Assembly: GCA_028291515.1 (NCBI GenBank)
Contig: JAQGHU010000063.1
Span: 124,001-188,000, forward strand
Direction: 5' to 3'
Length of the DNA stretch: 64,000 bases
From: Schlesneria sp.
GTDB lineage: Bacteria; Planctomycetota; Planctomycetia; Planctomycetales; Planctomycetaceae
The notes beneath the pieces were generated by a model. That model was given only the letters and a program-made list of their open reading frames with translations, did not search any database and had not been told where the DNA came from. A program made the translations under genes and the position numbers. Below, piece after piece: positions 1 to 64,000 of the stretch (position 1 is its first letter; each line of letters opens with the position of its first letter).

Positions 1-886
1 TGAAGCAGACGTTCTGTTCGTCGTCGAACTTCACGACCCCAGCGTTATCCTTGAAGACGCTGACGCACCAGTCGTCGGCACCCAACTTTTCGCGGATCGC
101 GACGGTCGCTCCGAAGACGGTTTCCTTGAGCATGTTCTCAAAGAGGTGTTCGCCGTTTTCGTCGCGATACCGGATGCGACCTTTCAGAGTCTTGTGCGAG
201 CAGTGTTCGCTCCAGGTTTGAGCAACCGATTCGAGTTCGATATCGGTGGGATCTCGCTGTTGCTCGACCCAGTGCGTTTTGATCGTGAGCATTTCGGCGA
301 GGCTGAGATAGAGCTGGCCGTGCTTGCTGAGGTGCATCAGCGCGTCGTCGTTCATCGTGCGAATCGGGACGGTTCGCAACTGGAACTTGTATTCCGACCC
401 CGCTCCGATCTGGTCCATCTGCAGGGGACCAGCGATGACTCGTTCGATGGCGTCGTTCGCGAGGACTCGCTTGGCGATGCGATCGAGGTCTGTATCAGAG
501 ACGTCCGCTTCGAACCAGTACTTGCGTCCGGTGGCGACGGTATCGACGGCGAAACCGAGATCGGCCAAAGCCTTTTGCGTGCTGAGGGCAACATTGTCGG
601 TCACGCCCGGCTTAAATAGCACGTTCAGCAATCGTCCCTTCGACGAAGCCGATTTGGCGGAGACCTGATGGGCAGAAAAAATCTCTGCGACCGGGTCGAC
701 CAGCAGCGTCGTGGCAGCGCGGGTGACGTCGCTGTTGTTCAGAGAGGCTCCCTGCAGCAGGAACGATCGGGCAGTGGTGACTGTTTTCACACCCGCCACG
801 CCCAGAGCGTGGGCTTCGCCGACGACTCGCAAGCCATCTCGATCGACTTCCCCTGCGGCTGGCCGAATTTCTACTTCCCAAAGCAT
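1..886 (-). CDS. purL: Phosphoribosylformylglycinamidine synthase, N-terminal part (cut by window edge)
   Basis: The protein starts MLWEVEIRP at the ATG whose first base is 886, and the frame stays open to the left edge, so about 295 residues are seen and the C-terminus is missing. The enzyme converts FGAR, glutamine and ATP to FGAM in de novo purine synthesis in the cytoplasm. The first 80 or so residues look like a fused PurS-type domain. Around residue 227 is the family motif TWSEHCSHK, followed by DWCVSVFKDNAGVV, which leads into the ATP-binding FGAM synthase core outside the window. It lies head-to-tail upstream-to-downstream with tyrA on the same strand, but a repeat-bearing spacer of about 75 bp separates them. 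Family assignment rests on these motifs; the edge truncation is a window effect, not a mutation. Confidence 0.85.
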   Translation of the reverse strand, partial: MLWEVEIRPAAGEVDRDGLRVVGEAHALGVAGVKTVTTARSFLLQGASLNNSDVTRAATTLLVDPVAEIFSAHQVSAKSASSKGRLLNVLFKPGVTDNVALSTQKALADLGFAVDTVATGRKYWFEADVSDTDLDRIAKRVLANDAIERVIAGPLQMDQIGAGSEYKFQLRTVPIRTMNDDALMHLSKHGQLYLSLAEMLTIKTHWVEQQRDPTDIELESVAQTWSEHCSHKTLKGRIRYRDENGEHLFENMLKETVFGATVAIREKLGADDWCVSVFKDNAGVVKFDDEQNVCF

Positions 887-913
887 TCGTGTTTCTCGTT
901 GATTAAGGTGGCC

Positions 914-957
914 TGTGTTTGCATCGGGCCAGGGGGCTGACACCCCTCGCTCGGAAG
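914..957. repeat. Dispersed palindromic repeat, GGGGGC...CCCC type, copy 1
   Basis: The segment reads tgtgttt-gcatcgggccaggggg, then ctgacacccctcgctcgg. It can fold into a GC-rich hairpin. Related copies lie near 27379-27413 and 27884-27920. It sits between tyrA and purL. Confidence 0.6.
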
Positions 958-962
958 GTCAA

Positions 963-1820
963 TTACTCGTTACTCTGCAGCCGTTGTTTGCCTTCGCTCA
1001 ACAACCGCTTGATTTGCTGCCCGTTTTGGGAAGCCAAGGATTTTTTGTAGGCTTCCAACTGGTGTTGTACCGCTTCGATTCCCCGGATGACATGCTGGGC
1101 GTTCTGCAACAGGATGCTGGTCCACAGATCGGGGTCGCCAGCAGCGATGCGAGTCGTGTCGCGAAAGCCGCTACCGGTCAACGGTTGATTCGCTTCAGTC
1201 AATGTCGCAGCCAAGGCCGAGGCCACCAGATGGGGCAAGTGACTGGTCATTGCCAGTGCCTGATCATGATCATCGGGCGACATCTGGACGGTCCGCATGC
1301 CGATTCCTTGCCAGAGGCGCTCCACGCGATTCACTTGCGAGGTTGCGGCGGAAGGGATGGGAGTGACGACGCAGGTTCGACCCTCGAACAAGTTGGCATC
1401 GGCCGCCTCGAATCCCTGGCGGTGCGATCCCGCGATCGGATGGGATCCGACAAAACTGGGGATGTCCTTCAGAGCATCGCAAATCGGCTGTTTGACGCTG
1501 CCAACATCGGTCAACAAGGTTCCGGGACGGGCATATTTGGCAGCCTCGTGAACGCCCTGGGCGACTCGGTCGACGGGGGTGCAAAATACGATGACATCGG
1601 CTTGAGCGGCAGCGGTCGCCAGATCTGTCGAGGTTTTGTCGATCAGGCCGGATTGTCGAGCCAGTTCCAGGCGGGCAGAATCGCGGCCGACTCCGATAAT
1701 CGTCTGGACAAGCTTTCGACTGCGAAGCGCAGCGGCCAGCGATCCGCCGATCAGGCCCACCCCGACGATGACGACAGTTTTTTCCAGCAATTTAGACGGC
1801 GGCTCGCTCATACGCCGCAT
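963..1820 (-). CDS. tyrA: Prephenate/arogenate dehydrogenase (NAD(P)-dependent)
   Basis: The product is about 285 residues and catalyses oxidative decarboxylation of prephenate (or arogenate) in tyrosine biosynthesis. The N-terminus carries the Rossmann fingerprint VIVGVGLIGGSLAAAL (GxGxxG). FCTPVD, TDVGSVK and SHPIAGSH follow, the last being typical of the TyrA active-site region, and the C-terminal half is the helical dimerisation domain. There is no obvious ACT or chorismate mutase domain, so it is a monofunctional enzyme. The open frame continues upstream to 2201 only because the tandem array there happens to lack stops. I place the start at MRRMSEPP (1820) or MSEPP (1811); neither has a good Shine-Dalgarno site. 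Confidence 0.88.
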   Translation of the reverse strand: MRRMSEPPSKLLEKTVVIVGVGLIGGSLAAALRSRKLVQTIIGVGRDSARLELARQSGLIDKTSTDLATAAAQADVIVFCTPVDRVAQGVHEAAKYARPGTLLTDVGSVKQPICDALKDIPSFVGSHPIAGSHRQGFEAADANLFEGRTCVVTPIPSAATSQVNRVERLWQGIGMRTVQMSPDDHDQALAMTSHLPHLVASALAATLTEANQPLTGSGFRDTTRIAAGDPDLWTSILLQNAQHVIRGIEAVQHQLEAYKKSLASQNGQQIKRLLSEGKQRLQSNE

Positions 1821-1993
1821 TGTAATGAGCCGGGAGGACAAACAAAATCGAAGGGGGTTGATGGGGCTGAGTGGCAAGGGGCGGAACGGAAGAGAAGGCG
1901 AGCCACGGATGAACACGGATTTTAAGGCGTGTTTTGGTGAATGTGGGTGGCGGGACAATGGAGTACGCAGTCCTGAGTAATCAGTTCGGAGTA

Positions 1994-2218
1994 CAGTAGA
2001 ATGGGCCGCTCCGGCTGCATGACACAACCTCCCGCTCCGGCTGCATGACACAACCTCCGCTCCGGCCACATGACACAACCTCCGCTCCGGCCACATGACA
2101 CAACCTCCGCTCCGGCCACATGACACAACCTCCGCTCCGGCCGCATGACACAACCTCCGCTCCGGCCGCATGACACAACCTCCGCTCCGGCCGCATGACA
2201 CAACCTCTCATTCTACTG
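1994..2218. repeat. Eight-unit 25-bp tandem array bounded by 10-bp inverted repeats
   Basis: Units begin gctccggc and continue t/c-g/a-catgacacaacctcc. They start at 2008, 2034, 2059, 2084, 2109, 2134, 2159 and 2184; the first is 26 bp. Units vary at two positions (ctg, cca, ccg), and like variants are clustered, which suggests local unit duplication. The array is bracketed by cagtagaatg (1994-2003) and its exact reverse complement cattctactg (2209-2218). The core gcatgacacaacctc also occurs once at 30279-30293. Confidence 0.9.
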
Positions 2219-2397
2219 AGACTGTGGTCGCAGATTGGCGTTCCGTTGTCAAAGTACAAACGGACTCGGCAGGTTGGCCCGTGAGGTGTCTGGCGATGGG
2301 GGCCAAAGCGGTTTCGAGCCACCGCACTCCATGGTTCGCTGACGATTGGCATTCAATTGTGAAAGAGCAATCCCGCCGGGCGGGCACATCGACTTCG

Positions 2398-2423
2398 CCC
2401 AATCTCCTGGCGAGATTGGCGAC
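2398..2423. repeat. Dispersed imperfect palindrome (caatctc...gagattg), copy 1
   Basis: The arms caatctc and gagattg surround ctggc. The same 26-bp word, with a single c/t change, recurs at 16684-16709 between the DUF1549 and DUF1501 genes. Confidence 0.7.
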
Positions 2424-2570
2424 AAGAGATGCCACCTGATTGGCATCCGATTGTGGCTCTCTTGTGCCATAGATTCGGTGAGTCATGCAATCCCTGAAAT
2501 CCGGTATTTGGGACATTTTGTCAGAGATTTCTCACGACGAATCCACGGGGCAAATTAGGACGCAAAAGAT

Positions 2571-2703
2571 GCAGAGATTGAAACACAGAGGCACAGAGGA
2601 AACAGAGAGTAAGCGTAGAAGTACGCAGAAGGTGATCACCGTCACCGCTCCCGTTCGCCTACTCTGTAATCTCTCTGTGCCTCTGCGTTTCAAACTCTTT
2701 GCC
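2571..2703. repeat. Inverted pair of 'aaacacagaggcacagag' elements
   Basis: The left arm (2571-2615) contains gattgaaacacagaggcaca. The right arm (2656-2703) is its imperfect reverse complement containing ctctgtgcctctgcgtttc. Together they could form a hairpin about 130 nt long. A third copy is at 10510-10556. Confidence 0.75.
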
Positions 2704-2855
2704 CTCTGTAATCGCAGGTCGTTCGTCATCCGCGCGCTCACATCGAGCGTTGCGATTGCGTTACACGGACTATATCCTTTTGCCGCCCCGCGGTTGTCAG
2801 TCGTTGATCGTCGGCTGGGTTGAACATTTTCGCCCTTTTAAATGGTCACTTCTGC

Positions 2856-3170
2856 ATGCTGATCCTCTTCTTAGATATGCTCGCACTGTGGTTGCTGCTT
2901 AACATCTTCTCCGATGAGAGTTGGGATGACCAAAAACTGAAGCTATTCGGCATCGTGCTGGCGATTTCGATTCTGGGAGGAATTGCCGCGGCAGTCGCGA
3001 TCCAATATGTCGGCGCGTTTCCTGCCTTCGGAGCCTATTTTTTCGTGGGGACCCTGTGCCTGTGGGGATTGGCCAATCTGCAATTCAAAAAAGCTTTGGC
3101 CGCCATGGGAATTTTCCTGGTCTATAAGATCGGCTTTGTGATCGCGATTAGCCTCATGTTCTCGCAATGA
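2856..3170 (+). CDS. Small membrane protein of unknown function
   Basis: The protein is about 104 residues from the ATG at 2856; a TTG at 2820 would add 12 residues. It is strongly hydrophobic, with four likely membrane segments: the N-terminal LILFLDMLALWLLLNIF, then LFGIVLAISILGGIAAAVAI, AFGAYFFVGTLCLWGLA and AAMGIFLVYKIGFVIAISL. A short acidic stretch (SDESWDDQ) follows the first segment. I recognise no family. It is monocistronic and convergent with the minus-strand gene ending at 3255. The hydrophobic pattern and in-frame length support a real gene; neither start has a good ribosome binding site. Confidence 0.6.
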   Translation: MLILFLDMLALWLLLNIFSDESWDDQKLKLFGIVLAISILGGIAAAVAIQYVGAFPAFGAYFFVGTLCLWGLANLQFKKALAAMGIFLVYKIGFVIAISLMFSQ

Positions 3171-3254
3171 GAAGAGCTCTTCGATCTGAGTCGCAGTCCG
3201 CGTGCCGCACAGCTCAAAGCACCGAATAATGAGCCTTGGTGCTGTCGTCATCGT

Positions 3255-3575
3255 TCAGTCTTCTGCGGTAGATTCTGAGGATCGAGGCGCATCGCAGAGG
3301 AGCAGCCAGGCAGAGAGAGGCGTCAGAATGATGATCAGAAACCAGTAGGCGATATCCAGCGTGATCGGTGGGCGCTCACTGTGCCAGCATCCCAGCGAGA
3401 TCCCATAGGATGAGGTCGAGCTGAGTCGGTAGTGTTGATGACCGACATCAAACGCGAAGGAATCAGTGGCGAATTGACTCCGCGCCCACAATGCAGCCAG
3501 CGCCAAGATGATCGCGAGCATGGCAGAGCCCGCTTTTCGTCGCCAGCCGTCGAAAGGCTCCAATTCATCGGTCAT
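3255..3575 (-). CDS. Small membrane protein translationally coupled to the toroid protein
   Basis: The product is about 106 residues starting MTDELEPFDGWRRKAG. The start ATG (3575-3573) overlaps the stop of the upstream gene in an ATGA arrangement, so translation is probably coupled. It has two membrane segments (AMLAIILALAALWA and YWFLIIILTPLSAWLLL) around a central extracytoplasmic stretch of about 50 residues. The open frame extends further upstream inside the preceding gene, but that part is a shadow. I do not recognise a named family. The coupling suggests that it acts with the cyclase-like protein at the membrane. Confidence 0.65.
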   Translation of the reverse strand: MTDELEPFDGWRRKAGSAMLAIILALAALWARSQFATDSFAFDVGHQHYRLSSTSSYGISLGCWHSERPPITLDIAYWFLIIILTPLSAWLLLCDAPRSSESTAED

Positions 3576-5194
3576 TTTGTATCTGCAGCAGCAGGGTTTA
3601 AGGGGATTTCGATTCGGTCTCGCTGATAGAGCGGGAGGTGGCGGTAGTAGACTTCCAGCGTCAGGAGGGCCAGGCTCGTCATGTAGAGGCGGCCGCCCAT
3701 GTTGCCGTGGCGATCGGCGACATCCCAACTGCCGTCGGCGTGAGTTCTGCGGATCTGGGTGTTGATCAGGTGATCGCGCATGACTCTATTCCAGCGATTC
3801 CATTCTTCGCCGCCCCAGTGATGCAGGACTTGCGTCGCGTAGTAGTTGTAGTACATGTCGTCCGGTTCGGGACCGTGCTCATCGAGGAAGTGGACACCCG
3901 CTCGCAATCCGCCGCTGGTTTCGTTCCAGTCGAGGTACATCCGGCAGAGCAGACCGGCGGCGGTCATGGAGGGAGTCGGATTGCTTTTACGCTCGGGCAT
4001 ATAGGCGTATTGCGAACCTCGCATGGATGCTACGCTCCCGAGGAATCGATCGATCCCGCCAAAGACTTTGGGAGGGACTTTGATCCGCGAGAACTGGGCA
4101 CTCTTGAGCGCCATTAATTCCCACGCTACGACAGAGGTATCGCCCGGTTGCCCCGGGAAGTATCGCCAGCCTCCCTGTGTGTGCTGTGTCGCGACCAGGA
4201 ATTCGATCGCTCCGGCGACGGCGGGACGCAGTTCGGCATCGTGCGTCATCGCGAACGCTTCGCTCAGCGCAATCGTGACGAGGCCATGGGTGTAGTAGGT
4301 GGGAGGCCCCTGCAGATTTCCGTAGAAGCAGATTCCCTTACCGACGGGCGTGCCTCCTTTCAGCAGATATTGGATGCCACGTCGGACTTCGGATTGATAC
4401 TCGCCTTCCTGGTGAGTCTGACCGGCACCGAGAAACGCCAAGAGGGCCATGGCGGTCGCCCCATTCGGGTTGTTGGACAATCGACCGGGCATCGTGCAAT
4501 TGCACTCGGGGCCATGAATGTGATCGAAATTCCAGGAGCCATCGGGGAACTGGTGATTCTTCAACCACACCAACCCGCGTGCCACGGCCGCTTCGCTGGC
4601 GTCGCTCCCGCCCATTCGCTTCAGCAGCCCTGCCTTTCCTGCGGCAGTCCGACCGGCAAAATGATCGCCGTGGCCATCCTCGGCGACCTGAGAGACTCCA
4701 TTCTTCTTGGTCTCTTTCGACTTGTTCACCGAGGTTGCCGGCGAAGTCATTGCCGCTCGCGGCCGGATGATCGCGGTTTTTTCCCCGACCAGCGTCTTCT
4801 GTCCTGGATTCAATTCGACCGATTCGACAATCATGGCGAATGGATCAATCGCCTCTTCGTCCTGACCGGAAATCGCATCCGGTGCCCCTGCCGGTTCCAC
4901 TTCGGTGACGAGGTCGACATCCAACTCGTCGCTGAGCGGAAGTTCATTTCCAAGGAGGAGCGAATAAAAATGGTCGAAAGCGGCTCGGGCCGGAGCCTCA
5001 AAGTAGATCAAGCTGAGTATCAGTAAGATGACCAGATGGACGGCGATGCTGACCGAAGCCGAGGCGCAGATCGTTTTCCAGGATGTCTCTCGTTTTGGCG
5101 GCGAAGACGAATCTGCTTTAAACCGAAAACGCGTGCGGCCTCTCGCCGCTGCCGATTCGGAAGTCTCGCCGGATCGGTTGAAACCTGCCGACAT
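3572..5194 (-). CDS. Membrane-anchored prenyltransferase/squalene-oxidase-repeat protein
   Basis: The protein has 540 residues. A short cytoplasmic N-terminus is followed by one membrane anchor (about 47-65, SVSIAVHLVILLILSLIYF), a low-complexity linker, and from about residue 205 a chain of alpha/alpha-toroid repeats of the prenyltransferase/squalene cyclase type (FPDGSWNFDH, TQGGWRYFPG, HADGSWDVADRHG). I do not see the DxDD cyclase motif, so a catalytic terpene cyclase role is unlikely. In planctomycetes such proteins are common, secreted or anchored, and uncharacterised. The toroid would face the periplasm. It forms a two-gene operon with the small membrane protein that overlaps its stop codon. 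Confidence 0.8.
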   Translation of the reverse strand: MSAGFNRSGETSESAAARGRTRFRFKADSSSPPKRETSWKTICASASVSIAVHLVILLILSLIYFEAPARAAFDHFYSLLLGNELPLSDELDVDLVTEVEPAGAPDAISGQDEEAIDPFAMIVESVELNPGQKTLVGEKTAIIRPRAAMTSPATSVNKSKETKKNGVSQVAEDGHGDHFAGRTAAGKAGLLKRMGGSDASEAAVARGLVWLKNHQFPDGSWNFDHIHGPECNCTMPGRLSNNPNGATAMALLAFLGAGQTHQEGEYQSEVRRGIQYLLKGGTPVGKGICFYGNLQGPPTYYTHGLVTIALSEAFAMTHDAELRPAVAGAIEFLVATQHTQGGWRYFPGQPGDTSVVAWELMALKSAQFSRIKVPPKVFGGIDRFLGSVASMRGSQYAYMPERKSNPTPSMTAAGLLCRMYLDWNETSGGLRAGVHFLDEHGPEPDDMYYNYYATQVLHHWGGEEWNRWNRVMRDHLINTQIRRTHADGSWDVADRHGNMGGRLYMTSLALLTLEVYYRHLPLYQRDRIEIPLNPAAADTK

Positions 5195-5652
5195 GGTGTA
5201 GCCAGTCTGGTGCGCGGAAGTTCATATTCCGGCAGCCTGATGGATTGATCGTCTGTTTACGCTCTGTACATGCGTCGTGCAGCGGAACTCTGCTATTTGG
5301 ATTACGTGAATGAATCGTCGGATTCAACGGATTCTAGCGAACGGGGGGCGACGATGCCGCCTTTTTCGTGCATGGCGGCGTCGATCGCGGCAATACGGTG
5401 AAAACCGAACATCATTGAGCATGGATACTCAGGGCAGGGGCGTTTCAGCGGTTTCGCAAAATTGGCGGTTTCTGCATCGACACCCGTGTCGCGATGCACT
5501 GGATTGCCGCCTACGCGGGAATGACGAAAAGGATGAGGGAACTACGAGATTCTGGGCAACGTGCTAAAGCTGGTCGCTGCTACTAGAATTTGGGAAATCG
5601 AGCGAAATCGCCGACTTTCGACATGTGCCTTCAATGAATCGAGTCACTTTTT
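5195..5652. other. Intergenic region between divergent genes
   Basis: It separates the minus-strand toroid gene from plus-strand cydA and presumably carries both promoters. The only recognisable element is a degenerate copy of the attcccgc...gcgggaat repeat at 5499-5527. No gene is seen. Confidence 0.6.
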
Positions 5653-6996
5653 ATGACGGGTCTGCTTGCTGACCTGACCACGGCCAATCAACTGCTGCCC
5701 GCGCGGCTGCAAATGGCGTTTACGCTGGGCTTTCACATCATTCTGGCCTGTTACGGCGTCGGGTTGCCGGTGCTGATGCTGGTGGCCGAGTGGCGTTTTC
5801 TGCAGACGGGCGATCGATTGTGGCAGAAACTGGCACAGCGGTGGTCGCGATCGTTTGCTGTCCTGTTTGCCGTCGGTGCGGTTTCGGGCACGGTTTTGTC
5901 GTTTGAATTGGGACTGCTGTGGCCCGAATTCATGGGCCGCTGGGGGGCGGTGATCGGGTTGCCGTTCACAATGGAGGGCTTTGCCTTTTTCCTGGAAGCG
6001 ATCTTTGCGGGGATCTATTTGTATGGCTGGGATCGCCTGCCCAAGCGAGTACACTGGCTGACCGGTTGGCCGATTGCGATCTCAGGATTCTTGTCGGCGT
6101 TCTTCGTCGTCACCGCCAACGCCTGGATGAACGCTCCGGCGGGATTTCGGATCGTCGATGGAAAAATCGTCGACATCAATCCACTGGCCGCCATGTTCAA
6201 TGTGGCCAGCGGGGCCCAGGTGACGCACATGATCGTGGCGGCGTACATGGTGACGGGCTTCAGCGTGGCGGCGTTCTACGCATTCTGTCTGCTGCGCGAT
6301 CCACAGAATGAATACTGTCGACGAGCGTTCACGCTGGGGTTGCTGCTGGGATTGGTCTTCGTCCCAGTTCAAATGGTAGTTGGTGACTGGTCGGCGAAGG
6401 TTGTCGCGAAGTCTCAACCGGTGAAACTGGCCGCGATGGAAGGCCAGTTTCAGACGGAGCGACACGCTCCGCTGCGCATCGGCGGGATACCGGATCCTGT
6501 CACTCGAGAAACTCGCTATGCCATCGAGATTCCCGGAGCGCTCTCGTTCCTCAGCTATGCCGACTTCAACGCTGAAGTGAAGGGACTGAATGATTTTCCA
6601 GACAACGAGAAGCCACCCGTGATCGTCGTTCACATGGCCTTTCAAGTGATGGTCGGCATCGGCTCAATGATGGGGCTGTTAGCTGCCGGTTGCTTAGTGA
6701 ACTACGTTAGATTTCGATCATGGCCAAAATCAAAATGGTTCTTGAGAACGGTGGTGCTGATGGGCCCGCTGTCGATCGTCGCCATGGAGGCGGGCTGGAT
6801 CGTCACGGAAGTGGGGCGGCAGCCTTGGATCGTGCATGGATACATGCGGACTGCCGACGCCGTGACGAGAGCACCCGGCGTCTGGTCCGTTTTCGCCGGA
6901 ACAATGTCGATCTATCTGCTGCTGGGGATTGCCACGATTACTTCGCTTTCTCGACTGGCCAAGGTTCCCTTGCAGGAGGATCTTCATGGGACCTGA
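5653..6996 (+). CDS. cydA: Cytochrome bd-type ubiquinol oxidase subunit I, short-Q-loop type
   Basis: This is the haem-bearing, quinol-oxidising subunit of the terminal oxidase in the cytoplasmic membrane; it reduces O2 to water. It has 447 residues and about nine membrane helices. Visible features are the N-terminal axial histidine in LGFHII (His28), the glutamate-bearing helix TMEGFAFFLEAIFAG, the second histidine in QVTHMIVAAYM, and the quinol-binding block QPVKLAAMEGQF. EVGRQPWIVHG lies near the C-terminus. It is clearly shorter than the E. coli CydA of about 520 residues, because the Q-loop after this block is short, as in cyanide-insensitive (Cio-like) oxidases. It overlaps cydB by 11 bp. 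Confidence 0.95.
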   Translation: MTGLLADLTTANQLLPARLQMAFTLGFHIILACYGVGLPVLMLVAEWRFLQTGDRLWQKLAQRWSRSFAVLFAVGAVSGTVLSFELGLLWPEFMGRWGAVIGLPFTMEGFAFFLEAIFAGIYLYGWDRLPKRVHWLTGWPIAISGFLSAFFVVTANAWMNAPAGFRIVDGKIVDINPLAAMFNVASGAQVTHMIVAAYMVTGFSVAAFYAFCLLRDPQNEYCRRAFTLGLLLGLVFVPVQMVVGDWSAKVVAKSQPVKLAAMEGQFQTERHAPLRIGGIPDPVTRETRYAIEIPGALSFLSYADFNAEVKGLNDFPDNEKPPVIVVHMAFQVMVGIGSMMGLLAAGCLVNYVRFRSWPKSKWFLRTVVLMGPLSIVAMEAGWIVTEVGRQPWIVHGYMRTADAVTRAPGVWSVFAGTMSIYLLLGIATITSLSRLAKVPLQEDLHGT

Positions 6997-8008
6997 TGAC
7001 CTGTTGTTGATTGTGATGCTGATTGCGTTAACGCTGTATGCTGTTTTGGGTGGTGCCGACTTCGGTGCGGGCATCTGGGAATTCACCACGGCTCTGCAGG
7101 CAACCGATCGGGAACGACAGCATATTTACAAGGCGATCGGACCGGTCTGGGAAGCCAACCATGTCTGGCTGGTCTTCGTCCTGATGATCTTGATGAACGG
7201 GTTTCCGAAGGCGTTCGCGGCACTGGGCCTGACCTTATGGCTGCCGTTGCTGCTGACGTTGGTCGGAATCATTTTCCGTGGAGGAGCCTATATCTTTCGT
7301 TCGTACGGAGGTGGACCGAAGCGCGAACTGCTGTTGTGGGAAGCAATCTTCGCGGTGGCGTCGACGGGAACTCCGTTGTTCCTGGGTGCGGCGGCGGGTG
7401 CGATCGCGTCGGGAAAATTGAAGATCCCGACCGAGAATAGCCTGCCGTCAGAGTTCGTGCTTGGTTGGATTTCGCCATTGGCGGTCTTCACCGGGTTCTA
7501 TTCCATCGGCATGTGCGCCTATCTGGCCGCGGTGTTCTTGACTCGGGAAGCGCGTGTCATCGGCGACGAGCACCTCACCACGATCTGGCGGCAGCGATCA
7601 TTGTCGACAGGTCTATGGATGGGTGTGCTGTCGTTCGGTGGGCTGGTGATGGTGGCGATCGAAGCACCTCATCTGGCAGAAGGATTCGTGACTCGCGGCT
7701 GGCCCCTGGTGATCATCTCGCTGGTTTGCGGGATCGGTTCGCTGATCGAAGTCTGGCGGCTCAACTGTTCGCGTGCGGTCATCGCAGCGTCCGGCGCTGT
7801 GACGGCGGTCATCTGGGGCTGGGGAATCTCGCAATATCCGGCCATCATTCCGCCGAGTATCACGACGGCTCAGGCGAAGGCCCCGGACGGTGTATTGTGG
7901 ATGATGCTGATTGTCATTTTGACGGGGGGAGTGTTTTTACTGCCGGCTTTGGGGTATCTCTTTATGCTGTTCAAAGGTGAACAGCTTGATCGCAAGGTGG
8001 CGAACTAG
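6986..8008 (+). CDS. cydB: Cytochrome bd-type ubiquinol oxidase subunit II
   Basis: The product is 340 residues from the ATG at 6986, which has a strong Shine-Dalgarno site (aggagga, 6974-6980) inside the end of cydA; a longer frame from 6929 is only an extension. It starts GPDDLLLIVMLIALTLYAVLGGADFGAGIWE, the typical CydB N-terminus, and carries KAIGPVWEANHVWLVFVLM and FRSYGG. Eight or so membrane helices are predicted. It pairs with CydA as the structural subunit of the bd oxidase. No cydX or cydCD follows; a repeat-bearing spacer does. Confidence 0.95.
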   Translation: MGPDDLLLIVMLIALTLYAVLGGADFGAGIWEFTTALQATDRERQHIYKAIGPVWEANHVWLVFVLMILMNGFPKAFAALGLTLWLPLLLTLVGIIFRGGAYIFRSYGGGPKRELLLWEAIFAVASTGTPLFLGAAAGAIASGKLKIPTENSLPSEFVLGWISPLAVFTGFYSIGMCAYLAAVFLTREARVIGDEHLTTIWRQRSLSTGLWMGVLSFGGLVMVAIEAPHLAEGFVTRGWPLVIISLVCGIGSLIEVWRLNCSRAVIAASGAVTAVIWGWGISQYPAIIPPSITTAQAKAPDGVLWMMLIVILTGGVFLLPALGYLFMLFKGEQLDRKVAN

Positions 8009-8013
8009 TGCGT

Positions 8014-8090
8014 GTCGCGTTGAAGCATGGGTTAGACTAAGTGGTTTTCTGCTCACCGGACGCCATAGTGAGGTGGGATGCGCTCTAGTC
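8014..8090. repeat. Dispersed post-gene repeat, copy 1
   Basis: It starts gtcgcgttgaagcatgggt and ends cgctctagt. A homologous copy lies at 36097-36167, also within 20 bp or so of a stop codon. Confidence 0.75.
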
Positions 8091-8262
8091 GGACGGGTTT
8101 CCCAACCCGTCATTCTTACCAGCGCGCGATAAGCCAAGAAGGGATACACTGTTTCGAAGATCTTGTATTGAGATCGTGTCATGTTGGGATCCCCAGCGTA
8201 GAGTCGATGCTGATGTTGAACGTCGATCAGGACTGATCGCGAAGCGGAGCTTCGAAGACCGG

Positions 8263-8288
8263 CGTTCCCAAGCTGGAGCTTGGGAACG
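8263..8288. repeat. Palindromic element cgttcccaagc...gcttgggaacg
   Basis: An 11-bp perfect inverted repeat (cgttcccaagc / gcttgggaacg) surrounds tgga. It is preceded by a smaller palindrome at 8241-8257 (gaagc/ggagc/ttc type). It resembles REP-like palindromes that are frequent in large bacterial genomes. Confidence 0.75.
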
Positions 8289-8307
8289 AGAATAAACTGA
8301 GGCTGTG

Positions 8308-8352
8308 TTTCCTCGAAGACACGGCCTTGTCGAAGACTCCAAGACCGTGGCA
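8308..8352. repeat. Dispersed GTGCCACGG-type repeat, copy 1
   Basis: It shares acggcc..gtcgargactcc...cgtggcaccc with the copy at 53427-53470. Related gtgccacgg words also occur at 10735-10766 and 53376-53390. Confidence 0.6.
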
Positions 8353-8408
8353 CCCATGCCATCGTGTGGTGACGAGAATTTCCAACAGGCAAGAAGGCAG
8401 AAGCGACC

Positions 8409-8941
8409 ATGAGCGATCGGCTTGTCACTGTTGAGTCGTATCAGTTCCTACCCGAAGCCGAAGCGGTGCGAATGCATCTGGAGTCGGAAGGGTTCTCTGC
8501 ACACCTCGCTGACGCAGAGGCAGTTAGCACGGAATGGGTACTTGCCAATGCCATCGGCAACATCAAGCTGCGGGTTCCACAGTCTCGGCGGACGCCGCAC
8601 TGGCAGTGCTGAGCGAACTGCGATCGCGACGGTTGGAGCGAAGCCAGTCCCCAGAGAGTGACGCGGTTGGTTGTTGTCTCTCGTGTGGTGCTTCGCTGCA
8701 CTCCAACCAATCGAAATGCGGACAATGCGGGTGGTCCTATGCCGACGGCGACGATGAATCAAACGCGGATGACAGCCAGCCGGCTGCGGACCCCGAGGCG
8801 AGCGTGTTGGATAACCTGCGAGCGGTTAAGAAGCCATTGGTGCTGATCGTTCTGTTACCGATTCTGATCGCGATCGCGTTCATGGCGATTACGATGCTGG
8901 GTTGGATTGTGGAGTTGGTCACGGATCGCGAGATCAACTAA
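8409..8941 (+). pseudogene. DUF2007-like zinc-ribbon membrane protein, interrupted by a frameshift
   Basis: The first part from ATG 8409 (MSDRLVTVESYQFLPEAEAV...) is a DUF2007-type signal-transducing domain, reading through GNIKLRVPQ and then ending at a stop at 8610-8612. The natural continuation, SADAALAVLSELRSRR, then CCLSCGASL...KCGQCGWSY (a CxxC/CxxC zinc ribbon) and a C-terminal membrane helix (LVLIVLLPILIAIAFMAI), lies in another frame and ends at 8941. The switch falls around 8579-8590 and needs one extra base to restore. Together the two parts make a normal protein of about 177 residues. It may be a real disruption or a sequencing error. I see no slippery heptamer, so programmed frameshifting is unlikely. 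Confidence 0.75.
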
Positions 8942-8983
8942 AACGACTGATCGCGAACATCGCCCGTTCCCGTTGACTCGCAG
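8938..8983 (-). repeat. Decayed duplicate of the 3' end of the gene at 9073-10185
   Basis: This segment matches 9073-9117 at roughly 85% with one extra base, including the reverse-complement stop codon (cta). It therefore looks like the remnant of a second copy of that gene's C-terminal coding end. Confidence 0.65.
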
Positions 8984-9000
8984 CCAGTAGGGCGTGTGAA

Positions 9001-9057
9001 GTCTTCGGAACACGCCATCAGGGGATCGAATAACATCTGATGGTGCGTTCCGAAGAC
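9001..9057. terminator. Long hairpin between convergent genes
   Basis: The arms at 9001-9020 (gtcttcggaac...) and 9038-9057 (...gttccgaagac) pair at 17 of 20 positions. They lie between the convergent ends of the DUF2007-like gene and the zinc-ribbon gene. There is no T-tract, so a terminator function is inferred from position only. Confidence 0.5.
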
Positions 9058-9072
9058 TGCACGCAACCTACA

Positions 9073-10185
9073 CTAGAACGACTGATCTCGAACATCACCC
9101 GTGCCTTTGACTCGTAGTGGACTGAAGTCATATTTGACTCGACCGAGTACGTCGTCCGGCTTGTCGAAATAAGCAGCGAGCAGCTTCTGCAATGGGGGGT
9201 CAAGCGTCTGTTTTTCGTCCCCCGATTGGAAATGCGACAGGATCAAAAGTTGGTAGGTTCCCGCGGGAAGTTCGAGGCGAAACTGGCCCGCTTCATCGGC
9301 CGTGGCGAGGGCACCACCCATCGCGTGGAGCGTTGCAGAGGCGACATACGCGTCCACTTCACCATCGGCGGGGCGAAACCCGATCACGGACAACTTCGCT
9401 TCCCCCTCGCGTTGGATCGGGAATGCGATGACCCTGGCTCCTCGATCGGGCTGGCTCGTGCCATCAGCGGATTTATAGGTGATGCGACCGGTGACCTGGC
9501 TGACGGGATTAGGTTTCGCATCACCAGGCTCGACGGCCGTGGTATTCGTCGAAACGGGGCCGCGTGATTCGAAGACTTTGACGAATCGCTCGAACAACAT
9601 TCCGCCCACGAAAGCAATCGCGACGAAGAGCAATGTCCGCGGTAGTGATCCGAGATCTCGCTGAGGTCGCGATTCCATCAGTCGCGCCGGCGCGGGTTTG
9701 CGTGGATTCAATTCCGCATCGACGGGTGCCACGGCGGCTAATTCAGCGAGAACATCATACTTGAGGGAGGGGGTTTGAACCGAATGATCTTGCAAGGTCT
9801 CGAGGCTATCGGATTCTTCGTCATCCTGCATCGGCTGGTTGATGGCGATCGGAGTCGGTGGAATTGGGACCTCGATTGGAATTGGCTCGGGGATCAGTTG
9901 CGGGATCTCGTTCTCATCTTCCTCATCCTCATCGACTGCCGTCTCGAAAGTCACGGCGACAGGTGACGAATCGGGATTGGCAAGTCGAGCGAGTTCATCC
10001 AGTGCGCGCGTGAGTTGCGTGTCCTGGAGATTCAATTCTGGCTGTGGCAGCGGGGGAAGACTGCCGTCGAGCAAGGGGACGCGAATGGATCGCCCGCAGG
10101 TGGGGCAATCGACAATTCCACCCGCCTGGGCGCGAGAAATTCCCAGAAACTGACGACAGAAATTACAGCGAAACTTGATTGGCAT
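9073..10185 (-). CDS. Zinc-ribbon, single-TM protein with carboxypeptidase-regulatory-like C-terminus
   Basis: The protein has 370 residues. The N-terminus is a zinc ribbon (FRCNFCRQFLGISRAQAGGIVDCPTCG, two CxxC knuckles), and an acidic/proline-rich linker (about 75-125) follows. One membrane helix (TLLFVAIAFVGGMLFERFV, about 183-201) leads to an extracytoplasmic domain with VTGRITYKSADG and LPAGTYQLLILSHF, typical of carboxypeptidase-regulatory-like beta-sandwiches. This layout is recurrent in planctomycetes and has no known function. The zinc ribbon is cytoplasmic and the sandwich periplasmic by inference. It is convergent with the DUF2007-like gene; its last codons are duplicated downstream. 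Confidence 0.75.
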   Translation of the reverse strand: MPIKFRCNFCRQFLGISRAQAGGIVDCPTCGRSIRVPLLDGSLPPLPQPELNLQDTQLTRALDELARLANPDSSPVAVTFETAVDEDEEDENEIPQLIPEPIPIEVPIPPTPIAINQPMQDDEESDSLETLQDHSVQTPSLKYDVLAELAAVAPVDAELNPRKPAPARLMESRPQRDLGSLPRTLLFVAIAFVGGMLFERFVKVFESRGPVSTNTTAVEPGDAKPNPVSQVTGRITYKSADGTSQPDRGARVIAFPIQREGEAKLSVIGFRPADGEVDAYVASATLHAMGGALATADEAGQFRLELPAGTYQLLILSHFQSGDEKQTLDPPLQKLLAAYFDKPDDVLGRVKYDFSPLRVKGTGDVRDQSF

Positions 10186-10241
10186 GCTGAGAGGATTCCA
10201 GAACGGCTGTCACAGAAACGATCAACCGTATGCGATGCCTT

Positions 10242-10490
10242 TCAATCGTGACCCACAGGAGGGTCGCCACGCTGCAATTCGAGAAACGCGAGAATGACAA
10301 CGAGCGTCACCACGGCCAGTGCGAACAATAACAATGACACCAGGGTCACTCCATGCACCGCTTCTGCAGCCGAGGCATCACCCAATGACTTGAGCACCAC
10401 GGAAAGCATCCCTCCTAACAGAGCGATGCCCAGGGACGCGGTGCCACACCACAAGATCTTGCCGATCCACAACCTCGGTCTCACAATCAT
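10242..10490 (-). CDS. Small two-helix membrane protein
   Basis: The protein has 82 residues from an ATG at 10490. Two hydrophobic segments (ILWCGTASLGIALLGGMLSVVL and VTLVSLLLFALAVVTLVVILAFL) are separated by a short polar loop (KSLGDASAAEAVHG). It lies upstream of the zinc-ribbon gene on the same strand, with a 56-bp gap, so the two may be cotranscribed. No family is recognised. The clean two-helix hairpin is the main support for its being real. Confidence 0.5.
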   Translation of the reverse strand: MIVRPRLWIGKILWCGTASLGIALLGGMLSVVLKSLGDASAAEAVHGVTLVSLLLFALAVVTLVVILAFLELQRGDPPVGHD

Positions 10491-10509
10491 TTCACTTCAA
10501 TCAGTAAGA

Positions 10510-10556
10510 AAAGAGTTTGAAACACAGAGGCACAGAGAACACGGAGAGAAGAGAAG
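10510..10556. repeat. 'aaacacagaggcacagag' element, copy 3
   Basis: It contains gagtttgaaacacagaggca and is nearly identical to the arms at 2571-2615 and 2656-2703. Confidence 0.7.
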
Positions 10557-10734
10557 GTGAACTACGGAATAAGAAAGGTGAAATCCTGCCTCATTTCTTA
10601 CAGCAGCTACATTAGTGGCATTCGGACATTGCGTCTCGAATCACACAGCAGCGGTCGAGCAGTGTCAAGGAAGATTGCGTAACCGCGGTGAGGCGAGGGG
10701 CTAAACTGAGAAGCGTAAGGTCAAAGAATGAGAA

Positions 10735-10766
10735 TGCCACGGCTTTGTCAAAGACAAAGCGTGGCA
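10735..10766 (-). terminator. Hairpin after the STAS gene
   Basis: The arms tgccacggctttgtc (10735-10749) and gacaaagcgtggca (10753-10766) pair with one bulged base and an AAA loop. On the minus strand, downstream of the STAS gene stop, it is followed by a T-rich stretch (ttctcattcttt). That fits an intrinsic terminator, although the word also belongs to the GTGCCACGG repeat family. Confidence 0.55.
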
Positions 10767-10793
10767 CTCAGACTTAACCGGAAGCTCAAGATG

Positions 10794-11207
10794 CTAAAGA
10801 GCAGGGGCCGCAGCAGGAGCCGCGTCACTGACGTGGAGCACCTGATCCAACTGAGCGACGCGAAGACCTTCGCGGAGTTCGTCGGAGACGTTATGAAGTT
10901 CCACGCGTTCGACCAATTTTCGTAGCGACAACAGCGCTCCAAGTGTTCGACTGGGCAGGAACCAGACGCCTCGCATATCCAGAATTAACACGCGGCAAGC
11001 GTTCTGCTCAATCAGTTCTCGAATGCGATCGTAATAGGTGTGGATGCAAGCGGCATCTCGCACTCCTCGATCACCGAAGCCAATCGTGGTGGTCTCACCT
11101 GCTTGCAGGACGCGAAGATTTTCGGCACCGCAAGCCGTCTCGAACAGAATCCCAGAGTCGCCAATGGAAATCGTCAGGTCATCGTCGTGGAGAATGCTGG
11201 TATTCAT
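10794..11207 (-). CDS. STAS-domain protein (anti-sigma-factor-antagonist-like)
   Basis: The protein has 137 residues. The core VLILDMRGVWFLPSRTLGALLSLRKLVE is the STAS fold signature: a beta-strand, then the loop that carries the phosphorylatable serine in SpoIIAA-like proteins, then a helix. Here that loop reads FLPSRTLGAL, so Ser is present at the usual place. The N-terminus (TISIGDSGILFETACG) gives the first strands, and an Ala/Pro-rich tail ends the protein. It probably takes part in partner switching with an anti-sigma kinase or in a stress signalling relay, but no partner gene is nearby. It is monocistronic, with a hairpin downstream. Confidence 0.75.
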   Translation of the reverse strand: MNTSILHDDDLTISIGDSGILFETACGAENLRVLQAGETTTIGFGDRGVRDAACIHTYYDRIRELIEQNACRVLILDMRGVWFLPSRTLGALLSLRKLVERVELHNVSDELREGLRVAQLDQVLHVSDAAPAAAPAL

Positions 11208-11666
11208 TTTGTCGCTCCTAAGGCCCGTGGTTGCGGTCCAAGTTGCTAAACTGGCGTCTCAATTAGATCGCGGCAAATCGGCGTCGAATTATGAGTGGAG
11301 TCGATGGCGAAGTGATGTCGGAAGCAGTGGAGACGCTCTCTAGAATGCGGCTCCGGCATCAAACTGTCAACAAATTTCCTTATGGATTTCCGAACAGGAA
11401 GTCTGCGTTTTATTTGTTGGAAAAATGTCGGTCCACGCTTAGCACTGGTGGGGGTCGAGATACGTCGATCACGGTCGACGGAAACCGTCTTGCTCGCCGC
11501 AAAAAAACTTTGCGGTGTTGTCACGACTTGCGAAATCTGGGCAAACCCGTATGGCGTTCGAGCAGTCATCGCATTAACTTCCCGTCGCATTAATATGCTG
11601 AAGTGATCAAAAATAGGGCCCTGATTTTCATCGCTATTCGTCGAATCGAAAGCACTGGTTCACGGA
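11208..11666. other. Intergenic region between divergent genes
   Basis: 459 bp between the STAS gene (minus) and the next plus-strand gene. It should contain both promoters. I see no repeat, hairpin or gene that I can support. Confidence 0.55.
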
Positions 11667-12362
11667 ATGGATACTGGTATGCGATTGAACAAGCATCTCT
11701 TCATTAAGACCTTCTTCGCATTGGCCAGCGGTTGCGGTGCCGCTCAAGAGAATAGCGAATACCATGCCGTCGCCAAGATTGTGGTCACTCGTTCCGACAC
11801 CACGACTAGCACCGAAGATCAGACGACAGAATCACTTAGTGAAACGCAGACGTTGATGTCGGTTCCCGCGGAGGCGTTGTCAGAGCTTCCTGCCTCCGCG
11901 CTCGCCTTGGCGAATCCGCGACAAATTGAGCTATTGGTGCCCACAAAAACATGGTCGATGGACCGTCAAACTGACGCAATCCGGCTGACGTTTGAGGACT
12001 TCAACCTGCTGTCGGTGCTGAACATGGATCCCGTCACGGAGGATGCGATTTCTTACATGCCCGAATGGTTGCGATCGCTGGATGGTAAACGAGTACGACT
12101 GCGGGGCTATATGTATTTGACGTACGAGCCCGAAGTCGAGCGTTTCGCCCTGCTGCGCGACAATCTAGAGTGCTGTTTTGGCCCCGGTGCCAAGATTTAC
12201 GACAACCTGATGGTCGACATGAAAGCGGGAACGAAGGCAAAATACGTCAACATGAAAGAGTCATTGGAAGTCGTCGGTCGCTTTCGAATCGATTTGAAAG
12301 CAGAACGAGGCTACATCTATGGACTCTATCGAATCGAAGACGCAACGGTGTTTAAGCGATAG
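11667..12362 (+). CDS. Exported DUF3299-like protein
   Basis: The protein has 231 residues. The N-terminus is a short signal region (MRLNKHLFIKTFFALASGCGAA) ending in ASGC, which may be a lipobox; the start may be the second ATG at 11679. The middle is a Ser/Thr-rich linker. The C-terminal half holds LTFEDFNLLSVLNMDPVTEDAISYMPEWLRSLDGKRVRLRGYMY, then LECCFGPGAKIYDNLMVDM and a final VVGRFRIDL..GYIYGLYRIEDA strand pair, as in DUF3299 proteins of planctomycetes and proteobacteria. Function is unknown; envelope location is inferred from the signal. It converges with the lipase gene, with 38 bp between the stops. Confidence 0.65.
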   Translation: MDTGMRLNKHLFIKTFFALASGCGAAQENSEYHAVAKIVVTRSDTTTSTEDQTTESLSETQTLMSVPAEALSELPASALALANPRQIELLVPTKTWSMDRQTDAIRLTFEDFNLLSVLNMDPVTEDAISYMPEWLRSLDGKRVRLRGYMYLTYEPEVERFALLRDNLECCFGPGAKIYDNLMVDMKAGTKAKYVNMKESLEVVGRFRIDLKAERGYIYGLYRIEDATVFKR

Positions 12363-12400
12363 TCGGGGATGACAAGATGGCCGCGCCAGTCGCCCGAAGC

Positions 12401-13249
12401 TCAGCCTCGAGCCGCGACCAACTGCGTCAGGTAGGAATTTGAAACGCTGTGCATGCTGGCGTTAAACGCTCTCAAGTTCTCACTGACATTGTTGATGAAC
12501 CACAGTGCCGTCTTGGCCAATGGCATTCCTTTCAGCCATTCCTGTTCCAGCACGAGTTCGACTTCACCGTCCAGGCTCGTCAGTCCAATGGCGCTTTCTT
12601 TTAATGTGAATTGACGAGGGACCGCGTGCCGATAGCCGCTGGCGAATGGAACGACTCGGACAACGGGGTCACCACTGGCAGACCACATCGTCGTCCGATT
12701 GCCGCACTTCGAGCTAAAGAACGCGTTGGCAAATTCGGCATCGCCGGGACGCGGAGCGCCGTACGTAAAGACACCTCGCACCGGCGGCAGGTTCGGATCC
12801 AACATCAGTCTGCTGGCCGTAATGAACGCCAGGGCCCCACCCAGGCTGTGGCCGCACACAAATAGTCGCGTCCCCTCTTCGCGAACCTGATTGATATAAC
12901 GCGTCACATGCTGATAGACCGAATCAGACGCTGCGTGAAACCCGGAGTGAATCAATCCAACACCCACGGGATTCGGAATCAACCGACCGTTCAGATCCGT
13001 CCCCCAGTCTGCAAACTTTTGCTCGGTACCCCGGAATGAGATCACGATGTCTTTGTTCCAGCGACAGAGCAGGGCTTGGGTATCGGTCTTGTTTTCCGAA
13101 TTGTGCTCGTTGAGTCGCAATTCGTTCTGCAGTTTCTCGAGTCCCGGTTCGTTCATTACCGATTTGTCGAGATAAGCCGCGGCCGCGAGTCTGGCGAAAA
13201 GAATGGACTGATCCAGCAAGTCACTCTTGATCAAATCGCTTGTTGCCAT
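12401..13249 (-). CDS. Class 3 (Rhizopus-type) lipase family protein
   Basis: The protein is 282 residues from MATSDLIKSD; the longer frame to 13492 has no coding look. It hydrolyses acylglycerols or other esters. The nucleophile elbow is GHSLGGAL, the strand before it LFVCGH, the catalytic Asp is in SGDPVVRV and the His in GYRHAVPR, which completes a Ser-Asp-His triad. WNKDIVISFRGTE matches the oxyanion region of class 3 lipases. I see no signal peptide, so it may act inside the cell. Upstream on the same strand, with a 113-bp gap, is the polytopic membrane protein gene. Confidence 0.85.
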   Translation of the reverse strand: MATSDLIKSDLLDQSILFARLAAAAYLDKSVMNEPGLEKLQNELRLNEHNSENKTDTQALLCRWNKDIVISFRGTEQKFADWGTDLNGRLIPNPVGVGLIHSGFHAASDSVYQHVTRYINQVREEGTRLFVCGHSLGGALAFITASRLMLDPNLPPVRGVFTYGAPRPGDAEFANAFFSSKCGNRTTMWSASGDPVVRVVPFASGYRHAVPRQFTLKESAIGLTSLDGEVELVLEQEWLKGMPLAKTALWFINNVSENLRAFNASMHSVSNSYLTQLVAARG

Positions 13250-13362
13250 CCGTGAGATCCAAAGATTGTGTCCGTTCCGAGTGCAGCACCGCTGAGTAAA
13301 AGATACTCGCCCCGTGCTGAAGGTCAATCTGGAAGCCTCACTAGCAACAGAAGAGGAGGGGA

Positions 13363-14733
13363 TCAAAAAGGCCAGGGGAGAAGAACAGCGTGGTGCTGGA
13401 ACAGCACGGCTCGACCTGCGGCACCCACAGCGGGGGTGAAGAACAACATGAAGACGTAAAAGCCAAGCGGTGGCCAGACAAGCAGACCGCACGACAGGCT
13501 GACGATCAACCAGGCGTTTTTGCGTTTCCGGTCGGCCCAGGAATAAGCCCAGCCAATCAAGACGCGAGCCGGATAGATCGACACCACAAAGATGGGAGTC
13601 AGCATCCAGCGCATGTCTTGCGGCATCTCAAACAGCTTGAACAGATACAGCGGCAATGCCATCGCATACATAAGGATCAGGGACAAAAGAAGAACGACGG
13701 GGGCTCGACGAAACAACGAATACACTTTCCCCAGATCGAGGAACGCCTTCATCCGATGCTGGGCGGCAAAGTTCGCCTGCAGGAAGGGGACCACGCTGAG
13801 GGCACAGACGAGCATCAACCCACCCAGCAGTGTCACCACAACCTGTCCCGGCTTCGACGTATCCTGTAATGCGCTGAACAGGGCAGTCGGAATCAGCAAC
13901 CAGGCGAATGCTCCGAAAAAGCCGCGAACGCCTAAGGAGAAGTGGTGACGCAGTCGCAGCGCGGCGATGAATTCTCGTACGGCGACTCCGGCTGTATGTG
14001 CATAGTCGCCACTCATCAATCGGCGAACCAGCCAGAGACCATTCAGCGGCGTGGGCCAAAAGAACAGACCCAGGCGACCACCACGAGCGATCGCGAGAAC
14101 CAGATGAATCGCGACGCAGACAGCGAACGCAGACAGCCCGATGCGCCAGGCGATCGCGACACCCGACCCAGGTGCGATCAGCTCCGCATCGCCCGCGGCA
14201 TCAGCGACGATTTGTACCAGCTTGCACCAGATCCAGATTCCCAATGCGATGCCACCCAGTTTGGGGGCTAGAGGCAACAGTGGCAGGGCAAATCTGAGCT
14301 TACCTGTTCTGGCGACGCGCCCTTCGGCTTCCAGCAAATAGCCCAACGCCAAAAAATTGAAGATCGGAATCGCCGCGAGAAATGCCAGCAATGCAAACAA
14401 GCTGACGACACCGAACAACACCTCAAATACCCAGTACCCGGCTTTGAGCGGATTGCGCAGCAGATGCGGGAAGGGGGGTAATGAGTCGAATGAGAAATAG
14501 GAATCTTCGGCGACAACGTCCGGTTCGGCGTTTGCCACTGAGGTTGCCGGCAGCTGCGACTCGGAACTCTCCGTGCTCACGTCAGCAGATTCAGATGGAT
14601 CGCGCACCAGATCGGTCACGTCGATCGCATCGTCACTTTCTGGTCCCACCACTTCAGCAAACTCTATCAATTCTCGCTCGGCAGTTTCCGGGCTGTTCGA
14701 TTGGTTCGTCGTTGTAGCCGAACGAGGGATCAC
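13363..14733 (-). CDS. Polytopic membrane protein (DUF4013-like)
   Basis: The protein has 456 residues from a GTG start at 14733. An acidic, Ser-rich cytoplasmic N-terminus (about 1-88) precedes eight or so membrane helices, beginning with VFEVLFGVVSLFALLAFLAAIPIFNFLALGYLLEAEGRVARTGKLRFALP. The run 'FNFLALGYLLE..G+VA++GKL' is frequent in planctomycete paralogues with a DUF4013-type fold. Function is unknown. A large hydrophobic body with no catalytic motif suggests a structural or transport-related role. It may be cotranscribed with the lipase. Confidence 0.7.
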   Translation of the reverse strand: MIPRSATTTNQSNSPETAERELIEFAEVVGPESDDAIDVTDLVRDPSESADVSTESSESQLPATSVANAEPDVVAEDSYFSFDSLPPFPHLLRNPLKAGYWVFEVLFGVVSLFALLAFLAAIPIFNFLALGYLLEAEGRVARTGKLRFALPLLPLAPKLGGIALGIWIWCKLVQIVADAAGDAELIAPGSGVAIAWRIGLSAFAVCVAIHLVLAIARGGRLGLFFWPTPLNGLWLVRRLMSGDYAHTAGVAVREFIAALRLRHHFSLGVRGFFGAFAWLLIPTALFSALQDTSKPGQVVVTLLGGLMLVCALSVVPFLQANFAAQHRMKAFLDLGKVYSLFRRAPVVLLLSLILMYAMALPLYLFKLFEMPQDMRWMLTPIFVVSIYPARVLIGWAYSWADRKRKNAWLIVSLSCGLLVWPPLGFYVFMLFFTPAVGAAGRAVLFQHHAVLLPWPF

Positions 14734-15024
14734 AAGTCGTACTTCCAGAAACGGATGCTAAAATCGTTGCCAGCAGTCGTCATTACCGAACGAGCGCGAG
14801 GGCAACTGGTATCCAATCTGTCCAAATTACCCTGCGGACGCCACCAAGGTTGCAATCTGTCCGATGAAACTTTTCGCGCTGGCTGGGGGTAAACAAGGTA
14901 GAATCTAGAACAAGCGGCGTCCGATGGATCGAGTGTACGCGTTTTTCATATCCCTTTGACCTACTGAAGGGTGCGACGACGTGGAGAATTTAAGCCGCTT
15001 GCCATAGTCCTGGGAATTTGACGC

Positions 15025-16662
15025 ATGTCGCGGTTGCCTCTTCCTGTTGCCAAGATCGTGCTGCCTTTGGCGGTCGTCGTTGGCGTGTTTGTTGTGGTGG
15101 GAGCGTCGGCTCGGACACGAGTCATGCGACGGCCGCCTGCCGATAGCGGACGGATTACAACCGATGCTGATTCTGTCGTCGCCAAGGTGGATCGTCTCTT
15201 CGCGAAGAATTGGGCCAACGCCAACATTACTCCCGCCAACCCGGCTGACGATTTAACGGTCTTGAGGCGGCTATCGCAGTCGCTGCACGGGACGGTTCCG
15301 TCACTCGAAGAGATTCGCGTCTTTGAAGCGGACCTTCAACCGCATCGAATGGAGCGCTGGGTCGAACGGTTGTTGGCGGATCGTCGGTTTTCGGACTATT
15401 TCGCTCGCAGGCTGGCCCGAGTTTATGTCGGGGCCGACGAAGGGCAATTCGTCGTCTTTCGCCGCGATCGGTTTTGGGCGTGGCTGGGCGAGCAACTGCA
15501 GAACAATCGCCATTACGACGAAATTGTGCGCGAGATGATCGCCGATCGCGGGTTGTGGACGGGCGTTCCTGAGGTCAATTTTATCACAGCTGCGGTCAAC
15601 GAGGGGACTGTGGACGTTGATAAGCTCGCTGGCCGCACCGTCCGCGCGTTCCTAGGCCAGCGTATTGATTGCGCTCAATGTCATGACCATTTTTTTGCGG
15701 ATTGGAAACAAGGTCAATTCAAAGGTCTGGCGGCCTGTTTCAGCAAGGTCAGCATCTCACCTGTGGGTGTCGAGGACAATCGGAAAGAGAAGTATACAGT
15801 TCAAGATCGGAAGACTCTGGAAGACCGAGAGGTCTTGGCAGAGGTGCCATTCCATTCGGAATGGATGCCTGCCGAGGGAACCGAGCGACAGCGTCTGGCT
15901 GCCTGGCTAACGCATCCCGACAATCGTCGTTTTGAACGTGCCATCGTCAATCGCGTCTGGGGGCTGATGTTTGGCAAGCCCTGGATCGAACCTGTCGACG
16001 ACTTGCCAAACCCGAATGAAGCGGGTCGCCAGCACGATGATCTGCTCGATGTCTTAGGTGGCGACTTTCGCGAGCATGACTGCGACCTGAAGCGTTTGAT
16101 TGCCAACATCGCTGCTACGCATGCATTCCGCCTGTCATCCGATCATCCGGAATCCGAATCGCCAGAACGATCAGCAATTATCGATAACACGTGGGCCGTG
16201 TTCCCGCTGACGCGATTGCGGCCCGAGCAAGTCATTGGAGCGATGTTGCAAGCCACATCGCTGAAGACCATCGATCAGAACTCCCATTGGGCCAGCCGCA
16301 CGTTCCGGTTCTTCCAAGAACTGAACTTCGTGAAAGAGTACGGGGACTTGGGGGACGACGAACTGGCCGATCATTCGGGGACCATCCCGCAGGCACTGTT
16401 GCGCATGAATGGGGAATTCGCCAAGGACCGGTCCGAAGGAACTCCTTTCAGTGCTCCGGGGCGCATTGCCGGGATGTCGCCGACTGCTGAAGGATGCCTG
16501 GACCTGTGCTTCCTGGTTTGTTTGACAAGACATCCCACAGTGGAAGAACAAGTTCAGTTGTTACCGCAATTGGAAGACGGACGCGGTGACGCTCGTAAGA
16601 ATGCCATCGAAGATATTTTCTGGACGTTGTACAACTCGGCCGAATTCTGCTGGGGGCACTAG
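15025..16662 (+). CDS. DUF1549/DUF1553 domain protein
   Basis: The protein has 545 residues. It starts with a membrane anchor or signal (IVLPLAVVVGVFVVVGASA). The DUF1549 part includes VDRLFAKNW, LRRLSQSLHGTVPSLEE and WVERLLADRRFSDYFARRLARVYVG, and contains a single c-type-haem-like motif CAQCHDH (about residue 214). The DUF1553 part begins AAWLTHPDNRRFERAIVNRVWGLMFGKPWIEPVDDLPNPNEA. The family is almost confined to planctomycetes and relatives and usually pairs with a DUF1501 gene, as here 88 bp downstream. Proposed roles include handling of polysaccharides or sulfated compounds at the envelope, but none is proven. It is shorter than the large PSCyt-bearing paralogues. Confidence 0.9.
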   Translation: MSRLPLPVAKIVLPLAVVVGVFVVVGASARTRVMRRPPADSGRITTDADSVVAKVDRLFAKNWANANITPANPADDLTVLRRLSQSLHGTVPSLEEIRVFEADLQPHRMERWVERLLADRRFSDYFARRLARVYVGADEGQFVVFRRDRFWAWLGEQLQNNRHYDEIVREMIADRGLWTGVPEVNFITAAVNEGTVDVDKLAGRTVRAFLGQRIDCAQCHDHFFADWKQGQFKGLAACFSKVSISPVGVEDNRKEKYTVQDRKTLEDREVLAEVPFHSEWMPAEGTERQRLAAWLTHPDNRRFERAIVNRVWGLMFGKPWIEPVDDLPNPNEAGRQHDDLLDVLGGDFREHDCDLKRLIANIAATHAFRLSSDHPESESPERSAIIDNTWAVFPLTRLRPEQVIGAMLQATSLKTIDQNSHWASRTFRFFQELNFVKEYGDLGDDELADHSGTIPQALLRMNGEFAKDRSEGTPFSAPGRIAGMSPTAEGCLDLCFLVCLTRHPTVEEQVQLLPQLEDGRGDARKNAIEDIFWTLYNSAEFCWGH

Positions 16663-16683
16663 TGCATTGTCGGAACCTGAAGA

Positions 16684-16709
16684 CCCAATCTCTTGGCGAG
16701 ATTGGCGAC
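16684..16709. repeat. Dispersed imperfect palindrome (caatctc...gagattg), copy 2
   Basis: It is identical to 2398-2423 except for one c/t change. It lies between the DUF1549 and DUF1501 genes. Confidence 0.7.
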
Positions 16710-16750
16710 GTTGCTAATCAGTTCTGACATGGTGATCGAAGGACTTTTTC

Positions 16751-18034
16751 ATGACCACGCCATCCCGTTCGCGACGTGATTTCCTGCGACTGTCGGCTGC
16801 TGCGCTTGGGTTGTCATTCGCCATTCCGGGTCTCACTTTGCGTGCGGCGGACGCTCGTGGAGTCGAGCGTAAGAAATCTTTGCTCACGATCTGGTTGTCC
16901 GGTGGCCCTAGCCAACTGGAAACATGGGATCCCCATGTGGGGACGGACATTGGCGGCGGGAACGATGGTGTGAAGGCGATCCAGTCGACGATTCCTGACG
17001 CGCAGATCGCTCATCTCTATCCGCAGACGGCTGAACAACTGCATCATGTGTCGGTCATTCGTTCCCTGGTCTCGAAGGAAGGGGATCACGAACGAGCGGC
17101 CTATATGCTGCATACTGGTTATCGACCGGAGCCGACGCTGGTTCACCCCAGCATCGGCGCGATCGCCACTCATGAGTTGAGTGATGACAAAGTCGAAATC
17201 CCGCAATTCGTCTGCCTGGGTGATTCGCCGTTTCCTCCCCGGGGCGGCTTTTTGGGTGACAAGCTGGATGCCTATCGCATCTTTAATCCCGGCCAGAATG
17301 GTCAGAATCTGCGATCGAATGTCGATACCGATCGTCAGCAGCGCCGCTTGAAGAATCTGGAAGTCGTCTCGCAATCGTTTCGCCGTGGTCGTGGCGTTCA
17401 GGTCGATCACACCTTGCACCAACACACCGTCGATGCGGCGTTACGAATGATGACATCCGAACAACTGAAAGCGTTTCAAGTCGAAGATGAACCCGCCGCC
17501 ATCCGCGACGCCTATGGACGTCTGTCATTCGGAACAGGTTGCCTGGTCGCGCGTCGCCTGCTGGAAGTCGGAGTCCGATCGATCGAGGTGAGTTTGAACG
17601 GCTTTGATTCGCACGCGAAGAACATGGAAGCGCATGTGAATCGTGCGAAGGAACTCGACCCGGCGCTGGCGACGCTGTTCAAAGATCTCGCTGATCGCGA
17701 CCTGTTGCAATCGACGGCCGTGCTGGTCATCGGTGAGTTTGGACGCACACCCAAAATCAATCCCCTGGGTGGCCGTGATCACTGGCCAACAGGCTTCTCG
17801 TGCCTGATCGGCGGCGGCGGGTTGCGTAGCGGTGCCGTACTGGGGGCGACCGATCCGACGGGCCAAAAGGCTCAACCCGAAAACCCCATCGAAGTCGCCA
17901 ACCTGTATGCCACAGTGCTACACACATTGGGCGTCGATTACGCAAAAGAAGTGATTACGCCAATCGGACGCCCCATGAAATACTGTGCCGGGACACCGAT
18001 TAACCAACTGTTGCCGGAACCTCTCTCGACCTGA
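16751..18034 (+). CDS. DUF1501 protein with Tat signal
   Basis: The protein has 427 residues. A twin-arginine signal (SRRDFLRLSAAALGLSFAIPG) directs export of a folded protein. DUF1501 belongs to the alkaline-phosphatase-like/sulfatase-like superfamily. Visible signatures are LTIWLSGGPSQLETWDPH near the N-terminus, VRSIEVSLNGFDSHAKN, TAVLVIGEFGRTPKIN and GRDHWPTGFSCLIGGGG toward the C-terminus, the last two supplying likely metal-binding Asp/His residues. It forms a conserved pair with the preceding DUF1549 gene, so the two probably act together in the periplasm. The substrate is unknown. Confidence 0.9.
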   Translation: MTTPSRSRRDFLRLSAAALGLSFAIPGLTLRAADARGVERKKSLLTIWLSGGPSQLETWDPHVGTDIGGGNDGVKAIQSTIPDAQIAHLYPQTAEQLHHVSVIRSLVSKEGDHERAAYMLHTGYRPEPTLVHPSIGAIATHELSDDKVEIPQFVCLGDSPFPPRGGFLGDKLDAYRIFNPGQNGQNLRSNVDTDRQQRRLKNLEVVSQSFRRGRGVQVDHTLHQHTVDAALRMMTSEQLKAFQVEDEPAAIRDAYGRLSFGTGCLVARRLLEVGVRSIEVSLNGFDSHAKNMEAHVNRAKELDPALATLFKDLADRDLLQSTAVLVIGEFGRTPKINPLGGRDHWPTGFSCLIGGGGLRSGAVLGATDPTGQKAQPENPIEVANLYATVLHTLGVDYAKEVITPIGRPMKYCAGTPINQLLPEPLST

Positions 18035-18064
18035 CTCAAATTGATCGAGAGAGCTTTCGGTGAC

Positions 18065-19507
18065 TTATGGCGATACGGTCGCGGTCAGCTTGATCGTCCC
18101 CAGATCGATTGGATCAGGCGGTTGACCCGCAATGATAGGTGGCAGTTGCACCTTCGCGCCGCCCCGCAGTAGTTCGCCCTTCTGAAAATGACCGCTCGTG
18201 ACGGACAGTTCGCTGGCGCTGATCATCACCTGGTATTCAGTGGGTGGTAATCCCTCGACGCGAAATGTTCCGTTTGCAGCGACCGCGATATTGTCCCGAA
18301 CATAGGTTTTCCCTTCCTCCGTCTGCAGGAATCGAGACCAGCATTTTACGGGATCGCTGCCCCCCTCGATCCGCCCACTAAAATGTGGAGCCTTGGGAAA
18401 GACGCGAAGATTGACCTTGGTCCAATCAATCGCATAGGGAAAGTCATCAGGAGACGCAAGCCGCCCGACTAAGGTGCAACTACCGACACCGAGTTCGAGG
18501 GGAGTTTCTTTTCCGGCGAGAATCTCGAACTGAACGGGCAACCCGATGATCGTGCTGCCGGTATCGCTGCCTTCATTTTCGACGCAGCGCAGGCAAACGC
18601 CGTGTGGTCCCGGCGGAAGGTACTCCACAACAAATCGGCCTTCGCTATCGGAGGCAATTGTCTGGCTGGCCCATACGAAGACTTGATCATGTCGAGACTG
18701 ATAGAGGCAGAACTTCGCATCAGCGACCGGCGTGTCCTTCATTCGGACATTGCCGACGACACGCCCCCACGGTTTCAACACAATTTTCACGGAACGTTTA
18801 TCATGGGGGCCCGCCTGCAAACCAGAATTCGTTCGCTGTGCGGACGCCGCGACAATCGTAACCTCGGTGTATCCCGCTTCATGAGCGACAATCAAGACCG
18901 ACGGATCGATTTCCGTCGGCAGTTCAAATCGACCTTCGCGATCTGTTTCAACGATGCGACGCAGCCGTGCAGCGTGTCCGCGGTAAGAGAGTTGATCGGC
19001 CCGGACGGTGACTTCATTGGTATACGATGCCACGGCCAACTGGGTATTGGCAGCGGGTTGGCCGTTGGGCAGCAGTACCGTTCCGGCCAGGACTTCGCGG
19101 ATCAGCATCACATCGATCTCTTCCGACTCGCCTTTGCGGACCGCATGCGTCACCGTCGGCCGGAAGCCGTCCGCTTCGATGCGGAGCTTGGTTAAGTCCC
19201 AGGGCTGGCGCGGTTCATAGAGGTATTCACCCCCGGAGAACTCGCGGAGATGTTGGGTTTGCCAAGTGACATGATCATCATCCTCTTTAATCACGGCTGC
19301 CGGAATAATTCGACATTTTGCGACCGGATGACCTGTCTCTGCATCGAAAACTCGGCCGACTATTTTCAAGGTCAACTTTTTGTCCTCTGATAGTTTCTCG
19401 GGCTGACCTTCATTGGCCGTCAGTTCGGACGATTCAGGCAGCAGGCAGGCGAGTGTTGCCAACCATGCCAGTAACACGCTGCGGATGTGGGGGTGCCTGG
19501 GATGCAT
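18065..19507 (-). CDS. Secreted protein with tandem carboxypeptidase-regulatory-like domains
   Basis: The protein has 480 residues. The ATG at 19507 has a GGAG site about 8 nt upstream. A signal peptide (SVLLAWLATLACLLP) is followed by at least four beta-sandwich repeats recognisable by phrases such as IVGRVFDAETGHPVAKCRI, LAGTVLLPNGQPAANTQLAVAS, TDREGRFELP, VVGNVRMKDTPVADAKF, SDSEGRFVVEYLPPG and TFRVEGLPPTEYQV. These are carboxypeptidase-regulatory-like (transthyretin-like) domains, often found in planctomycete envelope proteins without an attached catalytic domain. It ends 30 bp from the DUF1501 gene and converges with it. Function is unknown. Confidence 0.75.
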   Translation of the reverse strand: MHPRHPHIRSVLLAWLATLACLLPESSELTANEGQPEKLSEDKKLTLKIVGRVFDAETGHPVAKCRIIPAAVIKEDDDHVTWQTQHLREFSGGEYLYEPRQPWDLTKLRIEADGFRPTVTHAVRKGESEEIDVMLIREVLAGTVLLPNGQPAANTQLAVASYTNEVTVRADQLSYRGHAARLRRIVETDREGRFELPTEIDPSVLIVAHEAGYTEVTIVAASAQRTNSGLQAGPHDKRSVKIVLKPWGRVVGNVRMKDTPVADAKFCLYQSRHDQVFVWASQTIASDSEGRFVVEYLPPGPHGVCLRCVENEGSDTGSTIIGLPVQFEILAGKETPLELGVGSCTLVGRLASPDDFPYAIDWTKVNLRVFPKAPHFSGRIEGGSDPVKCWSRFLQTEEGKTYVRDNIAVAANGTFRVEGLPPTEYQVMISASELSVTSGHFQKGELLRGGAKVQLPPIIAGQPPDPIDLGTIKLTATVSP

Positions 19508-20239
19508 TCATTGCTCCACAAAGAAAGGACTACCTCGACTGACCGGAAATCCATTCCCCGGCCTTAGTGAGCATCGCATGCGAGGCAGCGCTACCGCACA
19601 CGTGAGTCAAGACGATGTCAATCATCTGCGTCTAACACATTGGCTGCGAATGAAAATGCTGCAGCATCTCGTGGCATTGCCAGTAGGCGAACTCATCTTC
19701 TGTTTTGCTCTCGCCAGACTGAACATCAATCAGTTTGTTTGGTGTCCGCAAAGTCATCATGATCGTGGATGATCGCAACTGGGATTGAGGTCTAATCATC
19801 TGCCACCATTTCATCAGGATGAATGCGATCGCCATGGCAACTTCAGGAGGGCGGGACCGGAACATTATCTTTTCGAAAGCAGTAACGATGCCAAACACCC
19901 GAGCAATTCACAGCCTGGTCGCGACACAGATGTAGAACGACGATTGAGTCGATCTGGCAGCGTCATGCTCCGTCGGATGCCACATTCGAGACAGCCAAGA
20001 TGTCGTGGCACATCAATGCGCACGGGACAGTCTGACGTGAGATGCGGCCACTAATTAGCCCGGATGATTCACGACCGGATCGTTTTGCTCCGGCTCATCC
20101 CGTCATTCCCGCACAGGCGGGAATCCAGCAGTTCGGCACCGAATCGGCACAAATTGTTGTTCCTGGACAACATTCGTTCCGTCCGCGAATTACTGGATTC
20201 CCGCTTGCGCGGGAATGACGGGAGCAGCGAGCCGAATGA
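19508..20239. other. 732-bp spacer with an inverted repeat pair
   Basis: I find no convincing gene. A minus-strand frame at 19632-19898 (88 codons) has no recognisable family and is not called. Copies of the attcccgc...gcgggaat repeat lie at 20101-20131 and, inverted, at 20193-20221. Confidence 0.6.
20101..20221. repeat. Inverted pair of attcccgc/gcgggaat elements
   Basis: cgtcattcccgcacaggcgg (20101-20120, continuing gaatccag) and ctggattcccgcttgcgcgg (20193-20212, continuing gaatgacg) are reverse complements of each other apart from a few bases. Each also has its own internal palindrome. Similar pairs or singles are at 5499, 31053/31143 and 36197. Confidence 0.75.
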
Positions 20240-20839
20240 TCAATGCAAGTTGCGATCGCCAAAGCACAGCCAGATCGCATTCAACTGCCCCTCAATCTCA
20301 CTAGTCGTCGACATCTCACTCAGTTCACTCAATCGCACTTTTGAATCATTTGTGCGTCTAAAACAATCGGTGACCCGGCCGATCTCGACTTGGCGTATCC
20401 CCCGTCGAAACTTAAGGACCGCATTTTGAAATTCGGGGCGGCGAGCATGTCCCGCTAATCGTCCCTCTTCTTCCCAGGCCTGCAGCAAGCTCAGCAGATC
20501 CGGCAGCAACTTTTCGCGCCATGCTTGATGGATTACTCGATAACACTGCAACTCCGTGTCGGTGAATGAAAACTCGGGAATCCAGGGAAATGAAAAGCCT
20601 CGCGACCTCAGTACTTTCACAATATCGAAGGCGTGAGGAACACCTCCCTGCAACGATCGATAGAGTGCGACCCACCCTCCAGCGTATCGGGCATCACAAG
20701 CGAAGGTTTTTGCATGCTGTTCAGAATAATGCATCGGTTCTTGCCGTCCTCTGGCGTTGATGGCTTTGTTACGGCCCCCAACACTCACTGAACGCAGTTG
20801 AGATGCCGCGAGAGGAAGAAGAGAGTTTCCCAATGACAT
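20240..20839 (-). CDS. Hypothetical protein
   Basis: The protein is about 199 residues if it starts at MSLGNSLL (20839); MHYSEQHAK (20734) would give about 164, and the open frame reaches 20893. I recognise no domain. The central part is amphipathic and helical (DTELQCYRVIHQAWREKLLPDLLSLLQAWEEEGRL), and the C-terminus repeats Leu-Ser-Glu (VRLSELSEMSTTSEIEGQL). Composition is that of a soluble protein, with no signal peptide or membrane helix. It lies 110 bp beyond the stop of the response regulator gene on the same strand. Confidence 0.45.
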   Translation of the reverse strand: MSLGNSLLPLAASQLRSVSVGGRNKAINARGRQEPMHYSEQHAKTFACDARYAGGWVALYRSLQGGVPHAFDIVKVLRSRGFSFPWIPEFSFTDTELQCYRVIHQAWREKLLPDLLSLLQAWEEEGRLAGHARRPEFQNAVLKFRRGIRQVEIGRVTDCFRRTNDSKVRLSELSEMSTTSEIEGQLNAIWLCFGDRNLH

Positions 20840-20952
20840 TTTGACAATTGTCTTCTTTGATACCACTTCTCGGCAGAAACGGCTGCGGGCCACCTGCCTT
20901 ACCGCGGCACGCTGTCGTGTTTCCGCCGGTACGCCACGACGTATTGTCGCAC

Positions 20953-22326
20953 TCAGTCGATTGGCTCGTTAGACTCTCCGCCAACTCCCCAGGCTTTCAG
21001 TTTGCGTTGAAGGGTGCGTACGGAAATACCGAGCGCTTCTGCTGCATGTGTTCGATTTCCATGGAATCGATCGAGTGCCGACAAGATGGCGGTTCGCTCC
21101 ATATCCTGCAGGCTACCCGCACCTGTGGCGATAGTGGGAATCGTCGGAGCGTGCGGGTTGCCGCTGAGATACGCCGGAAGATCGTGCACCGACAGCACGT
21201 CACCGCGACACATCACAATCATGTTTTCAATTGTGTTTCGCAGTTGCCGGACATTGCCAGGCCAGTCATAGCTGTGCAGGAATTGCAGCAGATCGGCAGA
21301 GAATCCAGGCGGCCGTCGCTCGTGCCGTTCGCAACTATCCGCCACGAATGCATCAATCAGAATGGTCAGATCTTCCTGTCGTTCGCGCAGGGGCGGCAGT
21401 TGAATGGTAACGACGTTTAGCCGATAGAACAAATCGGCCCGGAAGCTTCCATTGGCGACCAGGTCTGTCAGATTCCGACTGGTGGCTGCGATGACGCGCA
21501 CATCGACCGATCGATCTTCGTTGCTACCAACGGGATTCACCCTGAGATTTTCCAGCACGCGCAGTAACTTGGCCTGAGAGGCCAACGGGAAATCTCCGAT
21601 TTCATCAATAAACAACGTGCCACCGTGTGCCGCCTCAAACCGTCCGATGCGTTCTTGTCCCGCCCCGGTGAACGCACCTTTGACATACCCGAATAGCTCG
21701 GACTCGATCAAGCTCTCGGGGACAGCGGCAATGTTTACGGCGACGTAAGGACCGGCATTTCGGCGGCTGTGCTGATGAATCGCGGACGCGACCAGTTCTT
21801 TCCCGGTTCCAGATTCACCAAGGATCAAGACCTGGCTTTCGACCTGTGAGGCACGCTGGATCCTGTCGATCAGTTCCAGTACGGCGGGTGAACGTCCGAG
21901 AATTCCTGAAAAGCCTTGTTGATCGGTCGAGGGATCGGTGTGCAAACTGGCCGCTTTCCACACGTCGCGTTCCAGTGTCTGGCGGACCAGTCGCAAGAAT
22001 TCACCGGGATCGACGGGTTTAGTTAAGTAATCTTCCGCCCCCAATTTCATCGCGTTGACCGCCGAATGAACCTCGCCATAGGCGGTGACCATGATGAAGC
22101 GTGTCGAAGGGCGTTGCTGCTTCCATAGCTTCAACAGCTCAACGCCGTTATCCACACCCAGGCGAACGTCGCAGATCACAAGGTCAATCGGCTGCGATAG
22201 TCGCTGCAATGCCTCCGCTGTGGTCCGGGCATGAGTGGCCTGATATCCCTCGGTGGTCAATAGACGGACCATTGCATTGCCTTCGCGCAATTGGTCTTCG
22301 ACAATTAAGATTTCCGGCTTCGACAT
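20953..22326 (-). CDS. NtrC-family sigma-54-dependent response regulator
   Basis: The protein has 457 residues with three domains. The receiver (about 1-118) has the phospho-acceptor Asp in LVICDVRLG and the conserved Lys in YLTKPVDP. The AAA+ sigma-54 activator domain (about 140-385) shows GESGTGKE (Walker A), [13 protein letters not shown] (the GAFTGA loop that contacts sigma-54), [11 protein letters not shown] (Walker B) and [12 protein letters not shown]. The C-terminal Fis-type helix-turn-helix (about 415-450) contains [23 protein letters not shown]. It activates sigma-54 promoters when phosphorylated, most likely by the kinase encoded 8 bp upstream in the same operon. Target promoters are not known. 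Confidence 0.93.
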
Positions 22327-22334
22327 TCAGCTAC

Positions 22335-23735
22335 TTACTCCACATTGTTGCGGTGGGGTGCCACGGGCCACTGGATTTTGAAGGAACTGCCACTAGCACC
22401 AGGCAGATATTCGATGGTGCCGCCTCCCAATTCCACCAAGCTACGGACGATGGCCAGTCCCAATCCGACGCCGTCCTCCTTGGTGGTGAAGAACGGCTCG
22501 AAAATACGCGGCAATGCCAGGGGCGAAATGCCAGGACCATTGTCACTGATTCGTAGTGTGATGATTCCATCCTGCTCCGTCAGATCCAATTCGATGCGAC
22601 CGGAGTGTTGACTGACGGCATCGCGTGCATTGGATAGCAGGTTGAGCAGAATCTGACGAACATGCCCGCGACCGGCCTCGATAAAGACCGGTTCAGGAGG
22701 TGCGTTGAAAATGACGCTGATCTCCGCCGCCTGCAATCCAGGTCGCAGGAATTGCAAAACCGCTTCGATCTCATTGCCGACGTTGACGCGTTGCGGCTTC
22801 GATTGCTCGGGGCGAGCATAGCCCAATAGCAGGGTAATCAGCTCGTCGATCCGTACGACCTCACGCACCGATTCGCTCAGCATGGCCGTCGTTTCATCTT
22901 CACTCAAAACCGCCTCACGGCGGAAGACCCTCTCCGCAGTGAACAGATTCAGTCGAACGGCATTCAAGGGATTCCGAATTTCGTGAGCCAGCCCAATGAT
23001 CAATTGGCTCATCTCTCCGATGCGACGGGCATTAGACATGGCCAGAGCATGTTCCAATGCCGCGGCTCGATGCGTGATGCGGTACAGGGAAATGCTGGAG
23101 AACAACACCACCAGCAGAATGCTTCCGATGATGATGCCCCAGGCCTGCAGACTTCGCCGGCGGCTACTTCTGATCCGCTCTTGCAGCAGATTCCAACTGA
23201 TACCGGAATGATAGGTCCCTCGTTCCAGACCACCGAGATCGATCGGAACGACGACCTCAATCGATTTCTGATCGGTCAGGGTCGAGCAGGACGTTCGAAA
23301 AACATTGGGCCCGATAGCTTGAACGGGTTCGAACTGCGCCGCCGGGCAAAGCATTCCGCCGACCAAGCTGACGTTGCTATGGGCGATCACCTTTCCGTCC
23401 GTGTCGACAACAGCTCCATAGAGGCGGTCTGGGCGCGGGGCCACTCTTTTCCAATGTTCGCGCAACCAGTTCGAGGCCTCTGACAATGTGCCATCTGCAC
23501 CCAGATCGAGAAGCTCTTGTTCCATACGGCCGGCCGTTCGTTCGGCCCCAGAACGCGCGTTCATGACCGCCGAGTGGAGCACTGCCAGCGAGTGCCGTTC
23601 CCCATCCTGATAGACGCCCCAGCCTCCGAGCAAGAGCACCACCACCAGGGCCAGCACGATGCAGACTGTCGGGGCGAGGGTCGAGGAAGCCTTGTTCCAA
23701 TCCGCGGCGATCGGTTTCACTTTCAATCCAGTCAA
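22335..23735 (-). CDS. Membrane sensor histidine kinase (NtrB/HydH-like)
   Basis: The protein has 466 residues. The start appears to be TTG at 23735; no ATG is suitably placed. Two membrane helices (about 21-40, VCIVLALVVVLLLGGWGVY, and about 198-216, WGIIIGSILLVVLFSSISL) flank a periplasmic sensor of about 155 residues. Then come the H-box GLAHEIRNPLNAVRLN (phosphorylated His near residue 253), the N-box RQILLNLLSNARDAV, DNGPGI and GVGLGLAIVRSL of the ATPase domain. It is a partner of the sigma-54 response regulator 8 bp downstream. The sensor lies outside the cytoplasm, so the signal is probably envelope-associated; the ligand is unknown. Confidence 0.92.
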   Translation of the reverse strand: MTGLKVKPIAADWNKASSTLAPTVCIVLALVVVLLLGGWGVYQDGERHSLAVLHSAVMNARSGAERTAGRMEQELLDLGADGTLSEASNWLREHWKRVAPRPDRLYGAVVDTDGKVIAHSNVSLVGGMLCPAAQFEPVQAIGPNVFRTSCSTLTDQKSIEVVVPIDLGGLERGTYHSGISWNLLQERIRSSRRRSLQAWGIIIGSILLVVLFSSISLYRITHRAAALEHALAMSNARRIGEMSQLIIGLAHEIRNPLNAVRLNLFTAERVFRREAVLSEDETTAMLSESVREVVRIDELITLLLGYARPEQSKPQRVNVGNEIEAVLQFLRPGLQAAEISVIFNAPPEPVFIEAGRGHVRQILLNLLSNARDAVSQHSGRIELDLTEQDGIITLRISDNGPGISPLALPRIFEPFFTTKEDGVGLGLAIVRSLVELGGGTIEYLPGASGSSFKIQWPVAPHRNNVE

Positions 23736-23900
23736 CGTTTCACCGCATTCATTGCTTTGTCCAGCATCCTTCTTAAGGTCGAGTTAAGAATTGCGACTCG
23801 AACAGAGGACAAGATAACACCTTGATGATGCAAACCGCAAATCGCGCGCCGACGTAGTCCCGTCATCATCAGTGAGTCTCTGCAATCTCGTTGCATGTGA

Positions 23901-26900
23901 CTATCTCTGGGCATCCAAGAAAGCGATCAGGTCACGCAGTTCCTGCAGCGTCATTCGATCTGCCAGCTTATCGGGCATGACAGAGACTCGTTGCGGCGTT
24001 CGTTCTTCGATGTCCGCAGTCTTGAGTTCAATAGTTTGTCCCTCCGAATTCCCGACGATCGTCTTCCCTTCATTTTCATGGACGATCATGCCTGTGACAA
24101 CGCGACCGTCATGAAGTACGAAAGACCATGACGTGTATTGCGGCGAGATTTCGCGGCTGGGTTCAAGGATCGACTGAATCAATTGGTAGCGGATCGGTGG
24201 GAGTTTGACGTGATTCATTGCCCCAGCGACTCGCGAGAGGTCCGGCCCGACGCGACCTCCTCGACCATCGATCCGATGGCACTTGAAGCAACCCGCGCCG
24301 GCAGGATGGAAGAATGTGCGACGACCCGCGGCGACATCGCCTTCTCGATTGTGATCCAATTCAGCCAGCCACTGGTAATTCTCCTTGGGCCGTTTCGAAA
24401 CCAACTTCCGGATCGATGCCGGATTCGGGAGTTTTGCGTCGTCGAAACCGAGGGCAATCTGGTCGGCAAGTTCGATCGCAAGTGCCTGATCAGACTCACT
24501 GCTTAATGCGTCGGCGACGCCTTCCAGGGCTGCTCGAATTTCGATATCTGCGACAAGACTTCGCAGTGCTCGGACGGCTTCTCGCTTGATCGAGGCGGTT
24601 TTCGATTTCAGAAGCAGCATCAACAACGAGCGGTTTGGTCCACTGCCCGTCTCCAACTTGACCAGCGCGGCCAGCCCAACGATCGCTTCACACCGCTCGG
24701 TGACATCGCGATTGTCGTCGGCTGCGATTTCCCGCAGCAGCGTCGCGGCAACGTCGGGAGTAGCAGACTGCAGCGTCCTGACGGCTTCCAGTCGGAGTGA
24801 CTTATCGTCTGAAATCGCCAACCCACCCAGTAGTGGCGAGCTGAGCGCCTTATCGGTCGGCGCGACGAGTCGCAAAGCCTGGACTCGTACTGATGCAGAT
24901 TTTTTAGCATCCTTTATCAAAGGGATGACGTAGTTTTCTGGCGGAGTCTTGTCGAAGTCAGCAGGATTGCCACCGTCAAGCATTTGCAATGAAGCCAACG
25001 TCGCCAGGAAGAGTTCGGGAGTCATACCGGAAGAACTGAGTATGGCTTCCACGCGCGGTCGCAGCTGTTTGAGCTGCTCTTCAGCGACCCACTGAACAGC
25101 GACTCTGCGAATGTCAGCGTCACTGTCGTTCAATGCGATCGCCACCAGCCGATCGCTTTTGGGGTTCTGCTTTCGAGCTGCCAGGACTATTGCGAGTCGT
25201 TCGGAGGGAGACGGCTCCCAACCGGATGTCAAGTAGGCGACAAGATCTGCTTGTTTAAACTGCCGGGACAGCATTGTGACCAGCACCGAACGCACGAACG
25301 GATCGTCGGTTGAGCACGCGATATGGAGTGGGTCCATTCCCCCCATCTTTGCCTGCCGCATGATAAGGCTTGGGAGGAAAGATTCTTTCGCTAACTTCGG
25401 AAGCAAGAGATCTTGCTCCGGTTGCTGCTGAGGGCTGAAAGACGCCCCCGTCGCGTCCATTAGCATCTGAAAAGTGCCAACGGCAGCCTTGCGACGAGCG
25501 CGAATAAACCCATCTCCACTGGTGGCCAGGTTTGGCAGCGTGTCAGAAAAATCATTGATTGCGTCTGTGTTTTTCGGCATGCCCGCAGCAAGCGTTTTGG
25601 CGTGGCGACTCCAGAACAGTTCCAGTTGGCCTCGCGGCGTTTCGGCTTTCGCCTCTTCGGCGACGTAATGCGCGGCCATGCGTCGTACTTCACGACGGGG
25701 TGAATCCAGGTACTCCGCGTGGTCGGTGGGCTTGGCTTTGGGAATCTCGCTTAGCTCGACAACGGGACTCGTGCGACTAGTCTTGCTGCTGATTCGCCAG
25801 ATGCGTCCATGGCCATGCAATTTGTAGTCTCGCAAAACCCAATCGGTGCAATAGAGCGATCCATCTGGAGCCGTCGCGATTCCGACTGGCCGAAAGTTTT
25901 CTCCGCCGGTTATCAATGGTTCTGCCAGCGCGGTGAAGGATGTCCCCTTGGGCTGCAGTCGGAAGCGATCAATGCGGTGATCCCCCCAACTGGTGACGAG
26001 CAGGTTGCCCACATACTCTTCGGGAAGACCGTCCGACTCATATGCCAAGATCCCCGAGGGTGCTTCGCCAGTCCCTCCGACCATTGGCAGTGTTCCGGGA
26101 ACCTCGCCGTTCCAACTGGTGAAGGGATGAAGTCCCTTGCGACCGTTGCGGAATCGATAGCCGTAGTCGCCATCGGGAATCACATGAATCAAACGGCAAG
26201 GTGGACGGCTGTCGGGATCGTTGTCGACGCTGAACAGGTGACCGAAGGCATCCCACGCATTGGCGTGCGGATTCCAGAAGCCGGTACAGATTTGATTCAG
26301 CTTCGAACCGTCGAGGCGGCAGCGATAGATATTGCCTCCATCTTTACCGGCAATCGTGACACCGTCAGAACCGATGATTTTGAATTCTTCTCCCAGATTC
26401 TCGCCGAACCCGAAGTACAACCAGCCGAGACCATCCAGCGCGAATCCGGCCAGACCGTTATGCGGATAGTTTCCTTTCGTCTCCAGGCGGACGATCGAGT
26501 CGTGGCGATCGGCGACATCGTCTCCATCGTCATCATGGAACAAACGAATTTCGCGTCGTGTTGCGATGTAGACTGATTGCTTGGGGGCAGGTTGCTTGGC
26601 GGTGGTTGCGACTGGAAACCATAGTGGGCGAACCAGGACACTCATCGAGTGCGTCAGGCCGTCGGTGAAGACGACGATCTTGTCCGCACGGCCATCGCTG
26701 TCAGAATCACTCATGACCAGAACTCGGTCCGTCGGATGACCTTTGTACCCCTCGGGAGGGAAGTGAGTATTGCTTTCGATGGCGAACACTCGGCCTCGGT
26801 AGTCGACATCAATTCCGGTCGGCGTGACGATCTGCGGATGCTCGGCGAACAATTCGATCTTGAGCCGAGGGTCAACGGACTTCGGAGCCTCGTCCGCCGC

Positions 26901-26951
26901 CAGCAGTCCGGCGGGAACTACGACGACCAGCAGCCAGAGATATTTTGACAT
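23901..26951 (-). CDS. PVC-type membrane-bound dehydrogenase with HEAT repeats and C-terminal c-haem
   Basis: The protein is 1016 residues from MSKYLWLL (26951); a longer frame to 27038 lacks a signal peptide. After a signal peptide (LWLLVVVVPAGLLAA) comes a beta-propeller (about 30-400) of the 'putative membrane-bound dehydrogenase' type, with PTGIDVDYRGRVFAIESNTHFP, DSDSDGRADK, GLAGFALDGLGWLYFGFGEN and GTGEAPSGILAYE. HEAT-like alpha repeats (about 430-850) follow. The C-terminus is a cytochrome c domain with CFKCHRIDGRGGRVGPDLS and a final SVMPDKLADRM. This three-part architecture is diagnostic of planctomycetes and Verrucomicrobia. It is believed to oxidise sugars or alcohols in the periplasm, but substrate and electron acceptor are unproven. 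It is monocistronic. Confidence 0.9.
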   Translation of the reverse strand: MSKYLWLLVVVVPAGLLAADEAPKSVDPRLKIELFAEHPQIVTPTGIDVDYRGRVFAIESNTHFPPEGYKGHPTDRVLVMSDSDSDGRADKIVVFTDGLTHSMSVLVRPLWFPVATTAKQPAPKQSVYIATRREIRLFHDDDGDDVADRHDSIVRLETKGNYPHNGLAGFALDGLGWLYFGFGENLGEEFKIIGSDGVTIAGKDGGNIYRCRLDGSKLNQICTGFWNPHANAWDAFGHLFSVDNDPDSRPPCRLIHVIPDGDYGYRFRNGRKGLHPFTSWNGEVPGTLPMVGGTGEAPSGILAYESDGLPEEYVGNLLVTSWGDHRIDRFRLQPKGTSFTALAEPLITGGENFRPVGIATAPDGSLYCTDWVLRDYKLHGHGRIWRISSKTSRTSPVVELSEIPKAKPTDHAEYLDSPRREVRRMAAHYVAEEAKAETPRGQLELFWSRHAKTLAAGMPKNTDAINDFSDTLPNLATSGDGFIRARRKAAVGTFQMLMDATGASFSPQQQPEQDLLLPKLAKESFLPSLIMRQAKMGGMDPLHIACSTDDPFVRSVLVTMLSRQFKQADLVAYLTSGWEPSPSERLAIVLAARKQNPKSDRLVAIALNDSDADIRRVAVQWVAEEQLKQLRPRVEAILSSSGMTPELFLATLASLQMLDGGNPADFDKTPPENYVIPLIKDAKKSASVRVQALRLVAPTDKALSSPLLGGLAISDDKSLRLEAVRTLQSATPDVAATLLREIAADDNRDVTERCEAIVGLAALVKLETGSGPNRSLLMLLLKSKTASIKREAVRALRSLVADIEIRAALEGVADALSSESDQALAIELADQIALGFDDAKLPNPASIRKLVSKRPKENYQWLAELDHNREGDVAAGRRTFFHPAGAGCFKCHRIDGRGGRVGPDLSRVAGAMNHVKLPPIRYQLIQSILEPSREISPQYTSWSFVLHDGRVVTGMIVHENEGKTIVGNSEGQTIELKTADIEERTPQRVSVMPDKLADRMTLQELRDLIAFLDAQR

Positions 26952-27378
26952 CGGAAGAACCTGGAAGCTCAGAGGTGAAGGACAGCAAGTGAACCAGTCG
27001 GCGACAGTCCACCACACGGATCGGGAAACGGCAAGCAACCGACGATGACATTTCGCACGACGACTTTACGTTCGCGTCCGTAAGGTTTCGGGGGCTGGGC
27101 AAGCGTCATCGGGGTTTCCGTTTCCTTACGATTTGGCAGAGTTTGTCAGTCCATGGCAGGGTTTTGAGGGGGGTGAAGAATTTCTCACGCGGAGACGCGA
27201 AGTCACTGAGAGAGGAAGGTTTGAGATGCCTGGTTTGAGCTGTCGAGGCCAAGCTGGCAGTCAGGACTTGATTGGTGGTGTGATAGCGGGTCGTCATGGG
27301 GTCATATTCTCCCTTTCTTGTGCTGTCAGTTCCGAACCGGACGAGCCAGCACGATTGCCGTATGGCGAGTGCGTTGTT

Positions 27379-27413
27379 TGTGTTTGGGCCAGAGGGCTTA
27401 CGCCGTCCCGCTC
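27379..27413. repeat. GGGGGC-type repeat, copy 2
   Basis: It contains tgtttgggccagagggctta followed by cgccgtcccgctc and is related to 914-957 and 27884-27920. Confidence 0.65.
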
Positions 27414-27883
27414 AGGTAAGAGGTGGGGACAGCGTGGTCTTGGTCGTCATCTATTGAGGAATAGGAACCTCTGACCTTCCGCTAAGAGAGCGGCCCAGAG
27501 GCGTGCCCGTTGGTTACGGTGCACCTACGAACATTGTCGTGAAGACGATTGTCCCGTTTGTGGTGTGCTGATCAAGACGAGGTTTGAGATTCTGGGGATC
27601 TTAGTTCGAAGTCGTCACTGACAAATTTTGACACCCCAGGACAACTTTTGACAATGGGGGACAAAACAGCCCTGTTTTTGGCAGTTTTCCTCAAAAAAGT
27701 GCAACTTTACTGACAGATGAAAATGGTTCGGTACGTGGAGGGAAGGCTGAGGGCAGTTCTGACCCGGGCAGGGCGGGAAACATAGTGTTTGTTCACGACT
27801 CTGGGGGCTCGAAGACTCGACCCCAGGCACCCGGCGTTGATTGATTGTCTTATAAACCGGCAGGTAAGAGGGATTGAGGATTG

Positions 27884-27920
27884 TGTGTGTTTTGGCCAGG
27901 GGGCTTACGCCCCCCGCTCG
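27884..27920. repeat. GGGGGC-type repeat, copy 3
   Basis: It contains tttggccagggggcttacgc followed by cccccgctcgg. It is the most palindromic copy, with arms gggggc and gcccccc around tta. Confidence 0.7.
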
Positions 27921-28047
27921 GGGAGGAGGGGGACACAGACGGGAAATGCTAGCTTCCCTGATCGAGCGGTCGTACAATTGCCGACCACGTCACTTTTGGT
28001 TCCGCGCCTGACAACTCGACTATTTCATCGAAGAAAAGGGGGCCGGT

Positions 28048-30156
28048 ATGTCCAAGTTTAAGTCGGAGCAAATTCGCAACATTGTTCTCGTAGGCCACGG
28101 TGCGGTCGGCAAGACCACGCTGGCGGATCAAATGTTGTACAAGGCCGGGGTCGGAACTCGACCCGGATCTGTGGACGACGGGACCAGCTTGCTGGATACC
28201 GACGACGAAGCGAAGCAGCACCACTTTTCGATCTCGGCCGCGATGGTGCATTTCGAACACCACGGGATGCGAATCAATGTCATCGACACACCAGGCTATC
28301 CCGACTTCGTCGGACAAGTGATCTCGGCTGTGTGTGCGGCGGAAACGGCGTTGATCACGATCAATGCGTCGGCTGGCATTGAAGCCAACACGCGGCGCAC
28401 TTTTGAGCTGGCAGGTAAGGCACACCTCGCTCGAGTGATCGTGTTGAATAAGCTGGATCAGGAAAACATCGACTTCGCCTCAGTGGTCGAAACGATTCAG
28501 GAATCGTTTGGAGCCAACTGCATTCCGATGAACGTTCCCTGCGGCGCGGGCGCGAAGTTCAAAGGGGTGAAGACGACGCTGGTGACCGGCAATCCCGAAC
28601 AAAATGGATGCGTCGTCAATCCGGCACTCTATGGTTCGGCGATGATGGACGCCATTGTCGAAGCCGACGATGAGCTGATGGAGCGGTATCTGGAAGGAGA
28701 AAAGCTGGAGTCGCATGAAGTGCTCGGAGGGATCAACAAGGCGATCGCCCGCGGGACACTAATTCCGATCTTCTGCATTAGCGCCAAGTCGGGCATCGGT
28801 GTGGCCGAGTTAATGGATGCGATGGCTGATTTTGCTCTGACACCGGGTGAACTTGTTCGGCACGCGACAGCCGATGGGCAAGACGTGGAAGTGATTTCCA
28901 CCTCGGACGCACCTCTTGTCGCGCAGGTCTTCAAAACACGGATCGACCCCTTCGTCTCCAAAATGAGCTTTATCCGCGTCCTGTCAGGGACCATGACCAA
29001 AGATTCGATGGTCAAAGACATGCGGACAGGGAAGGGGATCAAGATTCATCAACTGCTGGATGTTCAAGGAGGGCAAGTCGAAGCGATCGACGAGGCGCAT
29101 GCGGGGGATGTCGTCGTCGTTGCCAAGGTTGACGAGTTTCAGGTGGGCGATACGCTCGTGAATGGTGACCGCTCGTTCGTGTTGCCGACGATCGAATTTC
29201 CGACGCCGATGATCGGCCTGGCAGTTGAACCAAAAAGCCGTAACGACCAGCAGAAGATCTCGGGCGCACTGCACAAGATCGAAGAAGAAGATCCCACATT
29301 CCGCATCACCCGCGATCCGCAGACCCATGAAATGGTGATGCGAGGGATGAGCGACCTGCATCTGCAAATCGTGCAGGAACGACTGCATAAGCGCGACAAG
29401 GTCGATGTCGTCGTGCATGCCCCCAAAGTTCCTTATCGAGAAACCTGCGCGGGTAAGGCCGAAGGTTCCTATCGTCATAAAAAACAATCGGGAGGCTCGG
29501 GGCAATTTGCCGAAGTGCATCTGCGCGTCTACTCGCTGCCACGTGACATCGATCCCGAGACGTACTTCACGCGGCAGCAGTTCGAGAGCCTGCGAGACTA
29601 TCGCTACGACAAGGAATTGAACTTCGCATTCCTCGACTGTGTCTCCGGCGGATCCGTCCCCAATCAGTTCATCCCTGCTGTGGAAAAGGGGATTCGCGAT
29701 CGAATGGAGAAGGGGGTGCTGGCGGGATATCAAATTCAGGATGTCGCCGTCGCCCTGTTCTTCGGCAAGGATCACCCGGTCGACAGCAACGAAGCGGCGT
29801 TTCGAATGGCGGGCAGTTGCTGTTTCCGAGATGTCTTTCAGCAGGCCAAGCCGTGCCTGCTGGAGCCGGTCATGCATCTGGAAGTCACCGTCCCCGGCGA
29901 TCACGTCGGTTCCGTGACGAGCGATCTGAATACGCGTCGCGGGCGGATGGAAGGGATGGACCCATTGCCGGGCAATATGACCATCGTCCAGGCTCGAGCA
30001 CCACTTTCTGAGCTGACGACCTATGCCCGATCGTTATCCAGTATGACCGGTGGTCAGGGTTCGTTCCGCACGGACTTCAGTCATTACGAACAGGTTCCGC
30101 CACACGAACAGCAGAAGATTGTCACCGCGACCCAGATAAAGCATGACGACGACTGA
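28048..30156 (+). CDS. Elongation factor G-like GTPase (EF-G paralogue)
   Basis: The protein has 702 residues. The GTPase domain has the P-loop GHGAVGKTTL, the G3 box DTPGYPDF and the G4 box NKLDQ (where canonical EF-G has NKMD). Domains II-V follow, with VEPKSRNDQQKISGALHKIEEEDPTFRI, MRGMSDLHLQIVQERL, VPYRETCAGKAEGSYRHKKQSGGSGQFAEV and the domain V region VTVPGDHVGSVTSDLNTRRGRMEGMDP. It is not linked to rpsL/rpsG/tuf and the G1/G2 sequence differs from the housekeeping protein. It is therefore probably the EF-G-like (EF-G2 type) paralogue whose role in translocation or ribosome recycling is unclear. It acts on ribosomes in the cytoplasm. Confidence 0.88.
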   Translation: MSKFKSEQIRNIVLVGHGAVGKTTLADQMLYKAGVGTRPGSVDDGTSLLDTDDEAKQHHFSISAAMVHFEHHGMRINVIDTPGYPDFVGQVISAVCAAETALITINASAGIEANTRRTFELAGKAHLARVIVLNKLDQENIDFASVVETIQESFGANCIPMNVPCGAGAKFKGVKTTLVTGNPEQNGCVVNPALYGSAMMDAIVEADDELMERYLEGEKLESHEVLGGINKAIARGTLIPIFCISAKSGIGVAELMDAMADFALTPGELVRHATADGQDVEVISTSDAPLVAQVFKTRIDPFVSKMSFIRVLSGTMTKDSMVKDMRTGKGIKIHQLLDVQGGQVEAIDEAHAGDVVVVAKVDEFQVGDTLVNGDRSFVLPTIEFPTPMIGLAVEPKSRNDQQKISGALHKIEEEDPTFRITRDPQTHEMVMRGMSDLHLQIVQERLHKRDKVDVVVHAPKVPYRETCAGKAEGSYRHKKQSGGSGQFAEVHLRVYSLPRDIDPETYFTRQQFESLRDYRYDKELNFAFLDCVSGGSVPNQFIPAVEKGIRDRMEKGVLAGYQIQDVAVALFFGKDHPVDSNEAAFRMAGSCCFRDVFQQAKPCLLEPVMHLEVTVPGDHVGSVTSDLNTRRGRMEGMDPLPGNMTIVQARAPLSELTTYARSLSSMTGGQGSFRTDFSHYEQVPPHEQQKIVTATQIKHDDD

Positions 30157-30278
30157 CACAACTCAGGAGGGCTGAGGGGCAAGGGCTGAGGGCCAAGCGA
30201 CGGACCAGTAGGAGGGACATTGCGAATTGCAAAATGAAAATTTTCAATTGGAAGACGAGAGAAGAGATTTTCGCAGTT

Positions 30279-30293
30279 GCATGACACAACCTC
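30279..30293 (+). repeat. Single stray copy of the tandem-array core
   Basis: gcatgacacaacctc is identical to the core of the 25-bp array units at 2008-2207. Confidence 0.5.
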
Positions 30294-30447
30294 GGGTTTG
30301 CTGCAGCCAAGGTCGCCAAGATCTTGTGCGTGCAATGACCGAGACCGACGACGAATCGAATTTCAGTTCCTTCCGACACCCGGCGCTCGCAGAACCTAAG
30401 GTGGGCTGCGAGCGCCGCTCTGTGTCCATTGTTGATAGCCACTCCGA

Positions 30448-31014
30448 ATGATCGCCTGCCTGGATGTTTACTATTCACAGGACAAAGCACATGCCGCCGC
30501 GGTGGTGTTTTCGGACTGGGCCGATACGAGTTCGCTGGCCGAATATGAGGCGACGGTCGACGAGTTGGCCCCCTACCAGCCCGGCCAATTTTACTTGAGA
30601 GAATTACCACCGTTGCTCGCGGTGATCGCCAAGATCGCTGAGTCGGTCGATACTTATGTCCTTGACGGCTATTGTCACTTGTCTGCAGATTCAGCCCCGG
30701 GTCTGGGTGAACACTTGCGTGCTTCACTCCACCAACCCGTAATCATCATCGGTGTGGCGAAGAATCGCTATCAGCAAACAGAGCACGCGGCCCAACTCTG
30801 TCGCGGGCAAAGCGTCCGACCGCTGTTCATCACCGCCATCGGAATCGACTATGACGCCGCGGCTCGGCTGATCGGTTCGATGGCAGGGGAGTTCCGAATG
30901 CCGACATTGATCAAAGCGGCGGATGCTCTGTCGCGCAAAGTCGCCGAAGACGGGCCAATAGGTGGTAACTTGGAAGGCGATTCAAGGACATCTGCGGCTG
31001 AAGAGTGCGACTAA
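30448..31014 (+). CDS. Endonuclease V-like protein, active site partly changed
   Basis: The protein has 188 residues. It follows the endonuclease V pattern: first strand IACLDVYYSQDKAHAAAVVF (metal-binding Asp in LDVYY), then YQPGQFYLRELPPLLAVI (the Glu and Tyr positions of YxPGxxxxRE), YVLDGYCHL (Asp; canonical VDGxG), and IGVAKNRY (Lys). Endonuclease V nicks DNA near deaminated adenine. The C-terminal canonical SPGHR histidine is replaced (ITAIGIDYDAAARL), so activity or specificity could differ. It is shorter than the usual 220-235 residues. It is monocistronic and follows the EF-G-like gene by 290 bp. Confidence 0.72.
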   Translation: MIACLDVYYSQDKAHAAAVVFSDWADTSSLAEYEATVDELAPYQPGQFYLRELPPLLAVIAKIAESVDTYVLDGYCHLSADSAPGLGEHLRASLHQPVIIIGVAKNRYQQTEHAAQLCRGQSVRPLFITAIGIDYDAAARLIGSMAGEFRMPTLIKAADALSRKVAEDGPIGGNLEGDSRTSAAEECD

Positions 31015-31052
31015 CACCGATTCGGGTTCTGAGATTCGCGATCTTGTCACTT

Positions 31053-31172
31053 CTCATCCCGCGCTGGCGGGAATCCATCAGTTCCGCGATGAATCTGGAA
31101 GACACGATTCATAATTCCGGCATCGCGATCTTGTCACCCCGCGCTGGATTCCCGCCTGCGCGGGAATGACGA
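31053..31172. repeat. Inverted pair of attcccgc/gcgggaat elements
   Basis: One half is tcatcccgcgctggcgggaa (31054-31073). The other, inverted, is ctggattcccgcctgcgcgg from 31144. They lie in the 295-bp spacer between the endonuclease V-like gene and the SMP-30/LRR gene. Confidence 0.7.
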
Positions 31173-31309
31173 GAAGGGAACGCAGTGATCAAGCCATGAA
31201 TAATCCGAGGTGACTCACTCGCGAGATCCTGCGACCGGTGGTGCCTGACGACGGATTTTGTACGATGTGAAGCCCCTTACGAAAGTACATCACCGTTTTG
31301 AGAACACCG

Positions 31310-33451
31310 ATGATTCGCTGTAATCTGTTTGCATCTCACCTAGTCATGTTTCTGGCAGTGATCGCATACTGCAGCATGGCACCGGCGGTTGAACCGAACG
31401 GCGAACTCGCAGAGCGATTGAAAACGGTCCAATTTGATCATTACGCGGCTGCGCCGGGTTACTCTGAAGGCCCCGTTTGGCGCAACGGGGATCTCTTTTT
31501 CTGTTCGGGCGGGCTCTTGCGAGTAGCCCCTGATAGAAGCGTTCTCACGTATCTCGACTTGGGACCGGCTGGCACAGTCCTGCGCCGAGACGATCACATT
31601 CTGATTTGCGACAACAAGTACAAAGCACTCCTTGATCTTTCGCCGGAGGGGAAGGTGAGTGTAATCGCGGATCAGTTTGAAGGGCGACCGCTGCGGAGTT
31701 TGAATGACCTGACAATTGACGCTCGCGGGAATGTGTATTGGACGGATCCTGAAGGATCGTCACGGCAGACCCCTGTAGGAAGCATCTTCCGCGTGCAACC
31801 AGACGGCCGAGTCGATCGCGTTGCCACAGGACTCGCTTTTCCAAACGGACTGGATGTCGACCCTGACAGCAAGTTCTTGTACGTGATCGAATCACAATCG
31901 CAAAAGATTCTGCGTTACGCGTTGCCGCAAGACGGACGCCTGCTGGGAACGCCCGAGGTGTTCTATGACCTGGGTGGATCGGGAGGGGATGGGTGCGCCT
32001 TCGATGTCAGCGGCAATTTATGGGTGGCCGATTTTCATCGGCCTGACGCGGGGCACGGGCGCATCACTGTGCTGAGCCCAAAGGCGGAAGTGTTGGCCTA
32101 TTTGCCGGTGCCAGCAAAGGTGGTCAGCAACATCACGTTCGGCGGCAAAGACCATGATGAGATCTTCTGCACGACCGGGGATCCCCCGGGGGTCTTTCAT
32201 GCGAAGGTAGGCGTCAAGGGATTTGCGGGACACCCGGGCCAGCCGATTCCGACGACGCGCACATTGAATCTTGTTCCTCAAGTATCGCATGGGGACGCAG
32301 CAACTCTGCGACAAATCGCGAAAGTCGCGTACGACTCAAAGACTGACGGCGACAAGCTGGATGATGCGTCACGCATTCAGATCCAGGCATTGTCCGCCAA
32401 CGTCACTGATCCAGTAGTCCGCAAAGATGTCGAGCAACTGTTGCCTGACTTTGAGAAAGCGGCGGTGCGATCAGCACGCGATCGCATTTTGCTGGCCGAA
32501 GTCAAACGATTGAACGGCAAGGCCACGATGGAGGTGGCAGCTCCTGATTGGCTGCGCGCGATTGCCGGGGATGAAGGACTGGCGGTCTTCGCGCAGATCG
32601 TCGAATTGAATCTCAACGAGCGGACCAATGGCCACAAAGAACCGGAAGCGAGACCTCTGACGGAACGAGTCCACGATGAAACCTTAACGCTACTTGAGGG
32701 CCAGAGCGCATTGCGACGCCTGGAGTTGAGCGGCACGGCTATCACGAGCGCCGGGCTGGCGCATTTGCGGGAACTGACGAACCTGCAGTTTCTCAATCTG
32801 TGCTTGACCAACGTCAGTGACGAAGGCTTCGAACATCTGGCGAAGTTGACGAAGCTCCGGCGCATGACCGTTTGCTCATCGAAAGTGACGGGGATCGGGT
32901 TCCGCTATTTCACGGGAATGACGCAGTTGGAATCGATCAATCTGCACTCATCGCCAGCCAGCGACGCAGGACTGCAGGCGATCAGCAAATTGAGCAGCTT
33001 GAAACGACTGGAGATCGTTCACACAAACGTCACTGACGCCGGCCTGAGATCTCTCGCCGCGCTGACCAACTTGCGTCAACTGCATATCCATGGCAAGGAA
33101 GTGACGAAAGCCGCATTGCCATTCCTGGCACAGCTTAGCGAGTTGTACGAGTTGGATGTCTACGATCAGGCCGCCAGTAACGAGACGCTGTCACAAGTAA
33201 GGCGACTCCCCAAGTTACGGATGCTGCGACTATTCGGTGGCCCGTTTGATGACGACGGAGTGAAGCACTTGTCGGGGATGACAACCTTGGAAGAACTGAC
33301 ATTGAATTCAGGTAAAGTTACTGACTCCTCGATTGAGAACATCGGTCGTCTGAAGTCGCTCCGCACGGTTAATCTTTCGGGAACTCAAATTACCGGCGAG
33401 GGACAGGCTCGGTTGAAGCGAGCTCTGCCAACACTGGAAATCTCTCAATAG
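31310..33451 (+). CDS. Secreted SMP-30/gluconolactonase-like propeller fused to leucine-rich repeats
   Basis: The protein is 713 residues from ATG 31310; a TTG at 31298 is less likely. A signal peptide (LVMFLAVIAYCSMAPAV) precedes an SMP-30/gluconolactonase beta-propeller (about 35-330: EGPVWRNGDLFFCSGGLL, LNDLTIDARGNVYWTDPEGS, FPNGLDVDPDSKFLYVIES, GNLWVADFHRPD). A linker comes next. About nine LRRs follow from residue 460 (TLLEGQSALRRLELSGTAIT, LTNLQFLNLCLTNVSDEGFE, LTNLRQLHIHGKEVT). The propeller would cleave a lactone or phosphoester with bound metal; the LRR part would bind a partner. Two further LRR genes follow in tandem. Secretion is inferred from the signal peptide. Confidence 0.82.
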   Translation: MIRCNLFASHLVMFLAVIAYCSMAPAVEPNGELAERLKTVQFDHYAAAPGYSEGPVWRNGDLFFCSGGLLRVAPDRSVLTYLDLGPAGTVLRRDDHILICDNKYKALLDLSPEGKVSVIADQFEGRPLRSLNDLTIDARGNVYWTDPEGSSRQTPVGSIFRVQPDGRVDRVATGLAFPNGLDVDPDSKFLYVIESQSQKILRYALPQDGRLLGTPEVFYDLGGSGGDGCAFDVSGNLWVADFHRPDAGHGRITVLSPKAEVLAYLPVPAKVVSNITFGGKDHDEIFCTTGDPPGVFHAKVGVKGFAGHPGQPIPTTRTLNLVPQVSHGDAATLRQIAKVAYDSKTDGDKLDDASRIQIQALSANVTDPVVRKDVEQLLPDFEKAAVRSARDRILLAEVKRLNGKATMEVAAPDWLRAIAGDEGLAVFAQIVELNLNERTNGHKEPEARPLTERVHDETLTLLEGQSALRRLELSGTAITSAGLAHLRELTNLQFLNLCLTNVSDEGFEHLAKLTKLRRMTVCSSKVTGIGFRYFTGMTQLESINLHSSPASDAGLQAISKLSSLKRLEIVHTNVTDAGLRSLAALTNLRQLHIHGKEVTKAALPFLAQLSELYELDVYDQAASNETLSQVRRLPKLRMLRLFGGPFDDDGVKHLSGMTTLEELTLNSGKVTDSSIENIGRLKSLRTVNLSGTQITGEGQARLKRALPTLEISQ

Positions 33452-33495
33452 AGACTGGGCATGCAAGTCCGCATTCTGGCAATGACTGGGAACTC

Positions 33496-33522
33496 GAACC
33501 GCCAGCACTACACTTGCGGTTC
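33496..33522 (+). terminator. Weak hairpin after the SMP-30/LRR gene
   Basis: The arms gaaccgc (33496-33502) and gcggttc (33516-33522) surround a 13-nt loop, without a clear T-run. Position supports partial termination only. Confidence 0.35.
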
Positions 33523-33590
33523 TTCAATCTGGTAAGCTACGCCTGCAACTTTGGGCAACTTTTCGAGAGATTAACAAGGAGCTTGCCACG

Positions 33591-34199
33591 ATGATTCGTG
33601 CTGTTGGTCTGTGCCTGGTACTGAGTGGAATATCATGTTCGCTGGCGTTCGCCGAGGAAAAAACACCTCCCACCGATGCTGAAAAGGCGGCGATGGCAGA
33701 GATCCGAAAATCTGGCGGGCAAGTGATGGAGCTTGCTCAGAATGATTCTCGGTTGGATGTCGCCTTTCACTTGGCCGACGGCAAGATCGAAGATGCCCAG
33801 CTTGCTCCTCTGAAGGGCCTCCCCAAGCTGGCTCAGTTGAATGTACGTGGCAAGGACATTACGGACGCCGGATTGGCGAATATCAAGGACTCCAAAGCTC
33901 TGGTTCGACTGCATCTGGAGCGAACGAAGGTCACCGACGCGGGGCTCGACCAATTGAAGGGATTGGAGAACCTTGAGTATCTAAACCTGTATGGAACGGC
34001 CGTCAGTGACGCTGGCTTGAAATCGTTGGAAGGACTGAAGAAACTGAAGCGGCTCTACCTGTGGGAGACTAAGGTCACCGATGCGGGTGTGGCAGGCTTG
34101 AAGACCGCGTTGCCGGAACTGCAGGTTATTCGGGGTGTCGAGCCAGCCAAACCGGCTGAAGCGAAGCCCGAAGAGAAGAAGCCTGAAGAGAAGAAATAG
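33591..34199 (+). CDS. Secreted leucine-rich-repeat protein
   Basis: The protein has 202 residues. A signal peptide (AVGLCLVLSGISCSLAFA) is followed by about five LRRs with the period LKGLPKLAQLNVRGKDITDAGLA, including KALVRLHLERTKVTDAGLD, LENLEYLNLYGTAVSDAGL and LKKLKRLYLWETKVTDAGV. The tail is Glu/Lys/Pro-rich (KPEEKKPEEKK). The ATG at 33591 has the site aagga about 10 nt upstream. LRRs are non-catalytic protein-binding scaffolds, and export to the envelope is inferred. It is the middle of three consecutive LRR genes on the plus strand. Confidence 0.8.
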   Translation: MIRAVGLCLVLSGISCSLAFAEEKTPPTDAEKAAMAEIRKSGGQVMELAQNDSRLDVAFHLADGKIEDAQLAPLKGLPKLAQLNVRGKDITDAGLANIKDSKALVRLHLERTKVTDAGLDQLKGLENLEYLNLYGTAVSDAGLKSLEGLKKLKRLYLWETKVTDAGVAGLKTALPELQVIRGVEPAKPAEAKPEEKKPEEKK

Positions 34200-34241
34200 T
34201 AAATCCGATAAGACATGGACCCCAGTTGCGGGAGTAGAGCC

Positions 34242-35708
34242 ATGTTGGTCGCCATTGCTCGACAGTTAGCGATTACAGTCGTCGTCCTGGGGATGGTCGG
34301 GATCAGCGCGATCCTGTGGCCATTGGAGGATCTTCGTCCCGAGCGGCAGCTTGCCGCGGCTGGGGCCAAGTTGTGCTTTGCTCACGATGAAACCATGTTG
34401 GTGGGAGCGCTGCTCGAAGGACAGCACATTGGTGACGACCTTGTCATCGTCGCCTCTAAAGTTCCCTCGCTGCAACGGCTGTCACTGATTGATAGCCGTG
34501 TTAGCGATCACGGGATCAGGTCACTGCAGTCGCTACAGAAACTCTCTTCGCTCAATCTCAGCCGAGCAAGTTTGACAGGTGAATCTCTGATTGCCATGGC
34601 AGAATGCCCCGCACTGCGGGAACTGCGACTGGATGGCAGCGAGTGGTTGCGTGACGATCATCTCGTCGAATTAGCTCGGCTAAAGAACCTGGAAATCCTG
34701 AGTCTGGCCGACACGAATGTGACGACGACCGGGCTCGAACATCTTCGCTATCTGCCGAAGCTGCGCTATCTGCTGCTGGACCGTTGCCACAACATCACCG
34801 ATGAGTCCGTAGATGATTTAATCTCCCTCTGTCAGGAAAATCATCTCAACCTGAGCCTCTCGGGAACAGAAATCACCTTGCCACAGCTCGTGCGAATGCG
34901 ACGGACACTGACGAAGTGTGCGATTCAATTTCGCCCCGAAACAATGACTGGTTTGCGGGCGATCGGTGAACGCGGACAATTCATGACCAACGAACTCGGT
35001 GAAATCCGGGGATTTCGACGGCGCGCCGATCTTGACGGCCTGTTTGTTCCTCTTCGACCAGGCGACCTGACTGTCGTTGCCACCACTGCCTCTGAACTCG
35101 TCGAAATCAATCTCGATCACAGCAATGTTGACGATGTCATGTTTCAGGAACTGCGTGAATTGCCACGACTGGAAGTGCTACGTCTGTCGAGTTGTTTTGC
35201 GACAGATGACAGCTTATCAGTCTTGTCGAGATTTCCGAATCTGTTGAGCTTGTCGCTGATGGAAAATGATATCGACGGCCGCGGGTTGGTTCATCTGCAG
35301 CATGTTCCACAGCTGACGAGTCTGCGAGTCCAGTCGCGACGCGGCGATGATATTCTTGATCATTTGCAGAGTCTGACACACTTGCGGACGTTGGTCATTT
35401 GCGCCCCGCTCTCCAATGAAGGGATGGAGCGAATATCAAAACTCCCGCGATTGAGTTCGTTAACGCTGATCGGAACAGATGTTCGGCGTCAGGGCATCGC
35501 CAAGTTGGCCGACAGTCAAACTCTGAATGAATTGCGATTTGAGGGTGGACTAATCGATGACTCAGACATTGATGCCTGTGCCGAACTCCCGCTGCTGAAA
35601 TGGCTGATCCTGCCGCAGAACTCGCTCACTCGGGCTGGGCGGGATCGACTCTCGAAATTGCGCCCCGACCTGGCTGTGGAGTGGACGGAATCATTGATGC
35701 GTCGATGA
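34242..35708 (+). CDS. Membrane-anchored leucine-rich-repeat protein
   Basis: The protein is 488 residues from the ATG at 34242, which has a GGGAG site; an ATG at 34215 would add nine residues. An N-terminal membrane anchor (RQLAITVVVLGMVGISAILW) is followed by about fourteen LRRs, with units such as VPSLQRLSLIDSRVSDHGIR, LKNLEILSLADTNVTTTGLE, LPRLEVLRLSSCFATDDSLS and LPRLSSLTLIGTDVRRQGIA. There is no catalytic domain. It overlaps neither neighbour; 42 bp follow the preceding LRR gene, so the two are probably cotranscribed. The repeats probably form a curved binding surface outside the membrane. Confidence 0.8.
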   Translation: MLVAIARQLAITVVVLGMVGISAILWPLEDLRPERQLAAAGAKLCFAHDETMLVGALLEGQHIGDDLVIVASKVPSLQRLSLIDSRVSDHGIRSLQSLQKLSSLNLSRASLTGESLIAMAECPALRELRLDGSEWLRDDHLVELARLKNLEILSLADTNVTTTGLEHLRYLPKLRYLLLDRCHNITDESVDDLISLCQENHLNLSLSGTEITLPQLVRMRRTLTKCAIQFRPETMTGLRAIGERGQFMTNELGEIRGFRRRADLDGLFVPLRPGDLTVVATTASELVEINLDHSNVDDVMFQELRELPRLEVLRLSSCFATDDSLSVLSRFPNLLSLSLMENDIDGRGLVHLQHVPQLTSLRVQSRRGDDILDHLQSLTHLRTLVICAPLSNEGMERISKLPRLSSLTLIGTDVRRQGIAKLADSQTLNELRFEGGLIDDSDIDACAELPLLKWLILPQNSLTRAGRDRLSKLRPDLAVEWTESLMRR

Positions 35709-35723
35709 AAGAGCCAATCGCAG

Positions 35724-36080
35724 ATGAATTCGTTGCCAATCCTGCCGCCGACCACTTGTGACAACTGCGGCGTTTGTTGCTTCGGAATCGGATCGCCAGT
35801 TGTGCTTTACGCGTCTCAATCGCACTACGCCAATCCACATCCTTTTCGTCCACTCGATCTTCCACAAGAGCTGATCGACGAGATCGATAGTCATTTTTCG
35901 GGCTTGTTACGAGGCCAGGAACCTCAGGATTGCTGTTTGTGGTTCGACTCGGTCACACGATTGTGCAAGCACCATCAATATCGTCCGCAGGTTTGCCGCG
36001 ACTACGAAATCGCCAGCCGCGAATGCCTGCGGGAACGGAAGAATGCCGTCGAGTCCGGGAATCCGTTTCCCTTGCGGTAG
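35724..36080 (+). CDS. YkgJ-family cysteine cluster protein
   Basis: The protein has 118 residues. The N-terminus has CDNCGVCCFG; later CCLWFDSVTRLCKHHQYRPQVCRDYE completes the YkgJ-like set (CxxCxxCC ... C...C...C). These proteins are thought to bind zinc or an iron-sulfur cluster; the role is uncertain. It starts 15 bp after the LRR gene, so it may be cotranscribed, although the functions have no obvious link. A dispersed repeat starts 17 bp after its stop. Confidence 0.8.
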   Translation: MNSLPILPPTTCDNCGVCCFGIGSPVVLYASQSHYANPHPFRPLDLPQELIDEIDSHFSGLLRGQEPQDCCLWFDSVTRLCKHHQYRPQVCRDYEIASRECLRERKNAVESGNPFPLR

Positions 36081-36096
36081 TGCGGGTCGCACTTCC

Positions 36097-36167
36097 GTCG
36101 CGTTGAAGCATGGGTGAGACACAGTGGGCTTTCGCTCGCGGGACGCCACAGTTAGGTACGCTCTAGT
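36097..36167. repeat. Dispersed post-gene repeat, copy 2
   Basis: It is homologous to 8014-8090 (gtcgcgttgaagcatgggt...cgctctagt). Confidence 0.75.
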
Positions 36168-36196
36168 TCCTGCATCGACATCGTCCCACGACTCGC

Positions 36197-36225
36197 GGGA
36201 TTCCCGCCTGCGCGGGAATGACGAG
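36197..36225. repeat. attcccgc/gcgggaat element, single copy
   Basis: gggattcccgcctgcgcggg followed by aatgacgag matches the 31144-31172 half-element. It lies between convergent genes. Confidence 0.7.
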
Positions 36226-36236
36226 TGGAGCAGGTG

Positions 36237-38480
36237 CTAGCTCCCTTTGATCATGGTTCGATCGAACACGCCAGCGGGGGTCGACCCCATCTCGTCGATG
36301 GCGACCTGCGTCATGTTGGTGTGGCCCCGTTCATGCTTGCCCCACCAGGCATCGGCTTCTTCGATCGACCATTCGTTGGCGGCGGGCGCGCGAGAAAGCA
36401 ACAGGCTGAGATCTCGAGTCGTTTGCGGACGCTTCGCCCGAGACTTTTCCAGGCACGACATCAACGAACTTTCCAGTTCGGGCGAAACGGGTCTTCCCAA
36501 TCGTTGCGACGGGGGATCGGGAAGTCGGGAAACATGCATCTGACAGAGTTCGACAATATTGCTGCCACTGAAGACAGGCTGGCCGGTTAACAGGAAATAC
36601 CCAACGGCTCCCACAGCATAGATGTCACTGCGAGTGTCAACGGACTGCGGATTCTGGATCGCCTCGGGAGACATGTAAAGGGGAGTGCCTGTCAGTCCGT
36701 CGGATGTCAGCCCGGCCTGCTTTTGATCATCGATGGCTTTCACCAGACCGAAGTCCAGGACTTTCACAACATCCGGTTCGCCACCTCGGCGGTTAAACAT
36801 GATGTTCGCGGGCTTGATATCTCGATGGACCAACCCCAACGAATGTGCTTCATACAGTGAACCACAGATCTGCTGCAGAATGTGGATCACGCGCGCTTCT
36901 GATTGCGGGCCGTAACGGTCGACAAGCGTCTGCAGGTCAATCCCGTCGAGGTATTCCATCGCGTAGTAGAAGACACCTTCCGCAGTGCGGCCGAAGTCAT
37001 AGATGGCAACCGTATTGGGGTTGTTCAATTGCGAAGTAATCTGAACTTCTCGTTCGAAGCGTTTGATCGAATCCTCATTGACCTTATCGACATTCAGCAG
37101 CTTAATCGCCGTGGGTCGTCGCAAAACGGCGTGCAATCCCTTGTAGACAACACCCATGCCCCCCGTTCCCAGCTTCTTTTCCAGGGTGTATTGTCCCAGC
37201 TTTTGAGACTCGATCGCATCTTTTTGGGCCTGTCGACGGAGGCGAGCGACGACCACGGAGAAAATGAATATTGCGATGGAGCAGATCGCTAAGAGGACGT
37301 ACAGACCCCAGAACGTCCACTGCAAGATGTGGAGGGGACGGAATGCTTCGGCCGTATCGATTTCGGTCGTCATCCCCATGCCGTATTCGCTTAACCAAGT
37401 CCAGGCCCCGATCACGGGGACACCCCGATAGTCTCGATAACCATTCACGTCGACGCCTGTATTGCCATCAATCGCCGAAGCGGCCATCTTGGTGAAAGGG
37501 AGTTCCCCTCGACGGGCCTTTGGACGATACCCATCCAGGAGATTGCCTCCCGGATCCTTGATCGTCAGATTCAACATGGAACGGACATGATCCGTGTCTG
37601 GCAGCAGTCCGATCAGAACGAGCGACTCGTCGAAGCGACTATTCGAAACGATACGTCCCAGCTTGTCGAAAGCATATGTTTCACCCGACGTTCCGATCTG
37701 ACCAAGCTGCAGGATCCGAGTGAATTCGCGTTCGGGACGCATGCGGAGCGCGAGGGCACCGACGACTTGAAACCGAGCATCTCGAATTGGGGTGCAGACG
37801 AACATCGTCGGAACGCCGGTCCGAAGCTTTCCGAATTCGTCTTTCATCACGGCGACACTGGGAAGAGGCGCACAAACGGTCGTTTTTCCATCCAGAGCCC
37901 GACTGATGAATGCATCGTACTCTGCAATATCCCGCCGTCCGATGAATTCTTCATAGGTCGAAGAGATCACTCGTTTTTGCTTATCCACGACGAAGTACGC
38001 GACAAAATGATGCGATGACAAAGTCGGTGCCAGCTCACTGCGCAACTTGCGGTGGCTCTCCGCGATCTGACCGGGGCGCATGAGAGGTGCTTCTCCGGGT
38101 GCGACCTGATCACTCTTTTCAAATTCCGCGACCAAGTCGTAAATGGCTTCGCGGACCTGCATGTCGTTCGCGGCAGTCTCCGCCGTCGAACACTGAACGT
38201 TGAACCAGGTCTCCAGCATCTCTTTTTCAACGTTTAACAGCGTCTGCAGTTGCGACTTCAAGTTCGCCTTCATCGTCGCTTCGATTGCTCGACGAACTCC
38301 AAACGCCAGCAGGGACAGGGCAATGATCGCTGCGATGGGGAAGATCCACGTCTGCTTCCGCAACATCACCGCAGTGCGGGTGACAGAATGGACGACGCTG
38401 GACTGCGCAAACGTCATATGAATGCCAGCCGGATGGTCGCTCGGACGTTGCTTCCTACGGAACAGGTTCAGCGGATTCAT
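36237..38480 (-). CDS. Cache-sensor serine/threonine protein kinase
   Basis: The protein has 747 residues. A short cytoplasmic N-terminus leads into helix 1 (IFPIAAIIALSLLAFGVRRAI, about 46-66), then an extracytoplasmic double-Cache-like sensor of about 320 residues (HHFVAYFVVDKQKRVISST, GETYAFDKLGRIVSNSRF). Helix 2 (about 387-412) and a Hanks-type kinase follow: GTGGMGVVYKG, AIKLLNVDK (Lys), HRDIKPANIMFNRR (catalytic loop), LDFGLVKAI (DFG), GTPLYMSPEAI. The kinase should phosphorylate Ser/Thr in response to a small ligand outside the membrane. It is monocistronic and converges with the YkgJ gene. Confidence 0.9.
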   Translation of the reverse strand: MNPLNLFRRKQRPSDHPAGIHMTFAQSSVVHSVTRTAVMLRKQTWIFPIAAIIALSLLAFGVRRAIEATMKANLKSQLQTLLNVEKEMLETWFNVQCSTAETAANDMQVREAIYDLVAEFEKSDQVAPGEAPLMRPGQIAESHRKLRSELAPTLSSHHFVAYFVVDKQKRVISSTYEEFIGRRDIAEYDAFISRALDGKTTVCAPLPSVAVMKDEFGKLRTGVPTMFVCTPIRDARFQVVGALALRMRPEREFTRILQLGQIGTSGETYAFDKLGRIVSNSRFDESLVLIGLLPDTDHVRSMLNLTIKDPGGNLLDGYRPKARRGELPFTKMAASAIDGNTGVDVNGYRDYRGVPVIGAWTWLSEYGMGMTTEIDTAEAFRPLHILQWTFWGLYVLLAICSIAIFIFSVVVARLRRQAQKDAIESQKLGQYTLEKKLGTGGMGVVYKGLHAVLRRPTAIKLLNVDKVNEDSIKRFEREVQITSQLNNPNTVAIYDFGRTAEGVFYYAMEYLDGIDLQTLVDRYGPQSEARVIHILQQICGSLYEAHSLGLVHRDIKPANIMFNRRGGEPDVVKVLDFGLVKAIDDQKQAGLTSDGLTGTPLYMSPEAIQNPQSVDTRSDIYAVGAVGYFLLTGQPVFSGSNIVELCQMHVSRLPDPPSQRLGRPVSPELESSLMSCLEKSRAKRPQTTRDLSLLLSRAPAANEWSIEEADAWWGKHERGHTNMTQVAIDEMGSTPAGVFDRTMIKGS

Positions 38481-38804
38481 AAGGAGAATATCCCGACGCG
38501 TCTGGGGAGAGAGTCTTCCCCATCTTCACGGCTAAAAATCGCAACATTGATTTGGCGCTGTTGCTAGTCTGCCACACCGACCAGTCCCTGCGAGAGCGGA
38601 TTGGCGAATCCACCACAACAAGATGGGTCGGGGACACCGACAACTCCGATTGTACCGACAATTCGGCGTACCGAAGATATGCCGTTCAGCCTGCCTTTCC
38701 GGTGTTTGGTGGTTACACTGCGTCAGACAGTCCAGAATTCTCGGTTTCGCACTGGAAGCGAGGCCGTGTTTCGGGCGCATCACCATCGTTGCTGAAAGCA
38801 ATCC

Positions 38805-40238
38805 ATGACGGAACTTCCCGCAAATTCACCGACCCATCGAGGGATGCCGCTGCACACCAAGATCCTGATCGGTCTGCTGGTCGGTGTGGCTCTGGGTCTG
38901 CTCTGCAACTACCTCGGGACGGTTTCGAAGAATCATTCGTTTGATCTGAACGGTAATGGCCAGATCGACGGCTATTACGAACACTGGTTGTCAGATAGCG
39001 ATCAGAACGAATTACGAGGGTGGCTGGACGATGTCATCTACTGGGCGAAGCCCGTGGGAAGCGTCTTCCTGCGGCTGATGTTTATGGTTGTGGTCCCCAT
39101 GGTCTTTGCCGCATTGACGTTGGCTGTTGTCGAAATTGGCGACGTTCGTAAGTTGGGCATGATCGGCCTGAAGACTTTGGGGTTCACGGCAATCCTATCG
39201 ACGGCGGCGGTGCTGATCGGTGTTGGTTTGGTGAACGGCCTGCAACCCGGCCGTTCTCTCACACCAGAGCAACGCGCAAAGTTACTCAACGACGAGGATA
39301 ACTCTAAGGGCGCTGCGAAAAACATGGACAAGGCCAAACAAGCCAAGCCCGTGCGAGATGTCCTGGTTGATCTGCTGCCCGAAAACCCGCTGCAGGAAAT
39401 GGTCGGTGCCGTGGATGGCAGCTCCAAAGGGAACGGCATGCTGGCGGTGATGGTGTTCTCGCTGATCTGCGGGATCGCCATTACGTCGCGGCCGGAAGAA
39501 ACGAAGACGTTCGTCGCGTGGCTCGAAGGTCTCTATGCCATCGCGATGGCTGTCATCTCGTTTGCGATGAAATTGGCCCCGGTAGGCGCTGGCTGTCTGG
39601 TCTTTGCGCTGTCGGCTCAACTTGGATTCGGAATCCTGAAGACTCTCTTCTGGTTCGTGATGACGGCGCTGCTCGGGTTGGGTTTGCAGCTCTTTGTCGT
39701 CTATTCGATCATGGTCATGGTGTTTGCACGCCGATCGCCATGGTCGTTTTTTCGAGATGTTTCTGAGGCGATGCTGGTCGCGTTCGGGACCTCTTCATCG
39801 AGCGCAACACTTCCGACGGCGATGGAGGTGGCTCATGATCAGTTGAAGTTGCCATCACGAGTCGCCAACTTCGTGCTTACGGTCGGCGCGACAGGCAACC
39901 AGAACGGTACGGCCCTGTATGAAGGGGTCGTGGTCCTGTTCCTGGCCCAGGTCATGGGAGTTGACCTGACCGCGAGTCAGCAGTTCACGGTCGTACTCAT
40001 GGCTGTCCTCGCCGGTGTGGGGACGGCTGGAGTTCCTGGCGGTTCATTGCCTTTGATCGTTGTCGTGATGCAATCGGTCGGCGTTCCCGGCGCGGCAATC
40101 GGCATTATTCTTGGTGTCGACCGAATCCTCGACATGTGCCGCACGGTTGTGAATGTGACCGGTGACCTGGCAATCGCCGCCTGCGTGGCCAGCAGCGAAC
40201 CGGCCGATCCAGCGCCGCAAACAATACCTGTCGTATGA
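38805..40238 (+). CDS. Dicarboxylate/amino acid:cation symporter (DAACS family)
   Basis: The protein has 477 residues. It transports Glu/Asp or C4-dicarboxylates with H+ or Na+ into the cell. Family marks are the serine-rich re-entrant segment AFGTSSSSATLP, then GATGNQNGTALYEG (canonical NMDGT), GVGTAGVPGGSLPLI and DRILDMCRTVVNVTGD. Eight or so membrane helices are predicted. Unusual is an insert between helix 1 and 2 reading SFDLNGNGQIDGYYEHW, which resembles an EF-hand calcium loop, and another polar insert around RSLTPEQRAKLLNDEDNSK. It is monocistronic and followed by a large inverted-repeat element. Confidence 0.92.
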   Translation: MTELPANSPTHRGMPLHTKILIGLLVGVALGLLCNYLGTVSKNHSFDLNGNGQIDGYYEHWLSDSDQNELRGWLDDVIYWAKPVGSVFLRLMFMVVVPMVFAALTLAVVEIGDVRKLGMIGLKTLGFTAILSTAAVLIGVGLVNGLQPGRSLTPEQRAKLLNDEDNSKGAAKNMDKAKQAKPVRDVLVDLLPENPLQEMVGAVDGSSKGNGMLAVMVFSLICGIAITSRPEETKTFVAWLEGLYAIAMAVISFAMKLAPVGAGCLVFALSAQLGFGILKTLFWFVMTALLGLGLQLFVVYSIMVMVFARRSPWSFFRDVSEAMLVAFGTSSSSATLPTAMEVAHDQLKLPSRVANFVLTVGATGNQNGTALYEGVVVLFLAQVMGVDLTASQQFTVVLMAVLAGVGTAGVPGGSLPLIVVVMQSVGVPGAAIGIILGVDRILDMCRTVVNVTGDLAIAACVASSEPADPAPQTIPVV

Positions 40239-40303
40239 GATCAGTTTGCGGCGTCAGGGATGCGCCCTAGTCAGCATGGATCGTCGGTCGGCTCATTGTC
40301 CTC

Positions 40304-40525
40304 AGGCCCAAGGGGCCGGAACTTTGTCCAGCCAGGGCCCTTTGGCCCTGGAATTAAGCCCACAATTAGAATTCCAAAGGCCTGAAGGGCCGGACATTTC
40401 AGGAGGGCGCTGATTGCAAATGAGGGACTAATGGGCCGGCCCTTCAGGCCTCCCGAGAAGTTTTAGGAGGCCCTGTTCCGGGGCCGAAGGGCCCCGGCTG
40501 GACAAAGTTCCGGCCCCTTGGGCCT
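40304..40525. repeat. 222-bp nested inverted-repeat element
   Basis: Outer arms of 48 bp (40304-40351 and 40478-40525) match at 45 of 48 positions; the three mismatches are transitions. Inner arms of 15 bp (40379-40393, ggcctgaagggccgg, and 40436-40450) are perfect. Each outer arm also holds its own small palindrome (agggccctttggccct type). It lies between convergent genes and could act as a two-way terminator as RNA or a cruciform as DNA. Confidence 0.85.
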
Positions 40526-40589
40526 CATGATAGAGTTCACAAAATCCCAAGACGACTGCCTCAAAGCTGTGTCGGTACCTGTGCTCTAA

Positions 40590-41639
40590 TCAGGCAGCAC
40601 GCTGCTGTGGCATCTTGTCGGTGGATTGTCCCACTTCGCTGACGAAATTTTCCACGCCTTTCGCCAGATGGAACTGGTTGTTCCCACCTGCATTCGCCCC
40701 CACTCCTGGATTTCTCCACAGACACGGAATGGTATCCATGGCGGCCGCGAAATAGCTGGGGAACAACGGCACCACCGCGTCTGGGTTCTTGCGGCGATAT
40801 TCCGCGAGCTTGGCTTCCAGTTCGAAGTGAGGCGACTTGGGGAACCGGTGATGCGGACCGTGCACGAACAGTTCGAAGTTAAAGTAGGAACAGAGGCGTG
40901 TAATCCAGTTATTTCCAATGATTGTGCGGGTGCCGAGGATCGGATCGGTGCTGGCCATCCCCAAATGCTCAGTAAATTTGCGGAAGCCATTGAAAGCCGC
41001 AGCGATTGGCATCGGCATCAGCCACATGGGATCGAAGCGACTCCAGTCGATTTGACCGGTCAGCGTGAGCGTGACCAGCGTCACCGCTACGGCACCCCAA
41101 ACTGCTGCCATCGCCAGATATTCACGCCCGAGTGTCTTTCTCGCTTGTGCACTCAATGGCGACCGCTTGGAGAAGTAGATGCGACCGTAAACAATCGGAT
41201 TGGCCAATACCGCCCCGAAGAGATCGAACAGAACGAACGCGCGTCGGAATGCCAACGATCGACGAGGGCTCGAATACGGCCACAGTTCGAAGTCATCCGA
41301 CGTATTGAGATACGCATGATGTCGGATATGGGTCTCGCGATAAGCGCTGTAGGGAATTCCGAGGAACGTCCCGACGATTCGTCCGAACCAGATATTGGCG
41401 GTTCGCGATTTCCCCATCGTCTGATGGACCGCTTCATGGAAGGAACCGGCGACGCAGAACCAGGCATAACCCAATGAAACCGCCCAGGCCGATCTGGCCA
41501 ACAGACTATCTCCGCCCAAGCCCATCACGAACCCGACATAGCCGAGGAGAGCGACGGCAGGGAATAGCAGGAACCGAGGCCACAGCGACTCTTCGCCAAG
41601 GGCTTCAAATTCTTCGGCGGTGAATTCAGTCTTGGACAT
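40590..41639 (-). CDS. Membrane fatty acid desaturase-family protein
   Basis: The protein is 349 residues from MSKTEFTAEE (41639), with a strong site agggaggg 6 nt upstream; a longer frame reaches 41669. Three histidine boxes of the membrane di-iron desaturase/hydroxylase family are seen: SFHEAVHQ (HxxxH), ETHIRHHAY (HxxHH) and HGPHHRF (HxxHH). Hydrophobic segments flank them. Such enzymes use O2 to desaturate or hydroxylate acyl chains on lipids, CoA or ACP. It starts 30 bp after the condensation-like gene on the same strand and forms an operon with it. The nearby ACP and ligase suggest an ACP-bound substrate (inference). Confidence 0.85.
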   Translation of the reverse strand: MSKTEFTAEEFEALGEESLWPRFLLFPAVALLGYVGFVMGLGGDSLLARSAWAVSLGYAWFCVAGSFHEAVHQTMGKSRTANIWFGRIVGTFLGIPYSAYRETHIRHHAYLNTSDDFELWPYSSPRRSLAFRRAFVLFDLFGAVLANPIVYGRIYFSKRSPLSAQARKTLGREYLAMAAVWGAVAVTLVTLTLTGQIDWSRFDPMWLMPMPIAAAFNGFRKFTEHLGMASTDPILGTRTIIGNNWITRLCSYFNFELFVHGPHHRFPKSPHFELEAKLAEYRRKNPDAVVPLFPSYFAAAMDTIPCLWRNPGVGANAGGNNQFHLAKGVENFVSEVGQSTDKMPQQRAA

Positions 41640-41669
41640 TGTCCCTCCCTGGACCAGACATGGAGCCAA

Positions 41670-43100
41670 TCACGCTGCTCGTCGTTCTTCGGCAATATCC
41701 GCGGGAATCAATTGTTTCAATTTCGTCACGAAGATATCTGCCAGTTGTTCTGCTTGCTCTTTTGTGAAACTCAACGGATCGCAGTGCATGTTGACGTACA
41801 GGTTACCGGCGTAAGTGCCGACTGAGGTTGACAGTCGCGTATTGGGGCGCACCGGAACAGCACCGGTCAGCACATCCAACGTCACATTTCCCGCCACACA
41901 ACGGCCCTGCTTGAGAGGAAACCGAGCCGTAAATTGCCGACGGATGTCTCCCACATTGGTCAGGATGACTGAGGTGAAGCAGCGGTTCATCCGCAACAGA
42001 CACCACAGCAAACCCGGGATCTTAAGCATATATTTCAGGCCAATGGCAACAAACCGACCCTGCTGCTGGTTCACGATTGCGGACGTTTGTCGGTGTATAT
42101 CGGCAAGCAAATCGTCCGGCTGATTACAATCGCTGGAACGGCGAGTCAAAAACATATAGCTGACGATATTTGCAGCCGGCATCTGATCGTGCAAAGGAGT
42201 TCGCAGGCTGGTTGGCATTCCAATCCGCAACCATTGATTATCCCGGTTCTTTCCGTTCTGAAGATTCCAGGTGCGAATCGTCTGGAACATCTCAAGCAAG
42301 TACAGATCGTTCAGCTCCACGGATTTTCGTGCCGCAACGACCTTCAGCTGCTGCAATGTATGCCGATCGATCATTCGGCTGATGATCGCAGGGAATTCCA
42401 ACGGAGTTCCGATGGAGTTCTTGCGTGTTGCTGCCAACGGTGCCGGTTGTCGGCGTAGCAGCTTCATCAAACGCTTGCTGAGCATCATCGGGCAACTCAC
42501 CGTCTTCGGCGGTGCTTCGGATTCGACATGGGAATAGTTGGTGCGCGCAAGCAACCGTTCGAAGCAGACAGGTTCAATCTCAGGCAGTTCCGCTCCTTCG
42601 GGCGCGGTTTTCAGGCCGTAGCACGCCAGTAAATCCCCGATGAATTGAACACCACCCAGTCCATCTGTGCAGGCATGGTGAAACTGAAAAACCAGTTCCG
42701 CGACAGTCGGACGTCGATCGACCCAGACACGGAGACCAATCTCTGTCGCGAGATCAATTTTCTCTTGCTCGGGCAACTTCCGCGGCTCTCCGTGCTCTTC
42801 CCAGGCAACTTGCGGAGTTGGCGATGTGACTGGAATCCAGCACAAGCCCTTTCCACGGACTTGGGCGACATGGCTCATCAGCAACGGATGGCGTTTCAGC
42901 GCGAAGTCAACAGATTGCTCAAAAGCCTCGCGGTTCAGATTACCGTTCAGCTTCAGGATCAACACAAACGACATGGGATAGCTGTTTGTGTCGTCTTGAA
43001 CCATGTATTGTTCGAAGGGCGACAGAGGCAAAGGAAACAACCCCTGCGTCGCATCGGACGAAATTGCAGATTGTGGCAGTTGATCAGCGAATCCATTCAT
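41670..43100 (-). CDS. Stand-alone condensation-domain-like acyltransferase
   Basis: The protein has 476 residues. The motif FHHACTDGLGGVQFIGDLLA contains HHxxxDG, the catalytic signature shared by NRPS condensation domains, wax-ester synthases and related CoA/carrier-dependent acyltransferases. The N-terminus (PLPLSPFEQYMVQDD) fits the first conserved block of such proteins, and ILTNVGDIRRQF and YAGNLYVNMHCD fit the C-terminal half. It probably transfers an acyl group from a carrier to an amine or alcohol. It is upstream of and cotranscribed with the desaturase. It has no carrier or adenylation domain of its own, so partners must come from elsewhere, for example the ACP at 49357. Confidence 0.8.
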   Translation of the reverse strand: MNGFADQLPQSAISSDATQGLFPLPLSPFEQYMVQDDTNSYPMSFVLILKLNGNLNREAFEQSVDFALKRHPLLMSHVAQVRGKGLCWIPVTSPTPQVAWEEHGEPRKLPEQEKIDLATEIGLRVWVDRRPTVAELVFQFHHACTDGLGGVQFIGDLLACYGLKTAPEGAELPEIEPVCFERLLARTNYSHVESEAPPKTVSCPMMLSKRLMKLLRRQPAPLAATRKNSIGTPLEFPAIISRMIDRHTLQQLKVVAARKSVELNDLYLLEMFQTIRTWNLQNGKNRDNQWLRIGMPTSLRTPLHDQMPAANIVSYMFLTRRSSDCNQPDDLLADIHRQTSAIVNQQQGRFVAIGLKYMLKIPGLLWCLLRMNRCFTSVILTNVGDIRRQFTARFPLKQGRCVAGNVTLDVLTGAVPVRPNTRLSTSVGTYAGNLYVNMHCDPLSFTKEQAEQLADIFVTKLKQLIPADIAEERRAA

Positions 43101-43311
43101 CGATCAATGTCTCCTCGGACCTAATTGTCGGTGAAGGGGAGAGGGTTGGACATCAGGGACTGCATCGCCTGCAAGGTTCCCTTTAACGGCACATCGGCTG
43201 GCTCAAAATCGTCAATGGGCGTTTCGTTCTCTGGCTGATGGTCTTCTGTTCACCGCTACGTCGCTCAAGAACGAGTCTTGTCGAATGTGGTACTTTCGAG
43301 CATATTGCATT

Positions 43312-43345
43312 CAACAGTGACCTCGCTCTCGCGAGGTCACTGTTG
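43312..43345 (-). terminator. Hairpin after the esterase gene
   Basis: caacagtgacctcg (43312-43325) and cgaggtcactgttg (43332-43345) form a perfect 14-bp stem with a 6-nt loop, just beyond the stop of the minus-strand gene ending at 43357. No long T-run follows. It suggests that the esterase and condensation/desaturase genes are separate transcripts. Confidence 0.6.
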
Positions 43346-43356
43346 GCAATCTTGCA

Positions 43357-46008
43357 TCATTTCTGGGGAACGATGCGTTCTTCCTGCAGTTCTTCCGCAT
43401 GATTCACCAGGACCATTCCCGGTTTTGGATCGATGCGGTAGGAAATCTCTTTACCCATTGGCAGCGTGTAGTACTGCACCTCTGCATCGCTGCGGCGGCG
43501 CCAGGTGAGTGCGTAGGGAACGCGATACTCGTCGAACCCACCGGGAGCGAGTGTTCGTGGCTTGCTCCAATCGGTGTACGGCCCTTTTACTTCGTAGGTC
43601 ACAGATTCAACGGAGTCATTCGACACCATGACACCGGGCAGTTGATACTGCACGACGATGTGCTTCTTGACCCAGTCCAATCCATCCATTCGCAGTGGAA
43701 CCCCATTCATCACCACGTCATGCACTGCGTCTGGCTTCACGCCTTCCAGCAGTTGAGCGGCGGAGCGAGCCTTCAGAACAGCAGCTACAAACTTTTCTTC
43801 CTCGATCGTCTTGATCTCGGCGTCGTAGCCTGGAGCGAACGACCATTTGGACAGAATCTTGAAATCGCCAACTTCGGCAAACTTCGGTCCGCGGCGAACG
43901 AATCCGTTCTTGCGAACGTATGGGGCGTAATCGCGAGTAATGCTCAGATCAAGCTCACCAACAGGAGTCCACTTTGTCTGCCCCTTACGTCGCATCGAAA
44001 TGTTCAGTGGGACCGAGGTCAGCGACAAGGTCAACGGATTGCCAGGTGGCTGTTCCAGCAACTTGGGTCCGATCGAAGGAGCCGGGTCGAGCAAGTGGAT
44101 TGGATCACGCAACAGGAAGTCGACGTTCGTTTCCAGATCTTCGCCATATTTCTTCAGGTCAGGAATCATTTCCTGCAGGAACTCGCGGTCAGCAAGAGCG
44201 TGATATTCTTTCGGGGTGAAGTCGAAGACGTTGAACCGATTCACTCCTCCAGTCATGATCAACTGGCTCCAGGCGGGCACAACGGTTTCTGCAACGTCGA
44301 TTTCCAGCCCGGTCTTGATCATGGGAGGAAACTCGGTCGGTGCGGGATACGTTTTCATTTTGAAGTCTTTGGGAATCTGACCCAAAGTCCCCAGGATCAC
44401 ACCGGAAACAATCGTAATCCCATCATTGTCGATGATCAGTTCTTCAGGATACGTTTTCATGCGTGGTTGCCAAATCGGCATTGCGATCTGACCGACGCAG
44501 GTGATTCGATTGAAGATCACTTCGTTCAGCTTCTTTTCGAAGTTCTGAATCATGTTCGGAACGCTATTCATCACTTGGCGTTCGAACTCGGACTTCTTGT
44601 TGTAGATCCCGTCAACCAGTCCATCCGAGACTTTGCCATTCAAGAAAGGCAAACCGCGAACGTGCACGTTATTGGGTTGCGTCACGTACCAGTTATCTGC
44701 CGGAATCTGGAAGTCCATTCCGGTCAGGTTCAGTTGAACCTTGCGATCGATGACAGTCGGGCGGCATTCGATGGTCAACCAAACCGGAGCCCGATGCCCG
44801 ATCACGACATTCATCGAGCCGGCAGTTGCAGACAGCAGCAGCTTGCCATTGAGCTGCGAGTTGGAAACGGTCATCGTCAGATTGCGCAGACCAACCTGCA
44901 TCACTAACCGATTCGGTGCCATGGGGATAATTCGCAGCCGTTCGACATGACCGCTATAGTGCAAGCCTTGCAGCGCCACGTCGATCGGCAGGAAGCCACC
45001 AACCTTGGCACTTTGATAGACTCCACCGACATAGCCTGTGACAGGCTTGGTCGCCAACTTCTCAGGAGCCGAGAAACAGAGAGCCTCAAGCACGTCTTTG
45101 CAGACGCGGAAACGAACAGAGCGAGGCATTTCGGCCCCGGGAACGAAGGGCAATTCGGACTCGTGACCGTTGTTGTAACCCTTGGGTTCAACCCAAGCCA
45201 GATCTTGCTTTGGTTCTTGGCTGGGATCGAGCAACCAGTCGGTCAGCGCGGTTTGCGTGAAGACCACGTTGCTCAGGTCATGGGCTCGCTTACTTACTTC
45301 CGTAAAATGAGCCTTTCCGCCAGCGGCATTCACCGCGGCGACCATATCTTTCGCGATGTGAGGTGAAACGAGTGGATCGCTGGCCGCGTGAAAAACCCAC
45401 GTTGGAATCCCGGCAACTTTCGGTGCGTCGGCCGTGTCGGCCATCGCACTCACAGGGACCAGGGCCGCCCATCGATCTCGTGTTCGTGATGCGACGGTCC
45501 ATGCGCCGCTGCCACCCATGGAAAGCCCGACCAGGCATTCACGCTTCTTGTCGACGCTGTAATCATTCTCGACAGCGTCCAGCATTTTCAAAGCTCGCTC
45601 TGAGTCTTCAGGCTGATCGGTCCAGCCACCCAGTACGCGACTTTGAGTGTCTTCGCACTGTGGGAACACGACCAGGAATGGATACTCTTCCAATCGCAGT
45701 CGGATCGATGGAGCCATTCCCGAGACGAGTTGTGATCGTCCGTCGGTCCCACGATTACAGGCCCCGTGCAAAAACAGAATGACGGGCCATTTTTTATCGG
45801 CGTTATAGTTTGCCGGAACGAACACCACATACTTGTGGTCCCCGCTCGCATCTGTAAGCACCCGATTGACAAATTCGCCTTGAGTGGCAGACTGTCCCAC
45901 CGTAGCCGCAGTTGGCGTAACCTGGGCCCGAACTTGCCCGGAGACAACCAGACACCCCAGAACGGCAAGTAGCAGCGATCGAGACCGCAAGCCGAGCGTG
46001 ACGGCCAT
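43357..46008 (-). CDS. Secreted alpha/beta-hydrolase esterase fused to a large unrecognised domain
   Basis: The protein is 883 residues from the ATG at 46008, with a strong site aggaggaa 5 nt upstream; a longer frame to 46065 exists. After a signal peptide (SLLLAVLGCLVVSGQVRA), residues about 45-265 form an alpha/beta-hydrolase of the PHB-depolymerase/esterase type: VILFLHGACNRG, LVGLSMGGSGAW (nucleophile Ser), HAASDPLV (Asp) and SKRAHDLSN (His). The remaining 600 or so residues match no family I recognise and look all-beta (LRIIPMAPNRLVMQVGLRNL, VWLTIECRPTVIDRKVQLNL). The combination suggests an exported hydrolase with a large binding or anchoring part. Confidence 0.8.
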   Translation of the reverse strand: MAVTLGLRSRSLLLAVLGCLVVSGQVRAQVTPTAATVGQSATQGEFVNRVLTDASGDHKYVVFVPANYNADKKWPVILFLHGACNRGTDGRSQLVSGMAPSIRLRLEEYPFLVVFPQCEDTQSRVLGGWTDQPEDSERALKMLDAVENDYSVDKKRECLVGLSMGGSGAWTVASRTRDRWAALVPVSAMADTADAPKVAGIPTWVFHAASDPLVSPHIAKDMVAAVNAAGGKAHFTEVSKRAHDLSNVVFTQTALTDWLLDPSQEPKQDLAWVEPKGYNNGHESELPFVPGAEMPRSVRFRVCKDVLEALCFSAPEKLATKPVTGYVGGVYQSAKVGGFLPIDVALQGLHYSGHVERLRIIPMAPNRLVMQVGLRNLTMTVSNSQLNGKLLLSATAGSMNVVIGHRAPVWLTIECRPTVIDRKVQLNLTGMDFQIPADNWYVTQPNNVHVRGLPFLNGKVSDGLVDGIYNKKSEFERQVMNSVPNMIQNFEKKLNEVIFNRITCVGQIAMPIWQPRMKTYPEELIIDNDGITIVSGVILGTLGQIPKDFKMKTYPAPTEFPPMIKTGLEIDVAETVVPAWSQLIMTGGVNRFNVFDFTPKEYHALADREFLQEMIPDLKKYGEDLETNVDFLLRDPIHLLDPAPSIGPKLLEQPPGNPLTLSLTSVPLNISMRRKGQTKWTPVGELDLSITRDYAPYVRKNGFVRRGPKFAEVGDFKILSKWSFAPGYDAEIKTIEEEKFVAAVLKARSAAQLLEGVKPDAVHDVVMNGVPLRMDGLDWVKKHIVVQYQLPGVMVSNDSVESVTYEVKGPYTDWSKPRTLAPGGFDEYRVPYALTWRRRSDAEVQYYTLPMGKEISYRIDPKPGMVLVNHAEELQEERIVPQK

Positions 46009-46427
46009 AGATTCCTCCTGAAGTTGGCCCAGTTGCCTGCCAGCGTTTCCATCCTGAAAGCGCATTGGCGATGATATCGACGATGTCGAACTATCGGTGG
46101 TGTATCGGCTACACTACCTACCGTCCCTACTGTCTGATTACCCTGTAGAAACCATTCCATCGTCAACACGGTGCGCTATTCGTTGCATCCGTTAAGGTCG
46201 GTTCGCTGGAGCCATCGATCAATGAATTTGATCGTACGGAGGGGCAAAAGGGGATCGAGGGTCACGAGTCGTGAGGAATGACATGGAGGCGCGTCGATCC
46301 GCATCGGACAGAACGGCACCTGCGTCTACCCAACCTCGCTCCAAGCCGAACATGCGCTCGCACCTGCGTTGCGATGAGAGCCGATCATTCCTGGCGGGCG
46401 AATAATGAAATTGCCTGTGCGGCCTGG
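46009..46427. other. Spacer between esterase and methyltransferase genes
   Basis: 419 bp upstream of the esterase gene; it should hold its promoter. No gene, repeat or hairpin was recognised. Confidence 0.5.
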
Positions 46428-47279
46428 TTAGGCAGGTCGGCCGATCAGAACGGGGTAAATCTGCATTGGCGTATGATGAACGCTCAATGTCTCAAAGCCC
46501 GCCGATTTCAACAGCGACCGCACATCGTCCTCGGTACGCTGAACATGGCTGAGCCCGAATGTCCGCGCGAGAAATGGGCCCGAGTTGTAGCGGTCGACCA
46601 GACCATGAGTCAGCAACCTGCCCGATGGTAAGATCACATCTCGCATGGCACTCAGCAATTGCAGGGCCTGTTCGTCAGTTAAATACTCCAGCAATCCGAC
46701 GATCTTGACGACGTGCGGTGATACGTCTGGCAGCACGCGGCGAATTTCGCGAGCATCCCCTTGGACAAACTCTACGGAGTTTTCCAGCCCACGCTCCTTG
46801 GCGCATTGGCGGCCAAATTCAAATGCATCTGAATCGAGGTCGATCAACGAGATGCGAACCTTTTTGGCTGGTAATGCGGCGCGAACCACTGCGTCCTGCA
46901 AATGCAGACCAGGTCCCGCACCAATCCCCAATAACTGGATCTGCGGTTCGTTCTGCAGGGATTTCAGCAATTCGGTCAGCTTGGCGGTGACCAGTTTGCG
47001 GCGATTCCTGGTCGCCATCGAGATGGGGTTGTACCGGACGGCCATTCGGTCCATCCAGTCAACGGGTTTGCTGTTCTCATAGACGATGCTCATCGAGCGC
47101 CAGCCGCCAGGACGTACGAGAGATTCCTGGATCAACGGACTCTGGCTGCGGTTGGCCATTCGCTTCAACATGCTGACTGGCAGCAATCGATTACGAAGCG
47201 GATCCACAACCGTCTTAAGTATGACTTGTGCGACAGGCATCACTTCGAACTGCAATCCGTCAACTTCGACAAACTTCAT
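46428..47279 (-). CDS. Class I SAM-dependent methyltransferase
   Basis: The protein is 283 residues from MKFVEVDGLQFEV (47279), preceded by aggag 8 nt upstream. The SAM-binding fingerprint is LLGIGAGPGLHLQDAV (motif I, GxGxG), and ISLIDLDSDAFEFG is the acidic motif II. VEFVQGDAREI and VVKIVGLLEYLTDEQAL follow, with LLTHGLVDRY near the C-terminus. An N-terminal extension of about 110 residues (WRSMSIVYEN, WMDRMAVRYNP) precedes the core and may bind substrate. The substrate is not predictable. It is divergent from the ligase-ACP operon and shares its upstream region, which hints at joint regulation. Confidence 0.82.
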   Translation of the reverse strand: MKFVEVDGLQFEVMPVAQVILKTVVDPLRNRLLPVSMLKRMANRSQSPLIQESLVRPGGWRSMSIVYENSKPVDWMDRMAVRYNPISMATRNRRKLVTAKLTELLKSLQNEPQIQLLGIGAGPGLHLQDAVVRAALPAKKVRISLIDLDSDAFEFGRQCAKERGLENSVEFVQGDAREIRRVLPDVSPHVVKIVGLLEYLTDEQALQLLSAMRDVILPSGRLLTHGLVDRYNSGPFLARTFGLSHVQRTEDDVRSLLKSAGFETLSVHHTPMQIYPVLIGRPA

Positions 47280-47729
47280 TGCAGATCTCCTGATCGTTCG
47301 ATTGCGGCCTGGCAACAATTGCCGGAACAAAAACGAAAGTGACCGTACGCCTGATCGCTTCGCCTCGTTATCGACTGAATCGACAATTCAGGATCATCCG
47401 TTTCGCATCGGCTTCGCGAAAGCTTCAATCAAGACAGGGAGGGAGCTAAAACACGACCACAAATATTACGGCCCGTAGACAATTGCGACTTCACTCCCAA
47501 TATCCTTGAGAATTTTCCGGAGATAACGGGAAACTCGCAAAGCGGATGAAACTGCCGGTCGAAATCAACTATAGAGGAAAATCCTTCCGAGTGGTGCGGT
47601 GAATAATTCCACGGGAACGGAGATCTCCTTGAAGCCATTCCTCTCAACGGCACAGCAGCACCAAATTTTGACTCGTCAACTGAGCGTATCGCCGATGGAG
47701 CGGCGGATGATTCATTTTCGAAGAGGGCC
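47280..47729. promoter_or_regulatory. Divergent control region of the biosynthetic locus
   Basis: 450 bp between the methyltransferase (minus) and the acyl ligase (plus). Minus-strand frames here are shadows of the ligase gene. The region must carry both promoters; I cannot assign -10/-35 elements or an operator with confidence. Confidence 0.5.
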
Positions 47730-49316
47730 ATGGCGGTGGAAGCCACCCAGCGAATCGAGACATTGTTAATCGAAGCCGATGTCGGAATCGAACAGCGGTG
47801 TCGTTTGCTTGCCTCCGCTCTCTGGGCAGACATTCCGGACGAGAACGTTGGAAAGGTATTCGCTGACACGGCGCTGGCCCATCAAGCAAGAATCGCACTA
47901 GTAACCACGTCCGGAACATCAACCTACGGCCAATTGCTAGCAGCCGCGATCGAGATCCGCGACCGACTTCGGGAAAGTCCGTCTTTCGCTTTGGGTTCGA
48001 GAGTCCTGCTGTTGCTTCCGAATTCGCGCGAATACATCGTCGCCTATTACGGGACGATGCTCGCGGGTGGTGTTGTGGTCCCCCTGGCGCCAAAGATTGA
48101 GCGAGCTCAGTTTGAGTCAATTCGCCGATCCACCGCCGGACGAATCGTCATCACTCAATCCCGAATCGCCCGGGCGTGGTCTGAAACATTCGAGAACACC
48201 ATCAACGAGTCCGTCGAACCGCTGGCTATCCCCATTGATCTGGCCTCGATCATGTTCACCGGCGGGTCATCAGGTACGCCGAAAGGAGTAATGCTCAGCC
48301 ATCGGAATCTGATCGAGAATGCCAAATCGATCCAGAAATATTTGGCGATCAACACTGACGATCGTCCGTTGTGTCTAATGCCGTTCTATCACGCCTTTGG
48401 AAACTCGGTACTTCAGTCCCATCTCCTGGCAGGGTCGCAACTGGTCTTGGATGGAAACGCGGCCTTTCCAGAAACACTTGTTGACGCCATCGCCAAGCAC
48501 AACGTCACGAGTCTATCTGGAGTACCGGACTTGTTCCGTTTCCTGCTGGAGCGATCGTCGCTCGGCAAGACAGAGTTGCGGTCGCTGAAATACATGGCGG
48601 TCGCTGGCGGAGAGTTACCATATGATCTCGCTGAGCAGGTCGCTGCCAAAATCGCGCCGGCAAAGTTTTTCGTCATGTACGGACAGACCGAAGCCACTGC
48701 ACGGTTAGGTTTCGTTCCGCCCCACCTTTTGTCCGAGCTTGGACGCAGTTGTATTGGCCGCGCGGTTCCAGATGTCGAACTGGAAGTTGTCGATGAATCA
48801 GGCATCCGCGTCGCACCAGGAGCAATCGGCGAGATTCGAGCGCGCGGCGCTAATATCATGCTGGGCTACTGGCAAGACGCGGCACTGACAAGTGAAACTC
48901 TGCGTGGTGGCTGGCTTCACACCGGAGACCTGGGAACGGTTGACGATCGCGGCTGGATCTATCATCGCGGGCGCCGCAACGCGCTGATCAAGATCGCCGG
49001 TTATCGAATTCATCCCTCCGACATTGAAGACTTCGTGACTCGCAACCTGCCGGTCGAACAAGCCGTGCTAGTCCCTTTCGAATTGCCAGCCCTGGGAACA
49101 CGTCTGGCGCTCTACGTGCGACCCAAGGCAGACGCTCAGAACCTCAATGCTTTTGAAATCCTGGCGCGGTGCCGGGCCGAACTTCCTCGTCACATGATCC
49201 CGGACGAGGTGCAACTGCTCGACAGTTTTCCGTTGAACGATGCCATGAAGATTGATCGCCCACGGCTGATTGCGATGGCAACGGCGGCCGCGGCGCAACG
49301 AAGACGAATTGCCTGA
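47730..49316 (+). CDS. Stand-alone acyl/aryl-AMP ligase (ANL superfamily)
   Basis: The protein has 528 residues. It adenylates a carboxylic acid and probably loads it on the ACP encoded 40 bp downstream. ANL core motifs are MFTGGSSGTPKGVMLSH (A3), MYGQTEATAR (A5), GGWLHTGDLG (A7), RRNALIKIAGYRIHPSDIED (A8) and PLNDAMKIDRPRL (A10, with the catalytic Lys; canonical GKxDR). At the A4 position it reads PFYHAFGN, which resembles acyl/aryl ligases rather than the FDxS of amino-acid-activating domains, so the substrate is more likely a fatty or aryl acid than an amino acid (inference). It opens a five-gene plus-strand run. Confidence 0.88.
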   Translation: MAVEATQRIETLLIEADVGIEQRCRLLASALWADIPDENVGKVFADTALAHQARIALVTTSGTSTYGQLLAAAIEIRDRLRESPSFALGSRVLLLLPNSREYIVAYYGTMLAGGVVVPLAPKIERAQFESIRRSTAGRIVITQSRIARAWSETFENTINESVEPLAIPIDLASIMFTGGSSGTPKGVMLSHRNLIENAKSIQKYLAINTDDRPLCLMPFYHAFGNSVLQSHLLAGSQLVLDGNAAFPETLVDAIAKHNVTSLSGVPDLFRFLLERSSLGKTELRSLKYMAVAGGELPYDLAEQVAAKIAPAKFFVMYGQTEATARLGFVPPHLLSELGRSCIGRAVPDVELEVVDESGIRVAPGAIGEIRARGANIMLGYWQDAALTSETLRGGWLHTGDLGTVDDRGWIYHRGRRNALIKIAGYRIHPSDIEDFVTRNLPVEQAVLVPFELPALGTRLALYVRPKADAQNLNAFEILARCRAELPRHMIPDEVQLLDSFPLNDAMKIDRPRLIAMATAAAAQRRRIA

Positions 49317-49356
49317 CGAATCGACTCTATTTCAATGATCGAAAAGGTGGACGGAC

Positions 49357-49614
49357 ATGGCCAACTCAACCAACGACAAAATCCTCGTATTCCTGATCGA
49401 AAGCACGGGAGAGACAAACCTGCAATCGGACACGGATCTGCTGGCATCGGGTCTGCTGGATTCGTTAACGATGATGGATCTGGTGGTCTTTATTGAGATG
49501 GAATTCCAGCAGCGAATTGCGGTGGATGATATGCGTCCGGAACTGTTCCGGACTGTCGGAACGATCTCACAACTTGTCGAGCGAATTGCGTTAGCGCCGT
49601 CGCAAGCCGCTTGA
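49357..49614 (+). CDS. Acyl carrier protein
   Basis: The protein has 85 residues. The phosphopantetheine attachment Ser is in LLASGLLDSLTMMDLVVFIE (the DSL motif, about residue 36). The rest fits a four-helix ACP/PCP fold (MRPELFRTVGTISQLVERI). The leader has the site aaggtgg about 8 nt before the ATG. It is not the housekeeping acpP, which normally lies among fatty acid genes; its place 40 bp after an acyl-AMP ligase indicates a dedicated carrier. No phosphopantetheinyl transferase is in the window, so a general one must act on it. Confidence 0.88.
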   Translation: MANSTNDKILVFLIESTGETNLQSDTDLLASGLLDSLTMMDLVVFIEMEFQQRIAVDDMRPELFRTVGTISQLVERIALAPSQAA

Positions 49615-49720
49615 TGGGAATTCTGGTCGCATGATTGAGTTCCAAGGATGGGGTGCTGGATCAGCGTGCCAGCAGCAGTGAGGAATCGACGAATCGCCTG
49701 ACACCATCGGAACTCGCCTT

Positions 49721-50644
49721 ATGTGGACATACCTCAAAGAACGCTTCTCGCGGGTTTACTATCCGACGAAGCCAGATCAGATACCGCTCACCGAAGTGGG
49801 GTGGAGCAATCTGATTTACCTGGCAGACAATCGTGCTCATCGAGACCCGACGATGGTCTGGGGAACCACAGTCGAACTCGAAGCCATGGATGAGTTTCTG
49901 GCAGCTCAATCACGCAAATCGAGCGCGATGATTTCGATCGTCCACGTCCTGATTAAAGCCGTCGGTCAATCGCTGCGTGAGCATCCCGAGTTGAACCGCC
50001 GCGTCGTCGGACACAAGATCTATCCTTATGAAGGCGTCAGCATTGTCGTCCCCATTCGACGACCGTCCGATGGAATTGTGGACGTCGTCTTTTTTCGAGA
50101 TACAGCGGCATTGCAACTGACAGATGTTGCTGCACGCATGTGGGAAGAAACTCGCAACCGCGCCTTGATCGTCGCCAAAGAACGCCAACTGCAACAGGCC
50201 AGTCCACGAGACAAATGGCGGAAAAAGGTCATTACCAACTGGCAACTTCGAATCATCAGGCGAGCCGTCAGTTTTAGCTTCTGGATTACGAATAACTTTC
50301 GTTTGCCCTCCTGGTCGCCTTGGGGCAAAGAGATGAATGGCGCGAATGCCTTTGTGAATTTTCTGGGCTTCCCCGGCGCGCCTCCGATGATGTCCTATAA
50401 GCCCAGCAGCTTGCCCACCAATTCATTTGGCGTCAGCGTCACGATGGGTGCCGCTGAGCAAAAGCCGGTCGTGCACGATGGCCAAATCGTCATCCGCAAG
50501 GTCGCACCGATCTTCGTTCGAGTCGACCATCGACTCGTCAACGGTCATCAAACCGGGAAATTCATCGCCACATTACGATCGTACTTGTCGAATCCAGCCC
50601 GCCTGGTGGAATCAAAACAAGATGATCTCGCTGCGGCCGCATAG
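49721..50644 (+). CDS. Lipoyl-less E2-type (2-oxoacid dehydrogenase-like) acyltransferase
   Basis: The protein has 307 residues. It matches the catalytic domain of dihydrolipoyl acyltransferases (E2): SMISIVHVLIKAVGQSLREHPELNR, YEGVSIVVPIRRPSDGIVDVVF, then NSFGVSVTMG and the catalytic block FVRVDHRLVNGHQTGKF. Ordinary E2 proteins carry N-terminal lipoyl and E1/E3-binding domains, which are absent, and the canonical DHRxxDG reads DHRLVNG here (Asp to Asn). CoA- or carrier-dependent transfer to a small acceptor is therefore more likely than a role in a dehydrogenase complex. It sits between ACP and oxygenase in the same operon-like run. Confidence 0.78.
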   Translation: MWTYLKERFSRVYYPTKPDQIPLTEVGWSNLIYLADNRAHRDPTMVWGTTVELEAMDEFLAAQSRKSSAMISIVHVLIKAVGQSLREHPELNRRVVGHKIYPYEGVSIVVPIRRPSDGIVDVVFFRDTAALQLTDVAARMWEETRNRALIVAKERQLQQASPRDKWRKKVITNWQLRIIRRAVSFSFWITNNFRLPSWSPWGKEMNGANAFVNFLGFPGAPPMMSYKPSSLPTNSFGVSVTMGAAEQKPVVHDGQIVIRKVAPIFVRVDHRLVNGHQTGKFIATLRSYLSNPARLVESKQDDLAAAA

Positions 50645-50730
50645 TCAGTCATCAAACTTGAATTTCAGGGTTCTGCACTCCAACCAAACAGTGACGTCGC
50701 GCTGGCGTCAGAAAGAAAAGTAGGCCACAG

Positions 50731-51693
50731 ATGGACGTGACAACTTCGACGTTCGCAACGGGCAGTCTCCCTCTGGTTGTCGAACCCAAAGATGTCAATG
50801 CCCCCAGCACGACATCATTGATCGACTGGATCGACAACAACTCGAAATGGCTGGATGCCAAGCTACTGATTCATGGCGGCGTTCTGCTGCGAGGCTTCGC
50901 TGTCTACGAATCAGCTGAGTTCCAGCAGGTTGCTCAATCTCTGATCCCTGAGCTGAAGCCTTATGTGGAAGGTCAGTCTCCGCGAACCAAGGTGATCGAC
51001 AAAGTCTACACTTCGACCGAGTATCCTGCTCAGTATTCGATCACGTTGCACAACGAACTATCGTACGCCAAAGCGCCGCCTCGAAGAATCATTTTCTACT
51101 GCCACACTCCCTGTCCAGTAGGTGGTGAAACTCCCATCTCGGACTTCCGCAAAGTCTGCGACACGATGCCGCCCGATTTGCGTTTGAAGTTCGAAACGCT
51201 GGGTGTGAAGTATGTCAAAAACATGCATGCCAGCACGAATGGACTCGGCAAGTCCTGGATGGATCACTTTGAAACATCGGACAAGGAAAAGGTCGAAGGA
51301 TATCTGAACGAAAACGAGATCGACTACGAATGGACGCCTGAGGGGGTCTTGCGCACGATCTCAATTCGACCCGGCGTGTTTCAGCACCCGGAAACCAACG
51401 AGAAGCATTGGTTCAATCAAGCGAATCTGTGGCACGTTTCCAACTTCGATCAGCGCCGCCGCAACCAATTGCTGCGACTTTGCGGCGAAGAAAATCTGCC
51501 GACCCACGCCTACTTTGGGGATGGCACGCCGATCACTGATGAAGAACTCAATGAAGTCCGCAAGGTGATGTGGGACAACGCGATTTCGTTCCGTTGGGAA
51601 CGTGGCGATGTCCTGCTGCTGGATAACTATCTGGTGGCTCATGGTCGCAACCCCTATGAAGGGCCACGGAAGATTCTCGTTGCGATGGGCTGA
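50731..51693 (+). CDS. SyrP-like TauD/TfdA-family Fe(II)/2-oxoglutarate oxygenase
   Basis: The protein has 320 residues. It hydroxylates a substrate with O2 and 2-oxoglutarate. The iron site is LHNELSYA (H-x-E, as in SyrP-type enzymes, rather than the usual H-x-D) with the distal His in YLVAHGRNPYEGPRKI, where the Arg binds 2-oxoglutarate. FYCHTPCPVGGETPISD and HWFNQANLWHVSNF are also characteristic. SyrP hydroxylates an aminoacyl group bound to a carrier protein, so a carrier-bound substrate here is plausible, with the ACP two genes upstream. It lies 86 bp after the acyltransferase and 57 bp before ilvA. Confidence 0.85.
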   Translation: MDVTTSTFATGSLPLVVEPKDVNAPSTTSLIDWIDNNSKWLDAKLLIHGGVLLRGFAVYESAEFQQVAQSLIPELKPYVEGQSPRTKVIDKVYTSTEYPAQYSITLHNELSYAKAPPRRIIFYCHTPCPVGGETPISDFRKVCDTMPPDLRLKFETLGVKYVKNMHASTNGLGKSWMDHFETSDKEKVEGYLNENEIDYEWTPEGVLRTISIRPGVFQHPETNEKHWFNQANLWHVSNFDQRRRNQLLRLCGEENLPTHAYFGDGTPITDEELNEVRKVMWDNAISFRWERGDVLLLDNYLVAHGRNPYEGPRKILVAMG

Positions 51694-51750
51694 TATTGAT
51701 CTGAGCCCATCTGCAAGAGTCGGTTGAATGCCGAGCGGTGACGCGGAATC

Positions 51751-53334
51751 ATGTCGTTCGATTTCGTCGAGCGACCCGCGCACCTATCGCATGGACCGGA
51801 CCTGAGAATGCCAGAGCCTTTGTCACCGTTGGACTATTTGCAACGAATCCTGACGGCCCCTGTTTACGATGTGGCGATTGAATCTCCGTTAGAACTCGCA
51901 CCGAAGCTGACACAGCGACTCGGCAACCGCATCTGGTTGAAGCGCGAAGACTGTCAGCCCGTGTTCAGCTTTAAGCTGCGTGGTGCCTATAACAAGATGG
52001 CTCGGCTGTCCGCAGAGGAACTCGCACGGGGAGTCATCTGCGCGTCCGCAGGTAATCACGCGCAAGGAGTCGCACTGAGTGCAGAGCGCCTGGGTTGTCG
52101 GGCCGTCATCGTGATGCCAGTAACGACTCCCAAGCTGAAGATCGACGCCGTGCGATCATTTCGAGGCGAAGTTATCCTGCATGGAGACAGCTATTCCGAT
52201 GCCTACGCTCACGCCAGCGAACTGGCAGCTTCGCACAACTACACCTTTGTCCATCCCTTCGACGATCCAGACGTCATCGCGGGGCAGGGGACTGTTGGCA
52301 TGGAGATCCTGCGGCAGCACCAGCATCCCATCCACGCCATCTTTGTCGCCATCGGCGGCGGGGGATTGATCTCCGGAGTGGCGGCCTACGTGAAAACAGT
52401 CAGGCCCGACATTCGGATCATCGGAGTTCAGATGACCGATTCCGACGCCATGATCCGTTCAGTAAAGGCGGGACGCAGAGTCGCGTTACATGATGTCGGA
52501 CTGTTTTCCGACGGGACCGCCGTGAAATTAGTCGGTGAAGAAACTTTCCGTCTGGTTCAAGATCTGGTTGACGATTTTGTCACGGTCGATACCGACGCCG
52601 TCTGCGCCGCGATTAAAGATGTGTTTGAGGATACGAGAAGTATCCTTGAACCCGCAGGAGCAATGGGGGTCGCAGCGATCAAGCAATATGTCGCGTGCAA
52701 CGGGACTCAAGACCAGTCCCTGGTCGCAATCACTTGCGGAGCCAACATGAATTTTGACCGGCTCCGCTTCGTGGCGGAACGAGCCGAAGTCGGTGAGGAA
52801 CGCGAAGCGTTGTTTGCGGTCACGATTCCCGAACAACGTGGAAGCTTCCGCAGGCTTTGCGAAACCATCGGTTCTCGCAGTGTGACAGAATTTAACTATC
52901 GGATCTCGGACGAGCGAGAAGCGCACGTCTTTGTGGGGCTCGCCACAACAAACCGCGGAGAAGCCGCGACGATCGCCGACACGTTTGCCGAGCAAGGCTT
53001 CGCTGCTGTCAACCTGACTGACGATGAACTCTCGAAGCTTCATATTCGCCACATCGTCGGCGGACGGAGCGGACTGGCGGGTGACGAAAGGCTCTATCGG
53101 TTCGAGTTTCCAGAGCGGCCGGGCGCATTGATGCGGTTTCTCTCCAGCATGCACCCGGACTGGAATATCAGCCTGTTTCACTATCGCAATCAAGGGGCCG
53201 ACTTCGGTCGCGTCCTGATCGGAATCCAAATCCCCAGTGACGAGAAACAGACTTTCCAGGAATTCGTGGAAAGTTTGGGGTATCCCTGGGTCGACGAAAC
53301 GGACAACCCGGCATACCGGTTGTTTTTGCGATAG
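51751..53334 (+). CDS. ilvA: Threonine ammonia-lyase, biosynthetic type
   Basis: The protein has 527 residues. This PLP enzyme turns threonine into 2-oxobutyrate. The PLP Lys is in PVFSFKLRGAYNKM, with SAGNHAQGVALSA and the phosphate-binding IGGGGLISGVAAY. The C-terminal half (about 345-527) carries two ACT-like regulatory domains (EQRGSFRRLCETIGSR, FEFPERPGALMRFLSS), as in the isoleucine-sensitive biosynthetic form. The start could be the second ATG (MPEPLSPLDYLQRIL, 51808), which aligns better with other IlvA proteins. It may be a housekeeping isoleucine gene that happens to follow the cluster, or supply 2-oxobutyrate to it. Confidence 0.9.
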   Translation: MSFDFVERPAHLSHGPDLRMPEPLSPLDYLQRILTAPVYDVAIESPLELAPKLTQRLGNRIWLKREDCQPVFSFKLRGAYNKMARLSAEELARGVICASAGNHAQGVALSAERLGCRAVIVMPVTTPKLKIDAVRSFRGEVILHGDSYSDAYAHASELAASHNYTFVHPFDDPDVIAGQGTVGMEILRQHQHPIHAIFVAIGGGGLISGVAAYVKTVRPDIRIIGVQMTDSDAMIRSVKAGRRVALHDVGLFSDGTAVKLVGEETFRLVQDLVDDFVTVDTDAVCAAIKDVFEDTRSILEPAGAMGVAAIKQYVACNGTQDQSLVAITCGANMNFDRLRFVAERAEVGEEREALFAVTIPEQRGSFRRLCETIGSRSVTEFNYRISDEREAHVFVGLATTNRGEAATIADTFAEQGFAAVNLTDDELSKLHIRHIVGGRSGLAGDERLYRFEFPERPGALMRFLSSMHPDWNISLFHYRNQGADFGRVLIGIQIPSDEKQTFQEFVESLGYPWVDETDNPAYRLFLR

Positions 53335-53375
53335 TCCGACAAACAGGGCAGGGATGTCGCTTTGGATTTGGCCTG

Positions 53376-53470
53376 AGTGCCACGGTCTCACCGTCTTCGG
53401 GGTGGCCGTGCCCTCTGCCAAAGATACGGCCACGTCGAGGACTCCGAGTCCTCCGAGTCCGTGGCACCCG
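53376..53470. repeat. GTGCCACGG-type repeat, copy 2
   Basis: It starts gtgccacggtctcaccgtct and includes a second half acggccacgtcgaggactcc. It matches 8308-8352 and lies between ilvA and the next gene. Confidence 0.65.
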
Positions 53471-53601
53471 AGACACCTATCTTCAACGAGACACATTCGG
53501 AATCCCGCACCAGATCGAATTCATCGCTGTGCGTTTGCACTCGGCCTTCAGTTCGCGCAAGGTATTGGAGTCCATATCAACTCCATCGATGAAGGTATTG
53601 C

Positions 53602-54327
53602 ATGGCTGCTCTTTCTGTCAGGTCGCTGTTTCGGGGACTGGCAATCGCCAGCATCGCGTTAACAACTCTCGGAACCGTCGGCGCGGATGAATCCCCGTCG
53701 CTGCGGTATCTGTATCCGCTGGCACCGGCCAAGGTCGGCGATCCACCGATGTTTGTGATCGATACAACGGATATTGCCGAGGCCCCAGATAATGTCCGTT
53801 GGGCGGAGGAATCGAAAACGCTCTGTGAGCAGTGGTATCCGATCATCCATCGGTTTTTGGCGACCGAAGATTGGACGCCTCCGAAGGAGATCAAACTGGT
53901 CTTCAAGAAGGAGTTGAAGGTTCCGGCCTATGCCTCGGGAAGCACGATCACGATCAGTGCGGATTGGGCTCAAAAACATCCTGATGATTTTGGATGCGTG
54001 ATCCACGAATTGACCCACGTCCTCCAGCAGTATCCCAATCAACGGGGGAAACCAGGTTGGTTGGTCGAAGGGATCGCCGACTACATTCGTTTTTGGAAGT
54101 ACGAGCCGGAAGTCCCGCGTCCACGCGTCGACAAAGAAAAAGCCAGCTACCGCGACAGCTACCGGACAACAGCCGCGTTCCTGGCCTGGATCACATGGAA
54201 GTACGACAAGCGCATTGTCAGAAAGCTCGACAAGGCACTTCGTGAGGAAACATATTCCGACGCGATTTTCGGCGATGTCACCGGTCACAGCCTGGACGCT
54301 CTTTGGGAAGAATTCGTCGCGCGGTAG
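53602..54327 (+). CDS. Secreted basic secretory protein-type metallopeptidase
   Basis: The protein has 241 residues. A signal peptide (GLAIASIALTTLGTVGA) precedes a basic-secretory-protein domain (PF04450-like). The zinc site is VIHELTHVLQQY (HExxH) with a third ligand region GWLVEGIADYIRF, and the gluzincin-like Glu is in VEGIADY. SGSTITISADWAQKHPDDFG gives the strand before the helix. It probably cleaves peptides outside the cytoplasm. It is monocistronic and converges with the CYTH gene 14 bp away. Confidence 0.82.
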   Translation: MAALSVRSLFRGLAIASIALTTLGTVGADESPSLRYLYPLAPAKVGDPPMFVIDTTDIAEAPDNVRWAEESKTLCEQWYPIIHRFLATEDWTPPKEIKLVFKKELKVPAYASGSTITISADWAQKHPDDFGCVIHELTHVLQQYPNQRGKPGWLVEGIADYIRFWKYEPEVPRPRVDKEKASYRDSYRTTAAFLAWITWKYDKRIVRKLDKALREETYSDAIFGDVTGHSLDALWEEFVAR

Positions 54328-54341
54328 TAAGTGAATTGCGA

Positions 54342-54896
54342 CTACTGCTGGCTGTCCAGCACCAGTTCCAGATACGACCGTCGCTCGGGCTGAGTGAGAT
54401 TGAGATGTTGCGCGAGGTTCAAGATCGCGTCCCGAGCCTGATCGCGACCCGATTCGTCGACCACCAATTCAATCTCCAGAAACGTCCCGACTGCAGGGAC
54501 GACATCCATCGCTAGATCGTATCGTTGTCCATTCCAGTTCAGCACCCACGGTGTGCGTGTCTTGTGAACACTGTGGACACTCCGGAATCCAAGTGCGATC
54601 AACATTTCCGCAGTTTGCTCGGCGGTGTCGGGACCGTCCGCGATTGCGACCTCGATTTCTCGGCGCATCTTTGTGGCCTTGTCGACGACAGGGCCTTTGT
54701 ACGTCAGGCAATTGCTCGATCCGACGGAACGGATTCGGAATGCTTCGTCGGTCACGCGGAAGTCTCGAGCGGGATGATTGAAGTAACGATCAACTTGTTC
54801 GACGGGTGCGCCCGCAACGGCCTTTAATTCCGTTAGCGCGGCCATCAATTGTTGACCAGCTGACAGTCGGAACTTCAGTTCGACTTCGTAGAGCAT
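54342..54896 (-). CDS. CYTH-domain protein (class IV adenylate cyclase-like)
   Basis: The protein has 184 residues. It begins YEVELKFRL, the ExExK signature of the CYTH (CyaB/thiamine triphosphatase) tunnel fold. RVTDEAFRIRS, CLTYKGPVVD, REIEVAI and FLEIELVVDESG supply further basic and acidic residues that face the tunnel. CYTH proteins act on triphosphates (cAMP synthesis or polyphosphate/thiamine triphosphate hydrolysis) with divalent metal. The annotation 'class IV adenylate cyclase' is by family only; activity here is unknown. Confidence 0.82.
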   Translation of the reverse strand: MLYEVELKFRLSAGQQLMAALTELKAVAGAPVEQVDRYFNHPARDFRVTDEAFRIRSVGSSNCLTYKGPVVDKATKMRREIEVAIADGPDTAEQTAEMLIALGFRSVHSVHKTRTPWVLNWNGQRYDLAMDVVPAVGTFLEIELVVDESGRDQARDAILNLAQHLNLTQPERRSYLELVLDSQQ

Positions 54897-54926
54897 GTGA
54901 TGAAAACCAGTCGTTAAAACGGAGAT

Positions 54927-55409
54927 TCACTTCAATCCGAGACTCTGCGCGGCGAGATCCAAGTTCGCGGCAAACTGCTTTTCTGTAGCGGACACTTCCA
55001 GAAGATCGCCTTGTATCATTCTGGGGAGTTCGTGCCCCACTGCAAACCGAAGCGACTGTTTTACAGAAGTGTCAGTACTCGCGGTTTGCTTGAGGTCCCG
55101 AACCATGGTTCGTTTGGCAGCGGCGGCCCGCTTGCGAACGGCGCTGAAGTCCGGCGACGGAGAGTTGCGCGCTGTGTGAACATCTTCCAGAATCGCTCTG
55201 AGTTCGCGATAACATCGAAGATTCTTCGCATGGTCGCTTCGATCTTCCACGACGAACATTGCGATCAAACAAATCATCAACATGCTTCCTGCAAGAAGCA
55301 GCATGGCACCCAATGCGATCCAGAAAAACGGTGAAGACCGCAGTAACGTGGATGACTGAGAAATCGAGATGATGCCGTGATCTAGATCCGGTTTCGGCTC
55401 TTCAGACAT
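54927..55409 (-). CDS. Single-pass membrane protein of unknown function
   Basis: The protein has 160 residues. The ATG at 55409 has the site aggag about 8 nt upstream. One strong membrane helix (FFWIALGAMLLLAGSMLMICLIAMFVV, about 29-55) is followed by a helical, basic region (YRELRAILEDVHTAR, FSAVRKRAAAAKRTMVRDL). No family is recognised. It starts 512 bp upstream of the CYTH gene start on the same strand, and its stop is 30 bp before that gene, so the pair may be cotranscribed. An extracytoplasmic C-terminus is inferred. Confidence 0.6.
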   Translation of the reverse strand: MSEEPKPDLDHGIISISQSSTLLRSSPFFWIALGAMLLLAGSMLMICLIAMFVVEDRSDHAKNLRCYRELRAILEDVHTARNSPSPDFSAVRKRAAAAKRTMVRDLKQTASTDTSVKQSLRFAVGHELPRMIQGDLLEVSATEKQFAANLDLAAQSLGLK

Positions 55410-55633
55410 CGACCATCTCCTGTCGCCAGTTCGAGCACCTACGAATTAGGCCTGGCTCGAATGCCACGACCTTGTCTCAAAACTGGCCGCAATTAGCCAG
55501 CGTCTGCTGCGCGCAAAGTGCTCCACTGCCGAAACCCCTCTTGCTGAAACGATGGTCTCCGGCCTATCGTTTCCGGTAGCACGGACGCACGTATTCATCC
55601 GTGTTGATCTACCATTCGGATTTTGGGGGCAGC

Positions 55634-56368
55634 ATGTCTCGAATTGTTCACACAATGTTTTGGAGTCTGGTCGCAACAACGACGTGTCTGTTTCCTGAGC
55701 AAGTCGAGGCCCAAGCGCGCTTCGGCGTAGTCATTGGAAATGGTGGCGGCGTGCGGATCGGTGTCGGCAACGGATACTACGGGCCGGGCTATGGACCAGG
55801 ATACGGGCAAGGCTATGGGTATCGCGGTTATGGAGCCGGCCCGGTGGGGGTCGGGATTGCTCCCGTGGCGCCGTTGTCACCTCGACCGCTTTATGTGCCA
55901 CCCCAGCAGCCACTGTATGCTCCTCAACCCCAAACGCTACCTCAGCAACAATCGTTGATTTCTCCCACGCCGATTGCGGACGGAGGCGAGATTGTCATTT
56001 TCAATCCGGCAAGCACCGGTCAGGACGTTCGCTACTTGCTGAATGGGCAACTCTACACCATGCCCGCTGGAACCAAGCAGAGCCTGACAAACGATCGCAC
56101 CTGGACCATCCAATATGAGGGAACAGCCGGTCAAGTGACGTCATATTCCCTGGTGGCAGCGAAGTACAAATTCAAGCCGACCAACACCGGAATTGGTTTG
56201 TTCCAAACTCAAGACACCCCCGAGTCGACCTTAACGCAGGGAACGCAAGGATTACCACCCGCTCCACAACCGGATGTGACCCCCGTACCGAACCCGCCAG
56301 AAGCGCCTGTTCCCGATCTGGATGCCACCGTGATTCCGTCCCGACCGCCACTAAAGACGACGCCATAA
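55634..56368 (+). CDS. Secreted Gly/Tyr- and Pro-rich protein
   Basis: The protein is 244 residues from MSRIVHTMFW (55634), with a G-rich site upstream; the frame opens at a GTG, 55601. A signal peptide (SLVATTTCLFPEQVEA) precedes a Gly/Tyr-rich stretch (NGYYGPGYGPGYGQGYGYRG), a Pro/Gln-rich linker, and a compact beta domain (GGEIVIFNPASTGQDVRYLL, GQLYTMPAGTKQSLTNDRTW, IQYEGTAGQVTSYSL). A proline-rich tail ends the protein. Such proteins are common in planctomycete envelopes, with unknown function. A strong terminator follows at 56394. Confidence 0.7.
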   Translation: MSRIVHTMFWSLVATTTCLFPEQVEAQARFGVVIGNGGGVRIGVGNGYYGPGYGPGYGQGYGYRGYGAGPVGVGIAPVAPLSPRPLYVPPQQPLYAPQPQTLPQQQSLISPTPIADGGEIVIFNPASTGQDVRYLLNGQLYTMPAGTKQSLTNDRTWTIQYEGTAGQVTSYSLVAAKYKFKPTNTGIGLFQTQDTPESTLTQGTQGLPPAPQPDVTPVPNPPEAPVPDLDATVIPSRPPLKTTP

Positions 56369-56393
56369 GCCAACGTCAGCAGCGATAATCGAC

Positions 56394-56433
56394 AACGCCT
56401 CGTCAGGTCTGGACCTGACGAGGCGTTCTTTTT
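56394..56433 (+). terminator. Strong intrinsic terminator
   Basis: A perfect 16-bp stem (aacgcctcgtcaggtc / gacctgacgaggcgtt) with a 2-nt centre is followed by cttttt. It ends the Gly/Tyr-rich protein transcript and, in the other direction, may also end the DUF971 gene transcript. Confidence 0.93.
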
Positions 56434-56460
56434 GAGTGGGCATCTGACATGGCACGCAGT

Positions 56461-56781
56461 TCAGGCCACGCGCACTGCTTGAAGGTGCGAACAAATGCCA
56501 TGCAGGCGTTCCCAGGTGTAGATGCCTGACGCGTGGGCATCGCTCCAGACGACTTTCAGAGCATAGTTGCCTGAATAGCCGAGTTCGACCGGATGAATAT
56601 CATCAGGAATCATCTCCGCCCGAACCATCCGTTCGCCAGTGATTTCGTGGATGCACTGAGCGCATGGGCACTCCACGCGAACCAGCTTGAACGGCAGACG
56701 ATACGTGGCCCCATCGGACCATGCGATCTCCAGCATGCCGACATCTTTCAAGGCACGCAGAGCAGTAGGAACAACAGACAT
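56461..56781 (-). CDS. DUF971 protein (gamma-butyrobetaine hydroxylase-like N-terminal domain)
   Basis: The protein has 106 residues. The whole protein is one DUF971 domain: LEIAWSDGATYRLPFKLVRVECPCAQC and GYSGNYALKVVWSDAHASGIYTWERL. Two cysteines in ECPCAQCIHE, with His residues, could bind zinc. Stand-alone DUF971 proteins often link to iron-sulfur or Mrp/ApbC functions; no such neighbour is visible here. The role is unknown. Confidence 0.82.
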   Translation of the reverse strand: MSVVPTALRALKDVGMLEIAWSDGATYRLPFKLVRVECPCAQCIHEITGERMVRAEMIPDDIHPVELGYSGNYALKVVWSDAHASGIYTWERLHGICSHLQAVRVA

Positions 56782-56885
56782 TGAAAAACTTCCGATCAGG
56801 GCGCAACGACTTCAAAAAACGTTAACGCCCACATCGTATTCGAAAAGGGATGCCCTGTCGCGGACGAAGGGCCTCCATTGCGAAA

Positions 56886-58484
56886 TCAATGCCTGACCTT
56901 CTCCCAGTATTCCATGAAGGCATCTGGCTTGAATTTGGGGCTGTTGTCGGAGTCGTGGCACTGGATGCACAACTCGGTACGAGCTTGCTCCAGCGTTCTA
57001 CTAACACTGGCACGAGCCGCCTTAACGTCGTCCATCTTCAAGTCCGCAGCCTTGGCGGCGAGAGCTTCTTCCAGGGCAGTGTGCTTACTACCCGGCCCAT
57101 GGCAATTCTCACACTGCTGACCGACCAGATGCTTAGACTTTTCTTCGCTGATGTATCCCGACTCGAACCGCAACATTTGCTGGGGCTCCCAACCCGTGAC
57201 GTGACATGACAAACATTCCGGGTCGTGGATCCTGACGATCCAGTCTTTGTCGCCGGGATGGCCAACTTTCAGGCTCTTCAATCCGTCGGCATGCTTGGAC
57301 CCTTTCCAGACTTCATACGCCTCCTCATGGCATTTCGCACATTTGTCGACGCCCACAAATGTGTTCCCGGACGGATGACGCAACAGCAGTTCATCGGAAG
57401 TCGCCAGCGACTCATCCTGCAGTTGCTGTTGATAGTTCCTCATCAAGTCGCGCATGTGTTCGTCGTTTTTGAACCGCGTATCGTCCAATTCGACCAGATC
57501 AAAGCGGAACGGATGCTCTGCATCGTCGGGGTAGTAGCCCAACACGCCAATCCGCTTTCCCTTTTGGCCGGCTTCCAAAATCCACGTCTTTCCAACGACG
57601 ATCGGCTTGGCCTCGGGTTCTTCAGGACCGCCCGCTGTCAGGATGATCTTGAACTGAGGATATTTCTCGGCAAGTTCTTTGGCTTCTGCTTCGCTGCCAT
57701 GCGACAGTAGGACCATGAACGCAGGCTTTTCCGCTTCCATCTTCTCAATGACGCCAGGCAGAACCTCGGCAGGGTTCTTGATCGTGATGTTGAAGTTATT
57801 TCCGACGGGTGCAACTTGATCACGCAGGCTGGCCCCGATCACGGAGGTCACGCCGACTTTCACGTCGCCTACTTGGACCATCCGCCAGGGAACCGGCCAA
57901 CCGAGATCCGGTTGATCGAATAGCACGACGTTCGCGCTCAGCAGGGCAACAGACTTCTTCAGTTCTTCAGGATCGGCAATCTGCTGTTGCAGCAGAAAAT
58001 CAGCACCCAGCTTGAGTTCTTCCACGCCCAACGCTAATCCCGCATAGTTCATCGACTTCAGGGCATCGAAAATCAGCAGGAACTTGATCTGATCCTGTCG
58101 GCGACTTCGTTTGAGCGTTCCGCCCACATCCAAACCGGATAGGGGCCATTTTCGATCTTTAGCCAGCATGCGAACCAAGTCGCCGCGGCGTGCCATTCCG
58201 CCCAGTTGATGCAACGAACATCCACAAGGTTCGAAGTAGCCGTGCTGTTCACCCGTCAGCAAGAACGCGGCGGCCGGCTTTTTCCAGTCAGACAAAGGAG
58301 GCTTGTCGTCGTTGGAAACTGTCGGTTTCTCCGCGGCTAACGAAGGAGTCGCCCCTAACTTCTCTGGCCCCTTACCTTCAACCTTTTGTGGCGGGGGATC
58401 GAAGCAGCCAGAGAGCGTCAGGCAAAACGCCACGACGAGCATTCGCGCCGAGGTTGAATCTGCGCGGCAAAATGAATCCTTCAC
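56886..58484 (-). CDS. Lipoprotein with phosphoesterase-like N-terminus and tetraheme cytochrome c
   Basis: The protein is about 532 residues from a GTG (58484) with agggagggg just upstream; the frame opens at 58574. A lipoprotein signal ends at LTLSGC. The N-terminal part (about 60-320) resembles a UshA/5'-nucleotidase metallophosphoesterase (EQHGYFEPCGCSLHQLGGMARRGDLV, VMLSHGSEAEAKELAEKYPQ-like region) but lacks the usual DxH and GHxH metal motifs. The C-terminal part has four c-haem motifs: CAKCH, CLSCH, CENCH and CIQCH. The protein is anchored outside the membrane and should transfer electrons; the partner and role of the N-terminal domain are unknown. Confidence 0.85.
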   Translation of the reverse strand: MKDSFCRADSTSARMLVVAFCLTLSGCFDPPPQKVEGKGPEKLGATPSLAAEKPTVSNDDKPPLSDWKKPAAAFLLTGEQHGYFEPCGCSLHQLGGMARRGDLVRMLAKDRKWPLSGLDVGGTLKRSRRQDQIKFLLIFDALKSMNYAGLALGVEELKLGADFLLQQQIADPEELKKSVALLSANVVLFDQPDLGWPVPWRMVQVGDVKVGVTSVIGASLRDQVAPVGNNFNITIKNPAEVLPGVIEKMEAEKPAFMVLLSHGSEAEAKELAEKYPQFKIILTAGGPEEPEAKPIVVGKTWILEAGQKGKRIGVLGYYPDDAEHPFRFDLVELDDTRFKNDEHMRDLMRNYQQQLQDESLATSDELLLRHPSGNTFVGVDKCAKCHEEAYEVWKGSKHADGLKSLKVGHPGDKDWIVRIHDPECLSCHVTGWEPQQMLRFESGYISEEKSKHLVGQQCENCHGPGSKHTALEEALAAKAADLKMDDVKAARASVSRTLEQARTELCIQCHDSDNSPKFKPDAFMEYWEKVRH

Positions 58485-58712
58485 GACCCCTCCCTGAATC
58501 TTCCTGAATCGGTCGACCCGGCACTGAAATCGTGTCCCGAAGTTCTTCGACCGCGTTGCGCAACACACCCGCAAGTGATGTTACGCCTGAGTGCTAACGA
58601 ATCGGCGCATGAATCGTCAAGACAGACTGCGGACAGCATCGAGCTGAGTGCGAAATTGGGAAACGAAAAACACCGAAAACGCATGCATCACCACCACGAC
58701 GTGGACCGCAGG

Positions 58713-59885
58713 TTATTTTGCGTAGTAGTCGACATACAACTTGATTTCACTAGCCATCGGATGATTCAATTTCAGCAGAATCGGTTCGGGATTTCGCTCG
58801 ATGCGGACCACGGGAGGGCCAGGAAGAATTTCAACTTCCAAGTCATAGATTTTTGACTTGCCAAAAGTCCGAGGAGCCGACGGAGCACTCACCTTCACTC
58901 GATGATTTTCTGATTCCGCTTGCTGGATGTCTAAATCGCCATCGAAGTTCCGGACATACATTTGCAGCTTGGTTTTCTTACCCTCTACGGCGGGAAATTC
59001 GCCAACGTTGAAGACGTTTTTCTCGGGATAGAAACCACGACCCTTGAATTCGATCGGCCCTGATCGTTTCCCAATCAAGGTGAATTCCACCACCGTCCCT
59101 TTTCGAGCTGTCGTATGTAGCTTGACTGTTTCCCGGAATGGACCAATCGCTGAACCAGGCGCCACAGCGACCTTGACTTTCACCCCGGATTTACCGCTTT
59201 TCTCGGCGAAATCCGACGCAGTCGCTTTCTCCCAGGTGACAGCGACAAGCGGGTTCGCACACTCGGCCTTCTCGATGTCCAGGTCGTCGAGAATCAACGA
59301 GTAGAGGACACCCTCGACAAGCGTAGGCTCGTTTTCTACAAGGTCGCCCATTTGCCAAGTATCGCTCGGAGCCAGATGCAGTGGGGTGTCGACGATCCCG
59401 GTAATCGCGAAGATCAGCTTCAGATTGCTCGGATCGGTCGTGTGAACATCAGCCGTTTGCCGAAATTTCGATGCACCAGCACTTATTTTCCACTCCACCC
59501 GAACCTCGGCTGTTCCCCCCGGAGGGATGTCCTCATTCGCGGGAGAGACCGATCCGATGGTGCATTGCGGACAGGAGGTCCTACCCGGTTTTAGTTGCAG
59601 GGCTCCGGGGCCTTCATTCTTGACGATAAATGTATGCGATCCCGTGTCGCCTTTCTCAACGGTTCCGAAATCAAACGATGTTTCGGCGGCCACCACCTTA
59701 CCATGCGGCCCCGATGCGAGAATTCGAAAAGGAGTCGATCGCTCGTCTAATTCAGCGGAACTCACAGGAGGCGGAGTGGGAGCACCGGACTTTACTTCTG
59801 GCACTGAGGCCTTCCCCAACCAGGCAGTCACACTGAGTGCGGCGAGCGCCAGGACGATTGTTATCAGCAAATGAGCAGGCTTCAT
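58713..59885 (-). CDS. DUF1573 protein
   Basis: The protein has 390 residues. After a signal or anchor (LLITIVLALAALSVTAWLG) comes a DUF1573-type beta-sandwich: AAETSFDFGTVEKGDTGSHTFIVKNEGPGALQLK with a CPQC pair (SCPQCTIG), then PPGGTAEVRVEWKI. Further Ig-like repeats follow (VAPGSAIGPFRETVKLHTT, EILPGPPVVRIERNPEPILLKL). DUF1573 proteins are exported and frequent in planctomycetes and Bacteroidetes. Function is unknown. It is 228 bp upstream of the cytochrome lipoprotein on the same strand; the two could be cotranscribed. Confidence 0.82.
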   Translation of the reverse strand: MKPAHLLITIVLALAALSVTAWLGKASVPEVKSGAPTPPPVSSAELDERSTPFRILASGPHGKVVAAETSFDFGTVEKGDTGSHTFIVKNEGPGALQLKPGRTSCPQCTIGSVSPANEDIPPGGTAEVRVEWKISAGASKFRQTADVHTTDPSNLKLIFAITGIVDTPLHLAPSDTWQMGDLVENEPTLVEGVLYSLILDDLDIEKAECANPLVAVTWEKATASDFAEKSGKSGVKVKVAVAPGSAIGPFRETVKLHTTARKGTVVEFTLIGKRSGPIEFKGRGFYPEKNVFNVGEFPAVEGKKTKLQMYVRNFDGDLDIQQAESENHRVKVSAPSAPRTFGKSKIYDLEVEILPGPPVVRIERNPEPILLKLNHPMASEIKLYVDYYAK

Positions 59886-60032
59886 CGAACAAATCCTCGT
59901 CAGTCGCGTGTCGACAATGAACGGTCAATCTCAAGTGTCACCAATTCTCAGCTGCTGATTTTACGAACATTTGCCGCGACATTCATGTGAACCCTGATGA
60001 GCTCCAAAATTTCTGCTCGATCGGTTGTGCAT

Positions 60033-62315
60033 CTAGCCGCCCTCACGCTGCGCCAAAGCACTCAAACGCTGCCGAATGGACTCATCCAGATACCGATCAA
60101 CGTGTCCGTGTTCGTGATAAAGATCGTCTTGAGCCACTGCCCCCTTAGCTGCTGTCACCGCTTGTGATCTTTCCCCTGCGCTATCCAGAGCAAACGCCAA
60201 CTCGGCATAAATTGATGCGTTGGTGGGGTATAAATTATGAGCAGTGGTCGTCCATCGAACCATTTGACTGGCATCTTCGGCGGAATGACTAGTCTGCCAT
60301 TTCTGCAGCCACATTGATCCTAATGTTCGGGGTGCCCAGAAGTTGACCGGATCACGCTGGATGACCTGAAGCAGATCATCTACGGCAGCCTGAAAGGATT
60401 CGTTGGACTGATCTGCCGTTGCGAAATCCCACTCAAACAGACTTTGCCAAGGCTCTGGAGACCAGGAATCCGCGATCGCCGCTTGTCGAAAAAAACTCCC
60501 TGCCCGCTCGCGTTGCCTCGGCGACGACACGGCCAGATTTCCTTCCCTTAACAATTCACGGCGGGCGATTACAGGCAATAATGCGGTCATCGCGAGACCT
60601 GCCAGCAAAGCCACAAGCCCGACCGCGACCAAAATCGGTTTCCATCGGTCCTTCGGTCTCGATGGAACTTCGGCTGACGGAGGGACACTGAACGCCAGCA
60701 ACACAATTAACATTTGAGTCACGGCAGGCATCGCGATTCCCCCCGCGCCCAGCAAGTGGATTGCCAACACCACCGCCGCCAATAGCATCACGATTTCCGG
60801 AGAGATGCTGCGATTCTGAGACCGGCTGACGACCATCGGCTGGCGGCTTAGCCCCCAAGCCACCGGAATCCAGATGCCCCCCAGGATCAAGACTCGATCT
60901 TCCCATTCACCCCAACAGAGCAGGGGCCCGGCAAATGCCAGGAAGGCTCCACACAATGCCATCCAATAGGGGATCTGTTCGATTGCCAACCCACCGTCTT
61001 GCGAACGAGATCGCGTTCCCAACGCCGACGAGGTAGCCCCCATCGCACGGAAACTAGCCAGCATCGCGCAGCTCAGAAAAAGCAGCAAGCCAACTCCCGA
61101 GCTAATCCCGCCAGTCGCCATCACATCGAAAAACAGATTGTGAGGATCCGCAATCTCTTCACTGGCGACAGGGAGTTTGTACTTCAGGTAGTGTTGCCGA
61201 AAATTGCCGGGGCCGACCCCCAGCCAGGCGTGATCGCAAATGAGTCGGGCTGTCGCCTGCCAGTATTGAAATCGATAGGACAGCGATTTGGGAGCCTCTG
61301 ACAACACCTGCTTGTCCAACCCACCGAGAGCAAGTAACGCGACCGCTGCGACGGCAACAGCACCGCACGACAACGCGACCGGCCAAAGCAGTCGTCGCAC
61401 GCCAACGGACAACCGGACTTGAGATAGCACCAGCAGAGACAATCCCACGGCTGTCCCCAAAAATGCCGTGCGGCTCTTCGTGAGCAGCAGGCACGAAGCC
61501 ATCACAGCAATAGCGACAAACAGCGGCACCAAAGCACTCCAGGATGCCCCTTGCTGCCTCCCGAGAAGAACCTCTCCGATCGCCAGCAATAAACAGACGG
61601 CCAGGCATCCGCCAAAGGTATTGGCCAACGCGAAAAGACCGAGCGGCTCGCGACTGTCGCGCAGCCGCTTTTCAAACAAAATCAGGGCAGGGCCCTCTGT
61701 GGGAACACCGTCCTGACTCAATCGTTGCTTGATCGATGCCGCTTCGGAACCAGTCGCTGTGCGCAAGCGGTCGAACAACGGCCCGTATTCGGCAACCAAC
61801 TGCGGGTGGGAGACGTAATGCTGATACAGACCGTATCCGGCCAAAACGGTGCCGGTAGCAATCAATCCGACCTGAATCGCCCGTCGTGCTCCCGCTCTCA
61901 GAACGAGGTGCCGGACAATGACCCAGGTGATCCCGAGCCCGACCCACTCCCAAGTCATGTTCATGGCACTGCGTTTTTCACCAGTCGTCAGGACAACCGC
62001 GATTCCCGATACGACCTGGCAGCCGATCCAGAGTGCGACAGAACCATCGAGCCAATCCGGCCGTACTCGTGGCAATGCTCCGCACCACGATCCGACCGCA
62101 CAGGCGAGTCCACAGACCATCCACAAAGCCACGATCCACAGCGTTTCTCCCTGTGCCGCCGATTCCGCCGGCAAGAAAAAACGCACAAAGAAGAGCGTCG
62201 AAAACATCGCCGCCAAGACCGTTTGCCAAACGGCAAAAGGTGGTGTCGAACCCAGTTCCCCCATTCGCCCGGGCGGACGATGTCGAGCAGTTGGTTGTTC
62301 AGGGGACGGCGGCAT
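60033..62315 (-). CDS. O-antigen ligase/polymerase (Wzy_C) membrane protein with C-terminal TPR-like region
   Basis: The protein is 760 residues from the ATG at 62315; the frame opens two codons earlier at a TTG. About twelve membrane helices carry the Wzy_C/O-antigen ligase signature, with TKSRTAFLGTAVGLSLL, ARLICDHAWLGVGPGNFRQHYLKYKLP and DPHNLFFDVMATGGISSGVGLLLFL (His and Arg residues typical of the active loop). A periplasmic C-terminal part of about 170 residues (SWSPEPWQSLFEWDFATADQ, SIYAELAFALDSAGERSQAV) looks TPR-like. It polymerises or ligates glycan repeats on undecaprenyl diphosphate. It lies 56 bp after the WecA-like gene. Confidence 0.88.
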   Translation of the reverse strand: MPPSPEQPTARHRPPGRMGELGSTPPFAVWQTVLAAMFSTLFFVRFFLPAESAAQGETLWIVALWMVCGLACAVGSWCGALPRVRPDWLDGSVALWIGCQVVSGIAVVLTTGEKRSAMNMTWEWVGLGITWVIVRHLVLRAGARRAIQVGLIATGTVLAGYGLYQHYVSHPQLVAEYGPLFDRLRTATGSEAASIKQRLSQDGVPTEGPALILFEKRLRDSREPLGLFALANTFGGCLAVCLLLAIGEVLLGRQQGASWSALVPLFVAIAVMASCLLLTKSRTAFLGTAVGLSLLVLSQVRLSVGVRRLLWPVALSCGAVAVAAVALLALGGLDKQVLSEAPKSLSYRFQYWQATARLICDHAWLGVGPGNFRQHYLKYKLPVASEEIADPHNLFFDVMATGGISSGVGLLLFLSCAMLASFRAMGATSSALGTRSRSQDGGLAIEQIPYWMALCGAFLAFAGPLLCWGEWEDRVLILGGIWIPVAWGLSRQPMVVSRSQNRSISPEIVMLLAAVVLAIHLLGAGGIAMPAVTQMLIVLLAFSVPPSAEVPSRPKDRWKPILVAVGLVALLAGLAMTALLPVIARRELLREGNLAVSSPRQRERAGSFFRQAAIADSWSPEPWQSLFEWDFATADQSNESFQAAVDDLLQVIQRDPVNFWAPRTLGSMWLQKWQTSHSAEDASQMVRWTTTAHNLYPTNASIYAELAFALDSAGERSQAVTAAKGAVAQDDLYHEHGHVDRYLDESIRQRLSALAQREGG

Positions 62316-62371
62316 TGGCAAACTCGGCGCTGGAACGATTCAGTAGCCTGTGGCAACGAACGGCGATGATC

Positions 62372-63466
62372 TCAGACTTCGCCTCGAGGTGCCGCCTCAA
62401 GGATGGCAATAATCGCCAGCACGCAACCAACGCATGCCAGAATAACCAAGCCGGCGGCCCAAGTGGAAACAGCATACAGCGTCAACCCGAGCAACCCTGT
62501 GGTCAAAGTCGTCAGATGGACTGTCAGCACGGCTTGAACTTTGGTCAGACCGAGTGCGACCAGCCGATGCGAGAAATGTCGCTTATCCGCCTGGAACGGA
62601 CTTCGGCCTTCCCAAAGTCGGATCAAGATGACCGAACAAATGTCGTACAACGGAACCGCCATGACGCACAACGGAGCCAGAGCGACATGAGAATTGGTAT
62701 CGGCTGACGAATAAAACGTTCCCAGGATTGTCATGCAGGCGATACTGAAACCCAGGAAGTAGCTTCCCGAGTCACCCATGAATATTTTTGCGGGGGACCA
62801 GTTATGCACCAGAAATCCCAGCAGCGATCCAGCCACGATCAGAAAGAAGCCCCCCACGAACCAATGCGGCTCACTTGGTTTCGCCAGCATCATCACTGCG
62901 AAGATCGAGCTGACGATCAGAGCGATCCCGCCGGACAAGCCATCCATGTTGTCCAGAAAGTTGAACGAGTTGACGAGGACCACGAACCAGATCACCGACA
63001 AAACGGCACCGATCCAAGGGTTACTCAAGAATACGGTTGCTCGCACACCACTCGCCACGATGCCGATTGAAACGCCGAATTGCAGCAGCAACCGCAGCTT
63101 CCAGGACAACGGCCGAAAATCGTCAACCAGGCCAGTGATCGCCAGTACCGTGGCAGCAGCAATGATCCCCCACAATTCATTGGAGCGATAAATCACCCCA
63201 TTGAGGTGCTGTGCCATTTCTGGAGGCAACCATGCGGGCGGTGACTTGTGCCAGAGCAAGACTAAACCCTGTGCCACTGCCAGGGGTAAGACGACGCCGC
63301 ACCAGATTCCAACTCCGCCCCCTAACGGTGTCGGCGTGAGGTGGACTTTGCGAGTTCCCGGTTTGTCGATTAACCCAAGCCGCGGTGCGACTTGCCGCAT
63401 GAGCCATGTCGCCAGCAGCGACGTCACAAACGCGGAACACAGGCAGCCTGAGATCAGAAGCCACAT
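62372..63466 (-). CDS. WecA/MraY-type undecaprenyl-phosphate phosphoglycosyltransferase
   Basis: The protein has 364 residues with about eleven membrane helices. Family motifs are ITGLVDDFRPLSWKLRLL (the DD pair), NSFNFLDNMDGLSGGIALI (NxxNxxDxxDGLA), KIFMGDSGSYFLGF and DKRHFSHRLVALG. It transfers a sugar-1-phosphate (probably HexNAc-P) from a UDP sugar to undecaprenyl phosphate and so starts a glycan chain at the cytoplasmic face. Sequence features favour the WecA/TagO branch over MraY. The O-antigen ligase-type gene follows on the same strand, which marks this as an exopolysaccharide or surface glycan locus. Confidence 0.9.
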   Translation of the reverse strand: MWLLISGCLCSAFVTSLLATWLMRQVAPRLGLIDKPGTRKVHLTPTPLGGGVGIWCGVVLPLAVAQGLVLLWHKSPPAWLPPEMAQHLNGVIYRSNELWGIIAAATVLAITGLVDDFRPLSWKLRLLLQFGVSIGIVASGVRATVFLSNPWIGAVLSVIWFVVLVNSFNFLDNMDGLSGGIALIVSSIFAVMMLAKPSEPHWFVGGFFLIVAGSLLGFLVHNWSPAKIFMGDSGSYFLGFSIACMTILGTFYSSADTNSHVALAPLCVMAVPLYDICSVILIRLWEGRSPFQADKRHFSHRLVALGLTKVQAVLTVHLTTLTTGLLGLTLYAVSTWAAGLVILACVGCVLAIIAILEAAPRGEV

Positions 63467-63920
63467 ATTTGAAATGGGTACTAAGGGTGGTCAGTCGCGA
63501 ACAGAAAAACTCAGATGCCAAAATCGCTCGCTCTACGCTGTTGGGCAAGCGAATCGTTTGCGCAAAGTCCAGATTTAACAATAGATCCGACGCAATGCCC
63601 GCTGGACGCGATCTTCGACCGAACGTTCCCGCAAAAACGGCAATCGCACGCCGCTCAACCGATCCGATCCAAGGAGGTTGGTACTTGAAGTGCCAAAAGT
63701 GTCCTCGTTTTTGGGCACTCGATTGTCATTCTGACATTTCCTTGGGGTGAACCTGTGTAAACTTGACGTGTCCTAACTCACTGCTACCGTTAATGCTGAG
63801 GGAACAATAACGGTTTGATGACGAATGGCACGTGTGATGCACATGAATTGATCATGAAATCGGCAAGCCACTTGCTCAGCACCAATTGATGTTTGCTTAC
63901 CCAAGGGGAGGGAGGCGGCC
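63467..63920. other. Intergenic region between divergent genes
   Basis: 454 bp between the WecA-like gene (minus) and a plus-strand gene at the edge. It carries a near-consensus sigma-54 promoter (63826-63841) for the right-hand gene; see that entry. Otherwise no gene or long repeat is seen. Confidence 0.6.
63826..63841 (+). promoter_or_regulatory. Near-consensus sigma-54 (-24/-12) promoter
   Basis: TGGCACGTGTGATGCA matches the consensus TGGCACG-N4-TTGCA with exact GG-GC spacing and one mismatch (A for the first T of TTGC). It lies about 80 bp upstream of the ATG at 63921; a start of transcription near 63852 is inferred. An activator such as an NtrC-type regulator would be needed. Confidence 0.65.
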
Positions 63921-64000
63921 ATGACACGCGACAAAGCAGTAATTGAGGACTCGGCTGAAACACCTTTTAACGCTCAGTTAATCGTTCGGCGACTCGCAGC
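63921..64000 (+). CDS. Start of an unidentified gene (cut by window edge)
   Basis: ATG at 63921 with a strong site (aaggggagggagg) just upstream opens a frame to the edge, beginning MTRDKAVIEDSAETPFN. Only 26 complete codons are visible, too few to identify a family. Its place next to glycan genes and behind a sigma-54-type promoter suggests an exopolysaccharide function, but this is inference. Confidence 0.6.
   Translation, partial: MTRDKAVIEDSAETPFNAQLIVRRLA

Follow-up and report, generated by a model that had tools for sequence, protein, structure and literature searches.

A 64,000-nucleotide window of a Schlesneria sp. contig encodes a free-standing catalytic protein of the type found in the E2 components of 2-oxoacid dehydrogenase complexes, and a discrete acyl carrier protein (ACP) stands beside it; this observation is confirmed. 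We describe here the domain makeup, clade, predicted fold, conserved gene set, and residue pattern of this protein, which belongs to a real, conserved, and divergent family whose fold and reaction type are already known. On balance, we favor a reading in which it is an E2-fold acyltransferase that has departed from the 2-oxoacid dehydrogenase complexes and works with the discrete ACP. Its most likely role is acyl-ACP-dependent acyl transfer to an acceptor, and the product of the pathway is probably a lipid or a small acylated metabolite.

TABLE 1 Features of the E2-like locus in the window and of related loci elsewhere (locus prefix given for the latter)
Feature	Location	Strand	Remarks
E2-like stand-alone acyltransferase, 307 aa	49721..50644	+	PF00198; without lipoyl or E3-binding domain
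Basic, aromatic-rich region, residues 146-205	50156..50335	+	Longer than in E2s; mostly helical (model)
Asn213 codon	50357..50359	+	MAFFT column of the E2 transition-state Ser/Thr (E. coli AceF S551)
DHRLVNG block, residues 269-275	50525..50545	+	D269-H270-R271 invariant (18/18)
Discrete ACP, 85 aa, net charge -8	49357..49614	+	PP-binding; phosphopantetheine serine S36 in LLDSL
AMP-forming acyl ligase, 528 aa	47730..49316	+	Directly 5' of ACP; FYHAFG motif
TauD/TfdA Fe(II)/2-oxoglutarate oxygenase, 320 aa	50731..51693	+	H107-x-E109...H304, R313
SAM methyltransferase, 300 aa	46428..47330	-	Divergent neighbor
Esterase-like alpha/beta-hydrolase protein, 902 aa	43357..46065	-	Linked in three Schlesneria-type loci; peripheral
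Small alpha/beta-hydrolase-like protein	L024:8531-9259, L025:6754-7620, L026:11609-12475, L027:12165-12902
Second lipoyl-less stand-alone PF00198 group	L065:6632-7444, L067:8677-9732, L068:709-1653, L069:9921-10754, L070:1427-2551, L071:259-1122		Distant Planctomycetota

An E2 catalytic core without carrier domains

The E2-like gene reads open from its ATG to its stop codon, and it is not a chance frame, since its orthologs in sister genomes (94, 69, 58, and 43 to 48% identity) keep the same ligase and ACP neighbors. A first-pass annotation, made from the nucleotide sequence and its translations, had described an E2 catalytic fold without a lipoyl or subunit-binding domain. Pfam searches bear this description out: PF00198 (2-oxoacid_dh) is the sole match of the protein, at 69.8 bits against a cut-off of 23, and PF00198 alone was matched in all 14 aligned family members. 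A longer, divergent central part of the protein splits the match in two. Biotin_lipoyl and E3_binding domains were present in the full-length E2s tested, including one from the window genome. Against the NCBIfam E2 equivalogs, the E2-like protein scored at best 40 bits (cut-off, 449), and a search with PF00302, the chloramphenicol acetyltransferase (CAT) family, gave no match at E values of up to 1.

An AlphaFold2 model of the monomer, built from 14 homologs, has a mean pLDDT of 77.5 and a pTM of 0.80. The top solved structures that match it are all E2 cores, to which VIA-align aligns the model over about 200 residues with Z scores of 19 to 22.7 and rmsd values of 2.3 to 3.0 Å. CAT has the same fold and is a stand-alone acyltransferase as well, but it aligns with a Z score of about 18, its Pfam family is not matched, and it occupies a long separate branch of our tree; the comparison with E2 and CAT that the first-pass annotation had suggested thus comes out on the side of the E2 cores (Z about 22 versus about 18). 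OdhA of Corynebacterium (8p5v) was also among the fold-search matches. Like the protein described here, the E2 domain of the actinomycetotal OdhA/KGD enzymes has no lipoyl domain of its own, but it is fused to E1 and works inside a dehydrogenase complex. Residues 146 to 205 of the E2-like protein carry a net charge of +5 to +10 and many aromatics in all 14 homologs, and one might guess that this region contacts a membrane or a carrier.

A separate clade in the Planctomycetota

Maximum-likelihood analysis of 39 proteins places all 18 members of the E2-like family in one clade (support, 100/99) and the lipoylated E2s on a separate branch (95/81). The first-pass annotation had looked to clustering with complex E2s, or to lipoyl domains in the homologs of sister genomes, as signs that would count against a repurposed enzyme. 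The clade stands apart from these E2s, and none of the sister homologs carries a lipoyl domain. Two conserved peptides, when searched against 84,980 GTDB species genomes, recovered 13 relatives, all of them in Planctomycetota records, and, given that these peptide patterns restrict the reach of the scan, the family may also occur outside the phylum. Further members are found in a second genus, g42, which belongs to the same family as the genus of the window.

Six of the seven other stand-alone PF00198 proteins sampled, which come from distant Planctomycetota, form a third group that falls near the E2-like family with weak support (Table 1). These lipoyl-less proteins keep the Ser/Thr and DHRxxDG motifs, and their genes lie in other surroundings, for example beside genes for protein kinases or for a type II/IV secretion ATPase. 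The window genome itself has three more PF00198 loci, with open frames of 421 to 459 aa, and the one that was scanned has lipoyl and E3-binding domains. A search of one literature collection for stand-alone E2-type enzymes associated with ACPs gave no relevant paper.

A conserved ligase, ACP, and E2-like trio

The E2-like gene had been reported to have an ACP gene and an oxygenase gene as neighbors, and no E1 or E3 genes; this is as described, and the gene lies between the two. The AMP-forming ligase, the methyltransferase, and the likely replacement of Ser/Thr by Asn213 were absent from that account. The genes for the ligase, ACP, and E2-like protein are mutually adjacent in nine Schlesneria-type loci and in the six g42 loci read, and they lie within a few kilobases of one another in two more distant genomes (G035 and G016); the trio is kept from 94% down to about 30% identity. 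One short contig (L040) has the E2-like gene with neither ligase nor ACP in 10 kb, and another (L042) has the E2-like gene and an ACP with no recognizable ligase.

The phosphopantetheine serine of the ACP is kept in 10 of 10 aligned ACPs. An alignment of the ligase to linear gramicidin synthetase shows that FYHAFG replaces the FDxS motif of amino-acid-activating domains, in which the Asp binds the alpha-amino group; without this Asp, the substrate of the ligase is likelier to be a non-amino acid. The oxygenase has At3g21360 and 9yut as its closest solved relatives. Its gene is present in 7 of the 15 genomes belonging to the genus of the window and in 5 of the 8 belonging to g42; for the methyltransferase gene the figures are 8 of 15 and 5 of 8, and every genome with either gene is positive for the E2-like gene. 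Pooled over the two genera, TauD is present in 12 of 15 E2-like-positive genomes versus 0 of 8 negative ones (nominal P = 3e-4), and the methyltransferase is present in 13 of 15 versus 0 of 8 (nominal P = 9e-5), where both values ignore the ancestry that the two genera share and that renders the counts non-independent. In four genomes (G001, G002, G005, and G006) the methyltransferase lies on another contig, yet it co-occurs with the E2-like gene. Both TauD and the methyltransferase are missing from three genomes that have the trio (G280, G035, and G016), TauD is missing from G008, and G004 is fragmentary. Because some trio genomes lack them, these two genes are not obligatory: the trio is the core of the gene set, on which TauD and the methyltransferase depend as accessories.

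Several other genes adjoin the set. In four Schlesneria genomes, the gene directly 5' of the ligase encodes a small alpha/beta-hydrolase-like protein with a signal-peptide-like start, to which no Pfam family matched above cut-off. In the window, an open frame of 502 codons (43399-44907, +) runs opposite the 902-aa esterase-like gene and is probably an artifact of base composition. In g42, a lysylphosphatidylglycerol-synthase-like gene (PF09924) lies directly 3' of the E2-like gene (L060:10315-11646 and L061:10105-11445), with genes upstream for a TPP decarboxylase, a YciA-type thioesterase, and an FAD-NAD(P)-binding protein. In one genome (G400, contig C17; L064:9293-10144, -), the E2-like gene is interrupted by an in-frame deletion of about 1.46 kb, which fuses E2-like residues 1 to about 165 to the last ~118 residues of its PF09924 (MprF-C-type) neighbor. 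This fusion has no catalytic His, and the ligase, ACP, TauD, and methyltransferase are still present; the junction overlaps by about 12 bp, and an assembly error is possible.

Some candidate parts of the pathway, and correspondence to known gene clusters, were rejected. The gene at 41670-43100 (-), which adjoins a fatty acid desaturase gene (40590-41669, -), encodes a condensation/WS-DGAT-type acyltransferase with an intact HHACTDG motif, and close homologs of it occur in two genomes (G010 and G013) that have no E2-like gene. IlvA (51751-53334) does not lie 3' of TauD in G011 and scores far over the cut-off as a biosynthetic threonine ammonia-lyase; its role is most likely in isoleucine biosynthesis. 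For the stieleriacine/N-acyl tyrosine clusters, NAS, ThiF, nitroreductase, and methyltransferase genes are named in the paper that describes them, and a term search of it gave no hit for ligase, dioxygenase, or dihydrolipo- (PMC12479983). No OlsH or OlsI gene for ornithine lipids is found among the recognized neighbors; the ACP alone scores with a model from that pathway, and does so weakly (29.5 bits against the ornithine-lipid ACP model, whose cut-off is 130).

Catalytic residues

The DHRLVNG block that the first-pass annotation had read in place of DHRxxDG is indeed present, but the weight that it placed on the change from Asp to Asn cannot be sustained. Position 274 is Asn in 14, His in 1, and Asp in 3 of the 18 family members, and it is Asp in all 19 relatives sampled. 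The E2p of Azotobacter vinelandii (1EAA and 1DPB/C/D) has a natural Asn at this site, where it is rarer than Asp (PMC8421416), and in the PDB titles of 1DPB/C/D a part in its catalytic mechanism is assigned to Ser558, His610, and Asn614. Since this working E2p has Asn, the replacement by itself is no sign of new chemistry. Unlike the E2-like protein, the A. vinelandii enzyme carries Ser558 and belongs to a pyruvate dehydrogenase complex.

Judged by the MAFFT alignment, the replacement of the usual Ser/Thr by Asn213 is the more distinctive of the two. S551 of E. coli E2p stabilizes the tetrahedral intermediate (PMC8421416). MAFFT places Asn213 in the S551 column in 18 of 18 family members, and this column holds Ser or Thr in 19 of 19 relatives. 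A profile alignment with hhalign differs, in that the Ser falls opposite T190, which is helical in the AlphaFold2 model. The model places residue 213 in a strand, in keeping with the FTIS motif of E2s, which likewise lies on a strand. With the MAFFT alignment and the modeled strand in its favor and the hhalign alignment at variance, Asn213 is the likely equivalent of the E2 transition-state Ser/Thr.

Taken with the E2 catalytic domains of AceF, SucB, and BCKDH, the E2-like protein has in common the predicted fold, the D-H-R sequence with its catalytic His, and the C-terminal signature. It differs from them in having neither lipoyl nor E3-binding domains, a clade of its own, ACP and ligase neighbors, Asn213 in place of Ser/Thr by MAFFT, a longer basic middle region, and a position 274 relaxed to N, H, or D.

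Proposed function and alternatives

The conserved trio fits an acyltransferase fed by an ACP. In the scheme that we infer, the AMP ligase would adenylate a carboxylic acid, which probably has no alpha-amino group, and load it onto the ACP. The E2-like enzyme, which by analogy with its relatives is presumed to be a trimer, would then accept the acyl-phosphopantetheine arm where an E2 accepts an acyl-lipoyl arm. The invariant His270 would serve as general base, such that the acyl group passes to a hydroxyl, amine, or thiol nucleophile, and Asn213 would take the place of the usual Ser/Thr in stabilizing the intermediate. TauD may oxidize the ACP-bound acid before transfer, the methyltransferase may act before or after it, and in most lineages both would be tailoring enzymes of the same pathway. 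The E2-like proteins are basic, with pI values of 8.7 to 10.4, and the ACPs are acidic; the interface between E2p and its acidic lipoyl domain is electrostatic (PMC8421416); this match of charges is a weak argument, since acidic ACPs are the rule. The donor could also be CoA or another thioester, with the ACP feeding a different enzyme. As for the proposal in the first-pass annotation of a repurposed acyltransferase, its argument from Asp to Asn falls, and the separate clade, the homologs without lipoyl domains, and the conserved trio speak for it.

Two alternatives are, in our estimation, unlikely to a similar degree. One is that the E2-like protein is an amide synthase that joins an ACP-bound acyl group to an amino acid to yield an N-acyl amino acid lipid, which is then methylated and whose chain the oxygenase hydroxylates; this is a narrower version of the ACP-dependent acyltransferase that we prefer. 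In planctomycetes, ornithine lipids arise through an ATP-dependent N-acylation, next to which an N-methyltransferase is encoded (PMC12493201), and N-acyl tyrosines are made as well (PMC12479983). The co-inherited methyltransferase, the weak score of the ACP with the ornithine-lipid ACP model, and the MprF-C-type (PF09924) gene directly after the E2-like gene in five g42 genomes point the same way, but that score is far under its cut-off, no OlsH/OlsI or N-acyl amino acid synthase gene was recognized in the cluster, and in neither G280 nor the window does the PF09924 gene adjoin the E2-like gene. The OlsH/OlsI pathway resembles our locus as an amino lipid route with an adjoining methyltransferase gene; it differs in that the acyl transfer is carried out by the GH3-like OlsH and the alpha/beta-hydrolase OlsI (PMC12493201), and a term search of the same paper found no mention of dihydrolipo- or TauD. 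The acyl amino acid lipids of planctomycetes are thus precedents, and the E2-like gene set has no signature gene of those pathways.

The other is an acyl-ACP:CoA transacylase with a thiol donor and a thiol acceptor, in which phosphopantetheine stands in for lipoamide; this reading departs least from E2 chemistry. In the channel of E2 cores, CoA and the carrier arm bind at opposite ends (PMC8421416), the predicted fold is nearer to E2 than to CAT, and the adjacent ACP is a natural donor. However, AMP ligases of this superfamily are capable of direct acyl-CoA formation, which would leave a dedicated transacylase redundant, and the transition-state Ser/Thr position is, by MAFFT, unlike that of every E2 sampled.

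That the protein acts as an atypical E2 in one of the 2-oxoacid dehydrogenase complexes of the genome, with coincidental neighbors, is highly improbable, for although PF00198 membership, the E2-like predicted fold, and the precedent of lipoyl-less E2 domains that work in a complex (OdhA of Corynebacterium) would allow it, no E1 or E3 gene adjoins, the genome has three other PF00198 loci (the one examined with lipoyl and E3-binding domains), and the separate clade and conserved ligase and ACP neighbors argue against it.

Implications for Planctomycetota

Swinging-arm catalysis with lipoamide is classically illustrated by the E2 enzymes. Going beyond the ACP-dependent acyltransferase that we prefer, we offer tentatively, and with appreciably less assurance, a fuller account: an E2-fold family, so far recorded only in Planctomycetota, may have given up the lipoyl arm in favor of the phosphopantetheine of a dedicated ACP, may stabilize the intermediate with Asn in place of Ser/Thr, and may build an undescribed oxidized and methylated lipid or metabolite. 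An E2 core that has apparently moved to an ACP would show how the fold switches both carrier and chemistry. The biosynthetic genes of Planctomycetota are often unclustered and hard to mine (PMC12479983), and a recognizable set of ligase, ACP, and E2-like genes helps in mining them. This compact gene set, often joined by TauD and the methyltransferase, probably marks an undescribed planctomycete pathway to a lipid or small molecule.
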